NCBI RefSeq assembly: GCF_001895925.1
Contig: NZ_MPPI01000018.1
Coordinates: 1 to 64,000 of the forward strand
Origin: Phormidesmis priestleyi ULC007
GTDB lineage: Bacteria; Cyanobacteriota; Cyanobacteriia; Leptolyngbyales; Leptolyngbyaceae
Length of the DNA: 64,000 bases
Direction: 5' to 3'
Shown one piece after another: positions 1-64,000 of the stretch. The translations under genes were made by a program, and so were the position numbers. The notes under the pieces were generated by a model. That model was not told where the DNA came from. It worked only from the letters and a program-made list of their open reading frames with translations, and made no database searches. Positions within the stretch are counted from its first letter, which is position 1; each line of letters begins with the position of its first letter.

Positions 1-2
1 GG

Positions 3-104
3 CAACAGTCAAGAAAGGCTCAGAACCACACGGTCGATTGGCGATTTACCACCGCAGATGCTCGCGTCAAACTGAAGCGGCTTTATCCCTCAATTCAACC
101 TTGA
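3..104 (+). pseudogene. C-terminal tail of an IS630-like transposase (cut by window edge)
   Basis: Frame 3 is open from the window edge to a TGA at 102-104 and encodes about 33 residues. They contain WRFTTADARVKLKRLYPSI, which I recognise as resembling the C-terminal end of cyanobacterial IS630-family DDE transposases. The N-terminal part, with the catalytic residues, lies outside the window, so I cannot say whether the gene is intact. It converges with the giant kinase gene that ends at 112. Confidence 0.55.
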
Positions 105-111
105 CTCTCTA

Positions 112-3100
112 CTAGAGGGGAATCTTGATTAGAAACATAGTTCCTTTCTCTGGTGCTGAAACACACGTCAATTGTCCAGTATGATTCTTTGTCACAATCT
201 CATAACTGATGGACAATCCTAGTCCTGTCCCTTTACCTGCTGCCTTTGTTGTGAAGAAGGGAACAAACAGCCGTTCTTGTATTGACTCTGGGATGCCAAG
301 TCCATTGTCGGAAATTGCCACCATCGCAAACCTGTCTTCTAGACGGGTGCTAATTTGGATGGTCAAAGAGTTTTGCGTTTTGAGTTGAGTCGGTTGTTCG
401 CCCAACCCCTGCTGCTTGACCTCTACGACCTCTTCAAAGGCATCGATCGCATTTGCCAGTATATTCATAAACACCTGATTAAGTTGTCCAGCGTAGCAAT
501 TGACAAGCGGTAACTCACCATACTCCTTGATGACTTCAATGGCAGGACGGTCTGTTTGAGCTTTGATTCGATGCTGCAAGATTAGCAGCGTACTCTCTAA
601 ACCTGCATGAAGGTCAGCAGGTTGCTTCTCGGCATCCACTCGTGAAAATGTTCGCAGTGACGACATAATTTCACGAATCCGTCCAGTTCCTAATCGCATG
701 GAAGCAATTAATTTGGGTAAGTCTTCCAGGAGATAGTCGAGGTCGATCGCTTCGCGATGTTGCTCAATCTCGGAAGGTGTGGAGTGTTGTTGGTAAAGGT
801 CTAGATGTTCCAGGAGATCTTTTAAGTAGCCCTCTGCGTGTTGCAAGTTGCCTGAAATAAAGCTGACGGGATTGTTGACTTCGTGAGCAACCCCCGCGAC
901 AAGTTGACCCAAACTAGAGATTTTTTCGGTTTGGATCAGTTGCGCCTGAGTTTGCTGAAGACTCTGTAAAGACTGTTCTAGCTGGAGGGCGCGTTCTCGT
1001 TCGCGGGTTTCTGATTTTTGTAGGGCAGCATTAGCAGTTTGCAGCGTTTGATAGAGCGCAGCGTTTTCTAGAGAAACCGCAATTTGAGAAGAGAGCAGAG
1101 ACAAGACTTGCAGGCGATCGCGAGTGAAAGCATGGGTTGTCTGGTTGTTTTCTAGATACAGCACTCCAAACAGTCCACCTTGATAGATCACGGGAAAACA
1201 CAGAATTGATTTAGGCTGGTTTTCTAAAATGTAAGAGTCTGTGGCGCAAGCAGGCTCGATCGTCGCATCATGAATCAACAGCTTTTTTTGAGTGCGGGTC
1301 ACGTAATGGACGAGGGATAGCGGTAAGGCTTGATTGAGCGCGATCGAAACCGACCTGAGAACAGTAATGGTTGCTTGTTCGCTTACGGCTTGAGCAGCGA
1401 TCACGAGTTCGCTGTCTTTTTGTAAAAGCAGGGTGCCTTTTTGCGCTCCTGCACTCTCTAGCACCACACCCATGAGAGTTTCCAACAAGCGGTCGATCTC
1501 AATTTCCTGCGAAATCGCTTGCGAAGCTTTGAGAATCGTTGCCAAATCGAGGACTTGTGAACTACTCGTACTGGTTGAAGAAATATGGGTAACGGAGAAT
1601 GTTTGATCAATCGAGGAGGATTCCCGCCCTGGCTGGTGAATCTCTTGGAGAAGTTGAGGATAGCGTTGTTCTAAATTTGCTAATTTTGCTCTAGCTCCCC
1701 AACCCTGGTAGAGATAGTAGGCATCAACTAGATAAGGTTGAGCAATTTTTTCTTTGCCTCTCGTTAGCCAAAATTTGGCAGCTAATTCATTTGCGAGGGC
1801 GCAGTCTTGAATGAATTCGTTAGCTTTTGCGGCGGCGATCGACTGATCGTATAATTCGATCGCGGTTGCTAAATCACCAGACAATCGAGCGAGTTCTGCA
1901 TCGACTAGGAGATGCTGATGCAAAAAGTTCTCTGGACAGCTTTTTGCCCAAATTTGCATCTGCTGTTGATTAGTTGCCAACTGTTGCCAGTAGTCACCTT
2001 GTTCATTTGAAGTAGCGTCCAAGTACAACGCCGCTAGAGTCAAGGAGTGATAGAAATTAAATTCTGCTAACGAGATGCAGCCTGGAAAGTACTTTAATAA
2101 AGCTTCAGCTTCTTGAATGCAGCGGAGAGCTTCAGAGGGACGATCGTAGAGATACAAAACTTGCGCTTTAAAGATTTGGTAGAAACCAATTCCCGCAGAA
2201 CTCGAACGCTCTTGACAGCCTGCCATAAATTGCTCTTCACTGAGATTCTCTGCGCTGAAATTTTTTGCTTTCGCTGATTGCAGGTTAGAGATAGCTAATT
2301 GGCACGCCATCAGCATATCTTTCACTAACTGATTGTTGGTCTGTTCAGCAAACTTAAAGTAGTCAGAAAACTTAGCAGTCAAAGACTCTAAATCTACACC
2401 CTGGTAGAACGAATTAATGACTTGATGCCCAAGGTTATACCCCGCGAACTGTAATTCTCCAGACTCTAACCCGGCTTGATATCCCTCCATAAACGTCACC
2501 GAATCTTCTTTAAGCGGTCTGACCCAATGATTGACTGAGCCACCGATTACCAGACAAACTTTACATTTCTCAGCCTGATCGTTGAACCTTTCGCTAATGT
2601 TGAGGCTGAGTTGACCAAATTCATAGCCCGATCGATAGTCGCCTAGCATTGAACCCAGAATCAAACCATACTCAGAATAGCCATAGGTTGATTCTGGAAG
2701 TTGACCATAATTTAGGGAGAGATTCACCAGCTTCATCACTGCAATCAGCCAGAGATCTTGATTGGAAAAGTAGGTGGGCGCTCCTAGTGCCATCAGCAGT
2801 TTTGCGGCTGCTTTTTTCTCTGGAATGACCATCTCTGGCTCATTGATCAGCGTTGCGATTTGCGTTCCAGCTAAATGGGCTTTTGCGTTCTCCAGCTCAC
2901 TGTTTAGCGCTGTTTCTAAATTCGACTCAGGCAAATCGATTCCTAATAGTGATAACGCATCCCGTCCAGCTTGAATCGCTTGATCATACTGTGCTTGCAG
3001 TGTGTGAAGAACAATCAACAGCCGATAAATTTCTGTCTTTTCAATGACTGATCTTGCTTTCGTTAAAGTCAAATCAATCAGTTGCTTCGATTGTTCACCG

Positions 3101-5511
3101 TTGCCGATTAAATATTCAATTTCTGCTTGTTCTCGATGGATTGTAAAGGTTAAATCATAATGCTCTGACCAAGCAACTTCGGTTAAGTTTTTTCTAGCTT
3201 GCGTGAGATATTCGCAGGCGGCTGAGTAGGCGGCTGCACTTTTTGCTTTTTTGCCTGCCTGCAAGTTTAAGTTAGCTAACTCCAACTGTTCAGCCGCATC
3301 TGTGATCAGCGTCTGACCCACATTGAGATGTCCAACAAGTTCAAAGACTCGATCGCTACGTTTAATTGGAGTCATTTTTGCGAACAGCAGTCGTCCGATT
3401 TGTAGATGAACAGACTGCTTTTGACTCTCATCAATCAGCGCATAGGCAGCTTGTTGAACCCGATCGTGGAGAAATCTGTAGTTAAAGTGAACTAAACTCG
3501 CATCGTTGCCTATCCGAGAAACTTCTGGTTCGGAGGCTGGTACAATCAATCCTTCTAGCGCGGAGACAAGGGTTTGAGCAATCGCTGAGATAGGCTCTGA
3601 ACAAATGGTAGAAAGGGTTTTGAGGTCAAAGCAATTGCCAATGCAGGCAGCAAACTGGAGAACTTGTTGAGTGGTAGACGGCAGCTTTTTGAGTTTGCCA
3701 ATCATCAATTCCACGACATTATCGGTGATGTCGATCGCTTCAATATCAGCAATATTCCACTGCCAATCTTTCTGATTGAAGTCGAATCGTAGCAGTCTTT
3801 CTTGATAGAGCGTTTTGAGAAACTCGTTGACAAAAAATGGGTTGCCCTCAGTTTTTCGCATCACCAAGTCTGCTAAAGGTTGAATGGCTGTGACGTGGCT
3901 GTGCAATGTCTCTGCAATTAGGTGCGTGACCTGTTCACTCGTCAAGGGAGCAAGCGTGATTTGATGGGGGAAAATTGAGCATTGTTGCAACTCCTCCAGC
4001 AAGATCATGAAGGGGTGGGCAGAGTTGACTTCGTTATCGCGGTAGGCTCCGATCAAAAGCAGGTGGCGAGTTTGTTCATCGGTTAGCACGACTTTAATCA
4101 GCTTTAAGGTTGCAGAATCTGCCCACTGTAAATCATCGAGAACCATTACCAGCGGATGCTCTGGCTGACAAAAGACCCGAATGAAGTTTTGGAAGACCCG
4201 ATTAAAGCGATTTTGCGCCTCGGTAGGTGCAAGGGGCACGATCGGGAGCTGTGAGCCAATAATTTGTTCTAGCTCAGGAATCACCTCAATCATCACTTGA
4301 GCATTGGCACCCAAAACCGCCGTCAGTTTTTCGCGCCATTGATTGAGTCGGGCTTCGCTCTCGGTGAGCAGTTGCCGCATGAGCGACTGAAACGCGCCGA
4401 CGATCGCTGAATAGGGAATGTTGCGTTGCAGTTGGTCAAACTTGCCGGAGATGAAATAGCCGCGTCGCTGCACAATGGGTTTATAGACTTCTTGCACCAA
4501 TGACGATTTGCCGATCCCAGAGTAGCCAGACACCAGCATAAATTCGCTGTTTTGACTGTGAGTGGTGCGATCGAAGGCTTCTAATAACCGTTCAACTTCA
4601 GCGTCTCGACCATAGAGTTTTTCTGGGATTTGAAATCGATCGCACTGATCCTGTTGTCCCAACAAAAAAGGAGTAATCTTCTGGTGAAGCTGCCATTCTT
4701 GCTGACAAATTTCAAGATCATGCTGCAAACCAGAAGCACTCTGATAGCGGTCTTCTGCCATTTTTGCCATCAGTTTAAGCACGATCGCCGATAGCATAGT
4801 GGGAATGGCGCGATCGAGATCCGTCGGCGAAATGGGCTGCCTTGCTAGGTGACAGTGGACGGCTTCTAGGGGATCGGCAGCTTCAAAAGGGAGCCGCTTT
4901 GTCAACAGTTGATAGAATGTCACCCCCAACGAATAGAAGTCGGTGCGATAGTCAACGCCGCGATTCATCCGCCCGGTTTGCTCTGGCGACATATAGGGCA
5001 GTGTCCCTTCTAACCCATCAGGACTGGTCAGCACCTGCGTCTCTTTGGGTAAGAGCGAGGCAATACTAAAATCAGTAATTTTGACTTGTTTAGTAGCAGG
5101 ATTGATCAACAAGTTCGCAGGCTTGATGTCTTTGTGAATCACCCGCTTCTGATGGAGTTCGGACAGAATTTGGGCAATTTGAATCGCGATCGCCAAAAAC
5201 TCGCTCAAATCCAGCAAGTGATTTTTGCAGTAATCTTTGAGGGAAAGGGCACCAAAGTCTTCTAGTATGAGCGCTAGAACGTTGCCCGACGATTCTAGGC
5301 TATAGGGACGGACAATGCTGGGCAAATTGAGATCAGTTGCCAGGATATACTGTTTGCGAAAAATCGCGAGTTCTCTCGGTGTCGAGTTTTTATTTTTAAG
5401 AAGCTTGATGACGACAGGCTTTTGGTCTACTGATCGTTCTCCCCGATAAACCAAAGTTTTAGAGCTTTCGTAGATTTTTTCTGTAACTTGGTATCCAGAA
5501 AGTTTCAACAT
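112..5511 (-). CDS. Trifunctional Ser/Thr kinase - AAA ATPase - GAF - histidine kinase
   Basis: A 1799-residue signalling protein. Residues 1-270 are a Hanks-type kinase: Lys36 in VVIK, the catalytic loop HKDIKPAN with Asp128, and DFS at 147-149 in place of DFG. A large AAA/STAND-like ATPase follows, with Walker A GYSGIGKS at 329-336, then a long helical region. A GAF domain lies around 1345-1500, then a coiled coil, then a histidine kinase with phospho-acceptor His1543 in AHEVNNP, an N box near 1684 and G boxes DNGLGIP and GTGLGLS. This architecture is common in filamentous cyanobacteria and proteobacteria as a multi-input sensor; substrate and signal are unknown. No transmembrane helix is obvious, so it is probably cytosolic. 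No dedicated response regulator is adjacent. An inverted repeat just upstream of the ATG may affect translation. Confidence 0.93.
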   Translation of the reverse strand: MLKLSGYQVTEKIYESSKTLVYRGERSVDQKPVVIKLLKNKNSTPRELAIFRKQYILATDLNLPSIVRPYSLESSGNVLALILEDFGALSLKDYCKNHLLDLSEFLAIAIQIAQILSELHQKRVIHKDIKPANLLINPATKQVKITDFSIASLLPKETQVLTSPDGLEGTLPYMSPEQTGRMNRGVDYRTDFYSLGVTFYQLLTKRLPFEAADPLEAVHCHLARQPISPTDLDRAIPTMLSAIVLKLMAKMAEDRYQSASGLQHDLEICQQEWQLHQKITPFLLGQQDQCDRFQIPEKLYGRDAEVERLLEAFDRTTHSQNSEFMLVSGYSGIGKSSLVQEVYKPIVQRRGYFISGKFDQLQRNIPYSAIVGAFQSLMRQLLTESEARLNQWREKLTAVLGANAQVMIEVIPELEQIIGSQLPIVPLAPTEAQNRFNRVFQNFIRVFCQPEHPLVMVLDDLQWADSATLKLIKVVLTDEQTRHLLLIGAYRDNEVNSAHPFMILLEELQQCSIFPHQITLAPLTSEQVTHLIAETLHSHVTAIQPLADLVMRKTEGNPFFVNEFLKTLYQERLLRFDFNQKDWQWNIADIEAIDITDNVVELMIGKLKKLPSTTQQVLQFAACIGNCFDLKTLSTICSEPISAIAQTLVSALEGLIVPASEPEVSRIGNDASLVHFNYRFLHDRVQQAAYALIDESQKQSVHLQIGRLLFAKMTPIKRSDRVFELVGHLNVGQTLITDAAEQLELANLNLQAGKKAKSAAAYSAACEYLTQARKNLTEVAWSEHYDLTFTIHREQAEIEYLIGNGEQSKQLIDLTLTKARSVIEKTEIYRLLIVLHTLQAQYDQAIQAGRDALSLLGIDLPESNLETALNSELENAKAHLAGTQIATLINEPEMVIPEKKAAAKLLMALGAPTYFSNQDLWLIAVMKLVNLSLNYGQLPESTYGYSEYGLILGSMLGDYRSGYEFGQLSLNISERFNDQAEKCKVCLVIGGSVNHWVRPLKEDSVTFMEGYQAGLESGELQFAGYNLGHQVINSFYQGVDLESLTAKFSDYFKFAEQTNNQLVKDMLMACQLAISNLQSAKAKNFSAENLSEEQFMAGCQERSSSAGIGFYQIFKAQVLYLYDRPSEALRCIQEAEALLKYFPGCISLAEFNFYHSLTLAALYLDATSNEQGDYWQQLATNQQQMQIWAKSCPENFLHQHLLVDAELARLSGDLATAIELYDQSIAAAKANEFIQDCALANELAAKFWLTRGKEKIAQPYLVDAYYLYQGWGARAKLANLEQRYPQLLQEIHQPGRESSSIDQTFSVTHISSTSTSSSQVLDLATILKASQAISQEIEIDRLLETLMGVVLESAGAQKGTLLLQKDSELVIAAQAVSEQATITVLRSVSIALNQALPLSLVHYVTRTQKKLLIHDATIEPACATDSYILENQPKSILCFPVIYQGGLFGVLYLENNQTTHAFTRDRLQVLSLLSSQIAVSLENAALYQTLQTANAALQKSETRERERALQLEQSLQSLQQTQAQLIQTEKISSLGQLVAGVAHEVNNPVSFISGNLQHAEGYLKDLLEHLDLYQQHSTPSEIEQHREAIDLDYLLEDLPKLIASMRLGTGRIREIMSSLRTFSRVDAEKQPADLHAGLESTLLILQHRIKAQTDRPAIEVIKEYGELPLVNCYAGQLNQVFMNILANAIDAFEEVVEVKQQGLGEQPTQLKTQNSLTIQISTRLEDRFAMVAISDNGLGIPESIQERLFVPFFTTKAAGKGTGLGLSISYEIVTKNHTGQLTCVSAPEKGTMFLIKIPL

Positions 5512-5516
5512 GATCG

Positions 5517-5568
5517 TTCTTGGGAAGAGAGGGACATCTAACAGTTAAGGTTTAGCCTTCCCCAAGAA
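5517..5568 (-). promoter_or_regulatory. Leader hairpin immediately upstream of the giant kinase gene
   Basis: TTCTTGGGAAG (5517-5527) and CTTCCCCAAGAA (5557-5568) are inverted copies differing by one bulged base, separated by about 29 bases. The arm nearest the gene ends six bases before the ATG and contains the only purine-rich, Shine-Dalgarno-like stretch (CCAAGAA on the coding strand). Pairing would therefore hide the ribosome site. This is seen in sequence; the regulatory role is inference. Confidence 0.4.
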
Positions 5569-5591
5569 ACAGCTTAACCATCAGGCTGTTT
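5567..5591 (-). terminator. Possible terminator of the ABC importer/Rieske operon
   Basis: AAACAGC (5567-5573) pairs with GCTGTTT (5585-5591) around an 11-base loop, 40 bases past the Rieske stop codon. Only a short T run follows, so it is a weak candidate, and it overlaps the leader hairpin of the next gene. Confidence 0.3.
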
Positions 5592-5630
5592 AGTGATTAA
5601 CACGATCGCTTTCAACTCAAACCGCATCTA

Positions 5631-6656
5631 TTACTCGATCGCGCCATACTTCAAGCCCAGTTGTTTGAGCCATTGGCGATAAGCCAGAGAAGCCCGATCG
5701 CTTGGTAGGTGAAACTCGGCTTGCAGATCCAACGGCAGACGCTTGGGATTATGAGACTCTAAATTGGCGACATCTTGAAGAATGACTTTATCCTGGAATG
5801 CCACCATTTCTGCCTCTGGAATATCGTGGGCATAGTTGAGCGCGCCCCACATCCAACTCAGACATTCTTCTTCACCGATCGGCGTGACGCAATAGAGCAA
5901 AACCATGTAGTTGCCATCAACCGTCTCTTTGCGAAGCGATGCCGTTAAGGGGCGGAGTGCCCAATATTCGTAAGATGCGATTCCGGCTTGCCCAGTGCCA
6001 TCGGGGTCAGGTTGCCAGACGCGGATATCGTGCAGGTAAATGCCGTTCTCACTGGTTGAAACTTCGTAGTCTTCAATGACGGCTTGGTCAGGCTCTCCCA
6101 AAATTCCGGCATGAACAAACGGCAAATGCGCGACATCCAGAAAGTTCTCGATCGCTCTCAACCCACTACAGCGGCAAAAATGCGCTCCACTCAAATACGT
6201 GCGAAAGGTCGGATCGTCCCATTCGGGAAACGGGGTCACATCCTGCGGCGGATTGCCCAGTGAGACAAAAATTACACCATACCGCTCTTGGACTTTGAAG
6301 GATTTTACACACGCTTGTTTGGGTGGCACATAGTTGGGGTGAGCCGGGATGTTTACGCAGTGTCCTTGAGGGTCATAAGCCAAACCATGATAAGAGCAGA
6401 CCAGCGTATTCTCAACGACTTTGCCACCAGAGAGCCTGACACTGCGATGGGGACAGCGATCTTCCCAGGCGGCGATCACCGCAGTATTTTCTCCTCGCCA
6501 CAGCACCAAATCCGTATCCATGAGGCGCGATCGTAACAGCGTTCCTGGCTTCAAGTCTTGCGATCGTGCCAGAGGATGCCAGTCATCCAACAACACGCGA
6601 TCGGTCACTTTGCCATTCGTTTGACTCGCCGAACCTGTTGAAACTGACTCAACCAT
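5631..6656 (-). CDS. Rieske [2Fe-2S] non-heme iron oxygenase
   Basis: 341 residues. The Rieske cluster ligands are visible as CPH (Cys68, His70) and CSYH (Cys87, His90), spaced Cx1Hx16Cx2H. The mononuclear iron site follows as NFLDVAHLPFVH, with Asp174, His177 and His182. This is the alpha-subunit architecture of aromatic-ring or N/O-demethylating oxygenases, about the length of VanA- or NdmA-like demethylases. It is the last gene of the operon, 21 bases after the permease, and shares its direction with a BMP-type nucleoside importer. That suggests it acts on the imported compound, but the substrate is not determinable here. A separate reductase is needed and is not encoded nearby. Pheophorbide-a-oxygenase-like enzymes are also Rieske proteins but are usually longer with a membrane tail, which I do not see. 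Confidence 0.87.
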   Translation of the reverse strand: MVESVSTGSASQTNGKVTDRVLLDDWHPLARSQDLKPGTLLRSRLMDTDLVLWRGENTAVIAAWEDRCPHRSVRLSGGKVVENTLVCSYHGLAYDPQGHCVNIPAHPNYVPPKQACVKSFKVQERYGVIFVSLGNPPQDVTPFPEWDDPTFRTYLSGAHFCRCSGLRAIENFLDVAHLPFVHAGILGEPDQAVIEDYEVSTSENGIYLHDIRVWQPDPDGTGQAGIASYEYWALRPLTASLRKETVDGNYMVLLYCVTPIGEEECLSWMWGALNYAHDIPEAEMVAFQDKVILQDVANLESHNPKRLPLDLQAEFHLPSDRASLAYRQWLKQLGLKYGAIE

Positions 6657-6677
6657 ACCGATCTCCAGAACAACACA

Positions 6678-7643
6678 CTACCGCTCACCCTTGACATAAG
6701 GAATGCCCAAAGCAGCCGGAGCCGCACTGCGACCTGTTCTCCACAACAGCGCAACCAGCGTCAGCACATAGGGCAACATCAACAAAAACTCGTAGGGTAT
6801 ATTTTTAAAGCCTAATGCCTGAATGCGATATTGTAGAGCATCGGCAATGCCAAATAGAAGTGCCCCAATCATTGCCCCCCCTGGCTGCCACCGTGAGAAA
6901 AAGACGAGAGCGATCGCGATCCAGCCTCGCCCGGCGGTGATGTTTTCGGTAAAAATATTGAGTTGCACGACTGTCAACACGGCTCCGCCCAACCCCGCTA
7001 GTGCCGAACCCAGCATGACTGCGCGGTAGCGAATGTGATCAACCCTCAAACCAGACGTATCTACGGCAGCCGGATTTTCTCCTACGGCGCGCAGTTCTAG
7101 CCCCCAGTTGGTGCGAAACAAAAAGAACCAGCACAGAAAAACCAGGACTGCGGTGAGATAGACCATCACATTATGGTTAAAGAGAATGTCACCGACGATC
7201 GGAATGTCAGAGAACCCTGGAATCGCCCAGGAGTCTAATCCTTTCACCCGTGCCCCCGCCAATCCCGCATTTTGGCGAAACACATAGGACGTTAATCCCT
7301 GACCCAGCAGCACCAAGGTTACGCCCGTGACAACTTGATCGCTTCGCAGAGTCACAGTTAGCACTGCCATGATCCATCCCATGACCGCACCTGCCAATAA
7401 GCCTGCTGCCAAACCACCCCAGGCAGCGACGCTAATCATTCCGGTAGACTGCTCAATGCTGTGGGCCGTGATAAACCCCGCCAAACTGCCGACTAGCATC
7501 ACGCCTTCTAAGCCCAGATTCATCACGCCCGATCGCTCGGTGATAATCTCGCCCAAAACTGCCAGCAGCACAGGCACCGCTAATCGGATTCCGGCGGTGA
7601 ACAAAGCGACCCCAAAACTCCAAGTTAAGACTTGTGCCCACAT
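6678..7643 (-). CDS. BMP-type nucleoside ABC transporter, permease 2
   Basis: 321 residues, strongly hydrophobic with about nine membrane spans. It carries the family signature ITERSGVMNLGLEGVML near residue 34 and ELRAVGENPAAVDTSG around residue 182, typical of the NupQ/YufQ permease group of inner-membrane importers for nucleosides or related compounds (BPD_transp_2 family). It lies two bases after the preceding permease gene, so translation is probably coupled. The stop is 21 bases before the Rieske gene. Substrate specificity cannot be read from the permease. Confidence 0.9.
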   Translation of the reverse strand: MWAQVLTWSFGVALFTAGIRLAVPVLLAVLGEIITERSGVMNLGLEGVMLVGSLAGFITAHSIEQSTGMISVAAWGGLAAGLLAGAVMGWIMAVLTVTLRSDQVVTGVTLVLLGQGLTSYVFRQNAGLAGARVKGLDSWAIPGFSDIPIVGDILFNHNVMVYLTAVLVFLCWFFLFRTNWGLELRAVGENPAAVDTSGLRVDHIRYRAVMLGSALAGLGGAVLTVVQLNIFTENITAGRGWIAIALVFFSRWQPGGAMIGALLFGIADALQYRIQALGFKNIPYEFLLMLPYVLTLVALLWRTGRSAAPAALGIPYVKGER

Positions 7644-7645
7644 GA

Positions 7646-8710
7646 TTACAACGACTCCCGTTGGGCGATCGCCTGACCCGCCAACACAAACAACACCACG
7701 ATCGCTTGAATCACTTGCGCGACTGAAGCCGGAATTTGTAGAACCACATTGAGCGACTGGGCACCGACCATCAAGGCAGAAAACAGCAGTGCCGCGACCA
7801 CAACGCCCACAGGTTGACGTTGCCCCAACAGAGCGACCAAAATGCCACCAAACCCAAAGTTATCTGAGATGTCACCTTTGAGACGAGTGTAGGTGTAACT
7901 CACCTCAATAATGCCAGCCAGCCCCGCCAGTCCACCGCTGATCATTAAGGCAATCAGAATGCTGCGGCTCGTATTAATTCCTGCACATCGCGCCACGCTA
8001 AGACGCGACCCCACTGCCCGAAGCTGCAAACCCAGAGGAGTCTGCCACAGCAGAATGTAGACGACCCCCACCAGCCCAAACGCCAGCAGAACGCCCCAAT
8101 GCAATCGAGTGCCTAAAAGCGTCGGAATTTGAGCATTGGCGCTAAACTGAGCCGATTCGGGTAGAAACCCATCGGGCTGTTGTAGGGGCACACGAGCCGC
8201 ATATTGAACCAGCAGAATGCCAATGTAATTGAGCATCAATGTACAAATAATCAGATTCACGCCGCGTTGAAGGTGCAGCAATCCTGCAATGCCACTCCAG
8301 ATCACGCCTCCTAAGATTCCTGCCATGAACATCAGTGGAATCAGCAACCCAGGACCCAAGTCTGGCAAGGCAAGGGCAACCACACTGCCGCAGAGTGCCC
8401 CAATGTAATACTGTCCTTCTGCACCAATGTTCCAGACGCGACAGCGAAAGGCGATCGTCATCCCCAACCCAATGATCAGCAAGGGAGTGGCTCTCAGCAG
8501 CGTTTCAGTCAATTGGCGACCTCCGCCAAAGGCACCCGCCAGCATCACGCCATAAGCTTGCAGAGGATTTGCCCCACTCAACTGAAGCAAAACGGCACCC
8601 AGCAAGAGTGCCAGCAATCCTCCTAGCAGTGGTGCAAGTGATTTCAGTCGCTTCAAAACCCCTGCATGAGTTAGCGCACTCCCTAAATTCAGAACTGATT
8701 CTTCTCTCAT
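7646..8710 (-). CDS. BMP-type nucleoside ABC transporter, permease 1
   Basis: 354 residues with about ten membrane helices. It contains FRCRVWNIGAEGQYYIGAL and LQLRAVGSRLSVARCAGI, the hallmarks of the NupP/YufP permease family, and pairs with the next permease. Its start overlaps the end of the ATPase gene by 4 bases (8707-8710), the classic arrangement for coupled translation. It sits in the inner membrane and forms the channel with the second permease. Confidence 0.9.
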   Translation of the reverse strand: MREESVLNLGSALTHAGVLKRLKSLAPLLGGLLALLLGAVLLQLSGANPLQAYGVMLAGAFGGGRQLTETLLRATPLLIIGLGMTIAFRCRVWNIGAEGQYYIGALCGSVVALALPDLGPGLLIPLMFMAGILGGVIWSGIAGLLHLQRGVNLIICTLMLNYIGILLVQYAARVPLQQPDGFLPESAQFSANAQIPTLLGTRLHWGVLLAFGLVGVVYILLWQTPLGLQLRAVGSRLSVARCAGINTSRSILIALMISGGLAGLAGIIEVSYTYTRLKGDISDNFGFGGILVALLGQRQPVGVVVAALLFSALMVGAQSLNVVLQIPASVAQVIQAIVVLFVLAGQAIAQRESL

Positions 8711-10236
8711 TCCTCATCCCTCGCGCGTTCTCTTTTTCCTGCCATGAGCAAACCGAGATGATGAATGTCCGCAGAGGCGCGATCGACTTCCCCCACGATC
8801 TCGCCTTCATATAAAACTGCAATGCGATCGCTCAGGCTCAAAATCTCATCCAGTTCGGTTGAGATCAGCAGAATTGCAGCCCCCGCGTCTCGTCGTGCCA
8901 GCAGTTGGGCGTAAACAAATTCAGTGGCTCCAATGTCTAACCCTCGCGTAGGTTGAGCTGCCAATAGCACTTGATGGTCACGGTTTAGCTCTCTTGCAAA
9001 CACCACCTTTTGGGCATTTCCTCCAGAAAGCTTTCCGACCTGCGTCTTAACAGAAGGGGTGCGAATTAAATATTGCTGCACTAAATCAGTCGCGTGTTTG
9101 AGAATGTAGTTTATACGCAGCAGCCCTTTCCACTGAAACGGGGGATGCTGGACATCTTTTAAAACTAGATTTTCTGCAACAGAGAACTCAGTCAAGATGC
9201 CCATTGAGTAACGATCGGACGGAATGTGAGCCAGCTTTCCGGTCAACAAAATCTCGCCCCGATCAATCGCACGCAACCCGACGATCGCCTCTTCTAACTC
9301 TCGCTGACCATTTCCATCCACGCCTGCAAGCCCCACAATCTCACCTGGCTGAATGACTAAATTCAGTCCACGCAAAGCCGGGAGCTTACGATCGCTGATC
9401 ACCCAAAGATTTTTGATCGCCAAAGCAGGAGGAGAAGCGCTTTGCGGTTTGTGGTTTGTGGTTTGCGCTTCGTCTTCTCGATTCCGAAACAAGCTCACTT
9501 CTCTGCCGACCATCATCTTTGCCAGCGATCGCTCAGTGCAGTCTTGAATGGCGATCGTGCCGACTGCTTGCCCATCTCGCAAAACCGTGACCCGATCACA
9601 AATCGCCATCACCTCATTGAGTTTGTGAGAAATGAAAACGATCGCCGTTCCTTGAGATGCCAGCATTCTCAACGTTGCCATTAATTCCTGCGCTTCTTGA
9701 GGAGTCAGAACCGCCGTTGGCTCGTCCAAAATCAGGATGTTTGCCTGACGGTAAAGGGCTTTGAGAATTTCGACTCGCTGCTGTTCTCCCACCGAAAGCT
9801 GCCAGATTTGAGCAGACGGATCAATGTTCAATCCATACTGGTCAGCCAGCCTCTGAAGGCGCAAGTTCAGCCTTTTTGGAGCTTCTCGCAACAGCGTTCG
9901 GTTTGAGCCTAGAACGATATTCTCAGCCACGGTGAACGGCTCAACCAGCTTGAAATGTTGATGCACCATGCCAATTCCAGCCGCGATCGCGTCTCTGGGC
10001 GATCGCAACCACACACGCTGCTCTTTTAACCAAATTTCTCCGGCATCCGGCTCATACAAACCACAGAGCAAATTCATCAAAGTGGTTTTACCTGCGCCAT
10101 TTTCACCCAAAAGCGCATGAATTTCACCGGGTTTCACCTCAAAGTCGATCGCTCGATTAGCAATTACGCCCGGAAAGCGCTTGGTGATGCCACGCATTTC
10201 TACAGCTAGGGGAGAAGTCGATCGAGCAGAAATCAT
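8707..10236 (-). CDS. BMP-type nucleoside ABC transporter, tandem ATPase
   Basis: About 509 residues with two fused ABC ATPase domains, as in NupO/YufO and sugar importers of the RbsA type. Domain 1 has Walker A GENGAGKTT, signature LSVGEQQRVEI and Walker B ILILDEPTAVLTP. Domain 2 has a degenerate first loop, AGVDGNGQREL, and signature LSGGNAQKV; an atypical second site is normal in this family. I chose the ATG at 10236 because the upstream in-frame alternative is a GTG at 10251 with no better ribosome site. It is the first cytoplasmic gene of the importer operon, after the binding-protein gene. Confidence 0.9.
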   Translation of the reverse strand: MISARSTSPLAVEMRGITKRFPGVIANRAIDFEVKPGEIHALLGENGAGKTTLMNLLCGLYEPDAGEIWLKEQRVWLRSPRDAIAAGIGMVHQHFKLVEPFTVAENIVLGSNRTLLREAPKRLNLRLQRLADQYGLNIDPSAQIWQLSVGEQQRVEILKALYRQANILILDEPTAVLTPQEAQELMATLRMLASQGTAIVFISHKLNEVMAICDRVTVLRDGQAVGTIAIQDCTERSLAKMMVGREVSLFRNREDEAQTTNHKPQSASPPALAIKNLWVISDRKLPALRGLNLVIQPGEIVGLAGVDGNGQRELEEAIVGLRAIDRGEILLTGKLAHIPSDRYSMGILTEFSVAENLVLKDVQHPPFQWKGLLRINYILKHATDLVQQYLIRTPSVKTQVGKLSGGNAQKVVFARELNRDHQVLLAAQPTRGLDIGATEFVYAQLLARRDAGAAILLISTELDEILSLSDRIAVLYEGEIVGEVDRASADIHHLGLLMAGKRERARDEE

Positions 10237-10310
10237 GGATTGCAAATACACGAATCGTACCCAGAGATTGGCAGAACTAACTTATGTACAATCCTATTTC
10301 AGTTGCAAGA

Positions 10311-10354
10311 GTGGAACAGGCTTCCAGCCTGTACGGGCAAGATGCCCATTCCAC
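10311..10354. repeat. Short palindromic repeat, GTGGaACAGGC family, copy 1
   Basis: Outer arms GTGGAA/TTCCAC enclose two small hairpins, CAGGCTtccAGCCTG and GGGCaagatGCCC. Related copies are at 18046-18091 and 30917-30958. All three are intergenic. This is a dispersed cyanobacterial hairpin repeat, here between the binding-protein gene and the ATPase gene. Confidence 0.7.
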
Positions 10355-10375
10355 CATTTATTTAGGATTGCTAGG

Positions 10376-10415
10376 GCGATGGGGATGCGAGCCGATCGAC
10401 TCGCATCCCCATCGC
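10376..10415 (-). terminator. 16 bp perfect hairpin after the binding-protein gene
   Basis: GCGATGGGGATGCGAG (376-391) is perfectly complementary to the segment at 400-415 with an 8-base loop. It starts nine bases past the BMP stop codon. No T tract follows on either side. It is more likely an attenuating or mRNA-protecting structure, setting high binding-protein versus low permease expression, than a strict intrinsic terminator. Confidence 0.55.
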
Positions 10416-10423
10416 TGATCAGC

Positions 10424-11530
10424 CTACTTCGGGACAAATGGAACGGTCAGTTCACCAGAAGCAATTTTGGCGCGGGTTGTCTTTAAAGCGTCAGCCTGCT
10501 CACGGGTGAGCTTGTTCTTAAACCCCGGTGCAGCTTCTACATCGATCACCCCGTCCGCGACCCCTAGCTTGTAATACCGATTGGCAAACTTTTTCGCTTG
10601 AATGTCTTCGATCATCTTGCTAAACAGCGGTTCTATCTTCCAGAGCAGATTGAGCGCCACCACTTGTGGACCGAGAGACGACATATCCCCAACATAGCTA
10701 GTCGCGTATCCTCCCTTAGTTTTGGCTGCCTCGATTTGCCCGATCGTGGGTCCTTGCCCACACCCAATCCAGAAATCGACTCCGGTTTCTGCTTGAGAGA
10801 GGGCTGCTTCTTTTGCTTTGGCGACATCATCCCAATTGCCGACTGCTGCACTGGTCAAAGTGGCATCAGGTCGCACTGTTTTTGCCCCCGCTAGCATTGC
10901 TTCACCCATCGAGTGGCAAACCGGGATGTCAAAGCCGTACAAAGCCCCTAACTTGCCAGTTTTGCTCAGTTTGGCTCCTATTAGCCCCACCAGGTAGGCA
11001 CCTTGATAAAAGGGTTGGTCATAGTCAGCCACGTTTGCAGCCGTTTTGTTGATGCCGCCTGCCCACGCAAAGTTAACGTTGGGAAACTCTTTGGCAACCT
11101 TAAAGACGGCATCGCCATAGTTGAATGAATGGGCCACGATCGTGCCATATCCCGCCTCAGCATACTGACGTAAAACTCGTTCAGCATCCGCAGGAGAAAC
11201 CGATTCAGAAACAGCCACATCCATGCCCTTTGCTTTGAGGGCTTGGGTCGCTTTAACGGCTTGCTGGTTCCAAGATTTATCGGTGGGAGATCCATTGATA
11301 ATCAAGGCAAACTTGGCTGCTTTTCCTTTTGTGGCGTTAGAAGTCGCTCTTGATGAGCTGTCTGCGCTCATTGGGCTGTCTGAGGGAGAGTGAGAGGTCG
11401 TCGGCGTAGAGCTACAGGCGGATAGCATCATGAGCGGTGCCGTAAGCGCAAAACTCACTAATGCGTGTTCAAGAGAATGGAAGAAGCGTTTTGAGCTGAG
11501 CACAAAATATCTCTGAGACGCGAAGTTCAT
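10424..11530 (-). CDS. BMP-family substrate-binding lipoprotein
   Basis: 368 residues. A lipoprotein signal is visible with lipobox LSAC (Cys39) after a hydrophobic stretch, then a Ser/Thr-rich linker, then the BMP/Med fold: AKFALIINGSPTDKSWNQQA near residue 75 and NFAWAGGINKTAANVADYDQ near 150. Such proteins bind nucleosides (BmpA, PnrA) and deliver them to NupOPQ-type transporters. It is the promoter-proximal gene of the importer operon. A strong hairpin follows its stop codon, which fits the usual excess of binding protein over transporter. The start is the farthest ATG; an internal start would shorten the already long signal region. Confidence 0.9.
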   Translation of the reverse strand: MNFASQRYFVLSSKRFFHSLEHALVSFALTAPLMMLSACSSTPTTSHSPSDSPMSADSSSRATSNATKGKAAKFALIINGSPTDKSWNQQAVKATQALKAKGMDVAVSESVSPADAERVLRQYAEAGYGTIVAHSFNYGDAVFKVAKEFPNVNFAWAGGINKTAANVADYDQPFYQGAYLVGLIGAKLSKTGKLGALYGFDIPVCHSMGEAMLAGAKTVRPDATLTSAAVGNWDDVAKAKEAALSQAETGVDFWIGCGQGPTIGQIEAAKTKGGYATSYVGDMSSLGPQVVALNLLWKIEPLFSKMIEDIQAKKFANRYYKLGVADGVIDVEAAPGFKNKLTREQADALKTTRAKIASGELTVPFVPK

Positions 11531-11621
11531 CGAATGCCTTAGAAGGATGATTGAATATTCCCCTGAGTCAACCCGGAAGTAAAGAGTTCGATTAGGATTA
11601 TGTTAATCCTCTAGCCGTTCT

Positions 11622-11652
11622 AAAAATCCTGTTCCAGCTTTTGGAACAGGAT
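11622..11652 (-). terminator. Intrinsic terminator downstream of tRNA-Ala
   Basis: ATCCTGTTCC (11626-11635) pairs perfectly with GGAACAGGAT (11643-11652) around a 7-base loop. On the minus strand the stem is followed by a run of four to five T. It lies about 165 bases past the tRNA 3' end. Confidence 0.6.
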
Positions 11653-11771
11653 CAGGGAATTTGAGTGCATGACGACTTTCGCCCAGATGAGTCAATTTTC
11701 TGCGACTTCAAGTACTCTGTGACATCCAGCGCCACCAGCCGATGCCCATCGAGCTGCTCATAAGGCTGCAA
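11652..11771 (-). pseudogene. Possible transposase relic
   Basis: A 39-codon open stretch with two in-frame stops just upstream. It contains DGHRLVALDVTEYLKSQKI, which resembles the LVALDGTxYxSSQKI segment of a family of cyanobacterial transposases as I remember it. The rest of such a protein is absent. Similarity is from memory only. Confidence 0.25.
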
Positions 11772-11817
11772 CTATTAACCCCGCGTCACAAGATAGGAGG
11801 ACAACAACGGACAAAAA

Positions 11818-11890
11818 TGGAGCTAAGCGGGTTCGAACCGCTGACCTCTGCAATGCCATTGCAGCGCTCTACCAACTGAGCTATAACCCC
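11818..11890 (-). tRNA. tRNA-Ala (anticodon GGC)
   Basis: The minus strand folds as a complete 73-nt cloverleaf. The acceptor is GGGGTTA/TAGCTCC with the alanine identity wobble G3-U70. The D arm is GCTC..GAGC, the anticodon stem CTGCA/TGCAG with loop ATGGCAT giving anticodon GGC, and the T arm contains GGTTCGAACC. The discriminator is A73. The CCA tail is not encoded, since TTT follows. It decodes GCC/GCU alanine codons. Confidence 0.97.
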
Positions 11891-12000
11891 TCATTGCGTA
11901 TATTATCATGGCGTAACCCTGATTATCTAGTCAAGCAATCAATCAACTTTGATAAGCTGATAGACGTATCGCCCGCAGAATTGAGAGACGTTCGAGGCTT

Positions 12001-13092
12001 ATGACTGAGACACCCCAAGAGTTGCCTAATTCCGATCGTGAGACGGCTCAGACCGAAGTCGATGCAGAAGCCCTATTAAAATCGCTGCGTCGCAAAGAGG
12101 GCAGTTGGATTGAGTGGGGTCAAGCATGTCAGACGTTACAAAAAGCAGGCTACAGCCCCCAAGCGATTTTTGAAGGCACGGGGTTTGAGCCGATTCAACA
12201 AAATCAAATCATCGTTGCGTCTCAGGTCTATGCCTCAATGATCAGCGCGGGTGTACCCGAAGCGGTGCAGACTCACTTTCGGCAAAAAGGCAGTGATTCT
12301 CTTTACGAGTTACGCATTCTCACCCAAGCCGAGCGAGCCGCCGTCGCTACCTTTGTGGTTGAAAAAGGGCTAGACGTGGATGAAGCGCGAGAAGTTGCCC
12401 GTGCGGTCAAAGATATTTCTCGGTTTAAACCGCCAGAGGAGTTTACGGAGCATCCGGGAGATGCGGTGGCTTTGCAGGTTTGGAAAAGCGCGAGAGAGAA
12501 AAGTGATTTGCAAGCACGATCGATTCTGATTGCTAAGGGGTTGAGGTTTGCTCACAGTGCGACTGCCCGTAAAAAAATCGAGCAATTGTTGACCGACTTT
12601 ACCGTCACCGCGACGCGCCCGGCTCCGGGCTTGCCTGTTTATCGGTTAGAAACGGATGAAGATTTGCCTCGAATTTTGCCTGTGGTCGGGAAGTTGCCGC
12701 TCACCAAAGCGGACTTGCAAGCGGTTCCGATCGTCGAAGAAACCGGAGCCTTTCAACTCGTGCAGTTTTCTGGAACAGGGGCGTGGGTGCCGATTCCGGG
12801 ATGGCAAGTGATTCGCACGGCAGAAGACCCGATCGTACTTTTGGGCGACAGCGATCAACTCCCCGCTCCGTTGCCCGGTGCGATCGGAGAAGTCGTGATT
12901 GTCGTCGATCGGGCCCAACGCCAGTGGAATGACCAGAGCTATTTTGTGATCGCAGAAGCCGAGCAGTTGCAGCTACGCTGGTTTACAGAATCGCCTGACG
13001 TGCCGTTACTGGGTCGAGTAGTGTTAGTCATGCGTCCTAAAAAGGTGCTGGATGAGGACTATACAAAAGAGCTTTGGCAGATTGATGAATAG
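12001..13092 (+). CDS. raf1: Rubisco accumulation factor 1 (Raf1)
   Basis: 363 residues matching the chloroplast/cyanobacterial Raf1 assembly chaperone. The N-terminal alpha-helical domain (about 20-190) includes GSWIEWGQACQTLQKAGYSP and SLYELRILTQAERAAVATFV. The C-terminal beta-rich dimerisation domain (about 215-350) includes VYRLETDEDLPRILPVVGKL. Raf1 dimers bind RbcL dimers after chaperonin folding and promote RbcL8 assembly before RbcS joins. The gene stands alone between tRNA-Ala (opposite strand) and a repeat element that begins nine bases past its stop. The length is as expected for the family. Confidence 0.93.
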   Translation: MTETPQELPNSDRETAQTEVDAEALLKSLRRKEGSWIEWGQACQTLQKAGYSPQAIFEGTGFEPIQQNQIIVASQVYASMISAGVPEAVQTHFRQKGSDSLYELRILTQAERAAVATFVVEKGLDVDEAREVARAVKDISRFKPPEEFTEHPGDAVALQVWKSAREKSDLQARSILIAKGLRFAHSATARKKIEQLLTDFTVTATRPAPGLPVYRLETDEDLPRILPVVGKLPLTKADLQAVPIVEETGAFQLVQFSGTGAWVPIPGWQVIRTAEDPIVLLGDSDQLPAPLPGAIGEVVIVVDRAQRQWNDQSYFVIAEAEQLQLRWFTESPDVPLLGRVVLVMRPKKVLDEDYTKELWQIDE

Positions 13093-13100
13093 ATTCGCTC

Positions 13101-13337
13101 AGGATCGTGGATTAAATAACCTGTCAATTTTGTCATTAAATCTCTTGTTCGTCATGGTCGAGATTTTCGCCCCTTAAATCCCCCATTCATGGGGGACTTT
13201 GAGCCAAGATTCCCGGTTTCAAAGTCCCCCAAAATGGGGGATTTAGGGGCACAAGCCGACTCAAACGGAGCAACCAACGACCTTATCTACACTCTAGTTG
13301 AGTCCGAGAAGTTGCCCCTTAATAAATCCACGTTCCT
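13101..13337. mobile_element. Palindromic insertion element A (AGGATCGTGG ends) carrying the CCCCTAAAT core
   Basis: The ends are imperfect inverted repeats: AGGATCGTGGATTAAATAAC from 13101 and, inverted, TTAATAAATCCACGTTCCT ending at 13337. Inside, at 13169-13250, lies the 82 bp core with outer arms GCCCCTTAAAT/ATTTAGGGGC. The element fills almost the whole spacer between the convergent raf1 and membrane-protein genes, and its last base is the first base of the latter's stop codon. No ORF is present, so it is non-autonomous. Bases 13101-13124 also provide the uninterrupted version of the site into which element C inserted. Confidence 0.7.
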
Positions 13338-15031
13338 CAGCACCGATAGCCCTGATAGGGAACGCCCAATCGGTAATATCGATCGGGATCGCGGTTGCAG
13401 ACCGATCGATGCAAAGAAAGCTGTTGGGGAAAGTCTTTTTTCCTCAAGCCGGGTGCAATAATCCAGAGATTTTGAGGCGAAGCATCGCTGACTTTGGGGC
13501 TTTTCAGATTCTCCCAAACTTGTTCATAACCCTGCGATCGCGCCAGAAATGCAAACTTGGTTTGAGGATTATTCTCCAGCAGTGCCAGGGCAAAGCTTAA
13601 CCCCAAAGCAATGTCTTGCAAATCTTGGTGTGCCATCACCACGAGCGTCGATTCAGCAGCTTTCGACTGCATCGTTCTGGCAACTTGCTGAGGCTGATAA
13701 GGTTTGAGAAAGACGCGATCGGATACCACAAATCCACAACTCAACAACCCAAACAGCACGATCGGAATGAGAGTTTTGGGCCACGAGCGATCGCTTTGGG
13801 ATGGCGGATCTGCAACCACAAATTTACCCTCGGTTGCCACGCTCCACAAACTCGCGCCTATCAAAGCACAGACTGCCGGGTAATAAATAAAGTTATAGCG
13901 AGGAACCTGAGTCAGATCTTTGTGAAATAGATAGACGATCGCCAAAAACTCGACTACCACCCAACCGACAAAGCTTGCTAAGGTCAGAGTCTCCCAGTGC
14001 ATTTCTGGCGTTTGCCAAAGTTTTTGCAGTCCTTTGAACACCTGCCAGGTCAGCCAACCGCTAAACAGCAACATCAGCACCGCCGATGGAATCACGATCC
14101 AGAGCGGCTGATTCTCAACGGGAAGGGCGATCGTCATCAATACCCAGCCCGCCAATAGCTGATAGAGCGGCACAATCAGGGTCAACCAACCGGACTGAGT
14201 TGGGGCTAACCAATTGGTTTCTGGACGGCTCAAATGACTCAAAAAGGTCGGCATCCAGGGCAAATAAATCAGCCCAATTCCACCGACAGCGAAGAGGAGC
14301 GTCAGCCAGGTATGACGATAGAAAGAAATGGGAGCTTTGCGGTTTGAGAATTGAAATTTGAGGAGTAAGGCGACCAGGGTTAGAAGTTGGGCGATCGTCG
14401 CCAAAATGAAAAAATAGTGGACGTAGAAACCTACGCCATTAACGGCGATCCAGCCGAGCCAAACGCCGGGTTGCAGTCGTTGCTGCCGAAAATCTTGCTG
14501 AATGCGAATCATGCCCAACAGTGCCAGACTGAGCAGCAGCATCGGCACCGTGTAGTGACGGGCTTCTTGAGAGAGGTAGACGGCGAAGGGAGACACCGCC
14601 ATCACGATCGCGCTTGCCAACCCCGCAGATCTTGAAAAGGCAATTCGATTCAGATAATAAATAGAGAAGATTACCCCGACTCCTGCCAGGGCTGGTAGCG
14701 ATCGCAGTTTCCACACCCAAGTGTGACTACTAGATTGAAGCCAATTTAACCAATCGTGTAGCCAGCAAAAAAACAGAGGCGGATGAACCGATTGAGTCGA
14801 AACGGTTTGAGCGATCGCCGCGCAGGTGGTCGGTTTGAGCGTAAAAAGTTGATCGAGCGCCGACAGCGAAAAGGCTGCCTCTAACGGCACATCGAGATAA
14901 CTCCGCCCCAAGCTCAAGAGCGCCGTAATCACTTCATCCATCCAAACGGATTTAGCGTCAAGATTCCAAAACCTCAACATTGCGCCCAGAAAGACGACCC
15001 CAATCAAAATCAGAGTGCGGGAAAAGATCAT
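13337..15031 (-). CDS. Polytopic GT-C-type glycosyltransferase (family 39-like)
   Basis: 564 residues with about 11-12 predicted membrane helices. The first extramembrane loop carries LRFWNLDAKSVWMDE, the acidic motif typical of GT-C enzymes (PMT/ArnT-like, DUF-type), followed by a large loop and LSQEARHYTVPMLL. Such proteins transfer sugars from lipid-linked donors on the periplasmic side of the inner membrane. Acceptor and donor are unknown. It is a single gene, converging with raf1, and tnpB follows upstream in the same direction. Two other GT-C-like proteins occur in this window (31597 and 59126). Confidence 0.72.
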   Translation of the reverse strand: MIFSRTLILIGVVFLGAMLRFWNLDAKSVWMDEVITALLSLGRSYLDVPLEAAFSLSALDQLFTLKPTTCAAIAQTVSTQSVHPPLFFCWLHDWLNWLQSSSHTWVWKLRSLPALAGVGVIFSIYYLNRIAFSRSAGLASAIVMAVSPFAVYLSQEARHYTVPMLLLSLALLGMIRIQQDFRQQRLQPGVWLGWIAVNGVGFYVHYFFILATIAQLLTLVALLLKFQFSNRKAPISFYRHTWLTLLFAVGGIGLIYLPWMPTFLSHLSRPETNWLAPTQSGWLTLIVPLYQLLAGWVLMTIALPVENQPLWIVIPSAVLMLLFSGWLTWQVFKGLQKLWQTPEMHWETLTLASFVGWVVVEFLAIVYLFHKDLTQVPRYNFIYYPAVCALIGASLWSVATEGKFVVADPPSQSDRSWPKTLIPIVLFGLLSCGFVVSDRVFLKPYQPQQVARTMQSKAAESTLVVMAHQDLQDIALGLSFALALLENNPQTKFAFLARSQGYEQVWENLKSPKVSDASPQNLWIIAPGLRKKDFPQQLSLHRSVCNRDPDRYYRLGVPYQGYRC

Positions 15032-15094
15032 AGCGATCGACCGACGTTAGAGACTGCACTCTACACTGGAAAGGAGTTTGTCGAAAGACCGTGA

Positions 15095-15250
15095 ACTACC
15101 TACACCAACCGCTACGCAGTCTGGTGTAAGCTTCCAATTTCAATAGGAAGTGCCTTAGATACGGATGACTTACGCCTTCCAACCCTCGGACTTACCTTCC
15201 CTCCATTGGCAGTAGCGCTAGTTCCTAACGCCAAAATACGCAAGCCTTCA
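15095..15250 (-). ncRNA. Predicted omegaRNA/reRNA of TnpB
   Basis: By family knowledge the guide RNA scaffold covers the last 100-150 bases of tnpB and ends at the right end of the element. Here that region finishes with the TACACCA/TGGTGTA hairpin. The guide would be read from the bases below about 15095. This is positional inference only; the RNA fold was not computed. Confidence 0.4.
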
Positions 15251-16355
15251 TCTCGAATATTGATCGCCGCGTTTACATCCCGGTCGTGCTTTGTAGCGCA
15301 GTTCTCACACTGCCATGACCGGATATCTAAAGGTAGGCTACCCATTCGATTGAGGCAGACTGAGCAGGTTTTTGAAGACGGGAAAAACCGATCAACTTCT
15401 TGATAAATCTTTCCATCTTGCCCTGCTTTATAACTGAGCATTCTAGTGAACTCGCTCCAACTTGCATCGTTAATCGCTTTGGCTAAGTTGTGATTTTTCA
15501 CCAGGTTCTTTACCGCTAAGTTCTCCACGCAGATCACTTGGTTTTCGTTGACCATTTTGCGCGATAACTTATGCAGAAAGTCTTTTCTCACGTTCGCAAT
15601 TTTCTCGTGAACCCGTGCCACAATGCGACGTGCTTTCTTCCGATTGCTTGACCCCTTCTGTTTACGAGCAAGCCTTTGTTGCTTACGTTTGAGGTTCTTT
15701 GAATGCTTTTTCAGCACTCTCGGATTATCAAACTTTGAGCCGTCAGACGTAATTGCAAAGTGGGTTAGACCCAAATCAATCCCAACGGCTTTACCGGTTC
15801 CCAACACCTCAACTTCTGGCACCTCATCATCGAATAACAGCGACGCAAAATACTTGCCAGAGGTTGTGAGAGACACCGTTACAGTTTTTAGCTTGCCTTC
15901 AAAGACGCGATGAATCTTTGCTTTGATCACGCCCAACTTTGGCAGCCTCAAGCTCTCATCGGTGATTTCAACATTCTGGGGATATTGAATCGACTGTTTA
16001 CCGTGCTTTGATTTGAAGTTGGGAAACTCCGTCCGCCCCTCAAAGAAGTTGATAAACGCCCTCGACAGGTTGAGAGACACGCTCTGCAAGACCTGGCTGT
16101 AAGGCTCTGCTAACCATTCAAACTCCTTCTTGAGGGCGGGTAATCGGCTGTTCATCCCCACCTGAGATAAGCCTTTCCCGGTTTCTTTGTAGAGTCGATT
16201 GGTTTCAGCCAACGAGTTATTCCAAAACCAACGGGCACAGCCAAACGCTTTTGATAGCGCTTCTTGCTGCTCATCGGTCGGATAAATTCGTACTTTGACT
16301 GCGCGTTTCATGTCTTTATCTTACTACAATTTGTGATTAGCAGTAAGAGGTATTG
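15101..16355 (-). mobile_element. Solo tnpB transposon of the IS200/IS605 superfamily
   Basis: tnpB is flanked by subterminal hairpins as expected. Near the left end CTTACT (16320-16325) pairs with AGTAAG (16342-16347). At the right end TACACCA (15101-15107) pairs with TGGTGTA (15122-15128), overlapping the tnpB stop codon. On the coding strand the sequence just outside the left end is TTGAT (16360 down to 16356), the same pentamer known as target motif of ISDra2. There is no tnpA in or near it, so movement would need an enzyme in trans. Exact ends are inferred, not proven. Confidence 0.72.
15112..16311 (-). CDS. tnpB: RNA-guided endonuclease TnpB
   Basis: 399 residues. The N-terminal WED/REC-like half (1-170) is followed by a RuvC nuclease whose three catalytic acids are all present: Asp179 in VGIDLGLTHF, Glu263 in CVENLAVKNL and Asp345 in HDRDVNAAINI. 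A four-cysteine zinc ribbon is intact (Cys316/319 and 335/338). TnpB uses an omega/reRNA made from the 3' end of its own gene and the element's right end to cut DNA next to a target motif, which favours element retention. The gene is full length with no frameshift. Residues 346-399 overlap where that guide RNA scaffold is expected. Confidence 0.92.
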   Translation of the reverse strand: MKRAVKVRIYPTDEQQEALSKAFGCARWFWNNSLAETNRLYKETGKGLSQVGMNSRLPALKKEFEWLAEPYSQVLQSVSLNLSRAFINFFEGRTEFPNFKSKHGKQSIQYPQNVEITDESLRLPKLGVIKAKIHRVFEGKLKTVTVSLTTSGKYFASLLFDDEVPEVEVLGTGKAVGIDLGLTHFAITSDGSKFDNPRVLKKHSKNLKRKQQRLARKQKGSSNRKKARRIVARVHEKIANVRKDFLHKLSRKMVNENQVICVENLAVKNLVKNHNLAKAINDASWSEFTRMLSYKAGQDGKIYQEVDRFFPSSKTCSVCLNRMGSLPLDIRSWQCENCATKHDRDVNAAINIRDEGLRILALGTSATANGGKVSPRVGRRKSSVSKALPIEIGSLHQTA

Positions 16356-16390
16356 ATCAATAGTCTGTGTTGATATTTAGGAGACTTGCA

Positions 16391-16454
16391 ATATCTTGCC
16401 TATCCCGATGGTTCTCCAGCTTCGGTGAAGACCACAATCGGGACGGCAAGATAT
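16391..16454. repeat. Long hairpin upstream of coaE
   Basis: ATATCTTGCC (16391-16400) pairs with GGCAAGATAT (16445-16454), then TCCCGAT (16403-16409) with ATCGGGA (16437-16443). An inner CTTCggtGAAG hairpin caps it. Seventeen pairs with one small internal loop make this a stable 64-base structure. It lies between the left end of the tnpB element and coaE. It could be a small MITE, a terminator-like barrier or a leader structure. Confidence 0.6.
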
Positions 16455-16538
16455 CGCATTGGCTTTCATCCCGCCGCTAAAATGAGTACATCTATAGCGG
16501 GGGACTTCCCGCCGACTCAGTTAAGGAAAGTTTGTGCT

Positions 16539-17180
16539 ATGAGCGGTCAAGCCCCGTCTCCACGAATCATTGGCTTAACGGGAGGCATTGGCATGGGCAA
16601 AACAACGGTCTCCGACTATTTAGACAAAACTTATCAACTGCCCATTTTAGATGCTGATATTTATGCAAGAGAAGCTGTGCAGCCCGGATCGATCGTCCTC
16701 GAAGCGATCGTGAATCGCTACCAATCCAAAATTTTGTTGTTAGATGGAACGCTCGATCGTCGCCAGCTTGGGGAGATTATTTTCACCCAGCCATCAGAAC
16801 GCATCTGGCTAGATGAGCAAATTCATCCCTATGTGCGGCAAGCGTTGAGTCGAGATCGAGATCGTCTGATCCAACACTCACATCAGACGATCGTCCTAGT
16901 GATCCCGCTGCTGTTTGAAGCTCAAATGACGGATTTGATCACAGAGATTTGGGTAGTCTCGTGTTCGCCAGATCAGCAGATTCAGCGTTTGATGCAGCGT
17001 GGAGCGTTGAGCCTAGAGCAAGCAAACGCGCGAATTAACAGCCAAATGGCGATTGCCGAAAAGCGCGATCGAGCCGATGTTGTATTAGAGAACACTTCAA
17101 CGTTAGAGGATCTTTTAGAGCAAGTCGATCGAGCGATTGATCACCCATTCTCGCCAAATTCGACAAAATCTTACGGCTGA
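16539..17180 (+). CDS. coaE: Dephospho-CoA kinase
   Basis: 213 residues from the ATG at 16539, preceded by AAGGAA about 11 bases upstream. An upstream in-frame extension to 16386 runs through the hairpin and is not protein-like, so I rejected it. The P-loop GLTGGIGMGKTT, DADIYAREAVQPGS and the lid region VVSCSPDQQIQRLMQRG are as in CoaE. The enzyme phosphorylates the 3' hydroxyl of dephospho-CoA with ATP, the last step of coenzyme A synthesis, in the cytosol. It is a single gene with no obvious partner. Confidence 0.92.
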   Translation: MSGQAPSPRIIGLTGGIGMGKTTVSDYLDKTYQLPILDADIYAREAVQPGSIVLEAIVNRYQSKILLLDGTLDRRQLGEIIFTQPSERIWLDEQIHPYVRQALSRDRDRLIQHSHQTIVLVIPLLFEAQMTDLITEIWVVSCSPDQQIQRLMQRGALSLEQANARINSQMAIAEKRDRADVVLENTSTLEDLLEQVDRAIDHPFSPNSTKSYG

Positions 17181-17256
17181 CCGCTAGACTGTCTATGGTT
17201 TGGGTTCTGATACATTCCTTCAAATTGCAAGTTCTAACATCACTTGATAAACGGCT

Positions 17257-17844
17257 ATGGGCGCAACGCTAGAACAAATCGCTGGCTTTCTAGACAACAA
17301 AGACTGGAAATATCGCCTAGACCCCGAAGAGTCTCGCATTCTGACAGGCGTGTATGGTGAAAACATCGAAGACTTTCTGATCGTCATTCAGCTAGACGAA
17401 GATGGAGAATTTTTTGAGATTTTTGCGCCCCGCGTTTTAGCAGGAGTCAAAGACCATCCTCACAAGACTGCAATTTTGCAGACCATGCTCTGCATCTCCT
17501 GGGAAACCAAAATGCTTCAGTGGGAATATGACCCCTCAGATGGTGAAATCCGCGCCATCATTGAGTTTCCCCTTGAAGATGCAATTTTGACCGAACGCCA
17601 GTTTTATCGGTGCCTGCACAGTCTCGTTCAGCTAGTGGATGAGTTAGCAATGCCTCGCCTACAAGCCGTAATGGAAACCGGAGAAGACCCCGGCGACCTC
17701 GAAGAAGGCGAACGGTTACTGCTGGCCTTACAAGAAGAAGCGCCCGGACTGTTAACCGTCTTAGAACGCGCGATGGAAGCCCGCAAACGACGCGGCAGAC
17801 ACTTGCCAGAGAAAGAGCCAGACAAAGAAAAAGAAAAGGAATGA
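17257..17844 (+). CDS. YbjN-like conserved cyanobacterial protein
   Basis: 195 residues, acidic, with a charged Lys/Glu tail (EKEPDKEKEKE). Residues 1-150 (LDNKDWKYRLDPEESRILTG, then LEDAILTERQFYRCL) look like the YbjN / type III chaperone-like fold that is common in cyanobacteria. No enzyme motif, signal peptide or membrane helix is seen. It lies 76 bases after coaE in the same direction, so co-transcription is possible. Function is unknown; the fold call is from recognition, not search. Confidence 0.6.
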   Translation: MGATLEQIAGFLDNKDWKYRLDPEESRILTGVYGENIEDFLIVIQLDEDGEFFEIFAPRVLAGVKDHPHKTAILQTMLCISWETKMLQWEYDPSDGEIRAIIEFPLEDAILTERQFYRCLHSLVQLVDELAMPRLQAVMETGEDPGDLEEGERLLLALQEEAPGLLTVLERAMEARKRRGRHLPEKEPDKEKEKE

Positions 17845-17847
17845 CCG

Positions 17848-18033
17848 TAAATCCACGTCAGTTCGATGAGTTCTTTCGCTTCGTTCTTCAGCGCTTCAGC
17901 CCCCTAAATCCCCCAAAATTGGGGGACTTTGAACCTAAATTCTGGGCTTGAAGTCCCCCAGAATTGGGGGATTTTGGGGGCAGCCCAGATTTGCAACCGT
18001 AGCGAAAAGCTTCATCGAATTCACGTTAAATCC
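17848..18033. mobile_element. Palindromic insertion element B with 7 bp target duplication
   Basis: The element spans 17855-18026, begins and ends in ACGT, and has inverted ends (ACGTCAGTTCGATGAG and, inverted, ACGTGAATTCGATGAAG). It is flanked by perfect 7 bp direct repeats TAAATCC at 17848-17854 and 18027-18033. Its 83 bp core (17899-17981) has arms GCCCCCTAAAT/ATTTTGGGGGC plus internal CCCCCAaaaTTGGGGG-type hairpins. No ORF is present. It sits between convergent genes. Confidence 0.8.
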
Positions 18034-18045
18034 AGTCATCGTTTC

Positions 18046-18091
18046 GTGGCGCAGTCGTCTCGACTGCCAGCAGGCAAGATGCCTGTCCCAC
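18046..18091. repeat. Short palindromic repeat, GTGG..CCAC family, copy 2
   Basis: GTGG/CCAC ends enclose two hairpins, GCAGTCgtctcGACTGC and CAGGCaagatGCCTG. It lies 20 bases from element B and 27 bases from the tldD stop. Confidence 0.65.
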
Positions 18092-18117
18092 CGTTGCTGA
18101 ACTTCCGTCTTAATAGA

Positions 18118-19521
18118 CTAGTCTTCGATCGCTTCTCCGCCCACGACGACATCTCGAATTCGCAAGCTAGGGCCGCCACAACCTACGGCTAAACCACTCT
18201 GTCCGCCTTTGCCGCAGCCGCCTGACTCATCCCAATAAAAGTCATCGCCGATGCCTTCGATGTCTGCCAGGGTTTTAAAGGCATTGCCAGAGAGGGTGAC
18301 ATCCCGTACAGGTTCGGCAATTTCGCCATTGCGAATCATCCAAGCCTCGCCGGCCGTGAAAGTAAACATCTCGCCATTCGTCATGCCGCCTAACCAGTTA
18401 CGGGCATAAACCCCTTCCTTGATGTCGCTAAACAAATCTTGAACCGGGGTTTTGCCTCGCTCGATCCAGGTGTTGGTCATGCGAACGATCGGGGGAAAGT
18501 GGTAGTTCAAACAACGAGCGTTTCCGGTAGGAGCCTCTTCGAGCTTGCCAGCCGTCTCACGCGAGTGCAGACGACCCACTAAAACCCCGTCTTTGATCAG
18601 TTGTGTCGTGGTTGCCGGAACGCCCTCATCGTCATAGAAATAGCTGCCTCGATGCCCTTCAAGCGCGGCACCATCAAAAATCTGCAATTCTGGCGAACCG
18701 AATCGTCGCCCCAGGCTCATCACTTCTAGCAAATCTGGGTTTTCATAGGCCATATCGGCTTCTGAGAGGTGCCCAAACGACTCGTGGACAAATAGCCCAG
18801 ATAAAATCGGATCAATCACCACCGTGTAGGCATTGCCCTTGACTGGAGGCAGCGCCAACGAGTCAACGGCTCTTTGAGCCGCGCTGCGAACTTGCTCATC
18901 CAACCCCATCAGGTCTTCATAGGCTTTGCGAGATCCGATCGTTTCTCGCCCCGTTTGCACCGTTTCTCCATTTCGAGCAGTGGCAGCAAAGCGCATCTCA
19001 ATATCGACCCAAGACTGTTCAATAAACGTGCCGTCTGAGGTGGCCAAAATCATTTTCTGAGCGCTGTCACCATAGCGAACCGAAACCGTTGCGATTTTGG
19101 GATTAACCGATTGCAAAAGTCCGCCATAGTATTGACACAGCGATTTTTTTTGCGCGAGCGGAATCTGTCGAGGGTCAGTGCCCGTTAGCGGCAGGGTGCA
19201 GATGTCTTGAACCGGATCGATCGGGGCAAGAATCGTTTCATCAGTGCCCACCAGCCGAGCCGCCGCGATCGCGTCTTCAATTCGGTCAGACAGGGTTGAC
19301 AGTTGATTAAAACTAGCAAAGCCCCAACCGCCTTTGTGGCAGGCTCTAACCTGCCCTCCGATCGAGATTCCCTCACTCAGGGTTTCAATCTTGGTGCCCC
19401 TGAGCAAAATATCGGTGCCCTCAGCCGCCTCTAAACGAATGGCTAAATAATCAACCTGAGAGCGATAACGACGAACCAAATCAGCCAGGAGGTTTTTGGT
19501 GTCAGCCAGGGCATGGGTCAT
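18118..19521 (-). CDS. tldD: TldD-type metalloprotease
   Basis: 467 residues, the normal TldD length. The zinc motif HESFGH lies in LFVHESFGHLSEADMAYENP, the HExxxH helix that marks the protease subunit. The C-terminal half has GKTPVQDLFSDIKEGVYARN and a Gly-rich end (GGCGKGGQSGLAVGCGGP). TldD works with the non-catalytic TldE/PmbA to degrade unstructured peptides, and in other bacteria matures microcin and removes CcdA. The partner is not in this window. It is a single gene, convergent with the YbjN-like gene across element B. Confidence 0.9.
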   Translation of the reverse strand: MTHALADTKNLLADLVRRYRSQVDYLAIRLEAAEGTDILLRGTKIETLSEGISIGGQVRACHKGGWGFASFNQLSTLSDRIEDAIAAARLVGTDETILAPIDPVQDICTLPLTGTDPRQIPLAQKKSLCQYYGGLLQSVNPKIATVSVRYGDSAQKMILATSDGTFIEQSWVDIEMRFAATARNGETVQTGRETIGSRKAYEDLMGLDEQVRSAAQRAVDSLALPPVKGNAYTVVIDPILSGLFVHESFGHLSEADMAYENPDLLEVMSLGRRFGSPELQIFDGAALEGHRGSYFYDDEGVPATTTQLIKDGVLVGRLHSRETAGKLEEAPTGNARCLNYHFPPIVRMTNTWIERGKTPVQDLFSDIKEGVYARNWLGGMTNGEMFTFTAGEAWMIRNGEIAEPVRDVTLSGNAFKTLADIEGIGDDFYWDESGGCGKGGQSGLAVGCGGPSLRIRDVVVGGEAIED

Positions 19522-19696
19522 TGCTTTTAGAAACCTTATCGACTGTCTCTATTGTGCAATCGATCGAGACGGGTTGCACAAATCAGCCTCCCATAAAAAG
19601 TCCCGTGACTCAAAGCAGCCTTTAGCAGCCGTCAAGATCACGGGCAAAGCTTATAAAAAATCTAGGGTGCAAGCAGGTTAAACGCAACCCACGAGC

Positions 19697-19972
19697 CTAG
19701 TCTTTAGAGTTACGTAGACGAATCAACTGACGACGCATCTGGGGTGAGGCTGCAATTTCAGAAATTTCCTGTGCCTCTACCTCAACTTGGATAGGCTCCA
19801 TATATTCATCACTGCCGCAGGCGAAGGCATCAAGCAGCATCTCTAGGAGTTGTTCGCGGTCTTTTAGCACCCGCTTTTCCTCAACTAATCTGAACTTGAG
19901 GTGAATCTCACACTCGTAAACACCCACTTCATGGTTATCTGTGGGCTGATATTCCAAGGAATCGTACTTCAT
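19697..19972 (-). CDS. Small conserved cyanobacterial protein (Npun_R1517-like?)
   Basis: 91 residues. The sequence GVYECEIHLKFRLVEEKRVL and the ending SPQMRRQLIRLRN recall a small family that I remember being annotated as an Npun_R1517-type heterocyst-differentiation regulator. That name is from memory and may be wrong. No DNA-binding motif, membrane helix or signal is evident; it is mostly amphipathic and acidic. The gene stands alone with a 1.1 kb gene-poor region upstream, so its promoter may be complex. The presence of such a gene would not by itself show that the organism makes heterocysts. Confidence 0.6.
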   Translation of the reverse strand: MKYDSLEYQPTDNHEVGVYECEIHLKFRLVEEKRVLKDREQLLEMLLDAFACGSDEYMEPIQVEVEAQEISEIAASPQMRRQLIRLRNSKD

Positions 19973-21103
19973 TTAGGAAAGCAGTCCCTACGACGCTGCG
20001 ATTGGATAAGGGCTTCAAATCAGGATTGGCGGAAAACCTTGCATTCTACTGCCCATACTTTGAGCAACCGAATGCAAATGTTTCTTCATGGGATTAAACC
20101 TAGCATCTTCAGAAACTAATTCAGATCAGCTAGATAGCTGAATCATCAAACTAACAGTGTGAAATTTGAGAATGTAAAAGCGTTTGTTCATTTCAATGAA
20201 GTCCACTAATACGTTCCTTAATCGAAAGGGGGATTACGGTCAGTTATAGGGGAGTTAATCGTGAATTAGTACCGTAATAACACTCATCTTTGAATAACCG
20301 AAAGTTGTAGGAACTTAGCGAGAAGATAGAAGGTGCTTGATTGCTTGAATAATAGTCTCTTCTCAAGGCTGTGAATGGAGCCAGCAGAAACTTTTGCTTG
20401 ACTAAAAAGTGATCTAAATCACGTCAATAAGGCCAACGCAAAGCTGTATTTTTATATACTTATATAAAAGCCTTATACTTAATTTCATAGAGGTTTGATT
20501 GTCCAAACAGCGATGTTTAGGAGATTTTCACTCTTATTTCTAATCTTAAGAGGTAAAAACATTAATGCGGTTTTGGTATTATTAAAAACCTAGCTAACTC
20601 CGTGATTAAGTTATTTCCGAAGCTAATTATTCTCAGGCCGAGAAGAAGGTTGTCCTAGTTAAAGTTCTATTTAAGCAGTCAGTACTGATTGAATATATGT
20701 GATTTATTTAACTTTGATCTACTCGCTTTATTTCTTGAATAATCAAAATTTAGCTTCGTCACACTGATATTTACCCCGATCAGGACTGTAAATTCAATTA
20801 ATTCTCTATATATATAAATTATTTCATCGCTCATCAAACCTACGATAAATTGTATTGAGCTGACAACCTAGAAACTACATTAGAGACGATCGAAGTAATC
20901 ACCTTGCGTGGGCCACTAAATATAGAATTTCAGTAAAACCACTGAAGAACATTCACTGTTAGATGAATTTTCTAAAAAGATTTGCGGCTCTTTATGTAGT
21001 TTTGATGTTGATGCTTAAAATCAGCCTGAACAATTCCCAAACCAATCGAATTGATGATGAGTTCATAATCCATCAAACTGCGATCGAGTGCCTTGACAGT
21101 GGG
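19973..21103. other. 1.1 kb gene-poor, AT-rich intergenic region
   Basis: This is the longest stretch without a convincing gene, lying upstream of the 91-aa gene and downstream of sasA. It is visibly more AT-rich than its surroundings and lacks HIP1 sites over most of its length. It holds a near-consensus CRP-type palindrome (20409-20422) and a 26-codon micro-ORF (20513-20593, starting MFRRFSLLFLIL). An 85-codon frame at 20963-21220 overlaps the sasA 3' end and looks spurious. A regulatory RNA is possible but not demonstrable here. Confidence 0.5.
20409..20422. promoter_or_regulatory. CRP-type operator palindrome
   Basis: GTGATCTAAATCAC matches the cAMP-receptor-protein half-site pattern GTGA-N6-TCAC on both sides and differs from the E. 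coli consensus core GTGATCTAGATCAC at one base. Cyanobacterial SyCRP1/NtcA-family regulators use related sites. The nearest downstream plus-strand transcript would be the micro-ORF or an unannotated RNA; the 91-aa gene starts 437 bases away on the other strand. Confidence 0.5.
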
Positions 21104-22309
21104 TTATCGCTGCGATCGATAAACAGGCAGCGTAAAGTGAAAGCAACTGCCCTGATTGGGGACAGAATCAACCCAAATCTGCCCATAGTGGGCCCGAACG
21201 ATGCGTTGACAGAGCGATAACCCAATCCCGTAGCCCTCTTGAGCTTGATCTCGCTGAAGGCGGAAATGATCTTCAAAAATCCGTTCCCGATTTTCTTCGG
21301 GCACACCTGGCCCGTCGTCACAAATGCTGATCTGCACTTTTTGAGCCGTGCGGTGCAGCATCGAGATGTGAATGGTGCCCTCGATCGGCGTATATTTCGC
21401 GGCATTGTCGAGGATATTCGTCAAAACCTGGCGCACTCGCTCTTCGTCAGCGTAGACGATGGGCAGATCGGTCGGAATGTCTGCATCCACTTTCTGCGAC
21501 TTGGCATGGAAGCGCTCTTCTAAATTCTCTAAAACCGTTTGACAAAGGGCACCGAGTTCTAGCTTTTGCGGCAAAATTTGAAGTTCAGCACTGGTGCCTC
21601 TAGCGGCTTGTAAAATGTCAGTGATCATGCGATCTATGGTGCGAATCTGCGATCGCCCGTGCTTCAACAACTGAGCAGTCAGCGCCGGGGTGAGACGATA
21701 GCCCTGCCCCTCTTGAGCCTTATGACCCATTTCTAGCGTTTCGATGGCGATCGACGCTGCCGTTAGCGGATTTCGCAAATCGTGAGCCAGCATTGAAATA
21801 ATCTGATCTTTAAACTGAAGCTGCGCCTGAAGATCTTCTTTTTCTTTTTTGAGGTTAAAGATTTGATCGGCTAGCTGCAACAATTCAGAAGAATGCGCGA
21901 TCGAGGAAATCTTTGGAGGCTGATCTGAAACAGGAGATTCGGTTTCTTCGAGCACAGAGCCTTCTAACTCAGCCCGGTTTTCTAAAAAGTCTGCAACCGA
22001 GGCTTGCCAGCGTGACCAACAATTTTTGAGTTGAGCAACCAGATTCGTTCCCGTCAAGGTCTGTCGAGGGTCGGGATGAATTTTAATTAGGGCAGGAGTC
22101 GCCACCAAGCGAAAATGCTCGGCTAAATGAGGCTGTTCGCCAACATCAATCACCTGAAGCTCAAACGGATAGTCGGCTCTAAGATCGGTCAAAAAGCGGC
22201 GAATCTGCTGGATTTGCTCTTTTGCCTTGGGTCGCTGATCGACAAACAGCAAGATCTGTAAGGGCACTTCAGCGTTTGTTAACTTTTGGGGAGGTGCCTG
22301 CATCGTCAA
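21104..22309 (-). CDS. sasA: Circadian clock output kinase SasA
   Basis: 401 residues. Residues 15-105 are the KaiB-like thioredoxin-fold sensor ([40 protein letters not shown]) that docks on KaiC. A linker and coiled coil follow, then HisKA with His176 in [10 protein letters not shown] and an HATPase domain ([29 protein letters not shown]). SasA autophosphorylates when bound to KaiC and passes phosphate to RpaA to drive rhythmic transcription. kaiABC and rpaA are not in the window. The gene is monocistronic. Confidence 0.95.
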
Positions 22310-22963
22310 TGAGTTGCTACAGACGGGGCTAGTTGACTATCAGGACAGGTTAACTGGGCTTGACTGAGCTGAAACATCGCACGATTGCAGTTCTCTCTAA
22401 GAGACTACAACGCTATACTGACGACTTTAGGTAGGAATGCTAAGGATCAAGCTAGGATTTAGTATCCAAAACAGATCGAGCCGTTTACCTGGGACATCTA
22501 TAGATTATCGCGTTCTGGCAAGGTCTGTGAGCAGGTTTACCAAGTTTCTTTGACGCACTCCCCAGCCCTCAAGGGACGGAAATTCTGGGTTCAAGCAGCG
22601 ATCGCAGGCAAGCCCGTCTTACATCACCTCGCCCACTGGACAACGCCCTGCCCAGTTTTTGAACAAGTACAACTCAAAAAATGAACCGTATGTTCAACCG
22701 ATTCGTACAAAGTTTTACCCAGATCGCGATTCAGATCTGGAACGCTATACCTTGCTGTCATGGTTCAGAGGTGTACCGAGATTTGACTCTTCGCGTACAA
22801 GTTCAATCGTACCACTGGTTGTATCCCTGTTCCTGAACTCTGCCGCCTAACCTCGGCGCGGGAACCCCTTTTACATCCCCATGCGTGAACAACAGGGGCT
22901 TTAAGGGTTCCCGAACCCTCCATTCCGGTAAAGTGAAAATAAGAATCGTCGAGACTGAGGCTG
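22310..22963. other. 650 bp spacer between sasA and the GT4 gene
   Basis: Divergent promoters for sasA (minus) and the glycosyltransferase (plus) must lie here. I see no gene-like frame; the small frames are unsupported. The only clear structure is the hairpin at 22860-22922 next to the GT4 start. Confidence 0.5.
22860..22922 (+). promoter_or_regulatory. Leader hairpin before the GT4 glycosyltransferase
   Basis: GGGAACCC (22860-22867) pairs with GGGTTCCC (22915-22922). Inside, CCCC (22877-22880) can pair with GGGG (near 22905). The structure ends about 41 bases before the ATG. It may be an upstream terminator/attenuator or a leader fold; no long T run follows. Confidence 0.4.
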
Positions 22964-24151
22964 ATGAAGATTTTGGTATTGACCTGGGAGTTTCCACCGC
23001 GGATTGTGGGCGGCATTGCCCGTCATGTAGCAGAGCTATACCCAGAGTTGGTCAAGCGGGGGCATGAAATTCATCTGATCACGGTGCAGTTTGGTCAGGC
23101 TCCTCACTATGAAGTGGTCGATGGCGTAGCAGTGCATCGGGTCAGTGTAGACGAGAGCCAAAACTTCTTGCACTGGGTCGCCAACATGAACGACAGCATG
23201 GGTCGGCATGGCGGCAAGCTGATTCGCGAGGAAAGCGCGTTTGAGATCATTCATGCTCACGACTGGTTGGTGGACGATGCCGCGATCGCGCTCAAGCATC
23301 TGTTCAAAATTCCGATCGTGGCGACGATCCACGCGACTGAGGGCGGTCGAAATAACGGCGTTCACACAGAGGCGCAGCGCTATGTCAATGAGAAGGAGCA
23401 GCGATTGGCATACGAGGCATGGCGCGTGATTGTCTGCACAGACTTTATGCGGCGAGAAGTCGAGCGATCGCTATACACGCCCTGGAACAAAATCGATGTG
23501 GTTTATAACGGCATTCGGGCTGAAAAAAAGCAGCGTCACCCAGGGTTTGACTTGCAAGCCTTTCGGCGGCGGTTTGCGGGAGATGACGAGAAAATTGTCT
23601 ATTACGTGGGGCGAATGACCTACGAAAAGGGCATCTCTGTAATGCTCAGTGCCGCGCCAAAAGTGCTGCAAGCAATGGGAACTCAGGTGAAGTTTATCTT
23701 TATTGGCGGGGGCAACACCGATTATCTCAAGGGGCAAGCCTGGAATTTAGGCATTTGGCAAAAGTGCTATTTCACTGGGTTTATGCCCGACGAAGATCTC
23801 GATCGATTTCAGACGATCGCCAACTGCGCCGTGTTTCCAAGTCTCTATGAACCGTTCGGCATTGTGGCGTTAGAAAGTTTTGCGGCACGGGTGCCTGTGG
23901 TCGTGTCAGATGCGGGTGGCTTGCCTGAAGTCGTTCGTCATGGCAAAACAGGGGTCGTGACCTGGACGAACAATTCAGACTCTCTCGCCTGGGGCATTAT
24001 TGAGGTGCTGAAGAACCCTGATTATGCCCAGTGGCTGGTCGAAAATGCCTACAAAGATTTAGCCGTTCGGTTTAACTGGGCAAAGTTGGCACAGCAAACC
24101 GAGGCGGTGTATGGGCGAGTGCTGCATGAACGATCGCAGGTCGAGTGGTAA
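22964..24151 (+). CDS. GT4-family glycosyltransferase
   Basis: 395 residues, two Rossmann domains of GT-B fold. The N-terminal MKILVLTWEFPPRIVGGIAR loop binds acceptor or nucleotide as in glycogen synthase-like GT4 enzymes. The C-terminal donor site has VYYVGRMTYEKG, the E-x7-E motif EPFGIVALE and SDAGGLPEVV. It resembles the cyanobacterial starch-synthase-like/GT4 group rather than classical GlgA, which is longer and starts KxGGL. Donor and acceptor are unknown. It is followed 114 bases later, in the same direction, by the cNMP/polyferredoxin fusion gene. Confidence 0.85.
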   Translation: MKILVLTWEFPPRIVGGIARHVAELYPELVKRGHEIHLITVQFGQAPHYEVVDGVAVHRVSVDESQNFLHWVANMNDSMGRHGGKLIREESAFEIIHAHDWLVDDAAIALKHLFKIPIVATIHATEGGRNNGVHTEAQRYVNEKEQRLAYEAWRVIVCTDFMRREVERSLYTPWNKIDVVYNGIRAEKKQRHPGFDLQAFRRRFAGDDEKIVYYVGRMTYEKGISVMLSAAPKVLQAMGTQVKFIFIGGGNTDYLKGQAWNLGIWQKCYFTGFMPDEDLDRFQTIANCAVFPSLYEPFGIVALESFAARVPVVVSDAGGLPEVVRHGKTGVVTWTNNSDSLAWGIIEVLKNPDYAQWLVENAYKDLAVRFNWAKLAQQTEAVYGRVLHERSQVEW

Positions 24152-24265
24152 CTTTCTAAATTGGCTGACGCGAGACGTAAAGATTGATCTTCTGGGCGAG
24201 TGTTGGCTCTGCGATCGTGATAATCAGTGAGTGTCGAACCACGATCGCACAACCTAAAAAGCGCA

Positions 24266-26794
24266 ATGGATCAAGCAGAGAAGATCACTTGGTTAAAGCA
24301 AAATACAGTGCTGGAGTCGCTCTCAGACGAGACAGTAGGCGCGATCGCGGCGGCAATTCAAGAAGAATCGGTGCAAGAAAATCGACGATTGGTGCTAGAA
24401 GACACGATTCCTCCGGCGGTCTACATTTTGCAGGCGGGGCGGGTTGAGAGCTATCGCACGAGTCAGACCGGGGTTGCCACAGCGACCAGTTTGCTGCCCG
24501 GTGCGATCGTCTATCTCAAAGAGCTACTCATTAACGCTGCTGCTGAAGACACCACCATTACCCTCAGTGATTGTGTGGTGTGGGAGATTCCACGTGCAGA
24601 ATTTCTGGCGCTCACTCAGCAATATCCAGAGATTTCGCAGACGTTTTCTCGCTCTCTGGCAACCGAGTTAGAACTGGTATCGGCTCAACTCGCCTTTGAA
24701 CGAGAGCGGCAGAGCGCGTTGCGCCCCTATGTTGTGCCCAAGGTCAGACGCGGCATTGTCGGCACCAGTCGCTATGCGGTGAGAATTCGGCAAGAGATTA
24801 AAAAAGCGTCTGGCGATCGCCAATCAGTGCTGATCTTTGGCGAACCTGGATTAGAAAAAGACAATACGGCGGCACTGATTCATTTTGGGTCGGACGATCG
24901 TAAAGAACCGATGATTCAGGTGAACTGCAACACCCTGCAACCGAATGGCTCAGAGCTATTCGGGCGAGGCAACAAACTAGGACTGTTAGATTGGATCGGA
25001 CGCGGCACGATTTTGCTCAATAACTTAGAGGCGATTCCCGTTGAGTTAGAAGAAAAATTGGCTCAACTGTTGGCAACTGGCGAGTTTACGCCCATAGATC
25101 GGGAGGGCACAACCCCAACTCCGCGACCGTGTGAAGCTCGGATCATGATGACTTCTGAGAAAATTCTGCCCCGATTAGAGCGCGGAAAACTGGTCGGACA
25201 CACGATTAAAATTCCGCCGTTAAGAGTTCGCAAGGCAGATATTCAGGCTCAAATTGAATATTATCTCAGCTTGCTGTGCCGCTCTAGAGGCATTCCCAAG
25301 CCCAAAATCACGCCAGAAGCGCTGCGCCGTCTGCAAGGCTATGACTTTCCGGGCAACGCGATCGAGTTGCAAAGCCTGATTGCCCGCGCTCTCACCCAAT
25401 CAGACGGAGCCGCAGAGCTGACGGAAGAAGTGTTTTGGTCAGCGAGTCTCAAAAATCGGCGGTTTCGGATCAATTTGCTCAATGCTTATCCCAAACTGCG
25501 GCAGTTTCTTCGCAGCCCCTGGTATCCCGATCGCCTAAATTATGGTTTCACGTTGGGATTTTTTGCCGTCGTCGTAGCGGTGCTGATGTGGGGCCCCCAA
25601 ACCCGCGATCGTAACGTGGCGCTCAATTTCTTTTGGGCGTGGTGGTGGATGCTGATGTTAGCGGCCTTTCCATTTGTGGGGCGGCTGTGGTGTGCGGTTT
25701 GTCCGTTTATGATTTATGGCGAACTGGCCCAAAAATTTTCGTTGTGGATCTATCCCCGAAAGCTTCAGCCCTGGCCCCGTCAAGAAGCCGAAAAGTGGGG
25801 CGGCTGGTTTATTTTTGGGATGTTCGCCCTAATTTTGCTCTGGGAAGAACTGTGGAATCTAGAAAATGTGGCTTATCTGTCGGGCTGTCTGCTGCTGCTG
25901 ATTACGGCGGGGGCGGTGATTTTTTCGCTGCTGTTTGAGCGCCGATTTTGGTGCCGTTATTTGTGCCCGATCGGAGGCATGAATGGCTTGTTTGCCAAGC
26001 TGTCGATGGTCGAACTGCGCGCCCAGCAAGGAATTTGTTCGGCTAGCTGCACAACTTATCAATGCTATAAAGGCGGGCCTCAAAAGGGCGAAGGTCTAGA
26101 GACGGGTGGCTGTCCGGTTTATTCTCACCCGGCTCAACTTCAAGACAACAAAGATTGCGTCCTCTGCATGACCTGTCTCAAAGCCTGTCCCCATCGATCG
26201 GTCGAACTCAATTTTCGACCTCCCGGCATCGAACTCTGGACGACCCACAAACCCAGCTATGCCGAGATTTCCCTCCTATTTTTGCTGTTTGGTGCGGTGT
26301 TTCTGCATCGACTGCCTGAAATCGAACAACAGTTTGGACTAAATTTACAGCTCGATAACTCTGGCATTCACGCTGGAGTGTCGGTTTTGGCGCTGTTGAT
26401 TCCCTCTGCGATCGCGCTTGTCGCCCATGCCTTGATTCGGCTATTTAATGCCAAGCCACGTCCTTTTCTAGAACTGGCTTATGGTTATTTACCGATCGTC
26501 TTAGGCAGCAGTCTTGCTCACTATTTAAGATTAGGCTTAACCGAAGCAGGACGAGTTATTCCAGTGACGATCGCCACGTTTGGCGCAGATACTCAAAATC
26601 TTTCTTTACCCATTGCTGTTGCTGATCCTGCCGTGATCGCGTTCCTTCAGGGCGTAGCATTCATTTTCTCATTTTGGCTGAGTGTTTTTCTGACTCAAAA
26701 AATTGCCCGTCAGCCGATTTGGAATTTATTGCCGCAGCATGTTGCAATGGCAGCGATCGGGTCTATGCTATGGGTGATCACGGTGGGTTGGTAA
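24266..26794 (+). CDS. cNMP-binding / degenerate sigma54-activator AAA+ / membrane polyferredoxin fusion
   Basis: 842 residues from the ATG at 24266; a GTG at 24227 would add 13. Residues 5-140 form a CRP-like cyclic-nucleotide domain. Residues 150-395 follow the layout of a bacterial enhancer-binding AAA+ module, but Walker A reads GEPGLEKDN instead of GExGTGKE, the GAFTGA loop is missing and Walker B reads ILLNNLEAIP. About six membrane helices follow, with NapH/NosR/CcoG-type cysteine motifs: CAVCP, CRYLCP, CSASCTTYQC and the ferredoxin motif CVLCMTCLKACP. It is probably an inner-membrane redox protein whose cytosolic part senses a nucleotide. As far as I know cyanobacteria lack sigma54, so the AAA+ part is likely repurposed. 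Partner and electron route are unknown. Confidence 0.85.
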   Translation: MDQAEKITWLKQNTVLESLSDETVGAIAAAIQEESVQENRRLVLEDTIPPAVYILQAGRVESYRTSQTGVATATSLLPGAIVYLKELLINAAAEDTTITLSDCVVWEIPRAEFLALTQQYPEISQTFSRSLATELELVSAQLAFERERQSALRPYVVPKVRRGIVGTSRYAVRIRQEIKKASGDRQSVLIFGEPGLEKDNTAALIHFGSDDRKEPMIQVNCNTLQPNGSELFGRGNKLGLLDWIGRGTILLNNLEAIPVELEEKLAQLLATGEFTPIDREGTTPTPRPCEARIMMTSEKILPRLERGKLVGHTIKIPPLRVRKADIQAQIEYYLSLLCRSRGIPKPKITPEALRRLQGYDFPGNAIELQSLIARALTQSDGAAELTEEVFWSASLKNRRFRINLLNAYPKLRQFLRSPWYPDRLNYGFTLGFFAVVVAVLMWGPQTRDRNVALNFFWAWWWMLMLAAFPFVGRLWCAVCPFMIYGELAQKFSLWIYPRKLQPWPRQEAEKWGGWFIFGMFALILLWEELWNLENVAYLSGCLLLLITAGAVIFSLLFERRFWCRYLCPIGGMNGLFAKLSMVELRAQQGICSASCTTYQCYKGGPQKGEGLETGGCPVYSHPAQLQDNKDCVLCMTCLKACPHRSVELNFRPPGIELWTTHKPSYAEISLLFLLFGAVFLHRLPEIEQQFGLNLQLDNSGIHAGVSVLALLIPSAIALVAHALIRLFNAKPRPFLELAYGYLPIVLGSSLAHYLRLGLTEAGRVIPVTIATFGADTQNLSLPIAVADPAVIAFLQGVAFIFSFWLSVFLTQKIARQPIWNLLPQHVAMAAIGSMLWVITVGW

Positions 26795-26962
26795 TACTAA
26801 TCTTAACAATGTAGTTATTACTACACCCGTGCATCACTCGATAGGGTTATTCCTTCGTCAGACAGGTTTTTTATCGCAATAAATCGTCCATTATTAGCCA
26901 AGCGAGAAATTATTCAGTAGAATTTGAACTCATTGGACTAAACGAGTCTCCTAGAAAGCGTC

Positions 26963-27640
26963 ATGGGGAAAACAAGCGGAAAAGGGAATAAGCGGAAAAC
27001 ACTCTTTGCAAAGGGTGCTGTTCGTCGTTCTGAAGAAAAGATGTCTGGAGCGCGTGCTGAGATCAGCGTCGATCGGCAGCGTCTACTCAATCAACTGGTG
27101 GCATTTGTTCAGCGCTATCCCGTTCTGGTGTGGAGCGGAGTGTGGGTCTTGCTGGTGCTGATGATCTGGCTCGGTGTGACGGGGTTGCTGCACGTTGATA
27201 CGGTCGAGGTCGAACCGCCTCAGCCCGGAATTGTGACAGACGCACCTCAAATTCCTCAGCTAAAACCGCGACTTCAAGCAAAACCTGCCTCTTCGTTTGG
27301 GTTGCTTGCCGCGATCGCTGTCAGTTGTGGCGTGACTTCTCTACTTCTTGCCAAGCAATTTACGTCTGCTAAACCCCAACGCGGACTCGTGATCAAACGC
27401 CAAAAAGCCTTTGCTGACAATGCCGAGATAGCAACGCATCAGCCGCCTCAAGAAGTCGAGTCTAAGCTGGCAAAACAGCCCCCTGCCGATGCGGTGTTTC
27501 GACGAGCGACTCCGGTTAAATCCCAGCCCACCGTAACGGTGTTGCCAGCCGAAGAAAACCATCCCTTAGATTGGGGCGACGCAAGCTTGGCAGACAGAAT
27601 GGATATTCGCAAGCAAAAATCGCTCTCTAACTACCTCTAG
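26963..27640 (+). CDS. Two-helix membrane protein of unknown function
   Basis: 225 residues. The N-terminus is very basic (GKTSGKGNKRKTLFAKG). Two hydrophobic segments follow, about residues 50-72 (YPVLVWSGVWVLLVLMIWLG) and 112-130 (SFGLLAAIAVSCGVTSLLLA), separated by a Pro-rich loop. The C-terminal tail is polar, Pro/Gln-rich and probably disordered. No catalytic motif is seen. It follows the fusion gene by 168 bases in the same direction, which makes a functional link possible but unproven. Confidence 0.65.
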   Translation: MGKTSGKGNKRKTLFAKGAVRRSEEKMSGARAEISVDRQRLLNQLVAFVQRYPVLVWSGVWVLLVLMIWLGVTGLLHVDTVEVEPPQPGIVTDAPQIPQLKPRLQAKPASSFGLLAAIAVSCGVTSLLLAKQFTSAKPQRGLVIKRQKAFADNAEIATHQPPQEVESKLAKQPPADAVFRRATPVKSQPTVTVLPAEENHPLDWGDASLADRMDIRKQKSLSNYL

Positions 27641-27997
27641 GATCGTGGATTAACGTCAGTTCGATGAGTTCTTTCGCTGCGTTCTCCAGCGCTTCAGCCC
27701 CCTAAATCCCCCATTCTGGGGGACTTCAAGCCAAAATTTCCGGTTCAAAGTCCCCCCAATTTTGGGGGATTTAGGGGGCTTCCCAAATTTATCATCGGAG
27801 TGAACCACTTCTATCGAACTCACGTTGGATTAAATAACCTGTAAAACTCGTCAGCGGCTTCTGCTCTCCTCACGAAGTGGGGCGAAGCCCTCGCCAACCC
27901 TTCTCCTTGGGGAGAAGGGAGTTAGATTCTCTAGTTCCCTCTCCCTGGGGAGAGGGCTAGGGTGAGGGCGAATTTTCACCTTAATAAGCCACGTTCC
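27639..27997. mobile_element. Outer palindromic repeat element of the AGGATCGTGG type, interrupted by element C
   Basis: Its left end (27639-27652 plus 27833-27842 after removing element C) matches 13101-13124 exactly. Its right end CCTTAATAAGCCACGTTCC (27979-27997) is the inverted partner. The interior (about 27880-27970) has its own set of hairpins built from CCCTTCTCCttggGGAGAAGGG and CCCTCTCCctggGGAGAGGG within GCCCTCgCC/GGTGAGGGC arms. It fills the spacer between two convergent genes. Confidence 0.7.
27646..27832. mobile_element. Palindromic insertion element C with 7 bp target duplication
   Basis: The element is 27653-27825, bounded by ACGT at both ends, with perfect flanking 7 bp direct repeats TGGATTA (27646-27652 and 27826-27832). 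The ends are inverted (ACGTCAGTTCGATGAG; inverted right end ACGTGAGTTCGATAG). The core is 27697-27779 with arms GCCCCCTAAAT/ATTTAGGGGGC. It inserted into the outer repeat listed separately; the uninterrupted target exists at 13101-13124. Confidence 0.85.
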
Positions 27998-28001
27998 ATA
28001 G

Positions 28002-30707
28002 TCAAGATTTCACAGCCAATAGAGCCTTCCAGTCAGCGATCGCTTCTTCGCTCCAGAGCCAGTCTTTAGCTAAAGCATCGGGTTGAAACTGGATAGGAGC
28101 CTGTCTGAGTACCTGATCGCGCAGCTTAACCGCCTCACCTTTGAACCGAGCCTGTCGATCGGCAGGCTGACCCGGTGCAGATTTTATTGCCACCAGTGCC
28201 AAGCCTGAATAGGCAACCAAAGCCTGTTGAGAGGGGGTTTTAATGTCTCCCTGTCTAGACTTTTGCTGCTCTTTGTCCAGCGCGATCGCTTGAATCCAAG
28301 CATCACTGGCGCGCTTAAGATTGCCCTCACGGTAGTAAGCAAAGCCCAAAGCCGTGTAGTAGCCTGGGTCAGGCTTCCTAACCGCAGTTTCCCAAAAGCG
28401 ACGGGCATCAACTGCGCTGTAGTTGATGTTGCGGGTCTTCATAAACTGCCAAGCCAACCGACCTCGCAAAAAACTGGTCGCAGGCACATCTTTCTCTGCC
28501 GGGAGCGTCTGTAAGGCAGATCCCGCCGCAGGCAAAGCGCCCCGATCGAGCAGTTCCTCTACCGCTTCCTGCCCGGCTTTTAAGTTGCCCTGGCTAAAAT
28601 TGGTTGTAGCAGTTCCAGTCAGGCTATTGGTGTCAGCTTTAGCAGGATTTGTAGACGTTTGACTAGTAGACGGCTGATCGAGACTAGGAATTCGGCGTAG
28701 AAGGTCATCTGGGCTAGAGCTAGGTGACGAGCTAAACTTAGAAACTCCCCAAATGCCCAGTACTACTGCCGATGCGATGCCAACCCCTGCGATCGCCGAT
28801 TTCCAAGGCAGACGCAACTTTCGCTTTGTGGGCATCTGCCCATAAATACGCTCAAAGGGAACAGTGTTTAACCCAAAGGGTGCGGGTTGAGACGGTTGGA
28901 TCATAGGAGCAGGAGCCTGTTGCGCGATCGCCGACTGACTGCCTAAAGTCTCAAGGTCTGACTGTGAAGATAAATCTGAATTAGGTAGATTGTGAGTCTT
29001 GTATAGACGTTGCAGATTTTGCTGAACGTGCTCGTAGTGGGGTTCTAGCCGCAACGCTAATTGGTAGGCAGCGATCGCTTGAGGAATTTGATCCCCATAG
29101 GCTTCGAGAGCAATTCCCAATTTGCTGTAGGCTTCGGCCGACGGGCTGAGTTGAATTGCATCCCCATAAACCCCGATCGCGCCTGCTACATTCCCCTGAG
29201 CAAACAGCATATCGCCCAAGGTGATATAGTCTTCAGCCCCGTTGAGCTGTAGCTCGATCGGGTTAGGCTCTTGTTCAGCCTGCTCCTCAAATAGAGCCTG
29301 ATCTCCAGAGGTCTCTCCAAAAGGATTCGCAGTCTCTCCAGAAAGCTGTTTAAACAAATCCAGAACGGCATCTCGATCGGCTTCATCTGGCTCCTCATAA
29401 TGATCTATCTCGTCTGAATCGAGCGGAGCAGTCACCCTTAAAGGCATGGATGCCGATGGAACGGCGGGGCGATTCTCGATCGGGCGTTCTTCAAACCGAG
29501 TCTGAGCGGAATCAGGGTCAAGCGGAGGCTGCAAATAGCCATCAAAGTCAGGATGCAGATACAGAATCGGCAATGCCCAATACAACTGATTTGAGCCGTA
29601 GGAAGACAGTAGCCCTTGTCTTGCCCGACTTAAACTGAGGTCGATCGACGATCGCTGCCGCAAGTTGCGATAAAACAGACGACTCAAGGTCAGCGCCACA
29701 TCGTCTGGAATGCGCTCTGCCATTGCCAACACAGCCGGAACACCTCGTCTCAGCAGTGCGTCTGCCAGGTTGCCATTTTCGGCTTCGCTCGTCGGGTCAG
29801 ACGTAGCCGTGTAAACGCCTCGACAAGAGTTAAAAACTGCCATGCGGATGCCGTTGTTAACTAACAGACCCGCTAAATCGTCACCGCTCAAAACTTCAGT
29901 TAACCCCGTCTTATCGCTGACCAGATATAAATCGCCGCCCGACTCGCCCAGATTGCTGTGCCCTGCATAGTGCAAAACTTGATAGCAGCCTTGCTCTAGG
30001 GCTTGGGTGAGCTGCTCCCTGCCGGGCTGGTCAAGAATGGTGAGTTCGATCGCGGGCAAAGGCGCATTGCCCGATCGGGTCGCTTGCTCTCGCTGAAGTT
30101 CTTCATTCAGGTGATTGGCTTCTTGTCGGAGCGCCAAAACTTCTTGATCGGTAGGAGCCGCCAGCACCATGAGAATTTTGAGCGGTTGATTTTTCTCTAG
30201 AGTTGGCAGAGGTTGAGACTGCAACACCGTCGCCATTGGCGCAAACGCAGACTGATAGCGCGAGAAAATCACGTCAGTTCCGGTGGCGAGGGGGCGACCT
30301 CCCGCATTCAGCACTTCCCACGGCAGGCGAGGCAAACGATCGCCCCGCAGACCTAGCCGCAGCCGCAGATCTTCGCGTCGGTTTTGGGCAACCCCTTGGG
30401 CAGTCACCCAGCTATCGCGAATGGTGCCTTGAAATAGAGCGTTGTAGAGAGTTTGCCCTAATGTCAACAGGCTATGAGAAAGGGAAGATTCTGCCGGATC
30501 GCCACTCGTCGATCGCCCCGGAAAATGCCCACGCAGCAGCCCCAGTAAAGGATCGTGCATGAGTTGACCCGCTTGTGCCAGCCATTCATCGACGTTCCAA
30601 GTGACTAGCTCCTCGGCTAATGGCACCCCTGGCGACACCCGTTCTGTGCGAATCCAATACTCGTCTTCTCTGACCGGAGTCACAGAAATATAGAATTCCT
30701 GAGTCAC
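28002..30707 (-). CDS. CHAT-domain protease-like protein with TPRs and a membrane anchor
   Basis: 901 residues. A CHAT (caspase-like HetF-associated) domain covers about residues 80-390, with the His of HYAGH (His250) and the Cys of FNSCRG (Cys295) forming the expected dyad. An acidic linker and a TPR block (about 485-570) follow. A single membrane helix lies near 660 (AIAGVGIASAVVLGIWGV), then a second helical repeat block. CHAT proteins are caspase-fold cysteine proteases or regulators and are abundant in cyanobacteria; HetF is one example, and others act in defence or cell death. No Gasdermin- or type III-CRISPR-like neighbour is present. Start chosen at the first ATG, upstream of a conserved N-terminus. 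Confidence 0.85.
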   Translation of the reverse strand: MTQEFYISVTPVREDEYWIRTERVSPGVPLAEELVTWNVDEWLAQAGQLMHDPLLGLLRGHFPGRSTSGDPAESSLSHSLLTLGQTLYNALFQGTIRDSWVTAQGVAQNRREDLRLRLGLRGDRLPRLPWEVLNAGGRPLATGTDVIFSRYQSAFAPMATVLQSQPLPTLEKNQPLKILMVLAAPTDQEVLALRQEANHLNEELQREQATRSGNAPLPAIELTILDQPGREQLTQALEQGCYQVLHYAGHSNLGESGGDLYLVSDKTGLTEVLSGDDLAGLLVNNGIRMAVFNSCRGVYTATSDPTSEAENGNLADALLRRGVPAVLAMAERIPDDVALTLSRLFYRNLRQRSSIDLSLSRARQGLLSSYGSNQLYWALPILYLHPDFDGYLQPPLDPDSAQTRFEERPIENRPAVPSASMPLRVTAPLDSDEIDHYEEPDEADRDAVLDLFKQLSGETANPFGETSGDQALFEEQAEQEPNPIELQLNGAEDYITLGDMLFAQGNVAGAIGVYGDAIQLSPSAEAYSKLGIALEAYGDQIPQAIAAYQLALRLEPHYEHVQQNLQRLYKTHNLPNSDLSSQSDLETLGSQSAIAQQAPAPMIQPSQPAPFGLNTVPFERIYGQMPTKRKLRLPWKSAIAGVGIASAVVLGIWGVSKFSSSPSSSPDDLLRRIPSLDQPSTSQTSTNPAKADTNSLTGTATTNFSQGNLKAGQEAVEELLDRGALPAAGSALQTLPAEKDVPATSFLRGRLAWQFMKTRNINYSAVDARRFWETAVRKPDPGYYTALGFAYYREGNLKRASDAWIQAIALDKEQQKSRQGDIKTPSQQALVAYSGLALVAIKSAPGQPADRQARFKGEAVKLRDQVLRQAPIQFQPDALAKDWLWSEEAIADWKALLAVKS

Positions 30708-30916
30708 AACTACTCTCCAAGAAGACCTAATCTATTAGCAATACCCAAATTTAACGATCGACTTTCCATATTCCTCATAACCACTGATAAAAGCGGCAGA
30801 TCAGGCAAAATCTTTGAAATTCGGACCTTTTGAAGAATTTTTCAAAACTTCCTGTTTCCAGGATTACAAATTTTTGACCCTTCTTGCACACAATCTATAG
30901 CAATCCTGAATGATTT

Positions 30917-30958
30917 GTGGGATGGGCATCCTGCCAGTACAGGATAGAAGCCTTCCAC
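30917..30958. repeat. Short palindromic repeat, GTGG..CCAC family, copy 3
   Basis: GTGG/CCAC ends enclose GGCatcctGCC and AGGatagaagCCT hairpins. It is in inverted orientation and shuffled internal order relative to the copy at 10311, but shares the GGGCATC..GCC and CAGG..AAGCCT pieces. Confidence 0.6.
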
Positions 30959-31184
30959 AAAGCACAAAGGGCTTTATGCATGAATACTCTCGACGAAAAG
31001 TCGTTACCGAAAGTTCATTCAACTGGCGCATTTATTTCCGGGAAGCTGCGAAAACTCTGGAATTAGGAGTTGGTAGATGCACCCTGATTAAAATCCTCAG
31101 TCCATGCCTAGTGGATTGGGGATTCTTTTTATCTGGGGATGCGGTGACGCGGTGTCCGACTTTCCTAAAACCGCCCAAAAGCAG

Positions 31185-31455
31185 CCCTCACCCTAGCCCT
31201 CTCCCGCAGGTGAGGGAACCAGAGATCGGTTGAAAGTCCTTCACCCAGCGCTCCTGCCGTGTATACATAAGTCCTTTCGCTTCGTTGTGAGCGGCTTCTG
31301 CCCCCTAAATCCCCCCTTCTGGGGGACTTTGAAACTGAAAGTCTGGGGTCAAAGTCCCCCAGAAGGGGGGATTTAGGGGGCGACCTCCAGCAATCCGAAC
31401 TTGAAGCAATTAGTGTATACACAAGCTCCTGCGGGAGAGGGATTTGGGGTGAGGG
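31185..31455. repeat. Outer palindrome CCCTCACCC..GGGTGAGGG enclosing element D
   Basis: The segments 31185-31210 and 31428-31455 are inverted copies, both containing CCCTCTCCCGCAGG or its complement and CCCTCACCC or its complement. They are the CCCTCTCC-type repeat also seen near 27900-27970. Element D lies in the loop. Confidence 0.6.
31259..31425. mobile_element. Palindromic element D (GTGTATAC ends) with the shared CCCCCTAAAT core
   Basis: The left end GTGTATACATAAG (31259-31271) and right end GTGTATACACAAG (31413-31425) are direct repeats differing at one base and, being near-palindromic, also inverted repeats. The 82 bp core at 31300-31381 has arms GCCCCCTAAAT/ATTTAGGGGGC like elements A, B, C and E. 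The CTTTCGCTTCGTTG segment is shared with B, C and E, but the termini differ. Confidence 0.65.
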
Positions 31456-31596
31456 TTCTTAGTTGCATATCGCACGAGCTATCTCCCTTTGAGTGATATC
31501 TATCGCTGGGCAGAGTTATTAATCGTCTAAGCAACTGAAAATGTGTGCGGTTCTGCTGTGGTTTGGACACGATCGCCCCTTTCAGACCGATAAAAA

Positions 31597-33753
31597 ATGC
31601 GCCCTTTCTCCCGATCGCTGAAGAATGTTGACCACCAATCGCTCTCACAAATCGGTTTGTTCACGGGTCTGCTGGTAATCACGATCGCGCTAGTCATCTT
31701 ATATGTTTCAAGTGAGAAAACCTTTTATTGGTGGGATTACACCACTTATCAACGGCTGCTTGACGAAACGGAATCTGCCTTTCGCACTTCACCTCTTCGA
31801 GCGCTGATTAGCACTTGGCGATCGGCTGGAAGTGATTATGGCAAATACCCGACCCTATTGCTCTTGCCGTTGCGATTTGCGTTTGGAGAGTCTCGCTTAG
31901 TCTATATTCTCAGTGTGTCACTCGTCTATTTTGTGCCGTTTACTTTGACGTTGGCAGCGATCGCGACTCAACTCATCCCAACCGCTCAACCCAATCACGT
32001 TCGCTGGACAACAGTGTTAGTCACGATCGCCACTCCGATCGCTTGGGCACCGACTCTGCGCGGCTATGTTGATATCGGAGCCGCGTTGCTGATGGCGCTT
32101 GCAGTCTATGTTTATTTGCAAGATGTGAGGCTCAAATCTCGCAGGCAGAGTGTCGCGATCGGAGTTTTGTTGGGGTGTGCGCCTTTGTTTCGTCGTCACT
32201 ATGCCTATGCCGTGATCGCATTTTTAGTCGCGTTGGGTTTGCAAGCGCTAATTGATGCGGCTTCTCAATGGCGGCAATCTCCTCGGCAGGCAGGTCGAGA
32301 GTTGATCAATCGGGGATTACACATTGGGCTGATTGTGGTCGTCAGTTTGGCAACGATCGTCCTGTTCGGCAGGCACTTTATTCTACGAATTCTGCACAAC
32401 GACTTCAGCAGTTTATATACGTCTTACGAGGTTTCGCTCGGTCAAGGCTTGCAATATTATGGCATCTCATTTGGCTGGGTTGCCTGTCTGATCGCGGCTT
32501 TGGGCTATGCGATCGGGCTTAAAACTCGCATCTTATCCAGTTCTGCCGTTCGCTTTATCGTCTCGTTTTACGGGATGCTGTTTTTGCTGTGGGTGATCAA
32601 GGTGAAAACCATTGGCGTTCATTACACCACTCATTTCACACCCTTGATTATTCTCGGTTTGGTTGCCTTTGGCTGGACGATTTGGTTGACGCTGAAAAAA
32701 AATCGACGGCTCGCTTTAGGAATTTTTGTCGCCTATCTAGCCATTAATCTGATCATCGGACTGGCTCCGGTGAGTGGACTCGATCGCACGTTTCTGCGTC
32801 CCACTCGGTTCGGGATGAGCGTCCTTCCGGATAACACAGGCACTCCGTTAAGCGAGTTGTTTGCCGCTAACAATGCCCCGTTGCGGCGAACAGATTACAA
32901 CGAAGTCGTGCGGTTAAATCGCTATCTGGTCAGCCTGACTCCTAATCACGAACCTATCTATATTGGCGGCTCTTCTGCTTTGTTTAACGGGAGTATAATC
33001 ACTAGCACAGACCAAACTCTGCATCACAAACAGGTGCTAAATTTGCTGCCAGTCGAAGATGTTGACTCGCGAGATCGCTATCCGATCGATCAATTATTAC
33101 AAGCAGAATACGTCGTCGTCGCAGAGCCATTTCAATATAACTTGCGCCCAGCCGAGCAAGATGTAGTCAAAGTAATCAACGAAATCTTTGCAACCCATTG
33201 GCAAATTGCTCAAGATTTTAAGCGGCTTCCTGAAGTGTTTCGGTTGACAAATGGGATCACAGTCAACATTTATAAAAGGCAGCGATCGACTTCTTTATCA
33301 ACCGCTATTAACACCTTTGAAGCCATGCGGAACTTTGTCGGCTCATCGCGCCCTGGCGGTCAATTTGATTGGGTTGCGACCACCAGAACGTCAGGCTATT
33401 CACTTTGGGAACAAGCGGATGTTCTCAATCTGGCGACCAATTCAGACGCGAGCCAGTCCACTTCTTTTCTATACATCAATCCGCTTCCTAAGACGAGAGC
33501 AAAACTCACCGCAAAGATTCAGCCCAACGATCGCCCCTGCCGCCATCTAGTCACCCGTTTGGATGCCATCGATCGTCAGTCTCGCATTCTCAACACGGTT
33601 CAACAAGACCACGATCTAGCCCAACCGATCGAGCTTTCGCTGCTGATTCGCATCGAGGGCGCTGACTATTTGCTATTGACGATCGCTGAAAATTTGCAGA
33701 GCCACGATCGCTGCAAGCTCACGCTCAATTCGCTCAACATCATCCCAGACTAA
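31597..33753 (+). CDS. Polytopic membrane protein, GT-C glycosyltransferase-like
   Basis: 718 residues with about 10-11 membrane helices in the first 400. The first periplasmic loop contains KTFYWWDYTTYQ, an aromatic/Asp motif in the position of the GT-C catalytic acid, and LRGYVDIGAALLMALAVYVY follows. The C-terminal 300 residues form a soluble domain of unknown type. It could be an integral-membrane sugar transferase of envelope or exopolysaccharide synthesis. No exact family is recognised. Single gene, transcribed away from the repeat-rich spacer. Confidence 0.6.
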   Translation: MRPFSRSLKNVDHQSLSQIGLFTGLLVITIALVILYVSSEKTFYWWDYTTYQRLLDETESAFRTSPLRALISTWRSAGSDYGKYPTLLLLPLRFAFGESRLVYILSVSLVYFVPFTLTLAAIATQLIPTAQPNHVRWTTVLVTIATPIAWAPTLRGYVDIGAALLMALAVYVYLQDVRLKSRRQSVAIGVLLGCAPLFRRHYAYAVIAFLVALGLQALIDAASQWRQSPRQAGRELINRGLHIGLIVVVSLATIVLFGRHFILRILHNDFSSLYTSYEVSLGQGLQYYGISFGWVACLIAALGYAIGLKTRILSSSAVRFIVSFYGMLFLLWVIKVKTIGVHYTTHFTPLIILGLVAFGWTIWLTLKKNRRLALGIFVAYLAINLIIGLAPVSGLDRTFLRPTRFGMSVLPDNTGTPLSELFAANNAPLRRTDYNEVVRLNRYLVSLTPNHEPIYIGGSSALFNGSIITSTDQTLHHKQVLNLLPVEDVDSRDRYPIDQLLQAEYVVVAEPFQYNLRPAEQDVVKVINEIFATHWQIAQDFKRLPEVFRLTNGITVNIYKRQRSTSLSTAINTFEAMRNFVGSSRPGGQFDWVATTRTSGYSLWEQADVLNLATNSDASQSTSFLYINPLPKTRAKLTAKIQPNDRPCRHLVTRLDAIDRQSRILNTVQQDHDLAQPIELSLLIRIEGADYLLLTIAENLQSHDRCKLTLNSLNIIPD

Positions 33754-33914
33754 TCTAAAGTCATTACCTCTTCGTTTTGCGATAAAATTGAGTATGTAGT
33801 TATGTTTCTGCCGATCTCGTGAAGTAATCGGCGGCAGGAGACAAGCTTGTATAGAATGCGAATAGAAGTCTTTTCGCCAAAGCCTGAAACCAGACTAGAA
33901 GAGGATAGAACACA

Positions 33915-34514
33915 ATGGCAGTTACACAGCCCCCTTTACCGTTTGCTAAAGACGCGCTTGAGCCATATGGCATGAAGGCAGAGACGTTTGATTATCACTA
34001 CGGCAAGCATCACGCTGCCTATGTCACAAACCTCAACAACCTGATCAAAGATACTGAGCTTGACAGTAAGCCGTTAGAAGAAATCATCACCGCATCGTTT
34101 AAAGACCCGGCCAAGGTTGGGGTGTTTAACAACGCGGCTCAAGTTTGGAACCACACCTTCTTCTGGAACTGCCTGAAAGCGGGTGGCGGTGGCGCTCCGA
34201 CGGGTGAAGTTGCTGAACGAATCAACAAAGACTTCGGCAGCTATGACAAGTTTAGAGAAGAGTTTAAGGCGGCCGCAACCACCCAGTTTGGTAGCGGTTG
34301 GGCCTGGCTCGTTGACGACGGTGGCACCCTCAAAGTCATCAAAACCCCCAATGCAGAAGACCCTCTCGCTTACGGGCAGAAAGCACTTCTCACCCTTGAC
34401 GTGTGGGAACACGCCTACTACATTGACTTCAAAAATGCGCGCCCCGCGTTTATCGACAACTTCTTAGACAAGCTAGTCAACTGGGACTTTGTTGCCCATA
34501 ACCTCGCTGCCTAG
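33915..34514 (+). CDS. sodB: Iron superoxide dismutase
   Basis: 199 residues. The metal ligands are visible in FDYHYGKHH, VWNHTFFW and LDVWEHAYY (Asp and His). The Fe-type signature AAQVWNHTFFWNCL and the lack of a signal peptide indicate cytosolic FeSOD, which dismutates superoxide from photosynthetic electron transport. The gene is monocistronic with a clear intrinsic terminator 33 bases after the stop. The Ala/Gln pattern near FGSGWAWL also favours iron over manganese, but metal choice is not certain from sequence. Confidence 0.95.
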   Translation: MAVTQPPLPFAKDALEPYGMKAETFDYHYGKHHAAYVTNLNNLIKDTELDSKPLEEIITASFKDPAKVGVFNNAAQVWNHTFFWNCLKAGGGGAPTGEVAERINKDFGSYDKFREEFKAAATTQFGSGWAWLVDDGGTLKVIKTPNAEDPLAYGQKALLTLDVWEHAYYIDFKNARPAFIDNFLDKLVNWDFVAHNLAA

Positions 34515-34546
34515 TCAGATTTAGTTGAAAGATAGGATAGTTAGAC

Positions 34547-34575
34547 AGTCACGAAGCGATCGTGGCTGTTTTTTT
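34547..34575 (+). terminator. sodB intrinsic terminator
   Basis: AGTCACGA (34547-34554) and TCGTGGCT (34560-34567) pair over a 5-base loop, followed by GTTTTTTT. Confidence 0.85.
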
Positions 34576-34669
34576 GCAACTTGTGCTAGATAACACCCAC
34601 AAATTCAACGAGTACGATATGGTAATTGTGTAAAAATTCTGATCCCAGGATCTTGAGTCCCTAGCCTAT

Positions 34670-34876
34670 ATGGACAGCAACAAACTCGCCCATTATATAG
34701 AAGCCACCAATGGCATCTCAAAACCCTGGCTATTAGCGCAACTGCGACTGATCAAATTAAAAGAGCGCCAATCGACCCTTTCACCCGAAGACTATGAAGC
34801 TGCGCTGGCAGATCTTCATCAAGACTTGATGAGTTTAGGCGAGTGGTGGGTTGGTCTTGAAGAGGAAGTATTTTAA
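34670..34876 (+). CDS. Small conserved protein in operon with ppk
   Basis: 68 residues, helical and acidic, with HYIEATNGISKPWLLAQLRL and the tail DLMSLGEWWVGLEEEVF. No known domain. It ends five bases before the ppk start, so the two are almost surely co-transcribed. A role with polyphosphate kinase is inferred from position only. Length and composition look like a real gene, and the TATATGGACAGC start region is not shared with another frame. Confidence 0.7.
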   Translation: MDSNKLAHYIEATNGISKPWLLAQLRLIKLKERQSTLSPEDYEAALADLHQDLMSLGEWWVGLEEEVF

Positions 34877-34881
34877 CCCCT

Positions 34882-37047
34882 ATGCCCCGACGTAAAAAAG
34901 CTCTCGAAGAGATTAATCTCAGCGATCCGCAATATTACTTCAGCCGCGAAATGAGCTGGCTAGAGTTTAACAATCGAGTGCTGCACGAAGCGTTTGATCC
35001 TCGCACTCCTCTGTTAGAACGGCTCAAATTTATGGCAATTTATAGCTCTAACCTGGATGAATATTTCATGGTGAGAGTTGCCGCCCTTAAAGAACAAGTC
35101 GAAGCGCAGGTCAGCAAGCTCAGTGCCGATGGGCGCACCCCCCAAGAGCATTTAGACATGATCTATCAACGGCTGCGCCCAATGGTCGAAAAGCAGCATC
35201 GCCATTTTGAGCAAGCGTTGCGCCCTCAATTAGCGGCTCAGGGCATTTATCTGCTTGACTATATTGATCTCAATCAAGAGCAGCGCACCTATCTGCAAAC
35301 CTATTTTGAGGAGCAGGTGTTTCCGGTCCTGACCCCGTTGGCGATCGACCCCAGCCATCCGTTTCCCTACATCTCAAGTCTCAGCCTCAATTTAGCGGTG
35401 GTGGTCAAAGACGGCATCACGGACGAAGAATTATTTGCCAGGGTGAAAGTGCCCAAAGTTTTGCCGCGATTTATTCAGTTGCCGATCGAAACTCAAGATT
35501 TGCCCACATCGGTGCCAAAATCTCGCCCTCCCGTTTGGGCAGGCGTTCCCCTAGAGCAAGTGATTGCTCACAATTTAGATCCGCTCTTTCCAGGCATGAA
35601 GATTCAGGAATACTATCCGTTTCGCATCACCCGCAACGCCGATCTAGATCTTGAAGAAGACGAAGCCGAAGATTTGATGCTGGCGATCGAGCAAGAATTG
35701 CGAAAACGCCGCTTTGGAGGTTCTGTAGTTCGCATCGAGCTTCAGCCCTCAATGCCCGAAGGCATCCGCGCAATGCTCATGCAGGAAATGGGCTTAACCT
35801 CCAACGATGTCTACGAAGTCGAAGGATTGCTCTGTCTGCGAGATCTGTTTGGGCTGATAGACCTACCCGTGCCCGAACTCAAAGATCCGCCTTGGAGTCC
35901 GGTGACACCGCCCCGACTCAAACGAGTCAACGAAATCGATATCGAAGATCTTGCCGAAAGCGAAGAAGACTTTTTCTCGGTGATTCGCAAACAAGATTTG
36001 CTGGTGCATCACCCTTACTATTCGTTCTCTAGAAGTGTGCAGCGATTTATTACTGAGGCGGCTCACGACCCAAGCGTCTTGGCCATCAAGATGACGCTCT
36101 ATCGCACCTCTGGAGATTCTCCGATCGTCAGCGCTTTGATCGCGGCGGCTGAAAACGGGAAGCAAGTGGCTGCGCTCGTCGAACTCAAAGCCCGATTTGA
36201 TGAAGAAAACAACATCCTCTGGGCAAGAAAGCTAGAAAGTGCAGGAGTTCACGTCGTTTATGGGCTAGTCGGACTGAAAACTCACACCAAACTCGTGTTA
36301 GTCGTGCGGCGCGAAGAAGGGAAAATTCGTCGCTATGTCCACATTGGCACGGGAAATTACAATCCCAAAACCGCCCTACTCTATACCGATCTGGGAATGT
36401 TTAGCTGTCACAACGATCTCGGCGCTGACCTGACCGATTTGTTTAATTTCTTGACAGGCTATTCGCGTCAGCAGTCTTATCGCAAATTAGTGGTGGCTCC
36501 GGTCAATTTGCGCGATCGCCTCCTCACCCTAATTCACCGCGAAATCGACCATCAGCGCAATGGTGGTCACGGGCGGATCGTTGCCAAAATGAATGCTCTC
36601 GTTGACCCTAGACTGATCGTTGCCCTTTATGAAGCCTCTCAAGCGGGTGTCTCGATCGATCTGATCGTCCGGGGAATCTGCTGTTTGTGCCCCGGTGTGA
36701 AGGAGGTCAGCGAAAATATTCGCGTGGTCAGCGTGGTCGGTCGGTTTTTGGAACATTCGCGGATTTTTTACTTCCATAACAATGGTCAAGAAGAAATCTT
36801 GATGGGCAGTGCAGATTGGATGCCTCGCAACCTCGATCGCCGGGTCGAAGCGGTGGTTCCGATCGAAGACCCTGATCTGATCAAAGACCTAGAAGAAATT
36901 CTCGGCATTATGCTGGCAGACAACCGCCACGCTTGGGATTTGCAGCCCGACGGACGATATGTTCAGCGTCGCCCCACCAATGGCAGCCCCGAACAAAGCT
37001 CGCAAAAAATCTTTATGGAGATGGCGCAGCAGGCAACCGCTATATAA
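34882..37047 (+). CDS. ppk1: Polyphosphate kinase 1
   Basis: 721 residues. N domain YYFSREMSWLEFNNRVLHEA, head domain, then two PLD-like catalytic domains. The phospho-histidine is His468 in KTHTKLVLV, followed by HIGTGNYNPKTA. The C-terminal half has VVGRFLEHSRIFYF and GSADWMPRNLDRRVE. The enzyme reversibly polymerises the gamma phosphate of ATP into polyphosphate, a phosphate and energy store in cyanobacteria. Length is typical. It lies in a two-gene operon with the 68-aa protein and ends at a strong terminator. Confidence 0.96.
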   Translation: MPRRKKALEEINLSDPQYYFSREMSWLEFNNRVLHEAFDPRTPLLERLKFMAIYSSNLDEYFMVRVAALKEQVEAQVSKLSADGRTPQEHLDMIYQRLRPMVEKQHRHFEQALRPQLAAQGIYLLDYIDLNQEQRTYLQTYFEEQVFPVLTPLAIDPSHPFPYISSLSLNLAVVVKDGITDEELFARVKVPKVLPRFIQLPIETQDLPTSVPKSRPPVWAGVPLEQVIAHNLDPLFPGMKIQEYYPFRITRNADLDLEEDEAEDLMLAIEQELRKRRFGGSVVRIELQPSMPEGIRAMLMQEMGLTSNDVYEVEGLLCLRDLFGLIDLPVPELKDPPWSPVTPPRLKRVNEIDIEDLAESEEDFFSVIRKQDLLVHHPYYSFSRSVQRFITEAAHDPSVLAIKMTLYRTSGDSPIVSALIAAAENGKQVAALVELKARFDEENNILWARKLESAGVHVVYGLVGLKTHTKLVLVVRREEGKIRRYVHIGTGNYNPKTALLYTDLGMFSCHNDLGADLTDLFNFLTGYSRQQSYRKLVVAPVNLRDRLLTLIHREIDHQRNGGHGRIVAKMNALVDPRLIVALYEASQAGVSIDLIVRGICCLCPGVKEVSENIRVVSVVGRFLEHSRIFYFHNNGQEEILMGSADWMPRNLDRRVEAVVPIEDPDLIKDLEEILGIMLADNRHAWDLQPDGRYVQRRPTNGSPEQSSQKIFMEMAQQATAI

Positions 37048-37075
37048 GGGGTCAGGGGTCAGGGGTCAGAGGTCA
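37048..37075. repeat. Tandem heptamer GGGGTCA, four copies
   Basis: Three perfect GGGGTCA units and one GAGGTCA begin immediately at the base after the ppk stop codon. It is a simple sequence repeat with no known role. Confidence 0.85.
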
Positions 37076-37479
37076 GAGAAGTCACTATGTTTAACTGATT
37101 GAACTAAAGAAAACTCGCGCAGAAATGAGCAAGAGGCAACGGGTGCTCAACTCCGGTTGCCTCTTGTTTTGTTTGAAATCTTTGTTCCCATAATATTTCT
37201 GATCTAAATCTGCACATCCCCGATCTAAACTCGACACCCTTAATCAACAAAACCGTTTACTATAGCGCTTACATCCACCCCTATTTCTTCCATAAAGACA
37301 CGAGAATTAGGTCAAAAAAAGCTAAAAATTTAGCTCATAAGCAAAAAATAACAACTTCAAATAAAAAAACAATCAAAAAAGCTCATCTTTCTTGAAAAAG
37401 ATGTGAACAATGATCAAAAAGTAAGCTACAGTTGGATTCAAATTTTTGAATGTAAATTAGCAACCTTGCACCCAACCCA
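37076..37479. other. Spacer between ppk and the sigma factor
   Basis: Apart from the ppk terminator, the region is AT-rich and probably holds the sigma-factor promoter and a long leader. Two small hairpins are present, AGCTAAAaaTTTAGCT (37320-37335) and CATCTTTcttgaaAAAGATG (37384-37403). No ORF is convincing. Confidence 0.5.
37130..37173 (+). terminator. ppk intrinsic terminator
   Basis: CAAGAGGCAAC (37130-37140) pairs perfectly with GTTGCCTCTTG (37156-37166), followed by TTTTGTTTG. Confidence 0.88.
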
Positions 37480-38469
37480 ATGACAACTAAAGTTCCTACC
37501 ACCCCCACTTCGGTTGACTTAATTCCTGTTGATCTCGACATTGACCCAACTGAACTAGAAGCCTTAGACAACGAAGAGTTGGAGCCAGAAGCCCTGGTGC
37601 GATCGGTGAAAGGGAAAACTAGCGATTATCTCGGTCTTACTGATGACTCAGTTGGGATGTTTCTACGAGAAATGGCCCGCTATCCTCTGCTGACTCAACC
37701 GCAAGAGATCGAACTTGCTAGAGAAATCGCAAAAGGCGGTGCCCAGGGTGAAAAGGCAAAGCGCAAACTCGTTCGCGCCAACCTTCGTTTAGTAGTTTCT
37801 ATTGCTAAAAAATATCTTAATCGTGGCGTTCCCTTTCTTGACTTGATTCAAGAAGGAGCAATGGGGCTGATGAGAGCCGCCGAAAAATTCGATTATGAGC
37901 GAGGCTACAAATTCTCGACCTACGCATATTGGTGGATTCGTCAGGGCATTACCCGCGCGATCGCGTCTCAGTCAAGAACAGTTCGCCTCCCCGTTCACAT
38001 GGTCGAAAAACTTAACCAGGTTCGCAAAGTGCGGCAAACGCTCACCCAAACTCTAGGACGTAAGCCTACTAAGCAAGAACTTGCCGGGGCGCTAGATATG
38101 GATGAGGACAAACTAGAACAAGTCTTAGATGTGAGCCAGCGTACGCTCTCACTTCACGCTTGGGTGGGGCGAGACGAAGACACTGAGTTGATGCAGCTCA
38201 TTCAAGACGCTGACAACATAGCGCCCAATCAATCGCTTGATCACAATCTGCTCTGCGATCGCCTTAACTCGGTGTTAGACCATTTGAGCGATCGTGAACG
38301 AGAAATCATTAAGCTGCGGTTTGGCTTAACCGATGGACAGCACTACACCCTAACTGAGATCGGTGAGCGCTACCAGCTTTCTCGTGAGCGAGTGCGTCAG
38401 ATTCAGGCAAAGGCAATGAGAAAATTGCGCCATCCTCGCCGTCAGGCTCTGCTCAAAGACTGGATGTAA
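37480..38469 (+). CDS. Group 2 sigma-70 factor
   Basis: 329 residues. Region 1.2 ([20 protein letters not shown]), region 2 ([20 protein letters not shown]), region 3 and region 4 helix-turn-helix ([20 protein letters not shown]) are complete. It lacks the long region 1.1 of the principal RpoD, and its acidic N-terminus and length fit the cyanobacterial group 2 factors (SigB/SigC/SigD/SigE). I cannot assign which one. These replace the principal sigma under stress, dark or nutrient change. The leader is long and AT-rich. A response regulator follows 120 bases later in the same direction. Confidence 0.93.
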
Positions 38470-38589
38470 AACCTGCCATAGACTCAGCAATATTGAATCT
38501 TAGTACTGGTTAATCCTTACGGTAGAGGACTCAATATGTGGAAACTGCTACATTCTACCTAAGTATTAAGCTCAATATTTCGGGTTCAA

Positions 38590-38997
38590 ATGTTGTCTTG
38601 TGAGCGTCAAGTGTTGCGTGTATTAGTCGTCGATGATCATGAACTAACTCGTGTGAGCCTTAAGCATGCGTTGCAGCGGCAAGCAGGGATTGAGTTGGTG
38701 GGTTTGGCAAGCAACGGGCGAGAAGCGGTTGAAATGGCAGATCGTCACTTGCCCGATGTCATTGTCATCGATCTACAAATGCCCGTGATGGATGGGTTGA
38801 GCGCATCAACTCAAATCAAAGTAGATCATCCAAATATCAAAATTCTGGCTTATTCATCTCTAGAAGATCCTCAGACCGAAGTGATGCTTCAGACCGCAAA
38901 GGTTGACGCTTTTTGTAAGAAAGACATTGCCTTTCAGGAACTCGTGAAGGTGATCAATCGATTAGGTCAACGACCAGAAGAAGCCGATGCTTATTGA
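38590..38997 (+). CDS. Single-domain response regulator
   Basis: 135 residues, only a receiver domain: acidic pair in VLVVDDHE, phospho-acceptor Asp in VIVIDLQMPVMDG, and the switch Lys in FCKKDI. There is no output domain; the C-terminus is a short tail. The sequence (LTRVSLKHALQR, VGLASNGREAVEMA) is of the NarL-type receiver subgroup, so the DNA-binding part may have been lost. It could act in a phosphorelay or by protein contact. A strong terminator follows. Confidence 0.88.
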   Translation: MLSCERQVLRVLVVDDHELTRVSLKHALQRQAGIELVGLASNGREAVEMADRHLPDVIVIDLQMPVMDGLSASTQIKVDHPNIKILAYSSLEDPQTEVMLQTAKVDAFCKKDIAFQELVKVINRLGQRPEEADAY

Positions 38998-39033
38998 GAG
39001 CAAGTTATGACATGCCCTTTTATAAATAGTTGG

Positions 39034-39061
39034 CGGGCAAAAGAGTCAAATCTTTTGCCCG
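39034..39061. terminator. Bidirectional terminator between convergent genes
   Basis: CGGGCAAAAGA (39034-39044) and TCTTTTGCCCG (39051-39061) pair perfectly around a 6-base loop. T-rich bases follow on the plus side. It separates the response regulator from the convergent secreted-protein gene. Confidence 0.75.
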
Positions 39062-39076
39062 TCTGTTTGATTGACT

Positions 39077-39505
39077 TTATCTTGGAGTAATTGATAGCGT
39101 GTAAGGATTGCGTCCCTGGGCACGATCGCCCACATAGACCGAGTAGTTACCCTTAATCCAGCGCCCTGGAATCTCGATTTTGCCGCCCGACAAACTATCG
39201 GCTTGCACACAAACGGCTTGCCCTTTGACTCCAGTAATCAGCAGCGTCGGTTGACCAGCACCCTTGAGGCTGAAGCGAAGGTTGCTATCTGCGGTCACTT
39301 GAATTGTATGGTTAGGGGTGTCGGCAACAAACCCCGCACAGCTTGAATCTTTTTTGGTTCCGCCAGACGTGCCATTGAGCATCACTGCTGAAGAGTTTGG
39401 AGAGATTGCCACAATTTGACTAGAAGCAACTCCCGCAAGTGCTAGAACGGCAGCGATCGTCGTAGGCACCACTGACCAACGCTTAGATGATTTCATCGAA
39501 TTCAC
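39077..39505 (-). CDS. Small secreted protein
   Basis: 142 residues (134-139 if a later Met is used). The N-terminal signal peptide has basic KSSKRW, a hydrophobic run PTTIAAVLALAGVASSQ and a likely cut near residue 30. The mature part is about 110 residues, beta-rich, with two cysteines (in SSCAGF and AVCVQA) that could form a disulphide. Its end, GNYSVYVGDRAQGRNPYTLS, looks like a beta-sandwich edge. Export to periplasm or outside is likely. Family not recognised. Confidence 0.7.
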   Translation of the reverse strand: MNSMKSSKRWSVVPTTIAAVLALAGVASSQIVAISPNSSAVMLNGTSGGTKKDSSCAGFVADTPNHTIQVTADSNLRFSLKGAGQPTLLITGVKGQAVCVQADSLSGGKIEIPGRWIKGNYSVYVGDRAQGRNPYTLSITPR

Positions 39506-39630
39506 CCCCCTAGAACTTGAAATACTTCACAGTTTTAGTATTACAAGTGACCACAGGACTGAACTGAGGGTTGTTACTCTTCCTAAAGTGGCACTGTTTT
39601 GATTGTTGATAAACAACAAAAAAATCTCGA

Positions 39631-41508
39631 CTACGATGAGGTTCGATATCGTTCTAATAACTCTGATAGATAGTCGTATCCATCCACCCCGATCGCTTCA
39701 AGAATATACGATCGCTGTCCTTCTAACACTTGCTGAAATGAGTCGCCTAATCGCCCTTGCAAAATGGTGAGTAACCCAGCAGACTGTCGCCAATCGTTAG
39801 ACCCCATTTGTTCAAGTTTATACATGGCTAGAGAGGCGGATAAGACTGCTTTACCATAGTTTTCTAGTTGATAAAACGCTTCAGCAAAATGAGCCAAATT
39901 GATCGCTTGAATATAGAGATCACCCGAAAATTCAGACGATCGAATGCCGCTCTCTAAAAACTTCAGCGCTTTTTCCGCTTCGCCCAAAATTACATAAGCA
40001 TTGCCCAAACTGGTATAGCAAAGTGCCTTGCTTTGTCCGTCTCCTAATCTTTCCGAGCGTTCCAGTCCTTGTTCTAGATAGGCGATCGCTGTTTCATAAA
40101 CTTCTGGTGCTGACTCAAGCTGTTGGGCTTGAAAGACCTCGCTGTAACCCAGATTTGCGAGGGCGTTGGCTTCTCCCATGAGATCGCCGCTTTGCCGACT
40201 TAAAATCAATGCCCGTTGGCTATAGCTAATCGCTTCCGCGTAGGCTTTTTCAGTCACACCAATGCGGCTGAGATGATTCAAGTTAGCAATTTCACAGGGA
40301 CGATCGCCTGCTTCATGAGCGATTTCTCTCGCCATAGCATGCATCTCTTTTGCCAAGTCAAGCGGCCCTCTAACTCGCTGTGATGAACCCAATAAAGTTA
40401 GAATTCGCGCTTTTTCTTGAGTGCCCTCAGCGTGTTTAAGCGGTTCGCTCAGATAGCTCATGGCGTTGCGGAAATATCCTCCTGTGAAAGAGGCAAACAC
40501 GGTGCCATAAAGCGGGAAATAATCGCGTTGAGAAAAGACTCGTAATCCTTGCAGGGTGATGCGGAATGCGGCTTCGGTGTAGCGATCGCGATTCAAAGAA
40601 TTCAGCGAGGTTGATCGACTAAAGCCGTTTGCCAACTGCGACCAAATCACGCCAAATGTCAGAAAAATTGCGATCGACAGTTTTGCCCCAGCTTTGGAGT
40701 TATAGACCAGATTTTCTGCCCAGTTCACCAATCCATGCTCGATCGCTTGCAGCACGATCGCCAACTCTACCCAAGCTGCCAGCGTCACCTCGGTCTGACT
40801 CGCTGCCCAATCGCTGCCAGACTGCTGCTCATAGAGCGCTTGAAATAGAGACTTTGGCACCGCTCCGATCGGCTGTTTTGCCCAGGTTGCCCAAGGATTA
40901 TTCTGCCCTAACGCACCCCCAAATCCCAGTTGATCGGGATCATAAATCCAGCTAACCAGATGGCCTTGCAGATGTTGCCACGACTCCAACCCACGGGCAA
41001 TACCTTCTGCAAGCTGCTGCATTTCTTCTTTCGTTGCAGGATCAGAAATCGGCTGCTGGCGCAGCGTAGCAGCCAGTTGTTTAAGCTGCTCAGGCGCAAG
41101 CTTTTGAGGATGATTGGGGTCAGTAAACTTGAGGAAAGCCAGCAAGCGTTGAGCCGATTCAGCCTGAGTGATCTGATGCAGTGCGCTGACGATCGCTTCT
41201 CGCGATCGATTTTGAGTTTGCCAGCGATCCCATTCTCCTCGAATCGTTTGCAACGCTCTTAATGAACGAGTTGCCTTCGCTTGTTTTGCCTCGTTTTTAG
41301 GATCGTCGGCTTGTTGCTGCGTGGTTGTGAAGCGATCGCGCAAACATTGCTCAAAGTCTTCTCCAGTGCCCGGTTCGGCTTCTTGCAACAGCATTTGATA
41401 AACTTGCTCTTTAGAGCGAATGTTGCCCTTGAGCGTGAGTTGCACAATCTGATCGATGAGTTCTAAATAGCGATCGTGAAGGGGAGATGTCTCAGACATA
41501 GAGGGCAA
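39631..41508 (-). CDS. TPR-repeat protein
   Basis: 625 residues; an alternative ATG three codons in gives MSETSPLHDRY. Residues 1-230 are helical with no motif I know. A hydrophobic stretch near 278-295 (KLSIAIFLTFGVIWSQLANG) may be a membrane or buried helix. Residues 340-600 consist of about six TPR units (ANALANLGYSEVFQAQQLES, KALCYTSLGNAYVILGEAEK). TPRs are protein-protein scaffolds. No effector domain is fused and no partner gene is adjacent. Single gene, transcribed towards the secreted-protein gene. Confidence 0.78.
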   Translation of the reverse strand: MPSMSETSPLHDRYLELIDQIVQLTLKGNIRSKEQVYQMLLQEAEPGTGEDFEQCLRDRFTTTQQQADDPKNEAKQAKATRSLRALQTIRGEWDRWQTQNRSREAIVSALHQITQAESAQRLLAFLKFTDPNHPQKLAPEQLKQLAATLRQQPISDPATKEEMQQLAEGIARGLESWQHLQGHLVSWIYDPDQLGFGGALGQNNPWATWAKQPIGAVPKSLFQALYEQQSGSDWAASQTEVTLAAWVELAIVLQAIEHGLVNWAENLVYNSKAGAKLSIAIFLTFGVIWSQLANGFSRSTSLNSLNRDRYTEAAFRITLQGLRVFSQRDYFPLYGTVFASFTGGYFRNAMSYLSEPLKHAEGTQEKARILTLLGSSQRVRGPLDLAKEMHAMAREIAHEAGDRPCEIANLNHLSRIGVTEKAYAEAISYSQRALILSRQSGDLMGEANALANLGYSEVFQAQQLESAPEVYETAIAYLEQGLERSERLGDGQSKALCYTSLGNAYVILGEAEKALKFLESGIRSSEFSGDLYIQAINLAHFAEAFYQLENYGKAVLSASLAMYKLEQMGSNDWRQSAGLLTILQGRLGDSFQQVLEGQRSYILEAIGVDGYDYLSELLERYRTSS

Positions 41509-41660
41509 ATTCAGCGATGAAAAGGGTTTGCTGACTGAGGGAAACTAGATTTGAATGCCTCTAATCATAAAAGCAACTGGCAAAAATCACCGCAAAATCA
41601 TTCTAAAAAATAAAGGCGCAACTGCTTGCACCCTTAAAATTACAAATTAAATCTGCGTAC

Positions 41661-41681
41661 GGGCATGGCACTGCCGTGCCC
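41661..41681 (-). terminator. Hairpin after ndhE
   Basis: GGGCAtGGCactGCCgTGCCC forms an 8-pair stem with one mismatch, 17 bases past the ndhE stop codon. No T run follows, so it may be an mRNA 3' stabiliser or a dispersed repeat. Confidence 0.45.
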
Positions 41682-41698
41682 ATTATCTCTGCCATGAA

Positions 41699-42004
41699 CT
41701 ACCACTTGAGCAAATTAAACTGCTCCATATCCACAGTGTCGCGATTGCGGTAAATGGCAAGCACGATCGCCAGCCCAACCGCCGCTTCTGCTGCCGCGAT
41801 CGTAATCACAAAGATGGTAAAAATCTGCCCCTTAATCGTCTGCGGATCGAGGTAGTTAGAAAATGCCATCAGATTTAGATTCACAGCGTTGAGCATGATC
41901 TCGATCGACATCAACACCCGCACCGCATTACGACTCGTAATCAAGCCATAAATGCCAATGCAAAAAAGCGCGGCGGCAAGAAGTAAAAAGTACTGAAGTT
42001 GCAT
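41699..42004 (-). CDS. ndhE: NDH-1 subunit NdhE
   Basis: 101 residues with three membrane helices. [20 protein letters not shown] and [19 protein letters not shown] are the NuoK/NdhE signature, including the conserved membrane Glu. It is part of the proton-pumping membrane arm of the ferredoxin-dependent NDH-1 complex in the thylakoid membrane, used for respiration and cyclic electron flow. It is the last gene of the ndhA-I-G-E operon, 12 bases after ndhG. Confidence 0.96.
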
Positions 42005-42016
42005 AGTCCCAAACTC

Positions 42017-42640
42017 TTATTGAATAGTGCTATCGCCGCGACCCGTAGTAATCAGATCACGCGGACGTTCTGGCAAGGTCAGCGATTCAGTTTCACCCGC
42101 CTCAAGCTCAGTTTCGGGCAGAAACTCACGACGGGCAAGCACAATCGCACCCACCAACGCCATTAGCAGCAATATCGAAGCCAACTCAAAGGGCAATAAG
42201 AAATCGCTGAAGAAATGTAGACCGATGCGGACGATCGAAGAATCTCCAACAGCAGTTTCGGTCGAAATCGCCCAAGGAGTCGTCACCACCATCGTTCCCA
42301 GCAGGGCAAAAATGCCAAAACACACGAGCGCCGTTGCCACCTGACGAATCCACATTCTCGGCACTACTTTGAAATCTTCGCGCTTGTTGACCAGCATAAT
42401 GGCAAACAAAATCAGAACGTTGACCGCTCCGACGTAAATCAAGACTTGAGCAAACGCCACAAAGTCCGCATTCAGCAACAAATACAGTCCCGCGATGCTA
42501 ATAAACACGCCGCCCAGCAAGAAGGCTGAGTAAACGATGTTCTTTAACAGCACCACGCCCAATGCAGACCCCAGCATCATCACTGCCAACACGCCCAACG
42601 AGACGATTTGAACCCCTTCCGCTAAATTCACGTCCTTCAC
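42017..42640 (-). CDS. ndhG: NDH-1 subunit NdhG
   Basis: 207 residues, five membrane helices, NuoJ family. LLNADFVAFAQVLIYVGAVN carries the pi-bulge helix motif typical of this subunit. The C-terminal tail (LPERPRDLITTGRGDSTIQ) is soluble. It is a membrane-arm subunit of NDH-1 and lies two bases after ndhI, so translation is coupled. Confidence 0.95.
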   Translation of the reverse strand: MKDVNLAEGVQIVSLGVLAVMMLGSALGVVLLKNIVYSAFLLGGVFISIAGLYLLLNADFVAFAQVLIYVGAVNVLILFAIMLVNKREDFKVVPRMWIRQVATALVCFGIFALLGTMVVTTPWAISTETAVGDSSIVRIGLHFFSDFLLPFELASILLLMALVGAIVLARREFLPETELEAGETESLTLPERPRDLITTGRGDSTIQ

Positions 42641-42642
42641 TC

Positions 42643-43230
42643 CTATGCTTTAGGTTCTTTGTCTAAGATTTCTTCAGGGCGCAACCCAGAACGACGCGAA
42701 CCTGCGGGGAGATCGTGAGGATCAGTAACCCCCTTGGGCAGGTAAGCAAATTCTCTTAAAGGGGTCACCATTGGGTCGTTGGTCACCTTATAAGGGAGGC
42801 GACCTAACGCTACGCTGTCGTAGTTTAACTCGTGACGATCGTAAGTTGACAGCTCATATTCTTCAGTCATCGACAAACAGTTGGTTGGACAATATTCGAC
42901 GCAGTTGCCACAAAAAATGCAAACTCCGAAGTCAATGCTGTAATGCTTGAGCTGCTTTTTCTTAGATTCTTTGTTGAATTCCCAATCGACCACGGGCAGG
43001 TTGATGGGGCAAACTCGCACACAGACTTCGCAAGAAATGCACTTGTCAAACTCAAAGTGAATTCGCCCTCGAAACCGCTCTGAAAGAATCAGCTTTTCGT
43101 AGGGATATTGAACGGTGATGGGGCGGCGGCGCATGTGGTCGAAGGTGACAGACAGCCCTTGACCGATATATTTACCCGCCTGAAACGCCTCTTTGGTATA
43201 GTCACCAACTTGCTTAAGAAACTTGAGCAT
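42643..43230 (-). CDS. ndhI: NDH-1 subunit NdhI
   Basis: 195 residues from the ATG at 43230; the frame could extend to 43269, but the family starts with [19 protein letters not shown]. Two 4Fe-4S motifs, [12 protein letters not shown] and [12 protein letters not shown], form the ferredoxin-like subunit that carries electrons through the peripheral arm towards plastoquinone. It lies 28 bases after ndhA in the same operon. The C-terminal extension after the clusters is normal in cyanobacteria. Confidence 0.95.
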
Positions 43231-43258
43231 CCGTGTTCTCCAGAAAATGAGAGTAGGG

Positions 43259-44377
43259 TCAGCCGCCAAACGCGATCGGGAATGCTAACTTTAGACCCGC
43301 CGTGAGCAGCAAATTGACGAGCGAAACGGGTAAGAGGAACTTCCACCCCAAGTCTAGCAATTGGTCAATCCGCACGCGGGGAACCGTCCAGCGCATCAAG
43401 ATCGCAATGAAGACCAAAAAGTAAGCCTTTAACAACGTCATCGTGATGCCCAGCGTTGCCAAGCTCACTTGCAGCCAGGGAGTGTTTTCACTCACACCAA
43501 TCAAGTTGGCGATCGTACTCACGCTGACCGGAAATTCCCAGCCGCCCAGATAAAGCACCGCGAACAGCAGCGCAGACAGAGTGAGGTTGACGTAAGAACC
43601 CAGATAAAAGAGGGCGAACTTCATCCCAGAATACTCAGTCTGATAGCCAGCGACGAGTTCTTCTTCGGCTTCTGGCAAGTCAAAAGGAATGCGCTCACAT
43701 TCTGCCAGGGCGGCAATCCAAAAGATCAAAAACCCGACGGGTTGTCGCCAAATGTTCCAGCCGAGAATGCCGTAGCCTGACTGTTGCTGCACAATATCTA
43801 CAGTGCTGAGGGAATTAGACATCATCACGATCGCTAACACCGACAGCGCCAACGGCAACTCATAGCTGATCGATTGGGCGGCGGCTCTCAAACCACCTAA
43901 CAGCGAGTATTTGTTGTTAGAGGCATAGCCCGACATCAAAAGCCCGATCGGGACGATGCTAGACAGCGCAATCCACAAAAACACGCCCATTCCCACGTCG
44001 GCGACGATCAGATTTTGCCCAAACGGGACAATCAGGTAAGAGAGAAAAACGGGAATGACGACGATCGCCGGGCCCAATGTAAACAGAAGCCCATCTGCTT
44101 TAGATGGCGTAGTATCTTCCTTAAAAACTAGCTTTAGCCCGTCTGCTAGAGGAGCCAAAATGCCCAACGGGCCGATAAATTCTGGGCCAATTCGCTGTTG
44201 GGCGGCGGCAGAAATTTTTCGCTCTAGCCAAACTAACACCAACACGCTCACCGTTGCTGCCACCAGCATGATCAGCATCGGCAAAGGCAACCAAAGTGCT
44301 CTCGCAGCCCCAGGCGGGATGCCAAAACCTCTGACAGATTCAATAAAAGTTCCTTGAAGGTCAATTCCTGGGTTCAT
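43259..44377 (-). CDS. ndhA: NDH-1 subunit NdhA
   Basis: 372 residues, eight or so membrane helices, NuoH family. [20 protein letters not shown] near residue 50 and the acidic loop [21 protein letters not shown] line the quinone chamber. It is the first gene of the ndhA-I-G-E operon and the junction between peripheral and membrane arms. gltA lies 366 bases upstream in the same direction but is separated by a terminator. Confidence 0.96.
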
Positions 44378-44743
44378 GCTTTCCCAACTTGCGTCAAGTC
44401 ATTCTCTAGTCGCCACTGACTCACCTGAAGATGAAGTTTTTGGGCGACATTCAACGCCTATCAGTATATCTTTCCTAATGGAACAGAACCGCATCAAAGT
44501 GCTGAATTTATAGCTCTTTTGGTCATCAAATTATTCAATCGTCTGCATTCATTCCAATGAATACTGATTTGAGTCAGGCGGCGATTCGGAGTTTCTGACA
44601 GTTGCCGATCTTAACTTTCCATAAAAGAAGCCCCCAAACGCAAGAAGCTTGGAGGCTGGAGTTCCTGAAAATCGTCACCTGACTATAGTTGCAAGGGATC
44701 GCTGAGAGAGCAAGAGGGGTGACACCCCGTATCTGGGGTTAAG
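44378..44743. other. Spacer between gltA and ndhA
   Basis: It contains the gltA terminator and presumably the ndhA operon promoter. No ORF or other repeat is seen. Confidence 0.5.
44620..44657 (-). terminator. gltA intrinsic terminator
   Basis: On the minus strand AGCCTCCAA pairs with TTGGGGGCT (one G-T pair; plus coordinates 44649-44657 and 44629-44637), followed by TCTTTTAT. Confidence 0.75.
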
Positions 44744-45880
44744 TTAGCGATCGTCGATCGATACATAGGGTACTGAATGCAGCCCAGTGTAAATCTGCGT
44801 TGGTCGGAAGATCCGGTTTTCGTTCAATTGTTCTTTCCAGTGAGCCAGCCAGCCCGCGACGCGAGAAATCGCAAACACAGGCGTAAACAGGTCTGTAGGA
44901 ATTCCCAGCTTGCGATAAACCAAGCCTGAGTAGAAATCGACGTTGGGGTAGATGCCCTTGCCACCAAGTTTTTCTTCGACGGCTCGTTCTAGCTCAGTCG
45001 CGATGTCGTAATATTTGTCGTGCCCAAACTTTTCAAACAGTTGTTCTGCAAGTTCTTGCAAAATAATGGCTCTGGGATCTTTAACCTTATAAACTCGATG
45101 CCCGAAGCCCATAATTCTGGCTTTGCGCTGAAGCCGATCGTCCAGATAAGGACGAACATTTTCAACCGAGCCGATTTCTTCCAGCATTTCGATCACTTCT
45201 TCACTGGCTCCTCCGTGAAGCGGACCTGCTAACGTGCCCACAGCAGACGCAATCACCGCATAGGGATCGGTCAACGTCGAAGCCGTCACCATTGCCGAGA
45301 ACGTAGAGGCATTGATCGTGTGCTCGGCATGAATCACCAGACACACTTCAAAAATTTTGGCGGCTAGCGGGTCAGGTTCTTTCTCATTCAGCATGTAGAG
45401 AAAGTTGGCGGCGTAGTTCAAATCATCGCGTGGCTGAACCGGATCGTTTCCCTTTCGCATCAGTTGAAAGGCGGCAACCATTGTCGGAATCTTTGCCAAA
45501 AGCCTGACGACCGCCTCCCGAATATAGGTGGGGTCATCTAAAGCACGGCGAGAGTAAAACAAGCCCAACGCCGCCGCGCAAGCCTGGAGTGCATCCATCG
45601 GATGACCGCTTTCAGGAAAGCACTTCATCATGTCTCGAATGCGGTACTTCAGCCTTCGATGATATCGAATTTCATTTTTGAAGGCTTCTAATTCTTCTTT
45701 GGTTGGTAATTCTTTCCAGATCAACAGATAGGCAGTTTCCAAAAAGGTGCTTTTTTCAGCAAGTTCTTGGATGGGAATGCCCCGATATTCCAAGATGCCT
45801 TTTTGCCCGTCCACGAAGCTAATGCTGGACTGGGTTACTGGAACGCCTTCTAGACCTGCCCTAAATTCGCAGACAGTCAT
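44744..45880 (-). CDS. gltA: Citrate synthase
   Basis: 378 residues, the short type II-like form of cyanobacteria. Active-site motifs are HAEHTINASTFSAMV, GPLHGGASEEV and MGFGHRVYKVKDPRA with catalytic His and Asp; the N-terminus contains ISFVDGQKGILEYRGIPIQE. The enzyme condenses acetyl-CoA and oxaloacetate and so feeds 2-oxoglutarate for nitrogen assimilation. It is monocistronic with its own terminator. A 2-methylcitrate synthase is possible in principle, but no prp genes are nearby. Confidence 0.95.
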   Translation of the reverse strand: MTVCEFRAGLEGVPVTQSSISFVDGQKGILEYRGIPIQELAEKSTFLETAYLLIWKELPTKEELEAFKNEIRYHRRLKYRIRDMMKCFPESGHPMDALQACAAALGLFYSRRALDDPTYIREAVVRLLAKIPTMVAAFQLMRKGNDPVQPRDDLNYAANFLYMLNEKEPDPLAAKIFEVCLVIHAEHTINASTFSAMVTASTLTDPYAVIASAVGTLAGPLHGGASEEVIEMLEEIGSVENVRPYLDDRLQRKARIMGFGHRVYKVKDPRAIILQELAEQLFEKFGHDKYYDIATELERAVEEKLGGKGIYPNVDFYSGLVYRKLGIPTDLFTPVFAISRVAGWLAHWKEQLNENRIFRPTQIYTGLHSVPYVSIDDR

Positions 45881-46190
45881 GATTCACCGTTATCTATACT
45901 TTATAAGTCTCAAGCTAACTTATCAGATTTAGTAGAACAGATTGTAGTGTCTGAACTAAACCCTCGATCGCTCACGTCCGCGTACCACATTTTTGTGATT
46001 GTCTATACAAACCTGACCTATAGATAAACTAATGTTTGCGGTTTTTTAGAAAAGATAATATTATTGAGACATAAAGATTTACACCTTGACTTAGGTTGCA
46101 TTTACCAATAGGTCAGACGGCTCCTGATGAGGTCTGCGATAGATGGCAGGGGTGAATCCGCTATCTTTCTATTCTCTCGTAAGGAGTTTT
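45881..46190. other. Divergent promoter region gltA / basic protein
   Basis: The region must contain the gltA promoter (minus) and that of the 139-aa gene (plus). It is AT-rich near 46020-46080. No clear NtcA site (GTA-N8-TAC) was found by eye. The frame from 46143 is an upstream extension without ribosome site. Confidence 0.45.
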
Positions 46191-46610
46191 ATGCCACACA
46201 GCCATTCTCATCGTTCGTCTCATTCCCACGCTAAAACGAGCACCGCTTCAGAGCTTCGCAAAGCAAATCGACCCGATTCTAAAGCCGAACCGCACCCCTC
46301 GCATCAATGGCGAGAATCAAACCGCAGTCGCCCTGCAAATACTAAAATCAGTTTGACGAAGCTAATCGAGCGAGATGCACCGCTTCAAACCAACAGTCAA
46401 CTGGTGTTAATGTATGGTCCTTTTCAAACTGAGATGCTGCCTGAAGCCGGACAAGGCGTTGCCTCCTGGATTAAAGACTGTCTTCGCAAACATGGATTGC
46501 CTAGTTTAGTCAGATTTGATTATCGTCGTCGCGCTCAAATCTTTCGTCGAGACGAGTTTCAACCCTGGTTAGAGCCACTGCTCGAACGGCAAAGCTACCC
46601 CAGCTATTAA
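46191..46610 (+). CDS. Small basic His/Ser-rich protein of unknown function
   Basis: 139 residues from the ATG at 46191, chosen because TAAGGAG lies seven bases upstream. Residues 1-60 are low-complexity and polar, with repeated His/Ser (HSHSHRSSHSHAK), and may bind metal. Residues 65-139 are a compact domain with LVLMYGPFQTEMLPEAGQGV and a basic end (LVRFDYRRRAQIFRRDEFQP). Family not recognised. It lies about 100 bases before the codA-like gene but is separated from it by the large hairpin. Confidence 0.62.
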   Translation: MPHSHSHRSSHSHAKTSTASELRKANRPDSKAEPHPSHQWRESNRSRPANTKISLTKLIERDAPLQTNSQLVLMYGPFQTEMLPEAGQGVASWIKDCLRKHGLPSLVRFDYRRRAQIFRRDEFQPWLEPLLERQSYPSY

Positions 46611-46631
46611 ATAGCAATTTCCTTTGCAGAC

Positions 46632-46705
46632 TGCACCTTTTGGCACTCTTTGCACTATCCTCATCCGATAAAGTGGATGAATCGTGACAATCGCCAAAAG
46701 GTGCA
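46632..46705 (+). promoter_or_regulatory. Large hairpin leader that covers the ribosome site of the codA-like gene
   Basis: TGCACCTTTTGGC (46632-46644) is perfectly complementary to GCCAAAAGGTGCA (46693-46705). Between them TCATCC (46661-46666) pairs with GGATGA (46675-46680). The 3' arm contains AAAAGGTG, the only Shine-Dalgarno-like stretch, and ends six bases before the ATG. Folding would therefore block translation. It fits no riboswitch class I know. At DNA level it could also be a pair of operator half-sites. Confidence 0.55.
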
Positions 46706-46711
46706 AATTTT

Positions 46712-47980
46712 ATGACTACGCCTGTCTACGACGTTATTTTACAGCAGGGTCGATTGCTGCGCCCATCGGGTCAGAGCGAAACCGTAGATATTGCGATTCA
46801 AGACGGTAAGATTGCCGCGATCGCGCCCCAAATCGAGGCTACGACTCACCTTGAGTTAAACATTCACGAACAACTAGTCAGTCCGCCTTTTGTAGAGTCG
46901 CACATTCATCTCGACTCAGCGCTGACTGCCGGAAATCCGCGCTGGAATCAAAGCGGCACCTTGTTTGAAGGCATCGAGATCTGGCGAGAGTATAAGCAAA
47001 ATCTTTCGCTCGATAACGTGAAGCAACGGGCGATCGCCACCCTCAAACAGCAGGCGGCTCAAGGCGTTCTCTTTGTTCGTAGTCACGCCGATGTCAGTGA
47101 AACCAGTTTGACGGCTCTGCAAGCTTTACTAGAAGTGCGAGAAGAAGTTAAAGACTGGATGACTTTGCAAATCGTGGCGTTCCCGCAAGATGGGATCTAT
47201 GGCAATCCCAAAAACGACGAATTGATCGAAGAAGCCATGAAAATGGGTGCGGATGCAGTGGGCGGCATTCCTCACTATGAGCTAACTCGTGAGGATGGGG
47301 TGCGATCGGTGCATCGCATTTTTGAACTGGCGGAGAAGTACGATCGCTTAATCGATATTCACTGCGATGAAATTGATGACGACCAATCTCGGTTTCTAGA
47401 AGTGGTTGCCGCTTGTGCAATTCGATCAGAGATGGGTTCACGAGTCACTGCCAGTCATACGACAGCGTTCGGCTCTTACAATAACGCTTACGCTTTCAAG
47501 CTTTTGGGATTTCTGCAACGCACTCAGCTTAATTTCATTGCCAATCCGCTCATTAACATCACGCTGCAAGGACGAACTGACACCTATCCCAAACGTCGTG
47601 GAGTAACTCGCGTTAAGGAACTCTGGCAGCAGGGCAGAAATGTCAGCTTAGGGCATGACTGCGTGCAAGATCCGTGGTATTCGCTCGGCACGGGCAATAT
47701 GTTAGATGTCGCGTCGATGGCAGTGCACGTTTGTCAGATGACCGGAACTTCAGAAATTGACGCTTGCTATGACATGGTGACGGGAAACGGAGCTAAAACG
47801 CTGCACCTTGAAGACTATGGGATCGAGGTCGGCAAACCTGCAAATTTAATCGTTCTGGATGCGGACGATCGCACCAATGCGATTCGGCGGCGTGCGATCG
47901 TCCGCTTTGTCATTTCGCAGGGGAAACTGTTGGCTGAAACCCAACCTCCTCAGACCACTTGGAGAGGAGCCGTAAGTTAA
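46712..47980 (+). CDS. Cytosine deaminase-like amidohydrolase
   Basis: 422 residues, amidohydrolase superfamily TIM barrel. Metal ligands are visible in HIHLD (His64, His66), DIHCDE (with the catalytic Glu), ASHTTAFG and the Asp of LGHDC. FVESHIHLDSAL and the WREYKQNLSLDNVK region resemble CodA. It probably deaminates cytosine or a related N-heterocycle (isoguanine, creatinine and triazines are alternatives in the family), releasing ammonia. It is preceded by a hairpin that hides its ribosome site and followed 56 bases later by purC. Cytoplasmic. Confidence 0.85.
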   Translation: MTTPVYDVILQQGRLLRPSGQSETVDIAIQDGKIAAIAPQIEATTHLELNIHEQLVSPPFVESHIHLDSALTAGNPRWNQSGTLFEGIEIWREYKQNLSLDNVKQRAIATLKQQAAQGVLFVRSHADVSETSLTALQALLEVREEVKDWMTLQIVAFPQDGIYGNPKNDELIEEAMKMGADAVGGIPHYELTREDGVRSVHRIFELAEKYDRLIDIHCDEIDDDQSRFLEVVAACAIRSEMGSRVTASHTTAFGSYNNAYAFKLLGFLQRTQLNFIANPLINITLQGRTDTYPKRRGVTRVKELWQQGRNVSLGHDCVQDPWYSLGTGNMLDVASMAVHVCQMTGTSEIDACYDMVTGNGAKTLHLEDYGIEVGKPANLIVLDADDRTNAIRRRAIVRFVISQGKLLAETQPPQTTWRGAVS

Positions 47981-48036
47981 CAGATGAACGGTACAATGGT
48001 TAGGCTCAAATTTGGCGCTTGGGAGCGATCGTTGCT

Positions 48037-48765
48037 ATGTCGATCGGACAAAAAATCTACGAAGGCAAAGCTAAGATCCTCTACACCACAGACGATCCAG
48101 ACATTCTATTGACGCACTTTAAAGACGATGCCACTGCCTTTAATGCTCAAAAGCGAGGCAGCATCCAAGGCAAAGGAGAAATCAACTGTGCGATGTCTGC
48201 TCACCTCTTCAAGCTAATGGAATCTAACGGGGTGCCCACTCACTTCATCGACTGCCCTGCACCTAATGAGATGCGGGTTAAATCTGTAAAAATTTTGCCA
48301 CTAGAAGTCGTCGTCAGGAACATTGCGGCGGGTAGTCTCTGTCAACAGACAGGTCTGAAGCTTGGAACAATTCTCAGCAAACCCTTCGTGGAGTTTTACT
48401 ACAAAAACGATGACTTGGGTGATCCTCTGCTGACGCTCGATCGGCTGCGTCTACTTGATCTGGCTACCGATGATCAGGTGGATCAACTAAGAAGAATGGC
48501 CCTGCGGATCAATGACCTGCTCACGGCTTTCTTTGACCAGTGTGGAATCACTCTGGTGGACTTCAAGCTAGAGTTTGGCATTGATTCAAAAAATCAACTT
48601 CTTTTAGCCGACGAAATCAGCCCTGATACTTGCCGCTTGTGGAACCAAACTGAAACTGACCCCGATCGCCGCGTCATGGATAAAGACCGTTTTCGTCGTG
48701 ATTTAGGCAACGTTGAAGAAGCCTATCGGCAAGTGTTAGAGCGAGTTTTGGGTCAAGTCGTCTAA
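48037..48765 (+). CDS. purC: SAICAR synthetase
   Basis: 242 residues from the ATG at 48037 (GGGAG lies 14 bases upstream); a TTG at 48019 would add six residues. IGQKIYEGKAKILYTTDDPD is the nucleotide-binding start, LLLADEISPDTCRLW the conserved C-terminal motif. It joins CAIR and aspartate with ATP in step 8 of purine synthesis. It follows the codA-like gene in the same direction, which suggests purine/pyrimidine-linked control. Confidence 0.95.
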   Translation: MSIGQKIYEGKAKILYTTDDPDILLTHFKDDATAFNAQKRGSIQGKGEINCAMSAHLFKLMESNGVPTHFIDCPAPNEMRVKSVKILPLEVVVRNIAAGSLCQQTGLKLGTILSKPFVEFYYKNDDLGDPLLTLDRLRLLDLATDDQVDQLRRMALRINDLLTAFFDQCGITLVDFKLEFGIDSKNQLLLADEISPDTCRLWNQTETDPDRRVMDKDRFRRDLGNVEEAYRQVLERVLGQVV

Positions 48766-48930
48766 AAAACAACGCTCGATCGTCTTTCAGGGATTGAGTT
48801 GATTGATGAGTGGTGAACCCCAACAATGCGGTAGAATTTCACAGTTTGCTAAGGATTGTAACCGCTTCTTGATATTGTGATGTTGAGTCTGCTCATAGCA
48901 GAATTCTGGTGTGAGGACGTGCCAAGTAAC

Positions 48931-51327
48931 GTGAACAAAATGCGCTTATCCCCTGTTTTAATGGCAGCTTTTGCGGCTGTCGCCACCGTCGGCTGGTCGA
49001 ATTCTGCAAAAGCCCAAACCCCTGACGGCTCCCAAGAGTCACGGGTAGATTCTACTCAGGCGATGGAGACAAATTCTGCTGCTAAACCGAGTCAACAGCA
49101 AGAAAAGGCGATCGCGCTGAGAAAGCGATCGAGCCAAGATGTCGTTGTTGAGACGGTTAAGGTTGCCGGGGTTTCTGTCCCGGATACGATCGCAGCCCAG
49201 CCTTTGGCAAAACCTTTTCGGTCAAAATTGGCGATCGCCGCAGTTCAAATTTCTCAGACTCAGGGAGGCGCAGTTGACGAGCAGCAGCCCACGCCAATCC
49301 AGCTTAACCCACCGTCTCCGACCTCGCCCACGCTGACTATTCCAACCGCGCCGTTAGCACCTGGTAGTCAGACCTCGCCGCCACCAACGGCGCAGCCGAC
49401 TCCCCAAGAAACTCCAGCACCCGATAGCCAACCCGCAACCCCTGCTGTACCTTCGACCACTCCACCTGCTACTCCAACACCCGAAACCACTGAACCAGAG
49501 CCTAGAGTGCTGGTTGGCGAAGTAGTTGTTGTCGGTGCAGAGGCAGATCTGCAAGCTGAGGTCTATCGAGTCATTCGCACTCAGCCTGGACGGACGACCA
49601 CTCGCTCTCAGCTGCAAGAAGACATTAATGCCATCTTTGCGACCGGATACTTTCAAGATGTCAAAGCAACGCCAGCAGATACGCCACTTGGGGTGCGAGT
49701 CACCTTTGAGGTGCAGCCCAACCCCGTCTTAAAGTCTGTGCAGCTAGAGGGCGCTCGTGTAGTGCCTGCTAAAGTCGTCAGTGATATCTTTAGTCCGCAA
49801 TATGGCACCACGTTAAATCTGCGACAGCTTCAGACAGGCATTCAAGCCTTGACCAAGTGGTATCAGGACAACGGCTATGTCTTAGCCCAAGTGGTCAATG
49901 TGCCTAAAGTTGCGGCTGACGGCTCGGTGACGCTAGAAGTTGCAGAAGGGGTGGTCGAAGGGCTGCAAGTTCGGTTTGTCGACAAGCAGGGCGAAGATAA
50001 GGATGCCAAAGGCAATCCGATTCGTGGTCGCACTCGTGACTTCATCATCACTCGTGAGTTTGAGCTAAAACCGGGCGATGTGTTTAACCGGACGACGGCT
50101 GAACGAGATCTGCAACGGGCGTTTGGGCTAGGCATTTTTGAAGACATCAAGCTGTCCCTTAACCCAGGTCAAGACCCTCGTAAAGTGATTGTGGTCGCCA
50201 ACGTCACCGAAAAGAACACTGGAAATATTGGTGTTGCCGGGGGCTTTAGCTCTGCAAGTGGTTTGTTTGGCAGCGTCAGCTATCAGCAGCAAAATGTGGG
50301 CGGCAATAACCAAAAGCTGAATGCAGAAGTGCAGATTGGTCAGCGCGATCAACTCTTTGACCTGAGCTTTACTGACCCCTGGATTGGGGGCGATCCGTTC
50401 CGCACGTCTTACACGGTTAACCTGTTTAGACGCAGGACAATTTCGCTAATCTTTGATGGCGGCGACCCAGAAATCGAGTTACCAAACGGCGATCGTCCTC
50501 GTGTCTTAAGAACGGGTGGCGGCATCACCTTTAACCGCCCTCTCGAACGAAATGTGTTTAAACGCGCTGAATGGAACGCTTCGCTCGGACTGCAATATCA
50601 ACGGGTTTCGATTCGAGATGCCGATGGCAAACTCCGTCCTAGAGATGAGCTAGGCAACCTGTTGAGCTTTGACTCAAGCGGCAAAGATGACTTGATCACC
50701 GCCAGGTTGGGGTTTGTGCGCGATCGTCGCAACAACTTTCTGACTCCGACCAGTGGTTCGGTTCTCAGCTTTAGCACTGAGCAATCGGTGCCGTTGGGCA
50801 GTGGCAGCATTCTCTTTAATCGATTGCGAGGGAACTATAGCTTTTACGTTCCAACGCGACTGACTCGATTTACGCCAGGATGTCGAGACAATAAACCTCT
50901 TAGGATTGGAGAAAAACCGCCTACAGGAGGCTGCCCGCAAGCGTTTGCGTTTAACATTCAAGGCGGCACCATAGTGGGCGATCTGCCACCCTATGAAGCG
51001 TTCCCACTGGGTGGAACAAACTCGGTGCGTGGCTATGACGAAGGCGACGTGGGCAGTGGTCGTAGCTATCTGCAAGCCACCGCAGAATATCGGTTTCCCC
51101 TCTTCTCGATTATCTCTGGTGCTTTATTCGTCGATGCTGCTACTGATTTAGGCACTGGAAAAAATGTTCCAGGTGATCCAGCAGGTGTGCGAGGTAAGCC
51201 AGGAAGTGGTCTTGGCTATGGCATTGGGGTAAGGGTTCAGTCTCCTCTCGGCCCGATTCGGATTGATTTTGGTATTAATGATCAAGGCGGGAACAACATT
51301 CGCTTTGGGTTTGGAGAGCGATTCTAA
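48931..51327 (+). CDS. bamA: BamA/Omp85 outer-membrane assembly factor
   Basis: About 798 residues. The frame is open from 48877, but I place the start at GTG 48931 or ATG 48940, which gives a clean signal peptide ([20 protein letters not shown], then AKAQT). A Pro/Thr-rich linker covers roughly residues 110-195. Three POTRA domains follow ([57 protein letters not shown]), then a 16-strand barrel ending IRFGFGERF with a terminal Phe. Three POTRAs are usual in cyanobacteria. The protein inserts beta-barrels into the outer membrane. It is the first gene of the bamA-lpxC-fabZ-lpxA-lpxB operon. Confidence 0.93.
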
Positions 51328-52223
51328 TGGCAGAAGTTGGGTTTCGGTTAGGGGCAGAAACCAGCCCGAGCTTGTCTTTACAACACACTCTGGCGCAGGA
51401 GGTGACTCGATCGGGCATTGGGCTACACTCTGGAACATCAACCCAGGTGCGAATTCGACCTGCCGCCCCTGGAGCAGGGCGCTATTTTGTGCGAGTTGAT
51501 TTGCCCGATGAGCCGATTATTCCTGCCCAAATTGAGGCGGTTAGCCCCACAATGCTCTCGACTGAGTTGATCAAAGGCGATGCTAGGGTTCGCACAGTTG
51601 AACATTTGCTGGCAGCGCTGGTGAGTCTGGGCATTGACAATGCTCGAATTGAGATTGACGGGGCTGAAGTGCCTTTATTAGATGGCTCCGCTCAAGAATG
51701 GGCGATCGCGATCGCTCAAGCTGGCACCGTTTCTCAATCTGCACGAGTCACCCGATCGCTTTTAGAACCGATTTGGATTCATCAAGGCGATGCGTTTGTT
51801 GCCGCGATCCCGGCTCCAGAATTGCGGTTTAGCTATGGAATTGATTTTGAGTTAGCGGCGATCGGCAATCAGTGGCATAGTTGGTCGCCCGATCGCGATT
51901 CTTTTTTGACTGAAATTGCCCCGGCCCGCACTTTTGGGTTAGCTCACCAGATCGACCAGCTTCGCGCTAGTGGTTTAATCAAAGGGGGTTCGTTAGAAAA
52001 TGCTTTAGTATGCGACGCTGAAGGCTGGTTGAATCCTCCGCTGAGATTTTCAAATGAGCCAGTGCGCCATAAGCTTTTAGACTTAATAGGGGACTTGAGT
52101 TTGCTGGGAACTGTGCCGATCGCCCATTTTCTTGCCTATAAAGCAAGTCACCGTTTGCACACCCAGCTTGCCCAAAAAATTTCCCTCGCCCTATATTCAC
52201 CATCCAACTCATGTCAACCCTGA
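51327..52223 (+). CDS. lpxC: UDP-3-O-acyl-N-acetylglucosamine deacetylase
   Basis: 298 residues. The start overlaps the bamA stop by one base (TAATG). The zinc ligand His93 is in [10 protein letters not shown]; a second His/Asp pair lies in [28 protein letters not shown] and RSGIGLHSG are family motifs. It performs the committed step of lipid A synthesis. The length matches LpxC. Confidence 0.95.
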
Positions 52224-52732
52224 TTGATACAAATTCAGAAAATGCGGCTGCGCTCCCGGTTGATCTGCCCACTGAGGCCCCCGAAACCGCTCCCCCAAAA
52301 ACCGTGTTCACCGTTGAAGAAATTCATGCACTGTTGCCGCATCGATATCCCTTTGCGATGGTCGATCGGATTATTGACTATGTGCCTGCAAAAATGGCGA
52401 TCGGCATCAAAAATGTCTCCTTTAACGAGCCGCACTTTCAAGGACATTTTCCGGGCAAACCGATTATGCCAGGGGTGCTAATTATTGAGGCAATGGCGCA
52501 GGTCGGCGGCGTAGTGCTGACCCAAATGGCAGACGTGCAGGGCGGACTGTTTATGTTTGCTGGCATTGATAACGTGCGGTTTCGTCGCCCCGTAGTGCCC
52601 GGTGATCAGCTTGTCATGACTGTGGAACTGTTGTCTGTCAAGGCTCGTCGTTTTGGTAAGATGCGCGGTCGTGCCGAAGTAGACGGTCAATTGGCTTGCG
52701 AAGGTGATTTAATGTTTGCGTTAGTCAGTTAA
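52211..52732 (+). CDS. fabZ: 3-hydroxyacyl-ACP dehydratase
   Basis: 173 residues, overlapping lpxC by 13 bases. The hotdog-fold catalytic His79 and Glu93 lie in [20 protein letters not shown]; the core starts at [14 protein letters not shown]. An N-terminal extension of about 30 Pro/Ala-rich residues precedes the core. It dehydrates 3-hydroxyacyl-ACP in fatty-acid synthesis and competes with LpxA for the same substrate, which explains its place in the lpx operon. Confidence 0.95.
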
Positions 52733-52751
52733 TTTTGGGTTTTGCAATTTT

Positions 52752-53573
52752 ATGGCAACCCTGATTCATCCAACGGCGGTTATTCATCCCGGTGCTCAAC
52801 TTCATCCAACGGTGCAGGTGGGGGCTTATGCGGTGATTGGGGACAAGGTGACGGTGGGAGCCGGGAGTCTCGTGGGTCATCATGTGGTGCTAGAGGGACG
52901 CACCGAGATCGGCGATCGCAATCACATCTTTCCGGGGGCGGTGATTGGGCTAGAGCCTCAAGATCTGAAATATGACGGGGCGGTCAGTTTGGTTAAGATT
53001 GGCAACGATAATCAGATTCGGGAGTTTGTGACCATTCATCGAGCCACGTTTGCAGGTGAAGTCACGGCGATCGGCAATGGCAATATGCTGATGGCAAACG
53101 TTCACGTTGGGCATAATTGCTCGATCGAAGATCAGGTGATCATCTCAAATGCGGTGGCTTTAGCGGGTCACGTTCACATTGAATCACGAGCGCGGTTGAG
53201 TGGCGTGCTGGGCGTTCATCAGTTTGTGCATATTGGGCGACACGCGATGGTCGGTGGCATGGCTCGTATCGATCGTGACGTTCCACCTTATATGACTGTG
53301 GAGGGCAATCCCTCACGAGTGCGATCGCTAAATCTGATCGGATTGCAGCGATCGGGCTTAGCAGATGAGCATGACGGGCAGACCATGCAGTTGTTGAAGA
53401 AGGCGTTTCGGTTAATCTACCGTTCGGGATTGACGCTGAATGAAGCGATTGAGCAGCTAGAATTACTCCCTGAAAACGCGCATTTGCAGCACTTACAGTG
53501 GTTTATTCGCCAGTCTTTGATGCCTGGAAGAAGAGGACTAACGCCCGGAAAACGCACGAGGGATGACGGATGA
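52752..53573 (+). CDS. lpxA: UDP-N-acetylglucosamine acyltransferase
   Basis: 273 residues. Left-handed beta-helix of hexapeptide repeats (IHPTAVIHPGAQLHPTVQVG). His121 in ANVHVGHNC corresponds to the catalytic His125 of E. coli LpxA. The C-terminal helical domain begins about residue 195. It transfers a 3-hydroxyacyl chain to UDP-GlcNAc, the first step of lipid A. It overlaps lpxB by four bases (ATGA). Confidence 0.96.
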   Translation: MATLIHPTAVIHPGAQLHPTVQVGAYAVIGDKVTVGAGSLVGHHVVLEGRTEIGDRNHIFPGAVIGLEPQDLKYDGAVSLVKIGNDNQIREFVTIHRATFAGEVTAIGNGNMLMANVHVGHNCSIEDQVIISNAVALAGHVHIESRARLSGVLGVHQFVHIGRHAMVGGMARIDRDVPPYMTVEGNPSRVRSLNLIGLQRSGLADEHDGQTMQLLKKAFRLIYRSGLTLNEAIEQLELLPENAHLQHLQWFIRQSLMPGRRGLTPGKRTRDDG

Positions 53574-54766
53574 CCGATGAACCGCTCCAACCGTCAAAAC
53601 CAGTCCGCGTTTTTATCAGCACAGGAGAAGTCTCTGGCGATCTCCAAGGTGCTTTGTTGATTCAAGCGTTGCAGCGACGATCGCAAACACTCGGCATTGA
53701 GCTAGAAATTCTGGCCTTGGGCGGCGATCGTATGGAGGAAGCCGGAGCAAAACTGCTCGGACACACTAGCACGATCGGCTCGATCGGGTTGCTCGAATCT
53801 TTGCCCTATGTATTGCCCACTCTAAAGGTGCAGCAGCAAGCAAAGCAATATCTCAAGATCCATCCGCCTGATGTGGTGGTGTTGATTGACTACATGAGTC
53901 CCAATGTGGCGTTTTGTAGTTATTTGCCCAAACATTTGCCTCAAGTGCCAGTGGTTTATTTCATTGCGCCTCAAGAGTGGGTGTGGTCAGCGAGTTCTTA
54001 CAACACCGATCGCATTATCGGCGCAACCAGCAAAATTCTGGCAATCTTTCAAGAAGAAGCCAACTATTTCAAACGCAAAGGCGGAAAAGCGACCTGGGTT
54101 GGGCATCCATTAGTCGATCGAGTGCAAGCGGCTCCGAGTCGAGAAGAGGCGCGATCGTCTCTGGGCATTCCGTCAGACCAAACGGCGATCGTGCTGTTGC
54201 CTGCATCTCGTCAGCAAGAGTTAAAGTATTTGATGCCTGTGATCTTTGAAGCGGCACAGCAAATTCAAGAAAAGTTGCCCCAAGCTCACTTCTGGATTCC
54301 GCTAGCGTTGGAGAAATATCGCTGGGCGATCGAGCAAGCGATCACAGAATACGGATTGCGGGCGACTTTGTTAGACAGCAATCAAGGACAGACGACCTTG
54401 CAAGCGATCGCTGCCGCAGATTTGGCAATCACAAAATCGGGCACCGTAAATCTCGAAATGGCATTGTTAGATGTGCCGCAAGTGGTGCTTTATCGCGTCA
54501 ATCGCGTTACTGCCTGGATTGCTCAAAAGATCCTCAAAGTTTCGATTCCCTTTATGTCGCCGCCCAATCTGGTGGAAATGAAGCCAGTCGTCCCCGAATT
54601 TCTGCAAGACGAGGCAACCGTAGAAAATATTGTTCAGGAAGCGATCTCGCTGCTTCAGCCCGATCGTCGTCAAAAAATGCTGGCAGACTATCAAGAAATG
54701 CGTCGCGCCGTGGGAGAAGTGGGAGTGTGCGATCGAGCCGCCCAAGAGATTTTAGATCTGCTTTAA
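53570..54766 (+). CDS. lpxB: Lipid-A-disaccharide synthase
   Basis: 398 residues, GT19 family. STGEVSGDLQGALLIQALQR opens the protein; VVYFIAPQEWVWSASS and SGTVNLEMALLDVPQVVLYR are the conserved sites. It joins UDP-2,3-diacylglucosamine and lipid X. It is the last gene of the operon. The final A of its TAA stop is the first base of repeat element E. Confidence 0.96.
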   Translation: MTDEPLQPSKPVRVFISTGEVSGDLQGALLIQALQRRSQTLGIELEILALGGDRMEEAGAKLLGHTSTIGSIGLLESLPYVLPTLKVQQQAKQYLKIHPPDVVVLIDYMSPNVAFCSYLPKHLPQVPVVYFIAPQEWVWSASSYNTDRIIGATSKILAIFQEEANYFKRKGGKATWVGHPLVDRVQAAPSREEARSSLGIPSDQTAIVLLPASRQQELKYLMPVIFEAAQQIQEKLPQAHFWIPLALEKYRWAIEQAITEYGLRATLLDSNQGQTTLQAIAAADLAITKSGTVNLEMALLDVPQVVLYRVNRVTAWIAQKILKVSIPFMSPPNLVEMKPVVPEFLQDEATVENIVQEAISLLQPDRRQKMLADYQEMRRAVGEVGVCDRAAQEILDLL

Positions 54767-54942
54767 CGTCAGTTCGATGAGGTTGTTCGCTTCGTTGTAG
54801 AGGGCTTGTGCCCCCTAAATCCCCCATTCTGGGGGACTTCAGTCCCGATTTTTAGTTCAAAGTCCCTCACTGGTGGGGGATTTAGGGGGCGTTCCAGAGG
54901 TGCAACCGCAGCGAGGGATCTCATTGAATTCACGTTACTTTA
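54759..54942. mobile_element. Palindromic insertion element E between convergent stop codons
   Basis: The element spans 54766-54935, bounded by ACGT at both ends, with inverted ends ACGTCAGTTCGATGAG and (inverted) ACGTGAATTCAATGAG. The flanking 7-mers TGCTTTA (54759-54765) and TACTTTA (54936-54942) match at six of seven positions. The core is 54810-54890. It contributes one base to the stop codon of lpxB and one base to that of the amidotransferase gene. Confidence 0.78.
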
Positions 54943-55675
54943 ACAAGATGCGATCGACAAACTTTTCGATCAGTTGGTTGGCGATCGGCGTGTCTTGCAA
55001 CTGATTTAAGATGTGATCGAGCAGATGTGGCTCGTCTAAATATCGCGCTTGATAGCGACTAATGCGAACGGCTATATCATGGGCATCGACTTCGGGGTGA
55101 AACTGGAAGCCGTAAAACGGTTTGTTAGCAATCTTGAAAGCGTGAAACGGACAGAGATCAGAGTACGCCAACAAAATTGCCTCTTCGGGCATCAATACCG
55201 CCCGTTCTTTGTGTCCAGAAACGGCTAAAAAGCCATCAGGAACATCGTGAAAAAGCAAATCACTCGCCGCATTTTCAGTCAACCAAAGCGGATAGGTGCC
55301 CATCTCCATATTCGCTTTATCGACAATTACACTGCCTCCTAGCGCTTCGACCGCCGCCTGAAACCCAAAGCAAGAGGCGAAGACGGGAATGCTTTCGTCA
55401 AGACAGTGAATGATCAGCTTTTTAGTCGGCTCGACAAAAGGATATAACGTGGGTTGAGTCACCGAGGCATCACTAGAACCACCGATGAATAGAGCGTCGT
55501 AGCCATCGATTTGAGCGGGGCTAAAGTCAGGTGTGGCAAAGACATCCAGCACTGAAAACTGATGTGCCTCTAAGCGACCATAGCGCACAAACTCGTCTAA
55601 CTCTTCTAGCCGAGTGATCGTGTCGCTACGAATTTGTAAAAGGAGAATTTTGAGATCCGATCGCTGCTTTGTCAT
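54935..55675 (-). CDS. Type 1 glutamine amidotransferase
   Basis: 246 residues, class I GATase fold like GMP-synthase amidotransferase-related proteins. The nucleophile Cys is in FASCFGFQAAVEALGG and the His-Glu dyad in GFQFHPEVD. No synthetase domain is fused and no partner gene is adjacent. Such free-standing proteins release ammonia from glutamine or hydrolyse gamma-glutamyl compounds (PuuD-like). The DNA start region overlaps nothing. It converges with lpxB over element E. Confidence 0.88.
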   Translation of the reverse strand: MTKQRSDLKILLLQIRSDTITRLEELDEFVRYGRLEAHQFSVLDVFATPDFSPAQIDGYDALFIGGSSDASVTQPTLYPFVEPTKKLIIHCLDESIPVFASCFGFQAAVEALGGSVIVDKANMEMGTYPLWLTENAASDLLFHDVPDGFLAVSGHKERAVLMPEEAILLAYSDLCPFHAFKIANKPFYGFQFHPEVDAHDIAVRISRYQARYLDEPHLLDHILNQLQDTPIANQLIEKFVDRILLK

Positions 55676-55789
55676 GAAACTTTTAGAAGACCCTTCGCCT
55701 AGTAAAACTTACTTCTCCCCTAAATTTGCACTAGCCGGGAGTTTTATCTTGAATTCACACAGACGATCGTTTGAACTGCGATCGCTCCC

Positions 55790-56017
55790 CTACAAAGACT
55801 CAAACTGCGCGGTAAATCCTTCGATCGTCATGCACTCATCTTGAAAAGACTCCGCATCATTCACGTCTTCTACCTGAAATTCCATAATTCGCCGCTCATC
55901 GTCTTTCATCTTCTTGCTAGAGAGCGGTTTGGTTTGATATTTTGCGGCAATGGCTTTAAAAGCAGTGGCATGAATGCGCCAGCTATCAGCAGAACAGTAA
56001 ACGATGACACGCCACAT
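55790..56017 (-). CDS. Small conserved hypothetical protein
   Basis: 75 residues from the ATG at 56017, giving MWRVIVYCSADSWRIHATAF. Five residues more are possible but less likely. It is charged and helical, with acidic C-terminus (VEDVNDAESFQDECMTIEGF). No family recognised. It lies divergent to brnT and could be part of the same small accessory cluster. Confidence 0.55.
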   Translation of the reverse strand: MWRVIVYCSADSWRIHATAFKAIAAKYQTKPLSSKKMKDDERRIMEFQVEDVNDAESFQDECMTIEGFTAQFESL

Positions 56018-56113
56018 GAGAGTTTGCGACAAGGGACGGGTTTATTGTCGCATTCGATGGGGAGCGTTGGGGCGATCGGGGATGATATTTAAGAGGGTTG
56101 AGCAGTGATAACT

Positions 56114-56131
56114 GTAACGACAAAACGTAAC
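56114..56131 (+). promoter_or_regulatory. Direct repeat before brnT, possible BrnA operator
   Basis: GTAAC occurs at 56114-56118 and again at 56127-56131, 13 bases apart, i.e. more than one helical turn. BrnA is known to repress its own operon. The assignment is inference. Confidence 0.3.
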
Positions 56132-56163
56132 TACAATAAGGGAGCTGTAGCGATCGTCCAGCA

Positions 56164-56439
56164 ATGGAGTTTGAATGGGATGAAGAAAAGCGTCTTTCCA
56201 ATCTTCACAAGCACGGAATTGATTTTGTTGACGTTTCCGCCGTGTTTGATGGAGATATGGTAACGGTTGAAGACGATCGCCACAGCTACGGAGAGCAGCG
56301 TTTTGTTACGTTCGGTTTATTGCAGGGGCGAGTTGTCGCTGTTGTCCATACTGAACGGGATGAGTTGACCCGCATTATTTCCGCAAGAAAGGCAACTAAA
56401 TATGAGCAACGAGCCTATTTCGAGCAACTCTCAAACTGA
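56164..56439 (+). CDS. brnT: BrnT-family toxin
   Basis: 91 residues. FEWDEEKRLSNLHKHGIDFV is the BrnT start, then VTVEDDRHSYGEQRFVTFG and the end IISARKATKYEQRAYFEQL. BrnT is a ribonuclease of RelE-like fold that stops translation by RNA cleavage. The toxin gene precedes the antitoxin gene and overlaps it by 38 bases, the normal order for this family. Confidence 0.93.
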   Translation: MEFEWDEEKRLSNLHKHGIDFVDVSAVFDGDMVTVEDDRHSYGEQRFVTFGLLQGRVVAVVHTERDELTRIISARKATKYEQRAYFEQLSN

Positions 56440-56680
56440 TTGGCAACGACTAGATGCAATGAGTGATGAAGACATTGATTTATCGGATTGCCCAGAAATT
56501 ACGCCTGACCTTTTTGCCAAGGCTACGGTTCGACGGGGGTTACCTGTGGCAAAAAACAAGGCACAGGTGACGTTACGAATTGATAGTGATGTTTTAGAGT
56601 GGTTCAAATCTCAAGGACAAGGTTATCAAACTCAAATCAATACCTTGCTACGATCGTACATGGAAGCACATCGGTCATGA
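56402..56680 (+). CDS. brnA: BrnA-family antitoxin
   Basis: 92 residues. The N-terminal acidic segment DAMSDEDIDLSDCPEITPDLF neutralises the toxin, and the C-terminal ribbon-helix-helix (VTLRIDSDVLEWFKSQGQGY, then INTLLRSYM) binds the operator as a tetramer with BrnT. Translation start lies inside brnT. Together they form a type II toxin-antitoxin module. Confidence 0.93.
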   Translation: MSNEPISSNSQTDWQRLDAMSDEDIDLSDCPEITPDLFAKATVRRGLPVAKNKAQVTLRIDSDVLEWFKSQGQGYQTQINTLLRSYMEAHRS

Positions 56681-56799
56681 TATTTGTAGTATCGCCAGCA
56701 TTTTGCGTTTAGTTACGTCGCTCTGATTATGAGTGTTAGCAGTGATTGAAAAGCGATCGATATAATTAGTAATGTCTCTTGCTGAAGAGGTTAATAACT

Positions 56800-57033
56800 G
56801 TGACTCAATTGCTTGAACAAGCGATCGCCCGATTAAAGACCTTGCCTGCGAGCGAGCAAGATGCGATCGCGATAATGATTTTAGAAGAACTTGAAGATGA
56901 AGTTCAATGGGATGGGTCATTTGCAAAGTCTCAGGATGCGCTTGCCAAACTTGCAGCCGGAGCAATGGCAGAGTATCGCTTGGGTAAAACTCAAGCGCTA
57001 GACCCAGAGACATACTGTAGAGACGCAGTATAA
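56800..57033 (+). CDS. Antitoxin-like small protein, unpaired
   Basis: 77 residues from GTG 56800 (GAAGAGG lies about 12 bases upstream). TQLLEQAIARLKTLPASEQD and ILEELEDEVQWDGSFAKSQD are typical of small orphan antitoxins associated with RelE/ParE toxins in cyanobacteria. The expected toxin gene does not follow; the next gene is a zinc-ribbon protein on the other strand. It lies 119 bases after brnA. Confidence 0.6.
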   Translation: MTQLLEQAIARLKTLPASEQDAIAIMILEELEDEVQWDGSFAKSQDALAKLAAGAMAEYRLGKTQALDPETYCRDAV

Positions 57034-57076
57034 ATATCTAATCGGCTGTTTGACTTTTGGGCTTCTACACTCATTC

Positions 57077-57361
57077 TCAAAGGTCGTCAAACGGGTTAAA
57101 AATATCCATCATCGGACGATCGCAGTTAGGCAACTCTGACGGCGGACGATCATTACTCCATGCCCACCAGACCTGACCACACTGACATTGATAAAATTCT
57201 TGCCACTTTTTGCGATAGTCGTCTGAAAAGACGGGCGATCGTCGATTCACCCAAACGTGATCGGCTTCGAGGCAAGACTTATGGCAAGCCGGGCAGCAAA
57301 ACTCGTGAGCGTGGATGGCGGGTTCAGTCCAGGTCGGAGCGGTTGGATTAAAAGCGTCCAT
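57077..57361 (-). CDS. Small zinc-ribbon-like protein
   Basis: 94 residues. CPAC, then a second pair CQCG about 37 residues later, suggest a split zinc ribbon (FCCPACHKSCLEADHVWVNR, YQCQCGQVWWAW). The end PMMDIFNPFDDL is acidic. No family name is certain. Short upstream region shared with the CNT gene on the other strand. It is probably real because the cysteine pattern is not explained by the opposite frames. Confidence 0.6.
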   Translation of the reverse strand: MDAFNPTAPTWTEPAIHAHEFCCPACHKSCLEADHVWVNRRSPVFSDDYRKKWQEFYQCQCGQVWWAWSNDRPPSELPNCDRPMMDIFNPFDDL

Positions 57362-57553
57362 GAATCAACGAATGAAGGCGACTCTGCTTATTATGACCTT
57401 TTCAAGGATTGGCGTAGCGATTTTGGGTCAGGGCGATCGCTAGAATTAAGTGCGCCGATCGAGTCGTTTTTAGGTATCGTCTTAGTGATGCCGTTCATCT
57501 ACCTTGAGAGTAGTCCTGAAAAACGTTTCGCCCTCGTTGAAGGATTCAGCCCC

Positions 57554-59095
57554 ATGAGTCTGCTCAATCTCATCTCATTTTTTGGCATTTTTGGCTTGTG
57601 TGCGATCGCGTGGCTCTTCTCAGAAAACCGCAGTCTGCGAGTCTTTCCCTGGCGCGTGTTTAGCATGGGAATTCTTTTGCAACTGGTGCTAGGAGCGCTA
57701 GTTTTTTGGTTGCCCTTTACAAGAGAGGCGCTGCAAGTCTTTAGTAATTTGTTAGATGGAGTGTTTCTGGCCGCAGACACTGGCGCAAATTTTGTCTTTG
57801 GAAACAATATAGTTCCTTTGCCGACAAAACCTGCAAGCGTCAACCTGGGTTATATTTTTGCCTTTCGAGCGTTGCCGACCGTAATCTTTTTCTCTGGATT
57901 GATGGCGTTGCTCTACAACATTGGAGTGATTCAAGTTGTCACCAACGTGTTTGCAAAAGCATTCTATACAACGATGCGATTGAGTGGGGCTGAAGCGTTG
58001 AGCGGCGCGGCGAATATCTTTGTGGGCATTGAGGCGGCGATCGTCGTCAAGCCCTTCTTGGCAAAAATGACCCGCAGCGAACTCTGTGCGATTTTATCTT
58101 GCTGTTTTGGAACGGCGGCTTCATCGGTGCTGGCAATCTATGTGAGCTTCTTGCGTCCTGTCTTTCCCAATATTTTGGGGCATTTGGTTTCGGCTTCGAT
58201 TATTGCAATTCCTGCCTGTTTTGTGTTGTCTAAAATTTTGGTGCCAGAAACCGAGATTCCGCTGACAGCGGGTGGCATTCCAGTTGAGACTGACGACAAT
58301 GAAGACTTTGAAGGTGCGCCGAGAGAAAGAGTTGGAGGCGAACCCATTGAGCGAGTTAGCCCACTGGATGCAGCGATCGTAGGTGCCTTAGACGGGGTGA
58401 AAATGTCGGTGTCGATCGCCGCAGTCCTCATCCTAATTTTGGGGTTAGTTTCGCTAATCAATCAAATTTTTGCAGGCTTGGCAGGCATTCCCGGTGTGAT
58501 TGGTCAGTTTTTTGGCATTGTCACTTTGGCGAATATCGCGGGTGTATTGTTCTTGCCATTTACATTTTTGACGGGGGTCTCTCTAGAGTGGAACGAACTG
58601 TGGGAATCGTCAGTGATTATTGGGCGCAGACTGCTCGAAACCGCGATTCCGCCTTATCAGGCATTGGCGATCGCCGCCGCTCGTCCGGTGAATCCTCTCA
58701 GCGATCGTGCGGTTTTGATCGTTAGCTACGCGCTGTCTGGGTTTGCTCACCTGGCATCGGTTGGCATTTTTGTGGGAGGCACGATCGCGCTGATTCCGTC
58801 TCCTCGTAAAGATATCTCAGAGCTTGGCTGGAAAGCCCTGTTTGTCGGCACGTTAGCCACTTTAATGATTGCGTGTGTAGCAGGGTTTTATGACACCGGA
58901 AGCACTAGCATTTTGGGCAATAAACCAGCACCTGCGGTCATTGCTCCCGCAAGTGTGCCCTCTCCGCCCCCGGCTGCGGTGCCTGCAAAAGCTTCCCCTG
59001 CTGCAAAAACTCTTTCTGTTCCGGCGGTTCCATCATCTGAGAAGGCAGCCAAGCCTGCTAAGGCGACGACTCAAAAACCCGCAGTGGCTCGTTGA
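57554..59095 (+). CDS. Concentrative nucleoside transporter (NupC/CNT), copy 1
   Basis: 513 residues from ATG 57554 (MSLLNLISFFGIFGLCAIAW). The frame extends 99 codons upstream, but that part looks non-coding. The CNT signature lies in LSGAANIFVGIEAAIVVKPF and MTRSELCAIL, with the Glu of GIEAA at the nucleoside site. A Pro/Ala/Lys-rich tail (about 60 residues) is unusual for the family. CNT proteins import nucleosides with sodium or protons. A paralogue lies at 60836. Confidence 0.88.
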   Translation: MSLLNLISFFGIFGLCAIAWLFSENRSLRVFPWRVFSMGILLQLVLGALVFWLPFTREALQVFSNLLDGVFLAADTGANFVFGNNIVPLPTKPASVNLGYIFAFRALPTVIFFSGLMALLYNIGVIQVVTNVFAKAFYTTMRLSGAEALSGAANIFVGIEAAIVVKPFLAKMTRSELCAILSCCFGTAASSVLAIYVSFLRPVFPNILGHLVSASIIAIPACFVLSKILVPETEIPLTAGGIPVETDDNEDFEGAPRERVGGEPIERVSPLDAAIVGALDGVKMSVSIAAVLILILGLVSLINQIFAGLAGIPGVIGQFFGIVTLANIAGVLFLPFTFLTGVSLEWNELWESSVIIGRRLLETAIPPYQALAIAAARPVNPLSDRAVLIVSYALSGFAHLASVGIFVGGTIALIPSPRKDISELGWKALFVGTLATLMIACVAGFYDTGSTSILGNKPAPAVIAPASVPSPPPAAVPAKASPAAKTLSVPAVPSSEKAAKPAKATTQKPAVAR

Positions 59096-59125
59096 CGATC
59101 GCCCATAAACTCAAGTTTGTATTGC

Positions 59126-60811
59126 ATGACTTTCCTTAAATCCTTAATTCCAGAAAAAGATCAGATTGGGTTGCAGCGATCGTACTTACTCGCCGCAATT
59201 TTTTTTACGATCGTGTTGCTGATTTCGCTAAACCGCTATTTTGTTTTTTATGCATCTTATGATCACGGATTGTTTAATCAAGTTTTTTGGAACAATTTGC
59301 ATGGGCGTTTCTTCCAAAGTTCTCTAACGTCTGCAAATTCGGTTGCATCGTTAGAAGATGGCGTGATTCCAACCGTGCATTTTTTGCACTTAGCTCATCA
59401 TTTCGTCTTAGATTTCCTGCTGTGGATTCCTCTCTATGCAGTGTTTCCTCATCCAGTGACGTTAATCGTGTTGCAGGTTGGGTTGACCACCATTGCAGGA
59501 CTCGTACTCTACGCATTGGCGCGGCATTATCTTCAGCCTCAATTATCGCTGTGGATTACAGGCAGCTATTACGCTGCGATCGCCGTGATCTCTCCAACCC
59601 TTGCTAATTTCTATGAGCAGTGTCAGATTCCTCTGTTTACGTTTGCGTTGCTGTTAGCGTTAGAAAAACAGCGCTGGGGCTGGTTTTGGCTGTGTGCTCT
59701 GCTCGTGCTAGGAAGTCGGGAAGACGCAGGGATCGTGCTCTTTGGGGTCGGAGTCTATCTAGTGCTGAGTCGCCGCCATCCTTGGACTGGGTTAGCCGTG
59801 TGTTTGACCAGCTTTAGCTATATGGCGATCGTGACCAGCCTCATCGTGCCGCAAATCTCTACAGACAGTTCACGATTGTATTTTGCCCATCGGTTTAAGC
59901 AGTTTGTAGACAGTCCAAATCCGACCATAATGCAGGTGCTGTGGGGAATGGTGACAAGGCCGATCGCGCTGCTTTCTAGCCTGTTTTTGCCCCTCGATCG
60001 CCGCCTCAGCTATCTCGCCGGACAGTGGCTCTCGCTCGCGTTCATCCCCGCTCTGTCGCCGACTGCTTGGACGATCGCCGGATTTCCACTGTTAGCGCTG
60101 TTTTTGCAATCAGGACTTTCTGCCCTATCGCTCAATCTGCGCTATGCCTTGGCGGTGGTGCCCGGACTGTTTTATGGAGCGGTGCTGTGGTGGTCGCGCC
60201 ATCCTCATTGGTTTACGCCCCGGTTTCGCCGCTTTTGGAGCGTTTGCCTGGTGTTCTCGATCGTCTTCACGGTGACTAACAATCCCAATCGGGCGCTGTC
60301 GTTTATGGTTCCTGACTCGATTCGTCCCTGGGTGTTTGTGCCGCTGACGCGCCAGTGGAACCATGCTCACCAGATCAATCAGGTGATTCGTCAAATTCCT
60401 GCGGATGCCAGCGTTTCTGCTAGCACTTATTTAATTCCTCATTTGTCGAGTCGGCGGGCGATCATTCGACTGCCAAGACTCCAGATTCGCGACGATCGTG
60501 ACCAGGTGATCACTGTAGACTATGCGGTTGCCGATTTGTGGCAGATGCAAGAATATCAAAAGGCGTTTGCAGATAGCTTGGCTGATTTGCAAGCAACGCT
60601 GCCCACGTTAGAAAGAATTTCGGCTGACGGAACCTATGGGGTGCTTGACGTTCAAGATGGAGTAGTGTTGATGCAAAAGGGTGTCTCATCAAACCCTGAA
60701 GCCCTAGCAGCTTGGCAAACCCTGAAAGCAGAAATCAAGCAAAAATCTCAATCTCAATCTTCTGCAAGACTCGATCCGAATGTTGATAGACTTGCTGAAA
60801 ATCAGATTTAA
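59126..60811 (+). CDS. DUF2079 polytopic membrane protein
   Basis: 561 residues from ATG 59126. ASYDHGLFNQVFWNNLHGRF near residue 43 is the DUF2079 hallmark. About ten membrane helices are followed by a soluble C-terminal part. The family is GT-C-like, with Asp in the first loop, but no activity is established. It lies between the two CNT genes with 30 and 24 base spacers, so all three are probably one operon. Confidence 0.82.
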   Translation: MTFLKSLIPEKDQIGLQRSYLLAAIFFTIVLLISLNRYFVFYASYDHGLFNQVFWNNLHGRFFQSSLTSANSVASLEDGVIPTVHFLHLAHHFVLDFLLWIPLYAVFPHPVTLIVLQVGLTTIAGLVLYALARHYLQPQLSLWITGSYYAAIAVISPTLANFYEQCQIPLFTFALLLALEKQRWGWFWLCALLVLGSREDAGIVLFGVGVYLVLSRRHPWTGLAVCLTSFSYMAIVTSLIVPQISTDSSRLYFAHRFKQFVDSPNPTIMQVLWGMVTRPIALLSSLFLPLDRRLSYLAGQWLSLAFIPALSPTAWTIAGFPLLALFLQSGLSALSLNLRYALAVVPGLFYGAVLWWSRHPHWFTPRFRRFWSVCLVFSIVFTVTNNPNRALSFMVPDSIRPWVFVPLTRQWNHAHQINQVIRQIPADASVSASTYLIPHLSSRRAIIRLPRLQIRDDRDQVITVDYAVADLWQMQEYQKAFADSLADLQATLPTLERISADGTYGVLDVQDGVVLMQKGVSSNPEALAAWQTLKAEIKQKSQSQSSARLDPNVDRLAENQI

Positions 60812-60835
60812 TAACCTTTTTGGTCAATATTGATA

Positions 60836-62257
60836 ATGACGTGGTTAAACCTTTTGTCTTTTGTCGGCATTTTTGCGCTCTGCGGCATCGCCTGGTTAGG
60901 GTCTGAAAACCGTCGCGTGATTCCCTGGAAGGTGATCATCTGGGGCCTTGGCTTGCAGTTAGTGTTGGGGCTGCTCGTCTTTTCCTTTCCCGGCACCCGG
61001 CTTGTGATTCAAGCGCTCAGTGATGGCGTTAACGCGATCTTAGATGCCACCGAAACAGGCGCGCGGTTTATTTTTGGTTCTCTGCTTGTGCCTGAGCCAA
61101 ATCGGGTGCCGGGTCCCGTTTTAGCAGGGCGCTGGATTGCACGAGCCGTCACGCCGCCTTATGTGCCAGTGGCGGGCGATCGTCTCAGCCCTGATAATCT
61201 CAACTTGGGCTATGTCTTCGCGTTTCGGGCGCTGCCGTCGGTGATCTTCTTCTCGGCGTTGATGTCGCTGTTTTACCATTTGCGGTTGATTCAACCGATC
61301 GTCAATGTCTTCGCCAAGTTGTTTCGCCGCACAATGGGCTTGAGCGGCGCAGAAGCGTTAAGTGGCGCGACTAATATTTTTGTTGGAATCGAGTCGGCTC
61401 TGGTCGTCCGTCCGTTTTTAGCGGAGATGACTCGCAGCGAGTTGTGTGCCGTTCTCACCGCTTGCTATGGCAGCATTGCTTCAACGGTTTTAGCGCTTTA
61501 CGCGCAGCTACTGCGTCCCGTTTTTCCTAACATTACTGGACATTTGATTTCGGCTTCGATCATGGCAATTCCGGCTTGCTTTGTCGTGTCTAAACTGCTG
61601 GTGCCCGAAACCAATGTGCCTAAAACGTTGGGGAGTCTGCCAGCAGAGATCCCCGAAGATGCGAGTAAAGAAACGAATGCAATGGAAAGCGTGATCACGG
61701 GCGCAATGGATGGCGTGAAATTGGCGATCGCGATCGCGGCTCTTTTAATCGCTGTTTTAGGATTAGTTGCCCTCGTCAATCTTTTCTTTGGCAATCTCGC
61801 ATCACTGGCGCAAAGCAATAATCTATTTATTCGTCGTCTCGGTCTGATTTTTGAAGTCGTGACGTTACAAAACATTGTCGGCGCACTGTTTTTGCCGTTG
61901 ACTTTTTTAACAGGCATTTCGCTCAACTGGCAAGAGCTTTGGCAATCGTCGGTTTTAATCGGACGCAGATTGCTCGAAACCGAAGTTCCGGTTTATCAGC
62001 AGTTAGCGGTTTTAGCAGACAAAGGCGCAATCAGCGATCGGGCCCTGCTGATCGTCAGCTATGCGCTCTGTGGTTTTGCCCATCTACCCGCCGTGGGCAT
62101 CTTTGTTGGGGGATTTGTGAGCCTGATTCCGTCTCGCCGCAAAGATCTGAGCGAGTTAGGCTGGAAGGCTCTCTGGGCAGCGACATTAGCGACTTTAATG
62201 ATCGGCTGTGTCGCGGGCGTATTTGCGTCGAACAATCCGACAATTTTAGGCAGATAA
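60836..62257 (+). CDS. Concentrative nucleoside transporter (NupC/CNT), copy 2
   Basis: 473 residues from ATG 60836 (MTWLNLLSFVGIFALCGIAW). It has the same core as copy 1 (LSGATNIFVGIESALVVRPF, MTRSELCAVL) with an extra loop at about 95-130 and no Pro-rich tail. It is complete. The pair suggests duplication followed by divergence; substrate differences cannot be judged. It ends 20 bases before the secreted-protein gene. Confidence 0.9.
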   Translation: MTWLNLLSFVGIFALCGIAWLGSENRRVIPWKVIIWGLGLQLVLGLLVFSFPGTRLVIQALSDGVNAILDATETGARFIFGSLLVPEPNRVPGPVLAGRWIARAVTPPYVPVAGDRLSPDNLNLGYVFAFRALPSVIFFSALMSLFYHLRLIQPIVNVFAKLFRRTMGLSGAEALSGATNIFVGIESALVVRPFLAEMTRSELCAVLTACYGSIASTVLALYAQLLRPVFPNITGHLISASIMAIPACFVVSKLLVPETNVPKTLGSLPAEIPEDASKETNAMESVITGAMDGVKLAIAIAALLIAVLGLVALVNLFFGNLASLAQSNNLFIRRLGLIFEVVTLQNIVGALFLPLTFLTGISLNWQELWQSSVLIGRRLLETEVPVYQQLAVLADKGAISDRALLIVSYALCGFAHLPAVGIFVGGFVSLIPSRRKDLSELGWKALWAATLATLMIGCVAGVFASNNPTILGR

Positions 62258-62276
62258 CTTAGAGCCGGAGACTTAC

Positions 62277-63035
62277 ATGAAATTAAATCGAAACTGGCTG
62301 ATTGGGTTAGCCTTCGCAGCGTTTATCGGATTCACCACATTTGGACAAACCGCTTGGCTAAATCCCACAGTGGCACAGGCAGAACCGCCGATCGTCACTC
62401 CTAGTGCATTCCCCGCATCTCCGGCAACTCCGCCCACTGCAACTCCTAGTGTTCGTCCTACGGTTAAAGCTTCTCCAACGCCTTCTGCAACTCTTGTTCC
62501 CGCGATTCCAACCCTTCCGCTTACACCCATTTCTCCGGCTCCCGTCGTTCCGATCGCGCCTGCTTCGATCGCGCCACCTTTGCCAGTGAGTGGCGACTAT
62601 AAAGACCCCAATAAACGCTTTAAGATTGCCATTCTCAAAGATTTCACCGTCAGCCCATTAGCAGGATCGGTGTTGATTGAATCGCGGGATGGCAGTTTAG
62701 CCTACACGGTGCTGGTGCGATCGCAGGGTGAACTAGCACTGCAAAATGGCGATGCAACCTTCATTAATGATGCTTTGGCAAAGATTGCTCAAACTGCCTT
62801 TCAGCAAGGAGAAGGATTTCAGACTGGGCAGTGGCAAGCGATTCCAGGCGGCATCAAAATGGATTGGACAGGCAGCTTGACGATCGCCGGAAAAAGCCAG
62901 CCCATGAGCGGCGTAATTTTAGTCCGTCAGCTACCAACCGATGTGGCAATGATCCTCATTGCCGCGATCGAGTCAGCCGTTGAGCAAGTGCCGGGAGCAG
63001 TTTCAGCACTGGTGGATAGTTTGCAGCCTCTTTAA
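62277..63035 (+). CDS. Secreted/anchored Pro-rich protein
   Basis: 252 residues. The N-terminal signal or anchor segment reads NWLIGLAFAAFIGFTTFG with an AQA site near residue 36. A Pro/Thr/Ala-rich linker (about 40-103) is followed by a compact domain of about 145 residues (DYKDPNKRFKIAILKDFTVS, GGIKMDWTGSLTIAG). The domain resembles the PsbP/Mog1-like group of small lumenal proteins in outline, but I am not sure. It lies directly behind the CNT operon. Confidence 0.65.
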   Translation: MKLNRNWLIGLAFAAFIGFTTFGQTAWLNPTVAQAEPPIVTPSAFPASPATPPTATPSVRPTVKASPTPSATLVPAIPTLPLTPISPAPVVPIAPASIAPPLPVSGDYKDPNKRFKIAILKDFTVSPLAGSVLIESRDGSLAYTVLVRSQGELALQNGDATFINDALAKIAQTAFQQGEGFQTGQWQAIPGGIKMDWTGSLTIAGKSQPMSGVILVRQLPTDVAMILIAAIESAVEQVPGAVSALVDSLQPL

Positions 63036-63057
63036 CTTTCAAATCTTCTCTAATTGA

Positions 63058-64000
<943 letters not shown>

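Follow-up and report, generated by a model that had tools for sequence, protein, structure and literature searches.

A degenerate sigma54-activator domain fused to a NapH-like iron-sulphur membrane protein in cyanobacteria without a detectable sigma54 gene

Membrane polyferredoxins of the NapH/MauN kind (TIGR02163) carry four transmembrane (TM) helices, CxxCP and CxxxCP motifs on the cytoplasmic side and a ferredoxin-like segment after them, and enhancer-binding proteins such as PspF, NtrX, NifA and FleQ have an AAA+ core and lid. Some activators, namely VpsR, TyrR and the NtrC of R. capsulatus, work without sigma54 and retain DNA binding. A gene in the 64,000-nucleotide stretch of Phormidesmis priestleyi ULC007 DNA analysed here (the window) encodes a protein with the listed NapH/MauN features; it differs in its rewritten first ferredoxin motif, five extra TM helices and a 400-residue N-terminal extension, and no nap or mau genes were seen near it. 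The protein resembles the enhancer-binding proteins in the sequence and fold of its AAA+ core and lid, but it is attached to the membrane and lacks the GAFTGA loop, the Walker B acids, the arginine fingers and a DNA-binding domain. It shares with VpsR, TyrR and R. capsulatus NtrC an activator module that exists without sigma54; those proteins, however, keep an HTH and regulate transcription, whereas the window protein is without an HTH and continues into a membrane protein. Its membrane Fe-S half aligns with '4Fe-4S binding proteins' of Deinococcus ficus (locus L091; ~410 residues, 33%) and of a haloarchaeon (L092; ~350 residues, 26%), which have neither the cNMP nor the AAA+ part and lie among other neighbours. 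Since such stand-alone relatives are present in Deinococcus and haloarchaea, the fusion looks like an add-on to a pre-existing module.

The gene is one unbroken open reading frame (ORF) of 842 codons (Table 1), and we prefer its ATG to the upstream GTG because the orthologous frames of L016, L003 and L012 begin exactly there. It encodes, in order, a cNMP-type domain (Pfam cNMP_binding, E 2.4e-11), a sigma54-activator AAA+ module (Sigma54_activat, 2.6e-13) with its lid (AAA_lid_14, 3.6e-10), a NapH-like membrane polyferredoxin (Fer4_5, 2.2e-8) and five further TM helices. NCBIfam models of the NtrX/NorR/PspF type matched with an E-value of 5.7e-22 at best, the others more weakly and all far below their curated cut-offs; the NapH/MauN model matched at 2.7e-13, its 50 bits not reaching the cut-off of 213. 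The initial annotation, made by reading the sequence, had proposed a membrane polyferredoxin, a cNMP domain and a degenerate sigma54-activator AAA+ module in one protein, and the ORF, Pfam and NCBIfam uphold this; all the Pfam families that it named (cNMP_binding, Sigma54_activat, Fer4_5/Fer4) were matched, Fer4 weakly. The frameshift or assembly join of two genes that it had considered is excluded, because the same one-ORF architecture is repeated in dozens of genomes.

Table 1. Features of the gene, its surroundings and related loci; coordinates are those of the window unless a locus is named.
Feature	Residues	Coordinates	Strand	Remarks
Whole gene	842 aa	24266..26794	+	One ORF; GTG in the same frame at 24227 is another start candidate
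cNMP_binding-type domain	34-120	24365..24625	+	Cassette Arg/Glu absent: residue 93 is Ala, 84 is Leu
Sigma54_activat AAA+ core	164-299	24755..25162	+	From Pfam and alignment; P-loop GEPGLEKDN 192-200; LFGR 231-234, then no GAFTGA loop; LNN 251-253 at Walker B LDE position; SEK at sensor I ATN position
AAA lid	320-382	25223..25411	+	Arginine-finger segment deleted just N-terminal; sensor II Arg variable
TM helices 1-2	~429-479	25550..25702	+	End in C476-x2-C479-P; from hydropathy, invariance and models
TM helices 3-4 with C563-x3-C567-P		25805..25966	+	WCRYLCPIGGMNG; from hydropathy and invariance
Predicted cytoplasmic ferredoxin-like segment		26036..26190	+	C591-x3-C595-x4-C600-x15-C616P, then C631-x2-C634-x2-C637-x3-C641P
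C-terminal membrane half	661-842	26246..26791	+	~Five TM helices; no Pfam family
Group-1 glycosyltransferase		22964-24151
Histidine kinase		21104-22309	-	N-terminal KaiB domain
Concentrative nucleoside transporters		57257-59095; 60830-62257	+	Flank ORF 59117-60811
Type-2 island of ULC007		L049 4502-14001		DsbA-like, type 2, cysK, NUDIX, RrpB-like regulator, acsF, heme oxygenase, hemN
Tandem activators, f38 genomes		L075 5249-7210	-
		L076 5290-7590
		L077 1087-3111	-
Orphan sigma54 DNA-binding domain, G125	202 aa	L079 4915-5523	-

A profile search that was positive in control genomes did not find Sigma54_AID in the ULC007 genome, and full Sigma54_DBD/CBD was not found in the phylum sample or in nine genomes checked. 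Sigma54_DBD scored above the cut-off in only two genomes of the sample (G224, 23 bits; G125, 62 bits), and Sigma54_CBD was absent from G125 and eight other genomes; the G125 match is an orphan protein with the sigma54 DNA-binding domain alone. The initial annotation had taken cyanobacteria to lack sigma54, and in these genomes no full rpoN was found. In ULC007 the two best Sigma54_activat matches are the type-1 and type-2 genes of the family described here, the remainder scoring ~31 bits or below, and in 39 related genomes the top matches fall in frames of the size of this family. Separately, f38 genomes, which belong to the same phylum, encode proteins with two tandem sigma54-activator AAA+ modules (447 bits over both) whose motifs are largely kept; a sigma54 gene was not detected in these genomes, and the tandem proteins may have another polymerase partner or a sigma54 too divergent to detect.

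Aligning the AAA+ part with PspF and NifA revealed a series of losses: firstly, the window protein reads SELFGR-GN----KLGLLDWIGRGTILLNN, with the GAFTGA loop deleted (~eight residues, in 17 of 17 representatives of the three groups of the family) and the Walker B acids replaced; secondly, the arginine-finger segment (FRADLLDRL in PspF, FRxDLYYRL in true activators) is deleted in all three subfamilies, a change that the initial annotation overlooked; thirdly, the Walker B Glu and sensor I (ATN to SEK) are replaced in all groups, and the sensor II Arg varies. Even the top-scoring orthologues (L161-L164, up to 87 bits) have the same motif losses, and intact ATPase motifs in orthologues accompanied by rpoN were not found. 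Within type 1, the window protein's own subfamily, K198, D199 and N200 are present in all 43 proteins, N252 and N253 in 42 of them, and E367 is invariant. The P-loop Lys is present in every copy; among the 43 type-1 proteins the residue before it (Glu197 in the window protein) is Glu 28 times and Gly 11 times, and Gly is kept in 11 of 11 type-2 paralogues, which mostly read GTGKT. Thus the earlier statement that Walker A, the GAFTGA loop and Walker B are altered describes real and conserved changes, but Walker A is not uniformly degenerate, so that nucleotide binding could still occur, and the GAFTGA loop is deleted, not altered.

The fold of the module agrees with its ancestry: Foldseek returned NtrX, FlrC and PspF as top matches (2e-12), and PDB sequence searches gave matches down to 4e-18, the N-terminal domains being usable in a full-length model with a pLDDT of 61.5. 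Directly after the lid comes the membrane protein, with no DNA-binding domain C-terminal of the AAA+ part and no HTH or other output domain. The AAA+ domain is under purifying selection: against Phormidesmis priestleyi its dN/dS is 0.059, between the values of the Fe-S core (0.043) and the cNMP domain (0.105). Judged by its motifs, the module is a descendant of enhancer-binding proteins that is unable to act as one, and ATP hydrolysis by the normal mechanism is excluded. With the activator domain disabled and its sigma54 partner missing, what was once a gene switch seems to have become a permanent component of a redox protein. The repurposed regulator that the initial annotation had suspected, in a lineage without rpoN, is thus borne out, and clearly exemplifies how a sigma54 activator can outlive the missing sigma54 through a change of job.

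The cNMP domain has fared differently. In an ungapped reading against the protein kinase A cassette (GE...PRAAT), both ligand-contacting positions of the window protein are substituted (Table 1), and no type-1 or type-2 protein in the tally has Arg at the Arg position, the Glu position being Leu or Tyr. The domain is missing altogether from the f19-family proteins and from L071, L072, L073, L084, L086 and L069, several type-1 copies being without it. It is also the least conserved domain of the window protein, with 46% identity across 36 orthologues, as compared to 56% for the C-terminal TM half, 63% for AAA+ and 81% for the Fe-S core.

By contrast with the other cysteines, which vary, 12 cysteines of the membrane Fe-S part are invariant in 64 of 64 homologous proteins, as are the motifs CxxCPFM, CRxLCPxGGMNG and CxxCxxCxxxCP. 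Together with the TIGR02163 match, this supports the NapH-like iron-sulphur membrane protein proposed at the outset. The second 4Fe motif is canonical, while the first is altered to C-x3-C-x4-C-x15-C, so that the cluster there may be atypical or have a regulatory role. According to hydropathy and both models, the chain probably crosses the membrane in four TM helices, places the Fe-S segment in the cytoplasm and ends in about five more helices; the AlphaFold membrane half is poor (pLDDT 60, the Fe-S segment mostly below 35), and a PDB profile search with this half returned ferredoxin motifs only. In the C-terminal half Y739 and E760 are conserved and H681 mostly so.

Across the phylum, 104 of the 386 genomes sampled have a strong homologue (E < 1e-50, fragments included), and the family falls into three groups: type 1 (~840 aa), with the window protein; type 2 (~900 aa, sharing 37-39% identity with that protein), of which ULC007 has a copy elsewhere in its genome (G000:C42, locus L049); and a group of ~660-810 aa restricted to family f19. 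Within f19, 62 of 151 genomes carry the protein; most of the small genomes listed as lacking it are below 2 Mb. A phylogeny built from the membrane half resolves type 2 as one clade and the f19 proteins as another (100/100 each); support for the type-1 clade is weak. Two f19 genomes also have type 2, and their copies nest among those of distant cyanobacteria; as two type-2 genes are moreover plasmid-borne, type 2 seems mobile between lineages. We found no paper on the family, and the protein, widely kept in cyanobacteria with its 12 invariant Fe-S cysteines, has been assigned no role that we found in the open literature. Synechocystis slr0593, a 'cAMP binding membrane protein' (PMC3516471), is a possible relative and a lead only. 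The annotated records examined label family proteins either by a domain alone or as 'nitrogen assimilation regulatory protein', a name against which the present analysis argues.

A synteny comparison revealed no conserved operon or neighbour genes for type 1 or the f19 group; acsF and hemN lie near the gene in the f19-family loci L135, L145, L146 and L149 but not in most, and we give this no weight. Of 20 type-2 loci, 14 have a co-oriented cysK immediately 3' of the gene, versus 0 of 28 type-1 and 0 of 28 f19 loci (Fisher p 6e-11, kinship not corrected; loci with enough sequence, re-cut duplicates left out). Type-2 islands contain cydAB (cytochrome bd), psbA, petC, DsrE, rhodanese, DUF3365/DUF4079 and HdrABC-like genes. 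Gene sets of this kind are those of low-oxygen or sulphide life, and the type-2 paralogue marks islands that may allow cyanobacteria to live with sulphide or little oxygen. Type 2 probably does the same job as type 1 for sulphide or low-oxygen metabolism, its context being a mere hint for the role of type 1.

We propose, at about an even chance of being right, that the window protein is a membrane electron carrier of the NapH kind whose hydrolysis-dead activator domain serves as a docking or regulatory platform. Electrons would pass between the membrane pool, probably quinone, and a soluble or peripheral partner, by way of 12 cysteines on the predicted cytoplasmic face that would suffice for three [4Fe-4S] clusters. 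The cNMP-like and AAA+ domains would be the fossil of a sigma54 activator, the latter having lost ATP hydrolysis and sigma54 contact and being retained for docking, oligomerisation or ATP/ADP sensing, positioning or regulating the redox part. Whereas the domain order, its conservation, the lost catalytic elements, the missing rpoN, the purifying selection and the gene context of type 2 are observed here, we infer how many clusters there are, the topology, which way electrons move, that quinone is used and what the AAA+ part does. In a bolder version, which we think improbable, the dead motor was fixed early in cyanobacterial history, senses ATP/ADP without hydrolysis and gates a hitherto unrecognised electron route linking the quinone pool with cytoplasmic metabolism, with type 2 as its mobile sulphide or low-oxygen form.

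NosR/NirI-type proteins have been proposed to act as membrane redox sensors, and as the second likeliest reading, less probable than the carrier, the window protein may be one: its clusters would respond to O2, sulphide or the redox state, with the pseudo-activator relaying the signal to a cytoplasmic transcription factor, kinase or enzyme. The regulatory origin of the N-terminal domains fits this, as do the type-2 islands, with genes of a kind that respond to sulphide or scarce O2 and, in ULC007, an RrpB-like redox transcription factor; but an output domain is missing, about nine TM helices and 12 cysteines exceed what a sensor needs, and no regulator gene is conserved next to type 1. It is very unlikely that the AAA+ module is an active motor of a non-sigma54 kind energising the redox part, for the lost Walker B Glu, sensor I and arginine-finger segment outweigh a universal P-loop Lys and the GTGKT of type 2. 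The initial annotation offered a nucleotide-gated or a scaffolded redox protein, linking a second messenger to membrane electron flow. Of these the scaffold is the better half: gating has the Pfam match in its favour, but with the phosphate-binding Arg and Glu gone, the domain lost in some lineages and its conservation the lowest, it is unsupported, and we give it still less credence than the motor. A true sigma54-dependent activator, or an artefactual join, has practically no probability, the Pfam name being all that speaks for it against the missing rpoN, GAFTGA loop and DNA-binding domain and the identical fusion in dozens of genomes.

In its own locus, the gene is preceded by the glycosyltransferase and followed by a gene whose 225-aa product belongs to no Pfam family, a neighbourhood common to some near relatives only. 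Near the gene lies the KaiB-domain histidine kinase, of the type of the clock output kinase SasA, and farther along the window are the two co-directional nucleoside transporters with the ORF between them.
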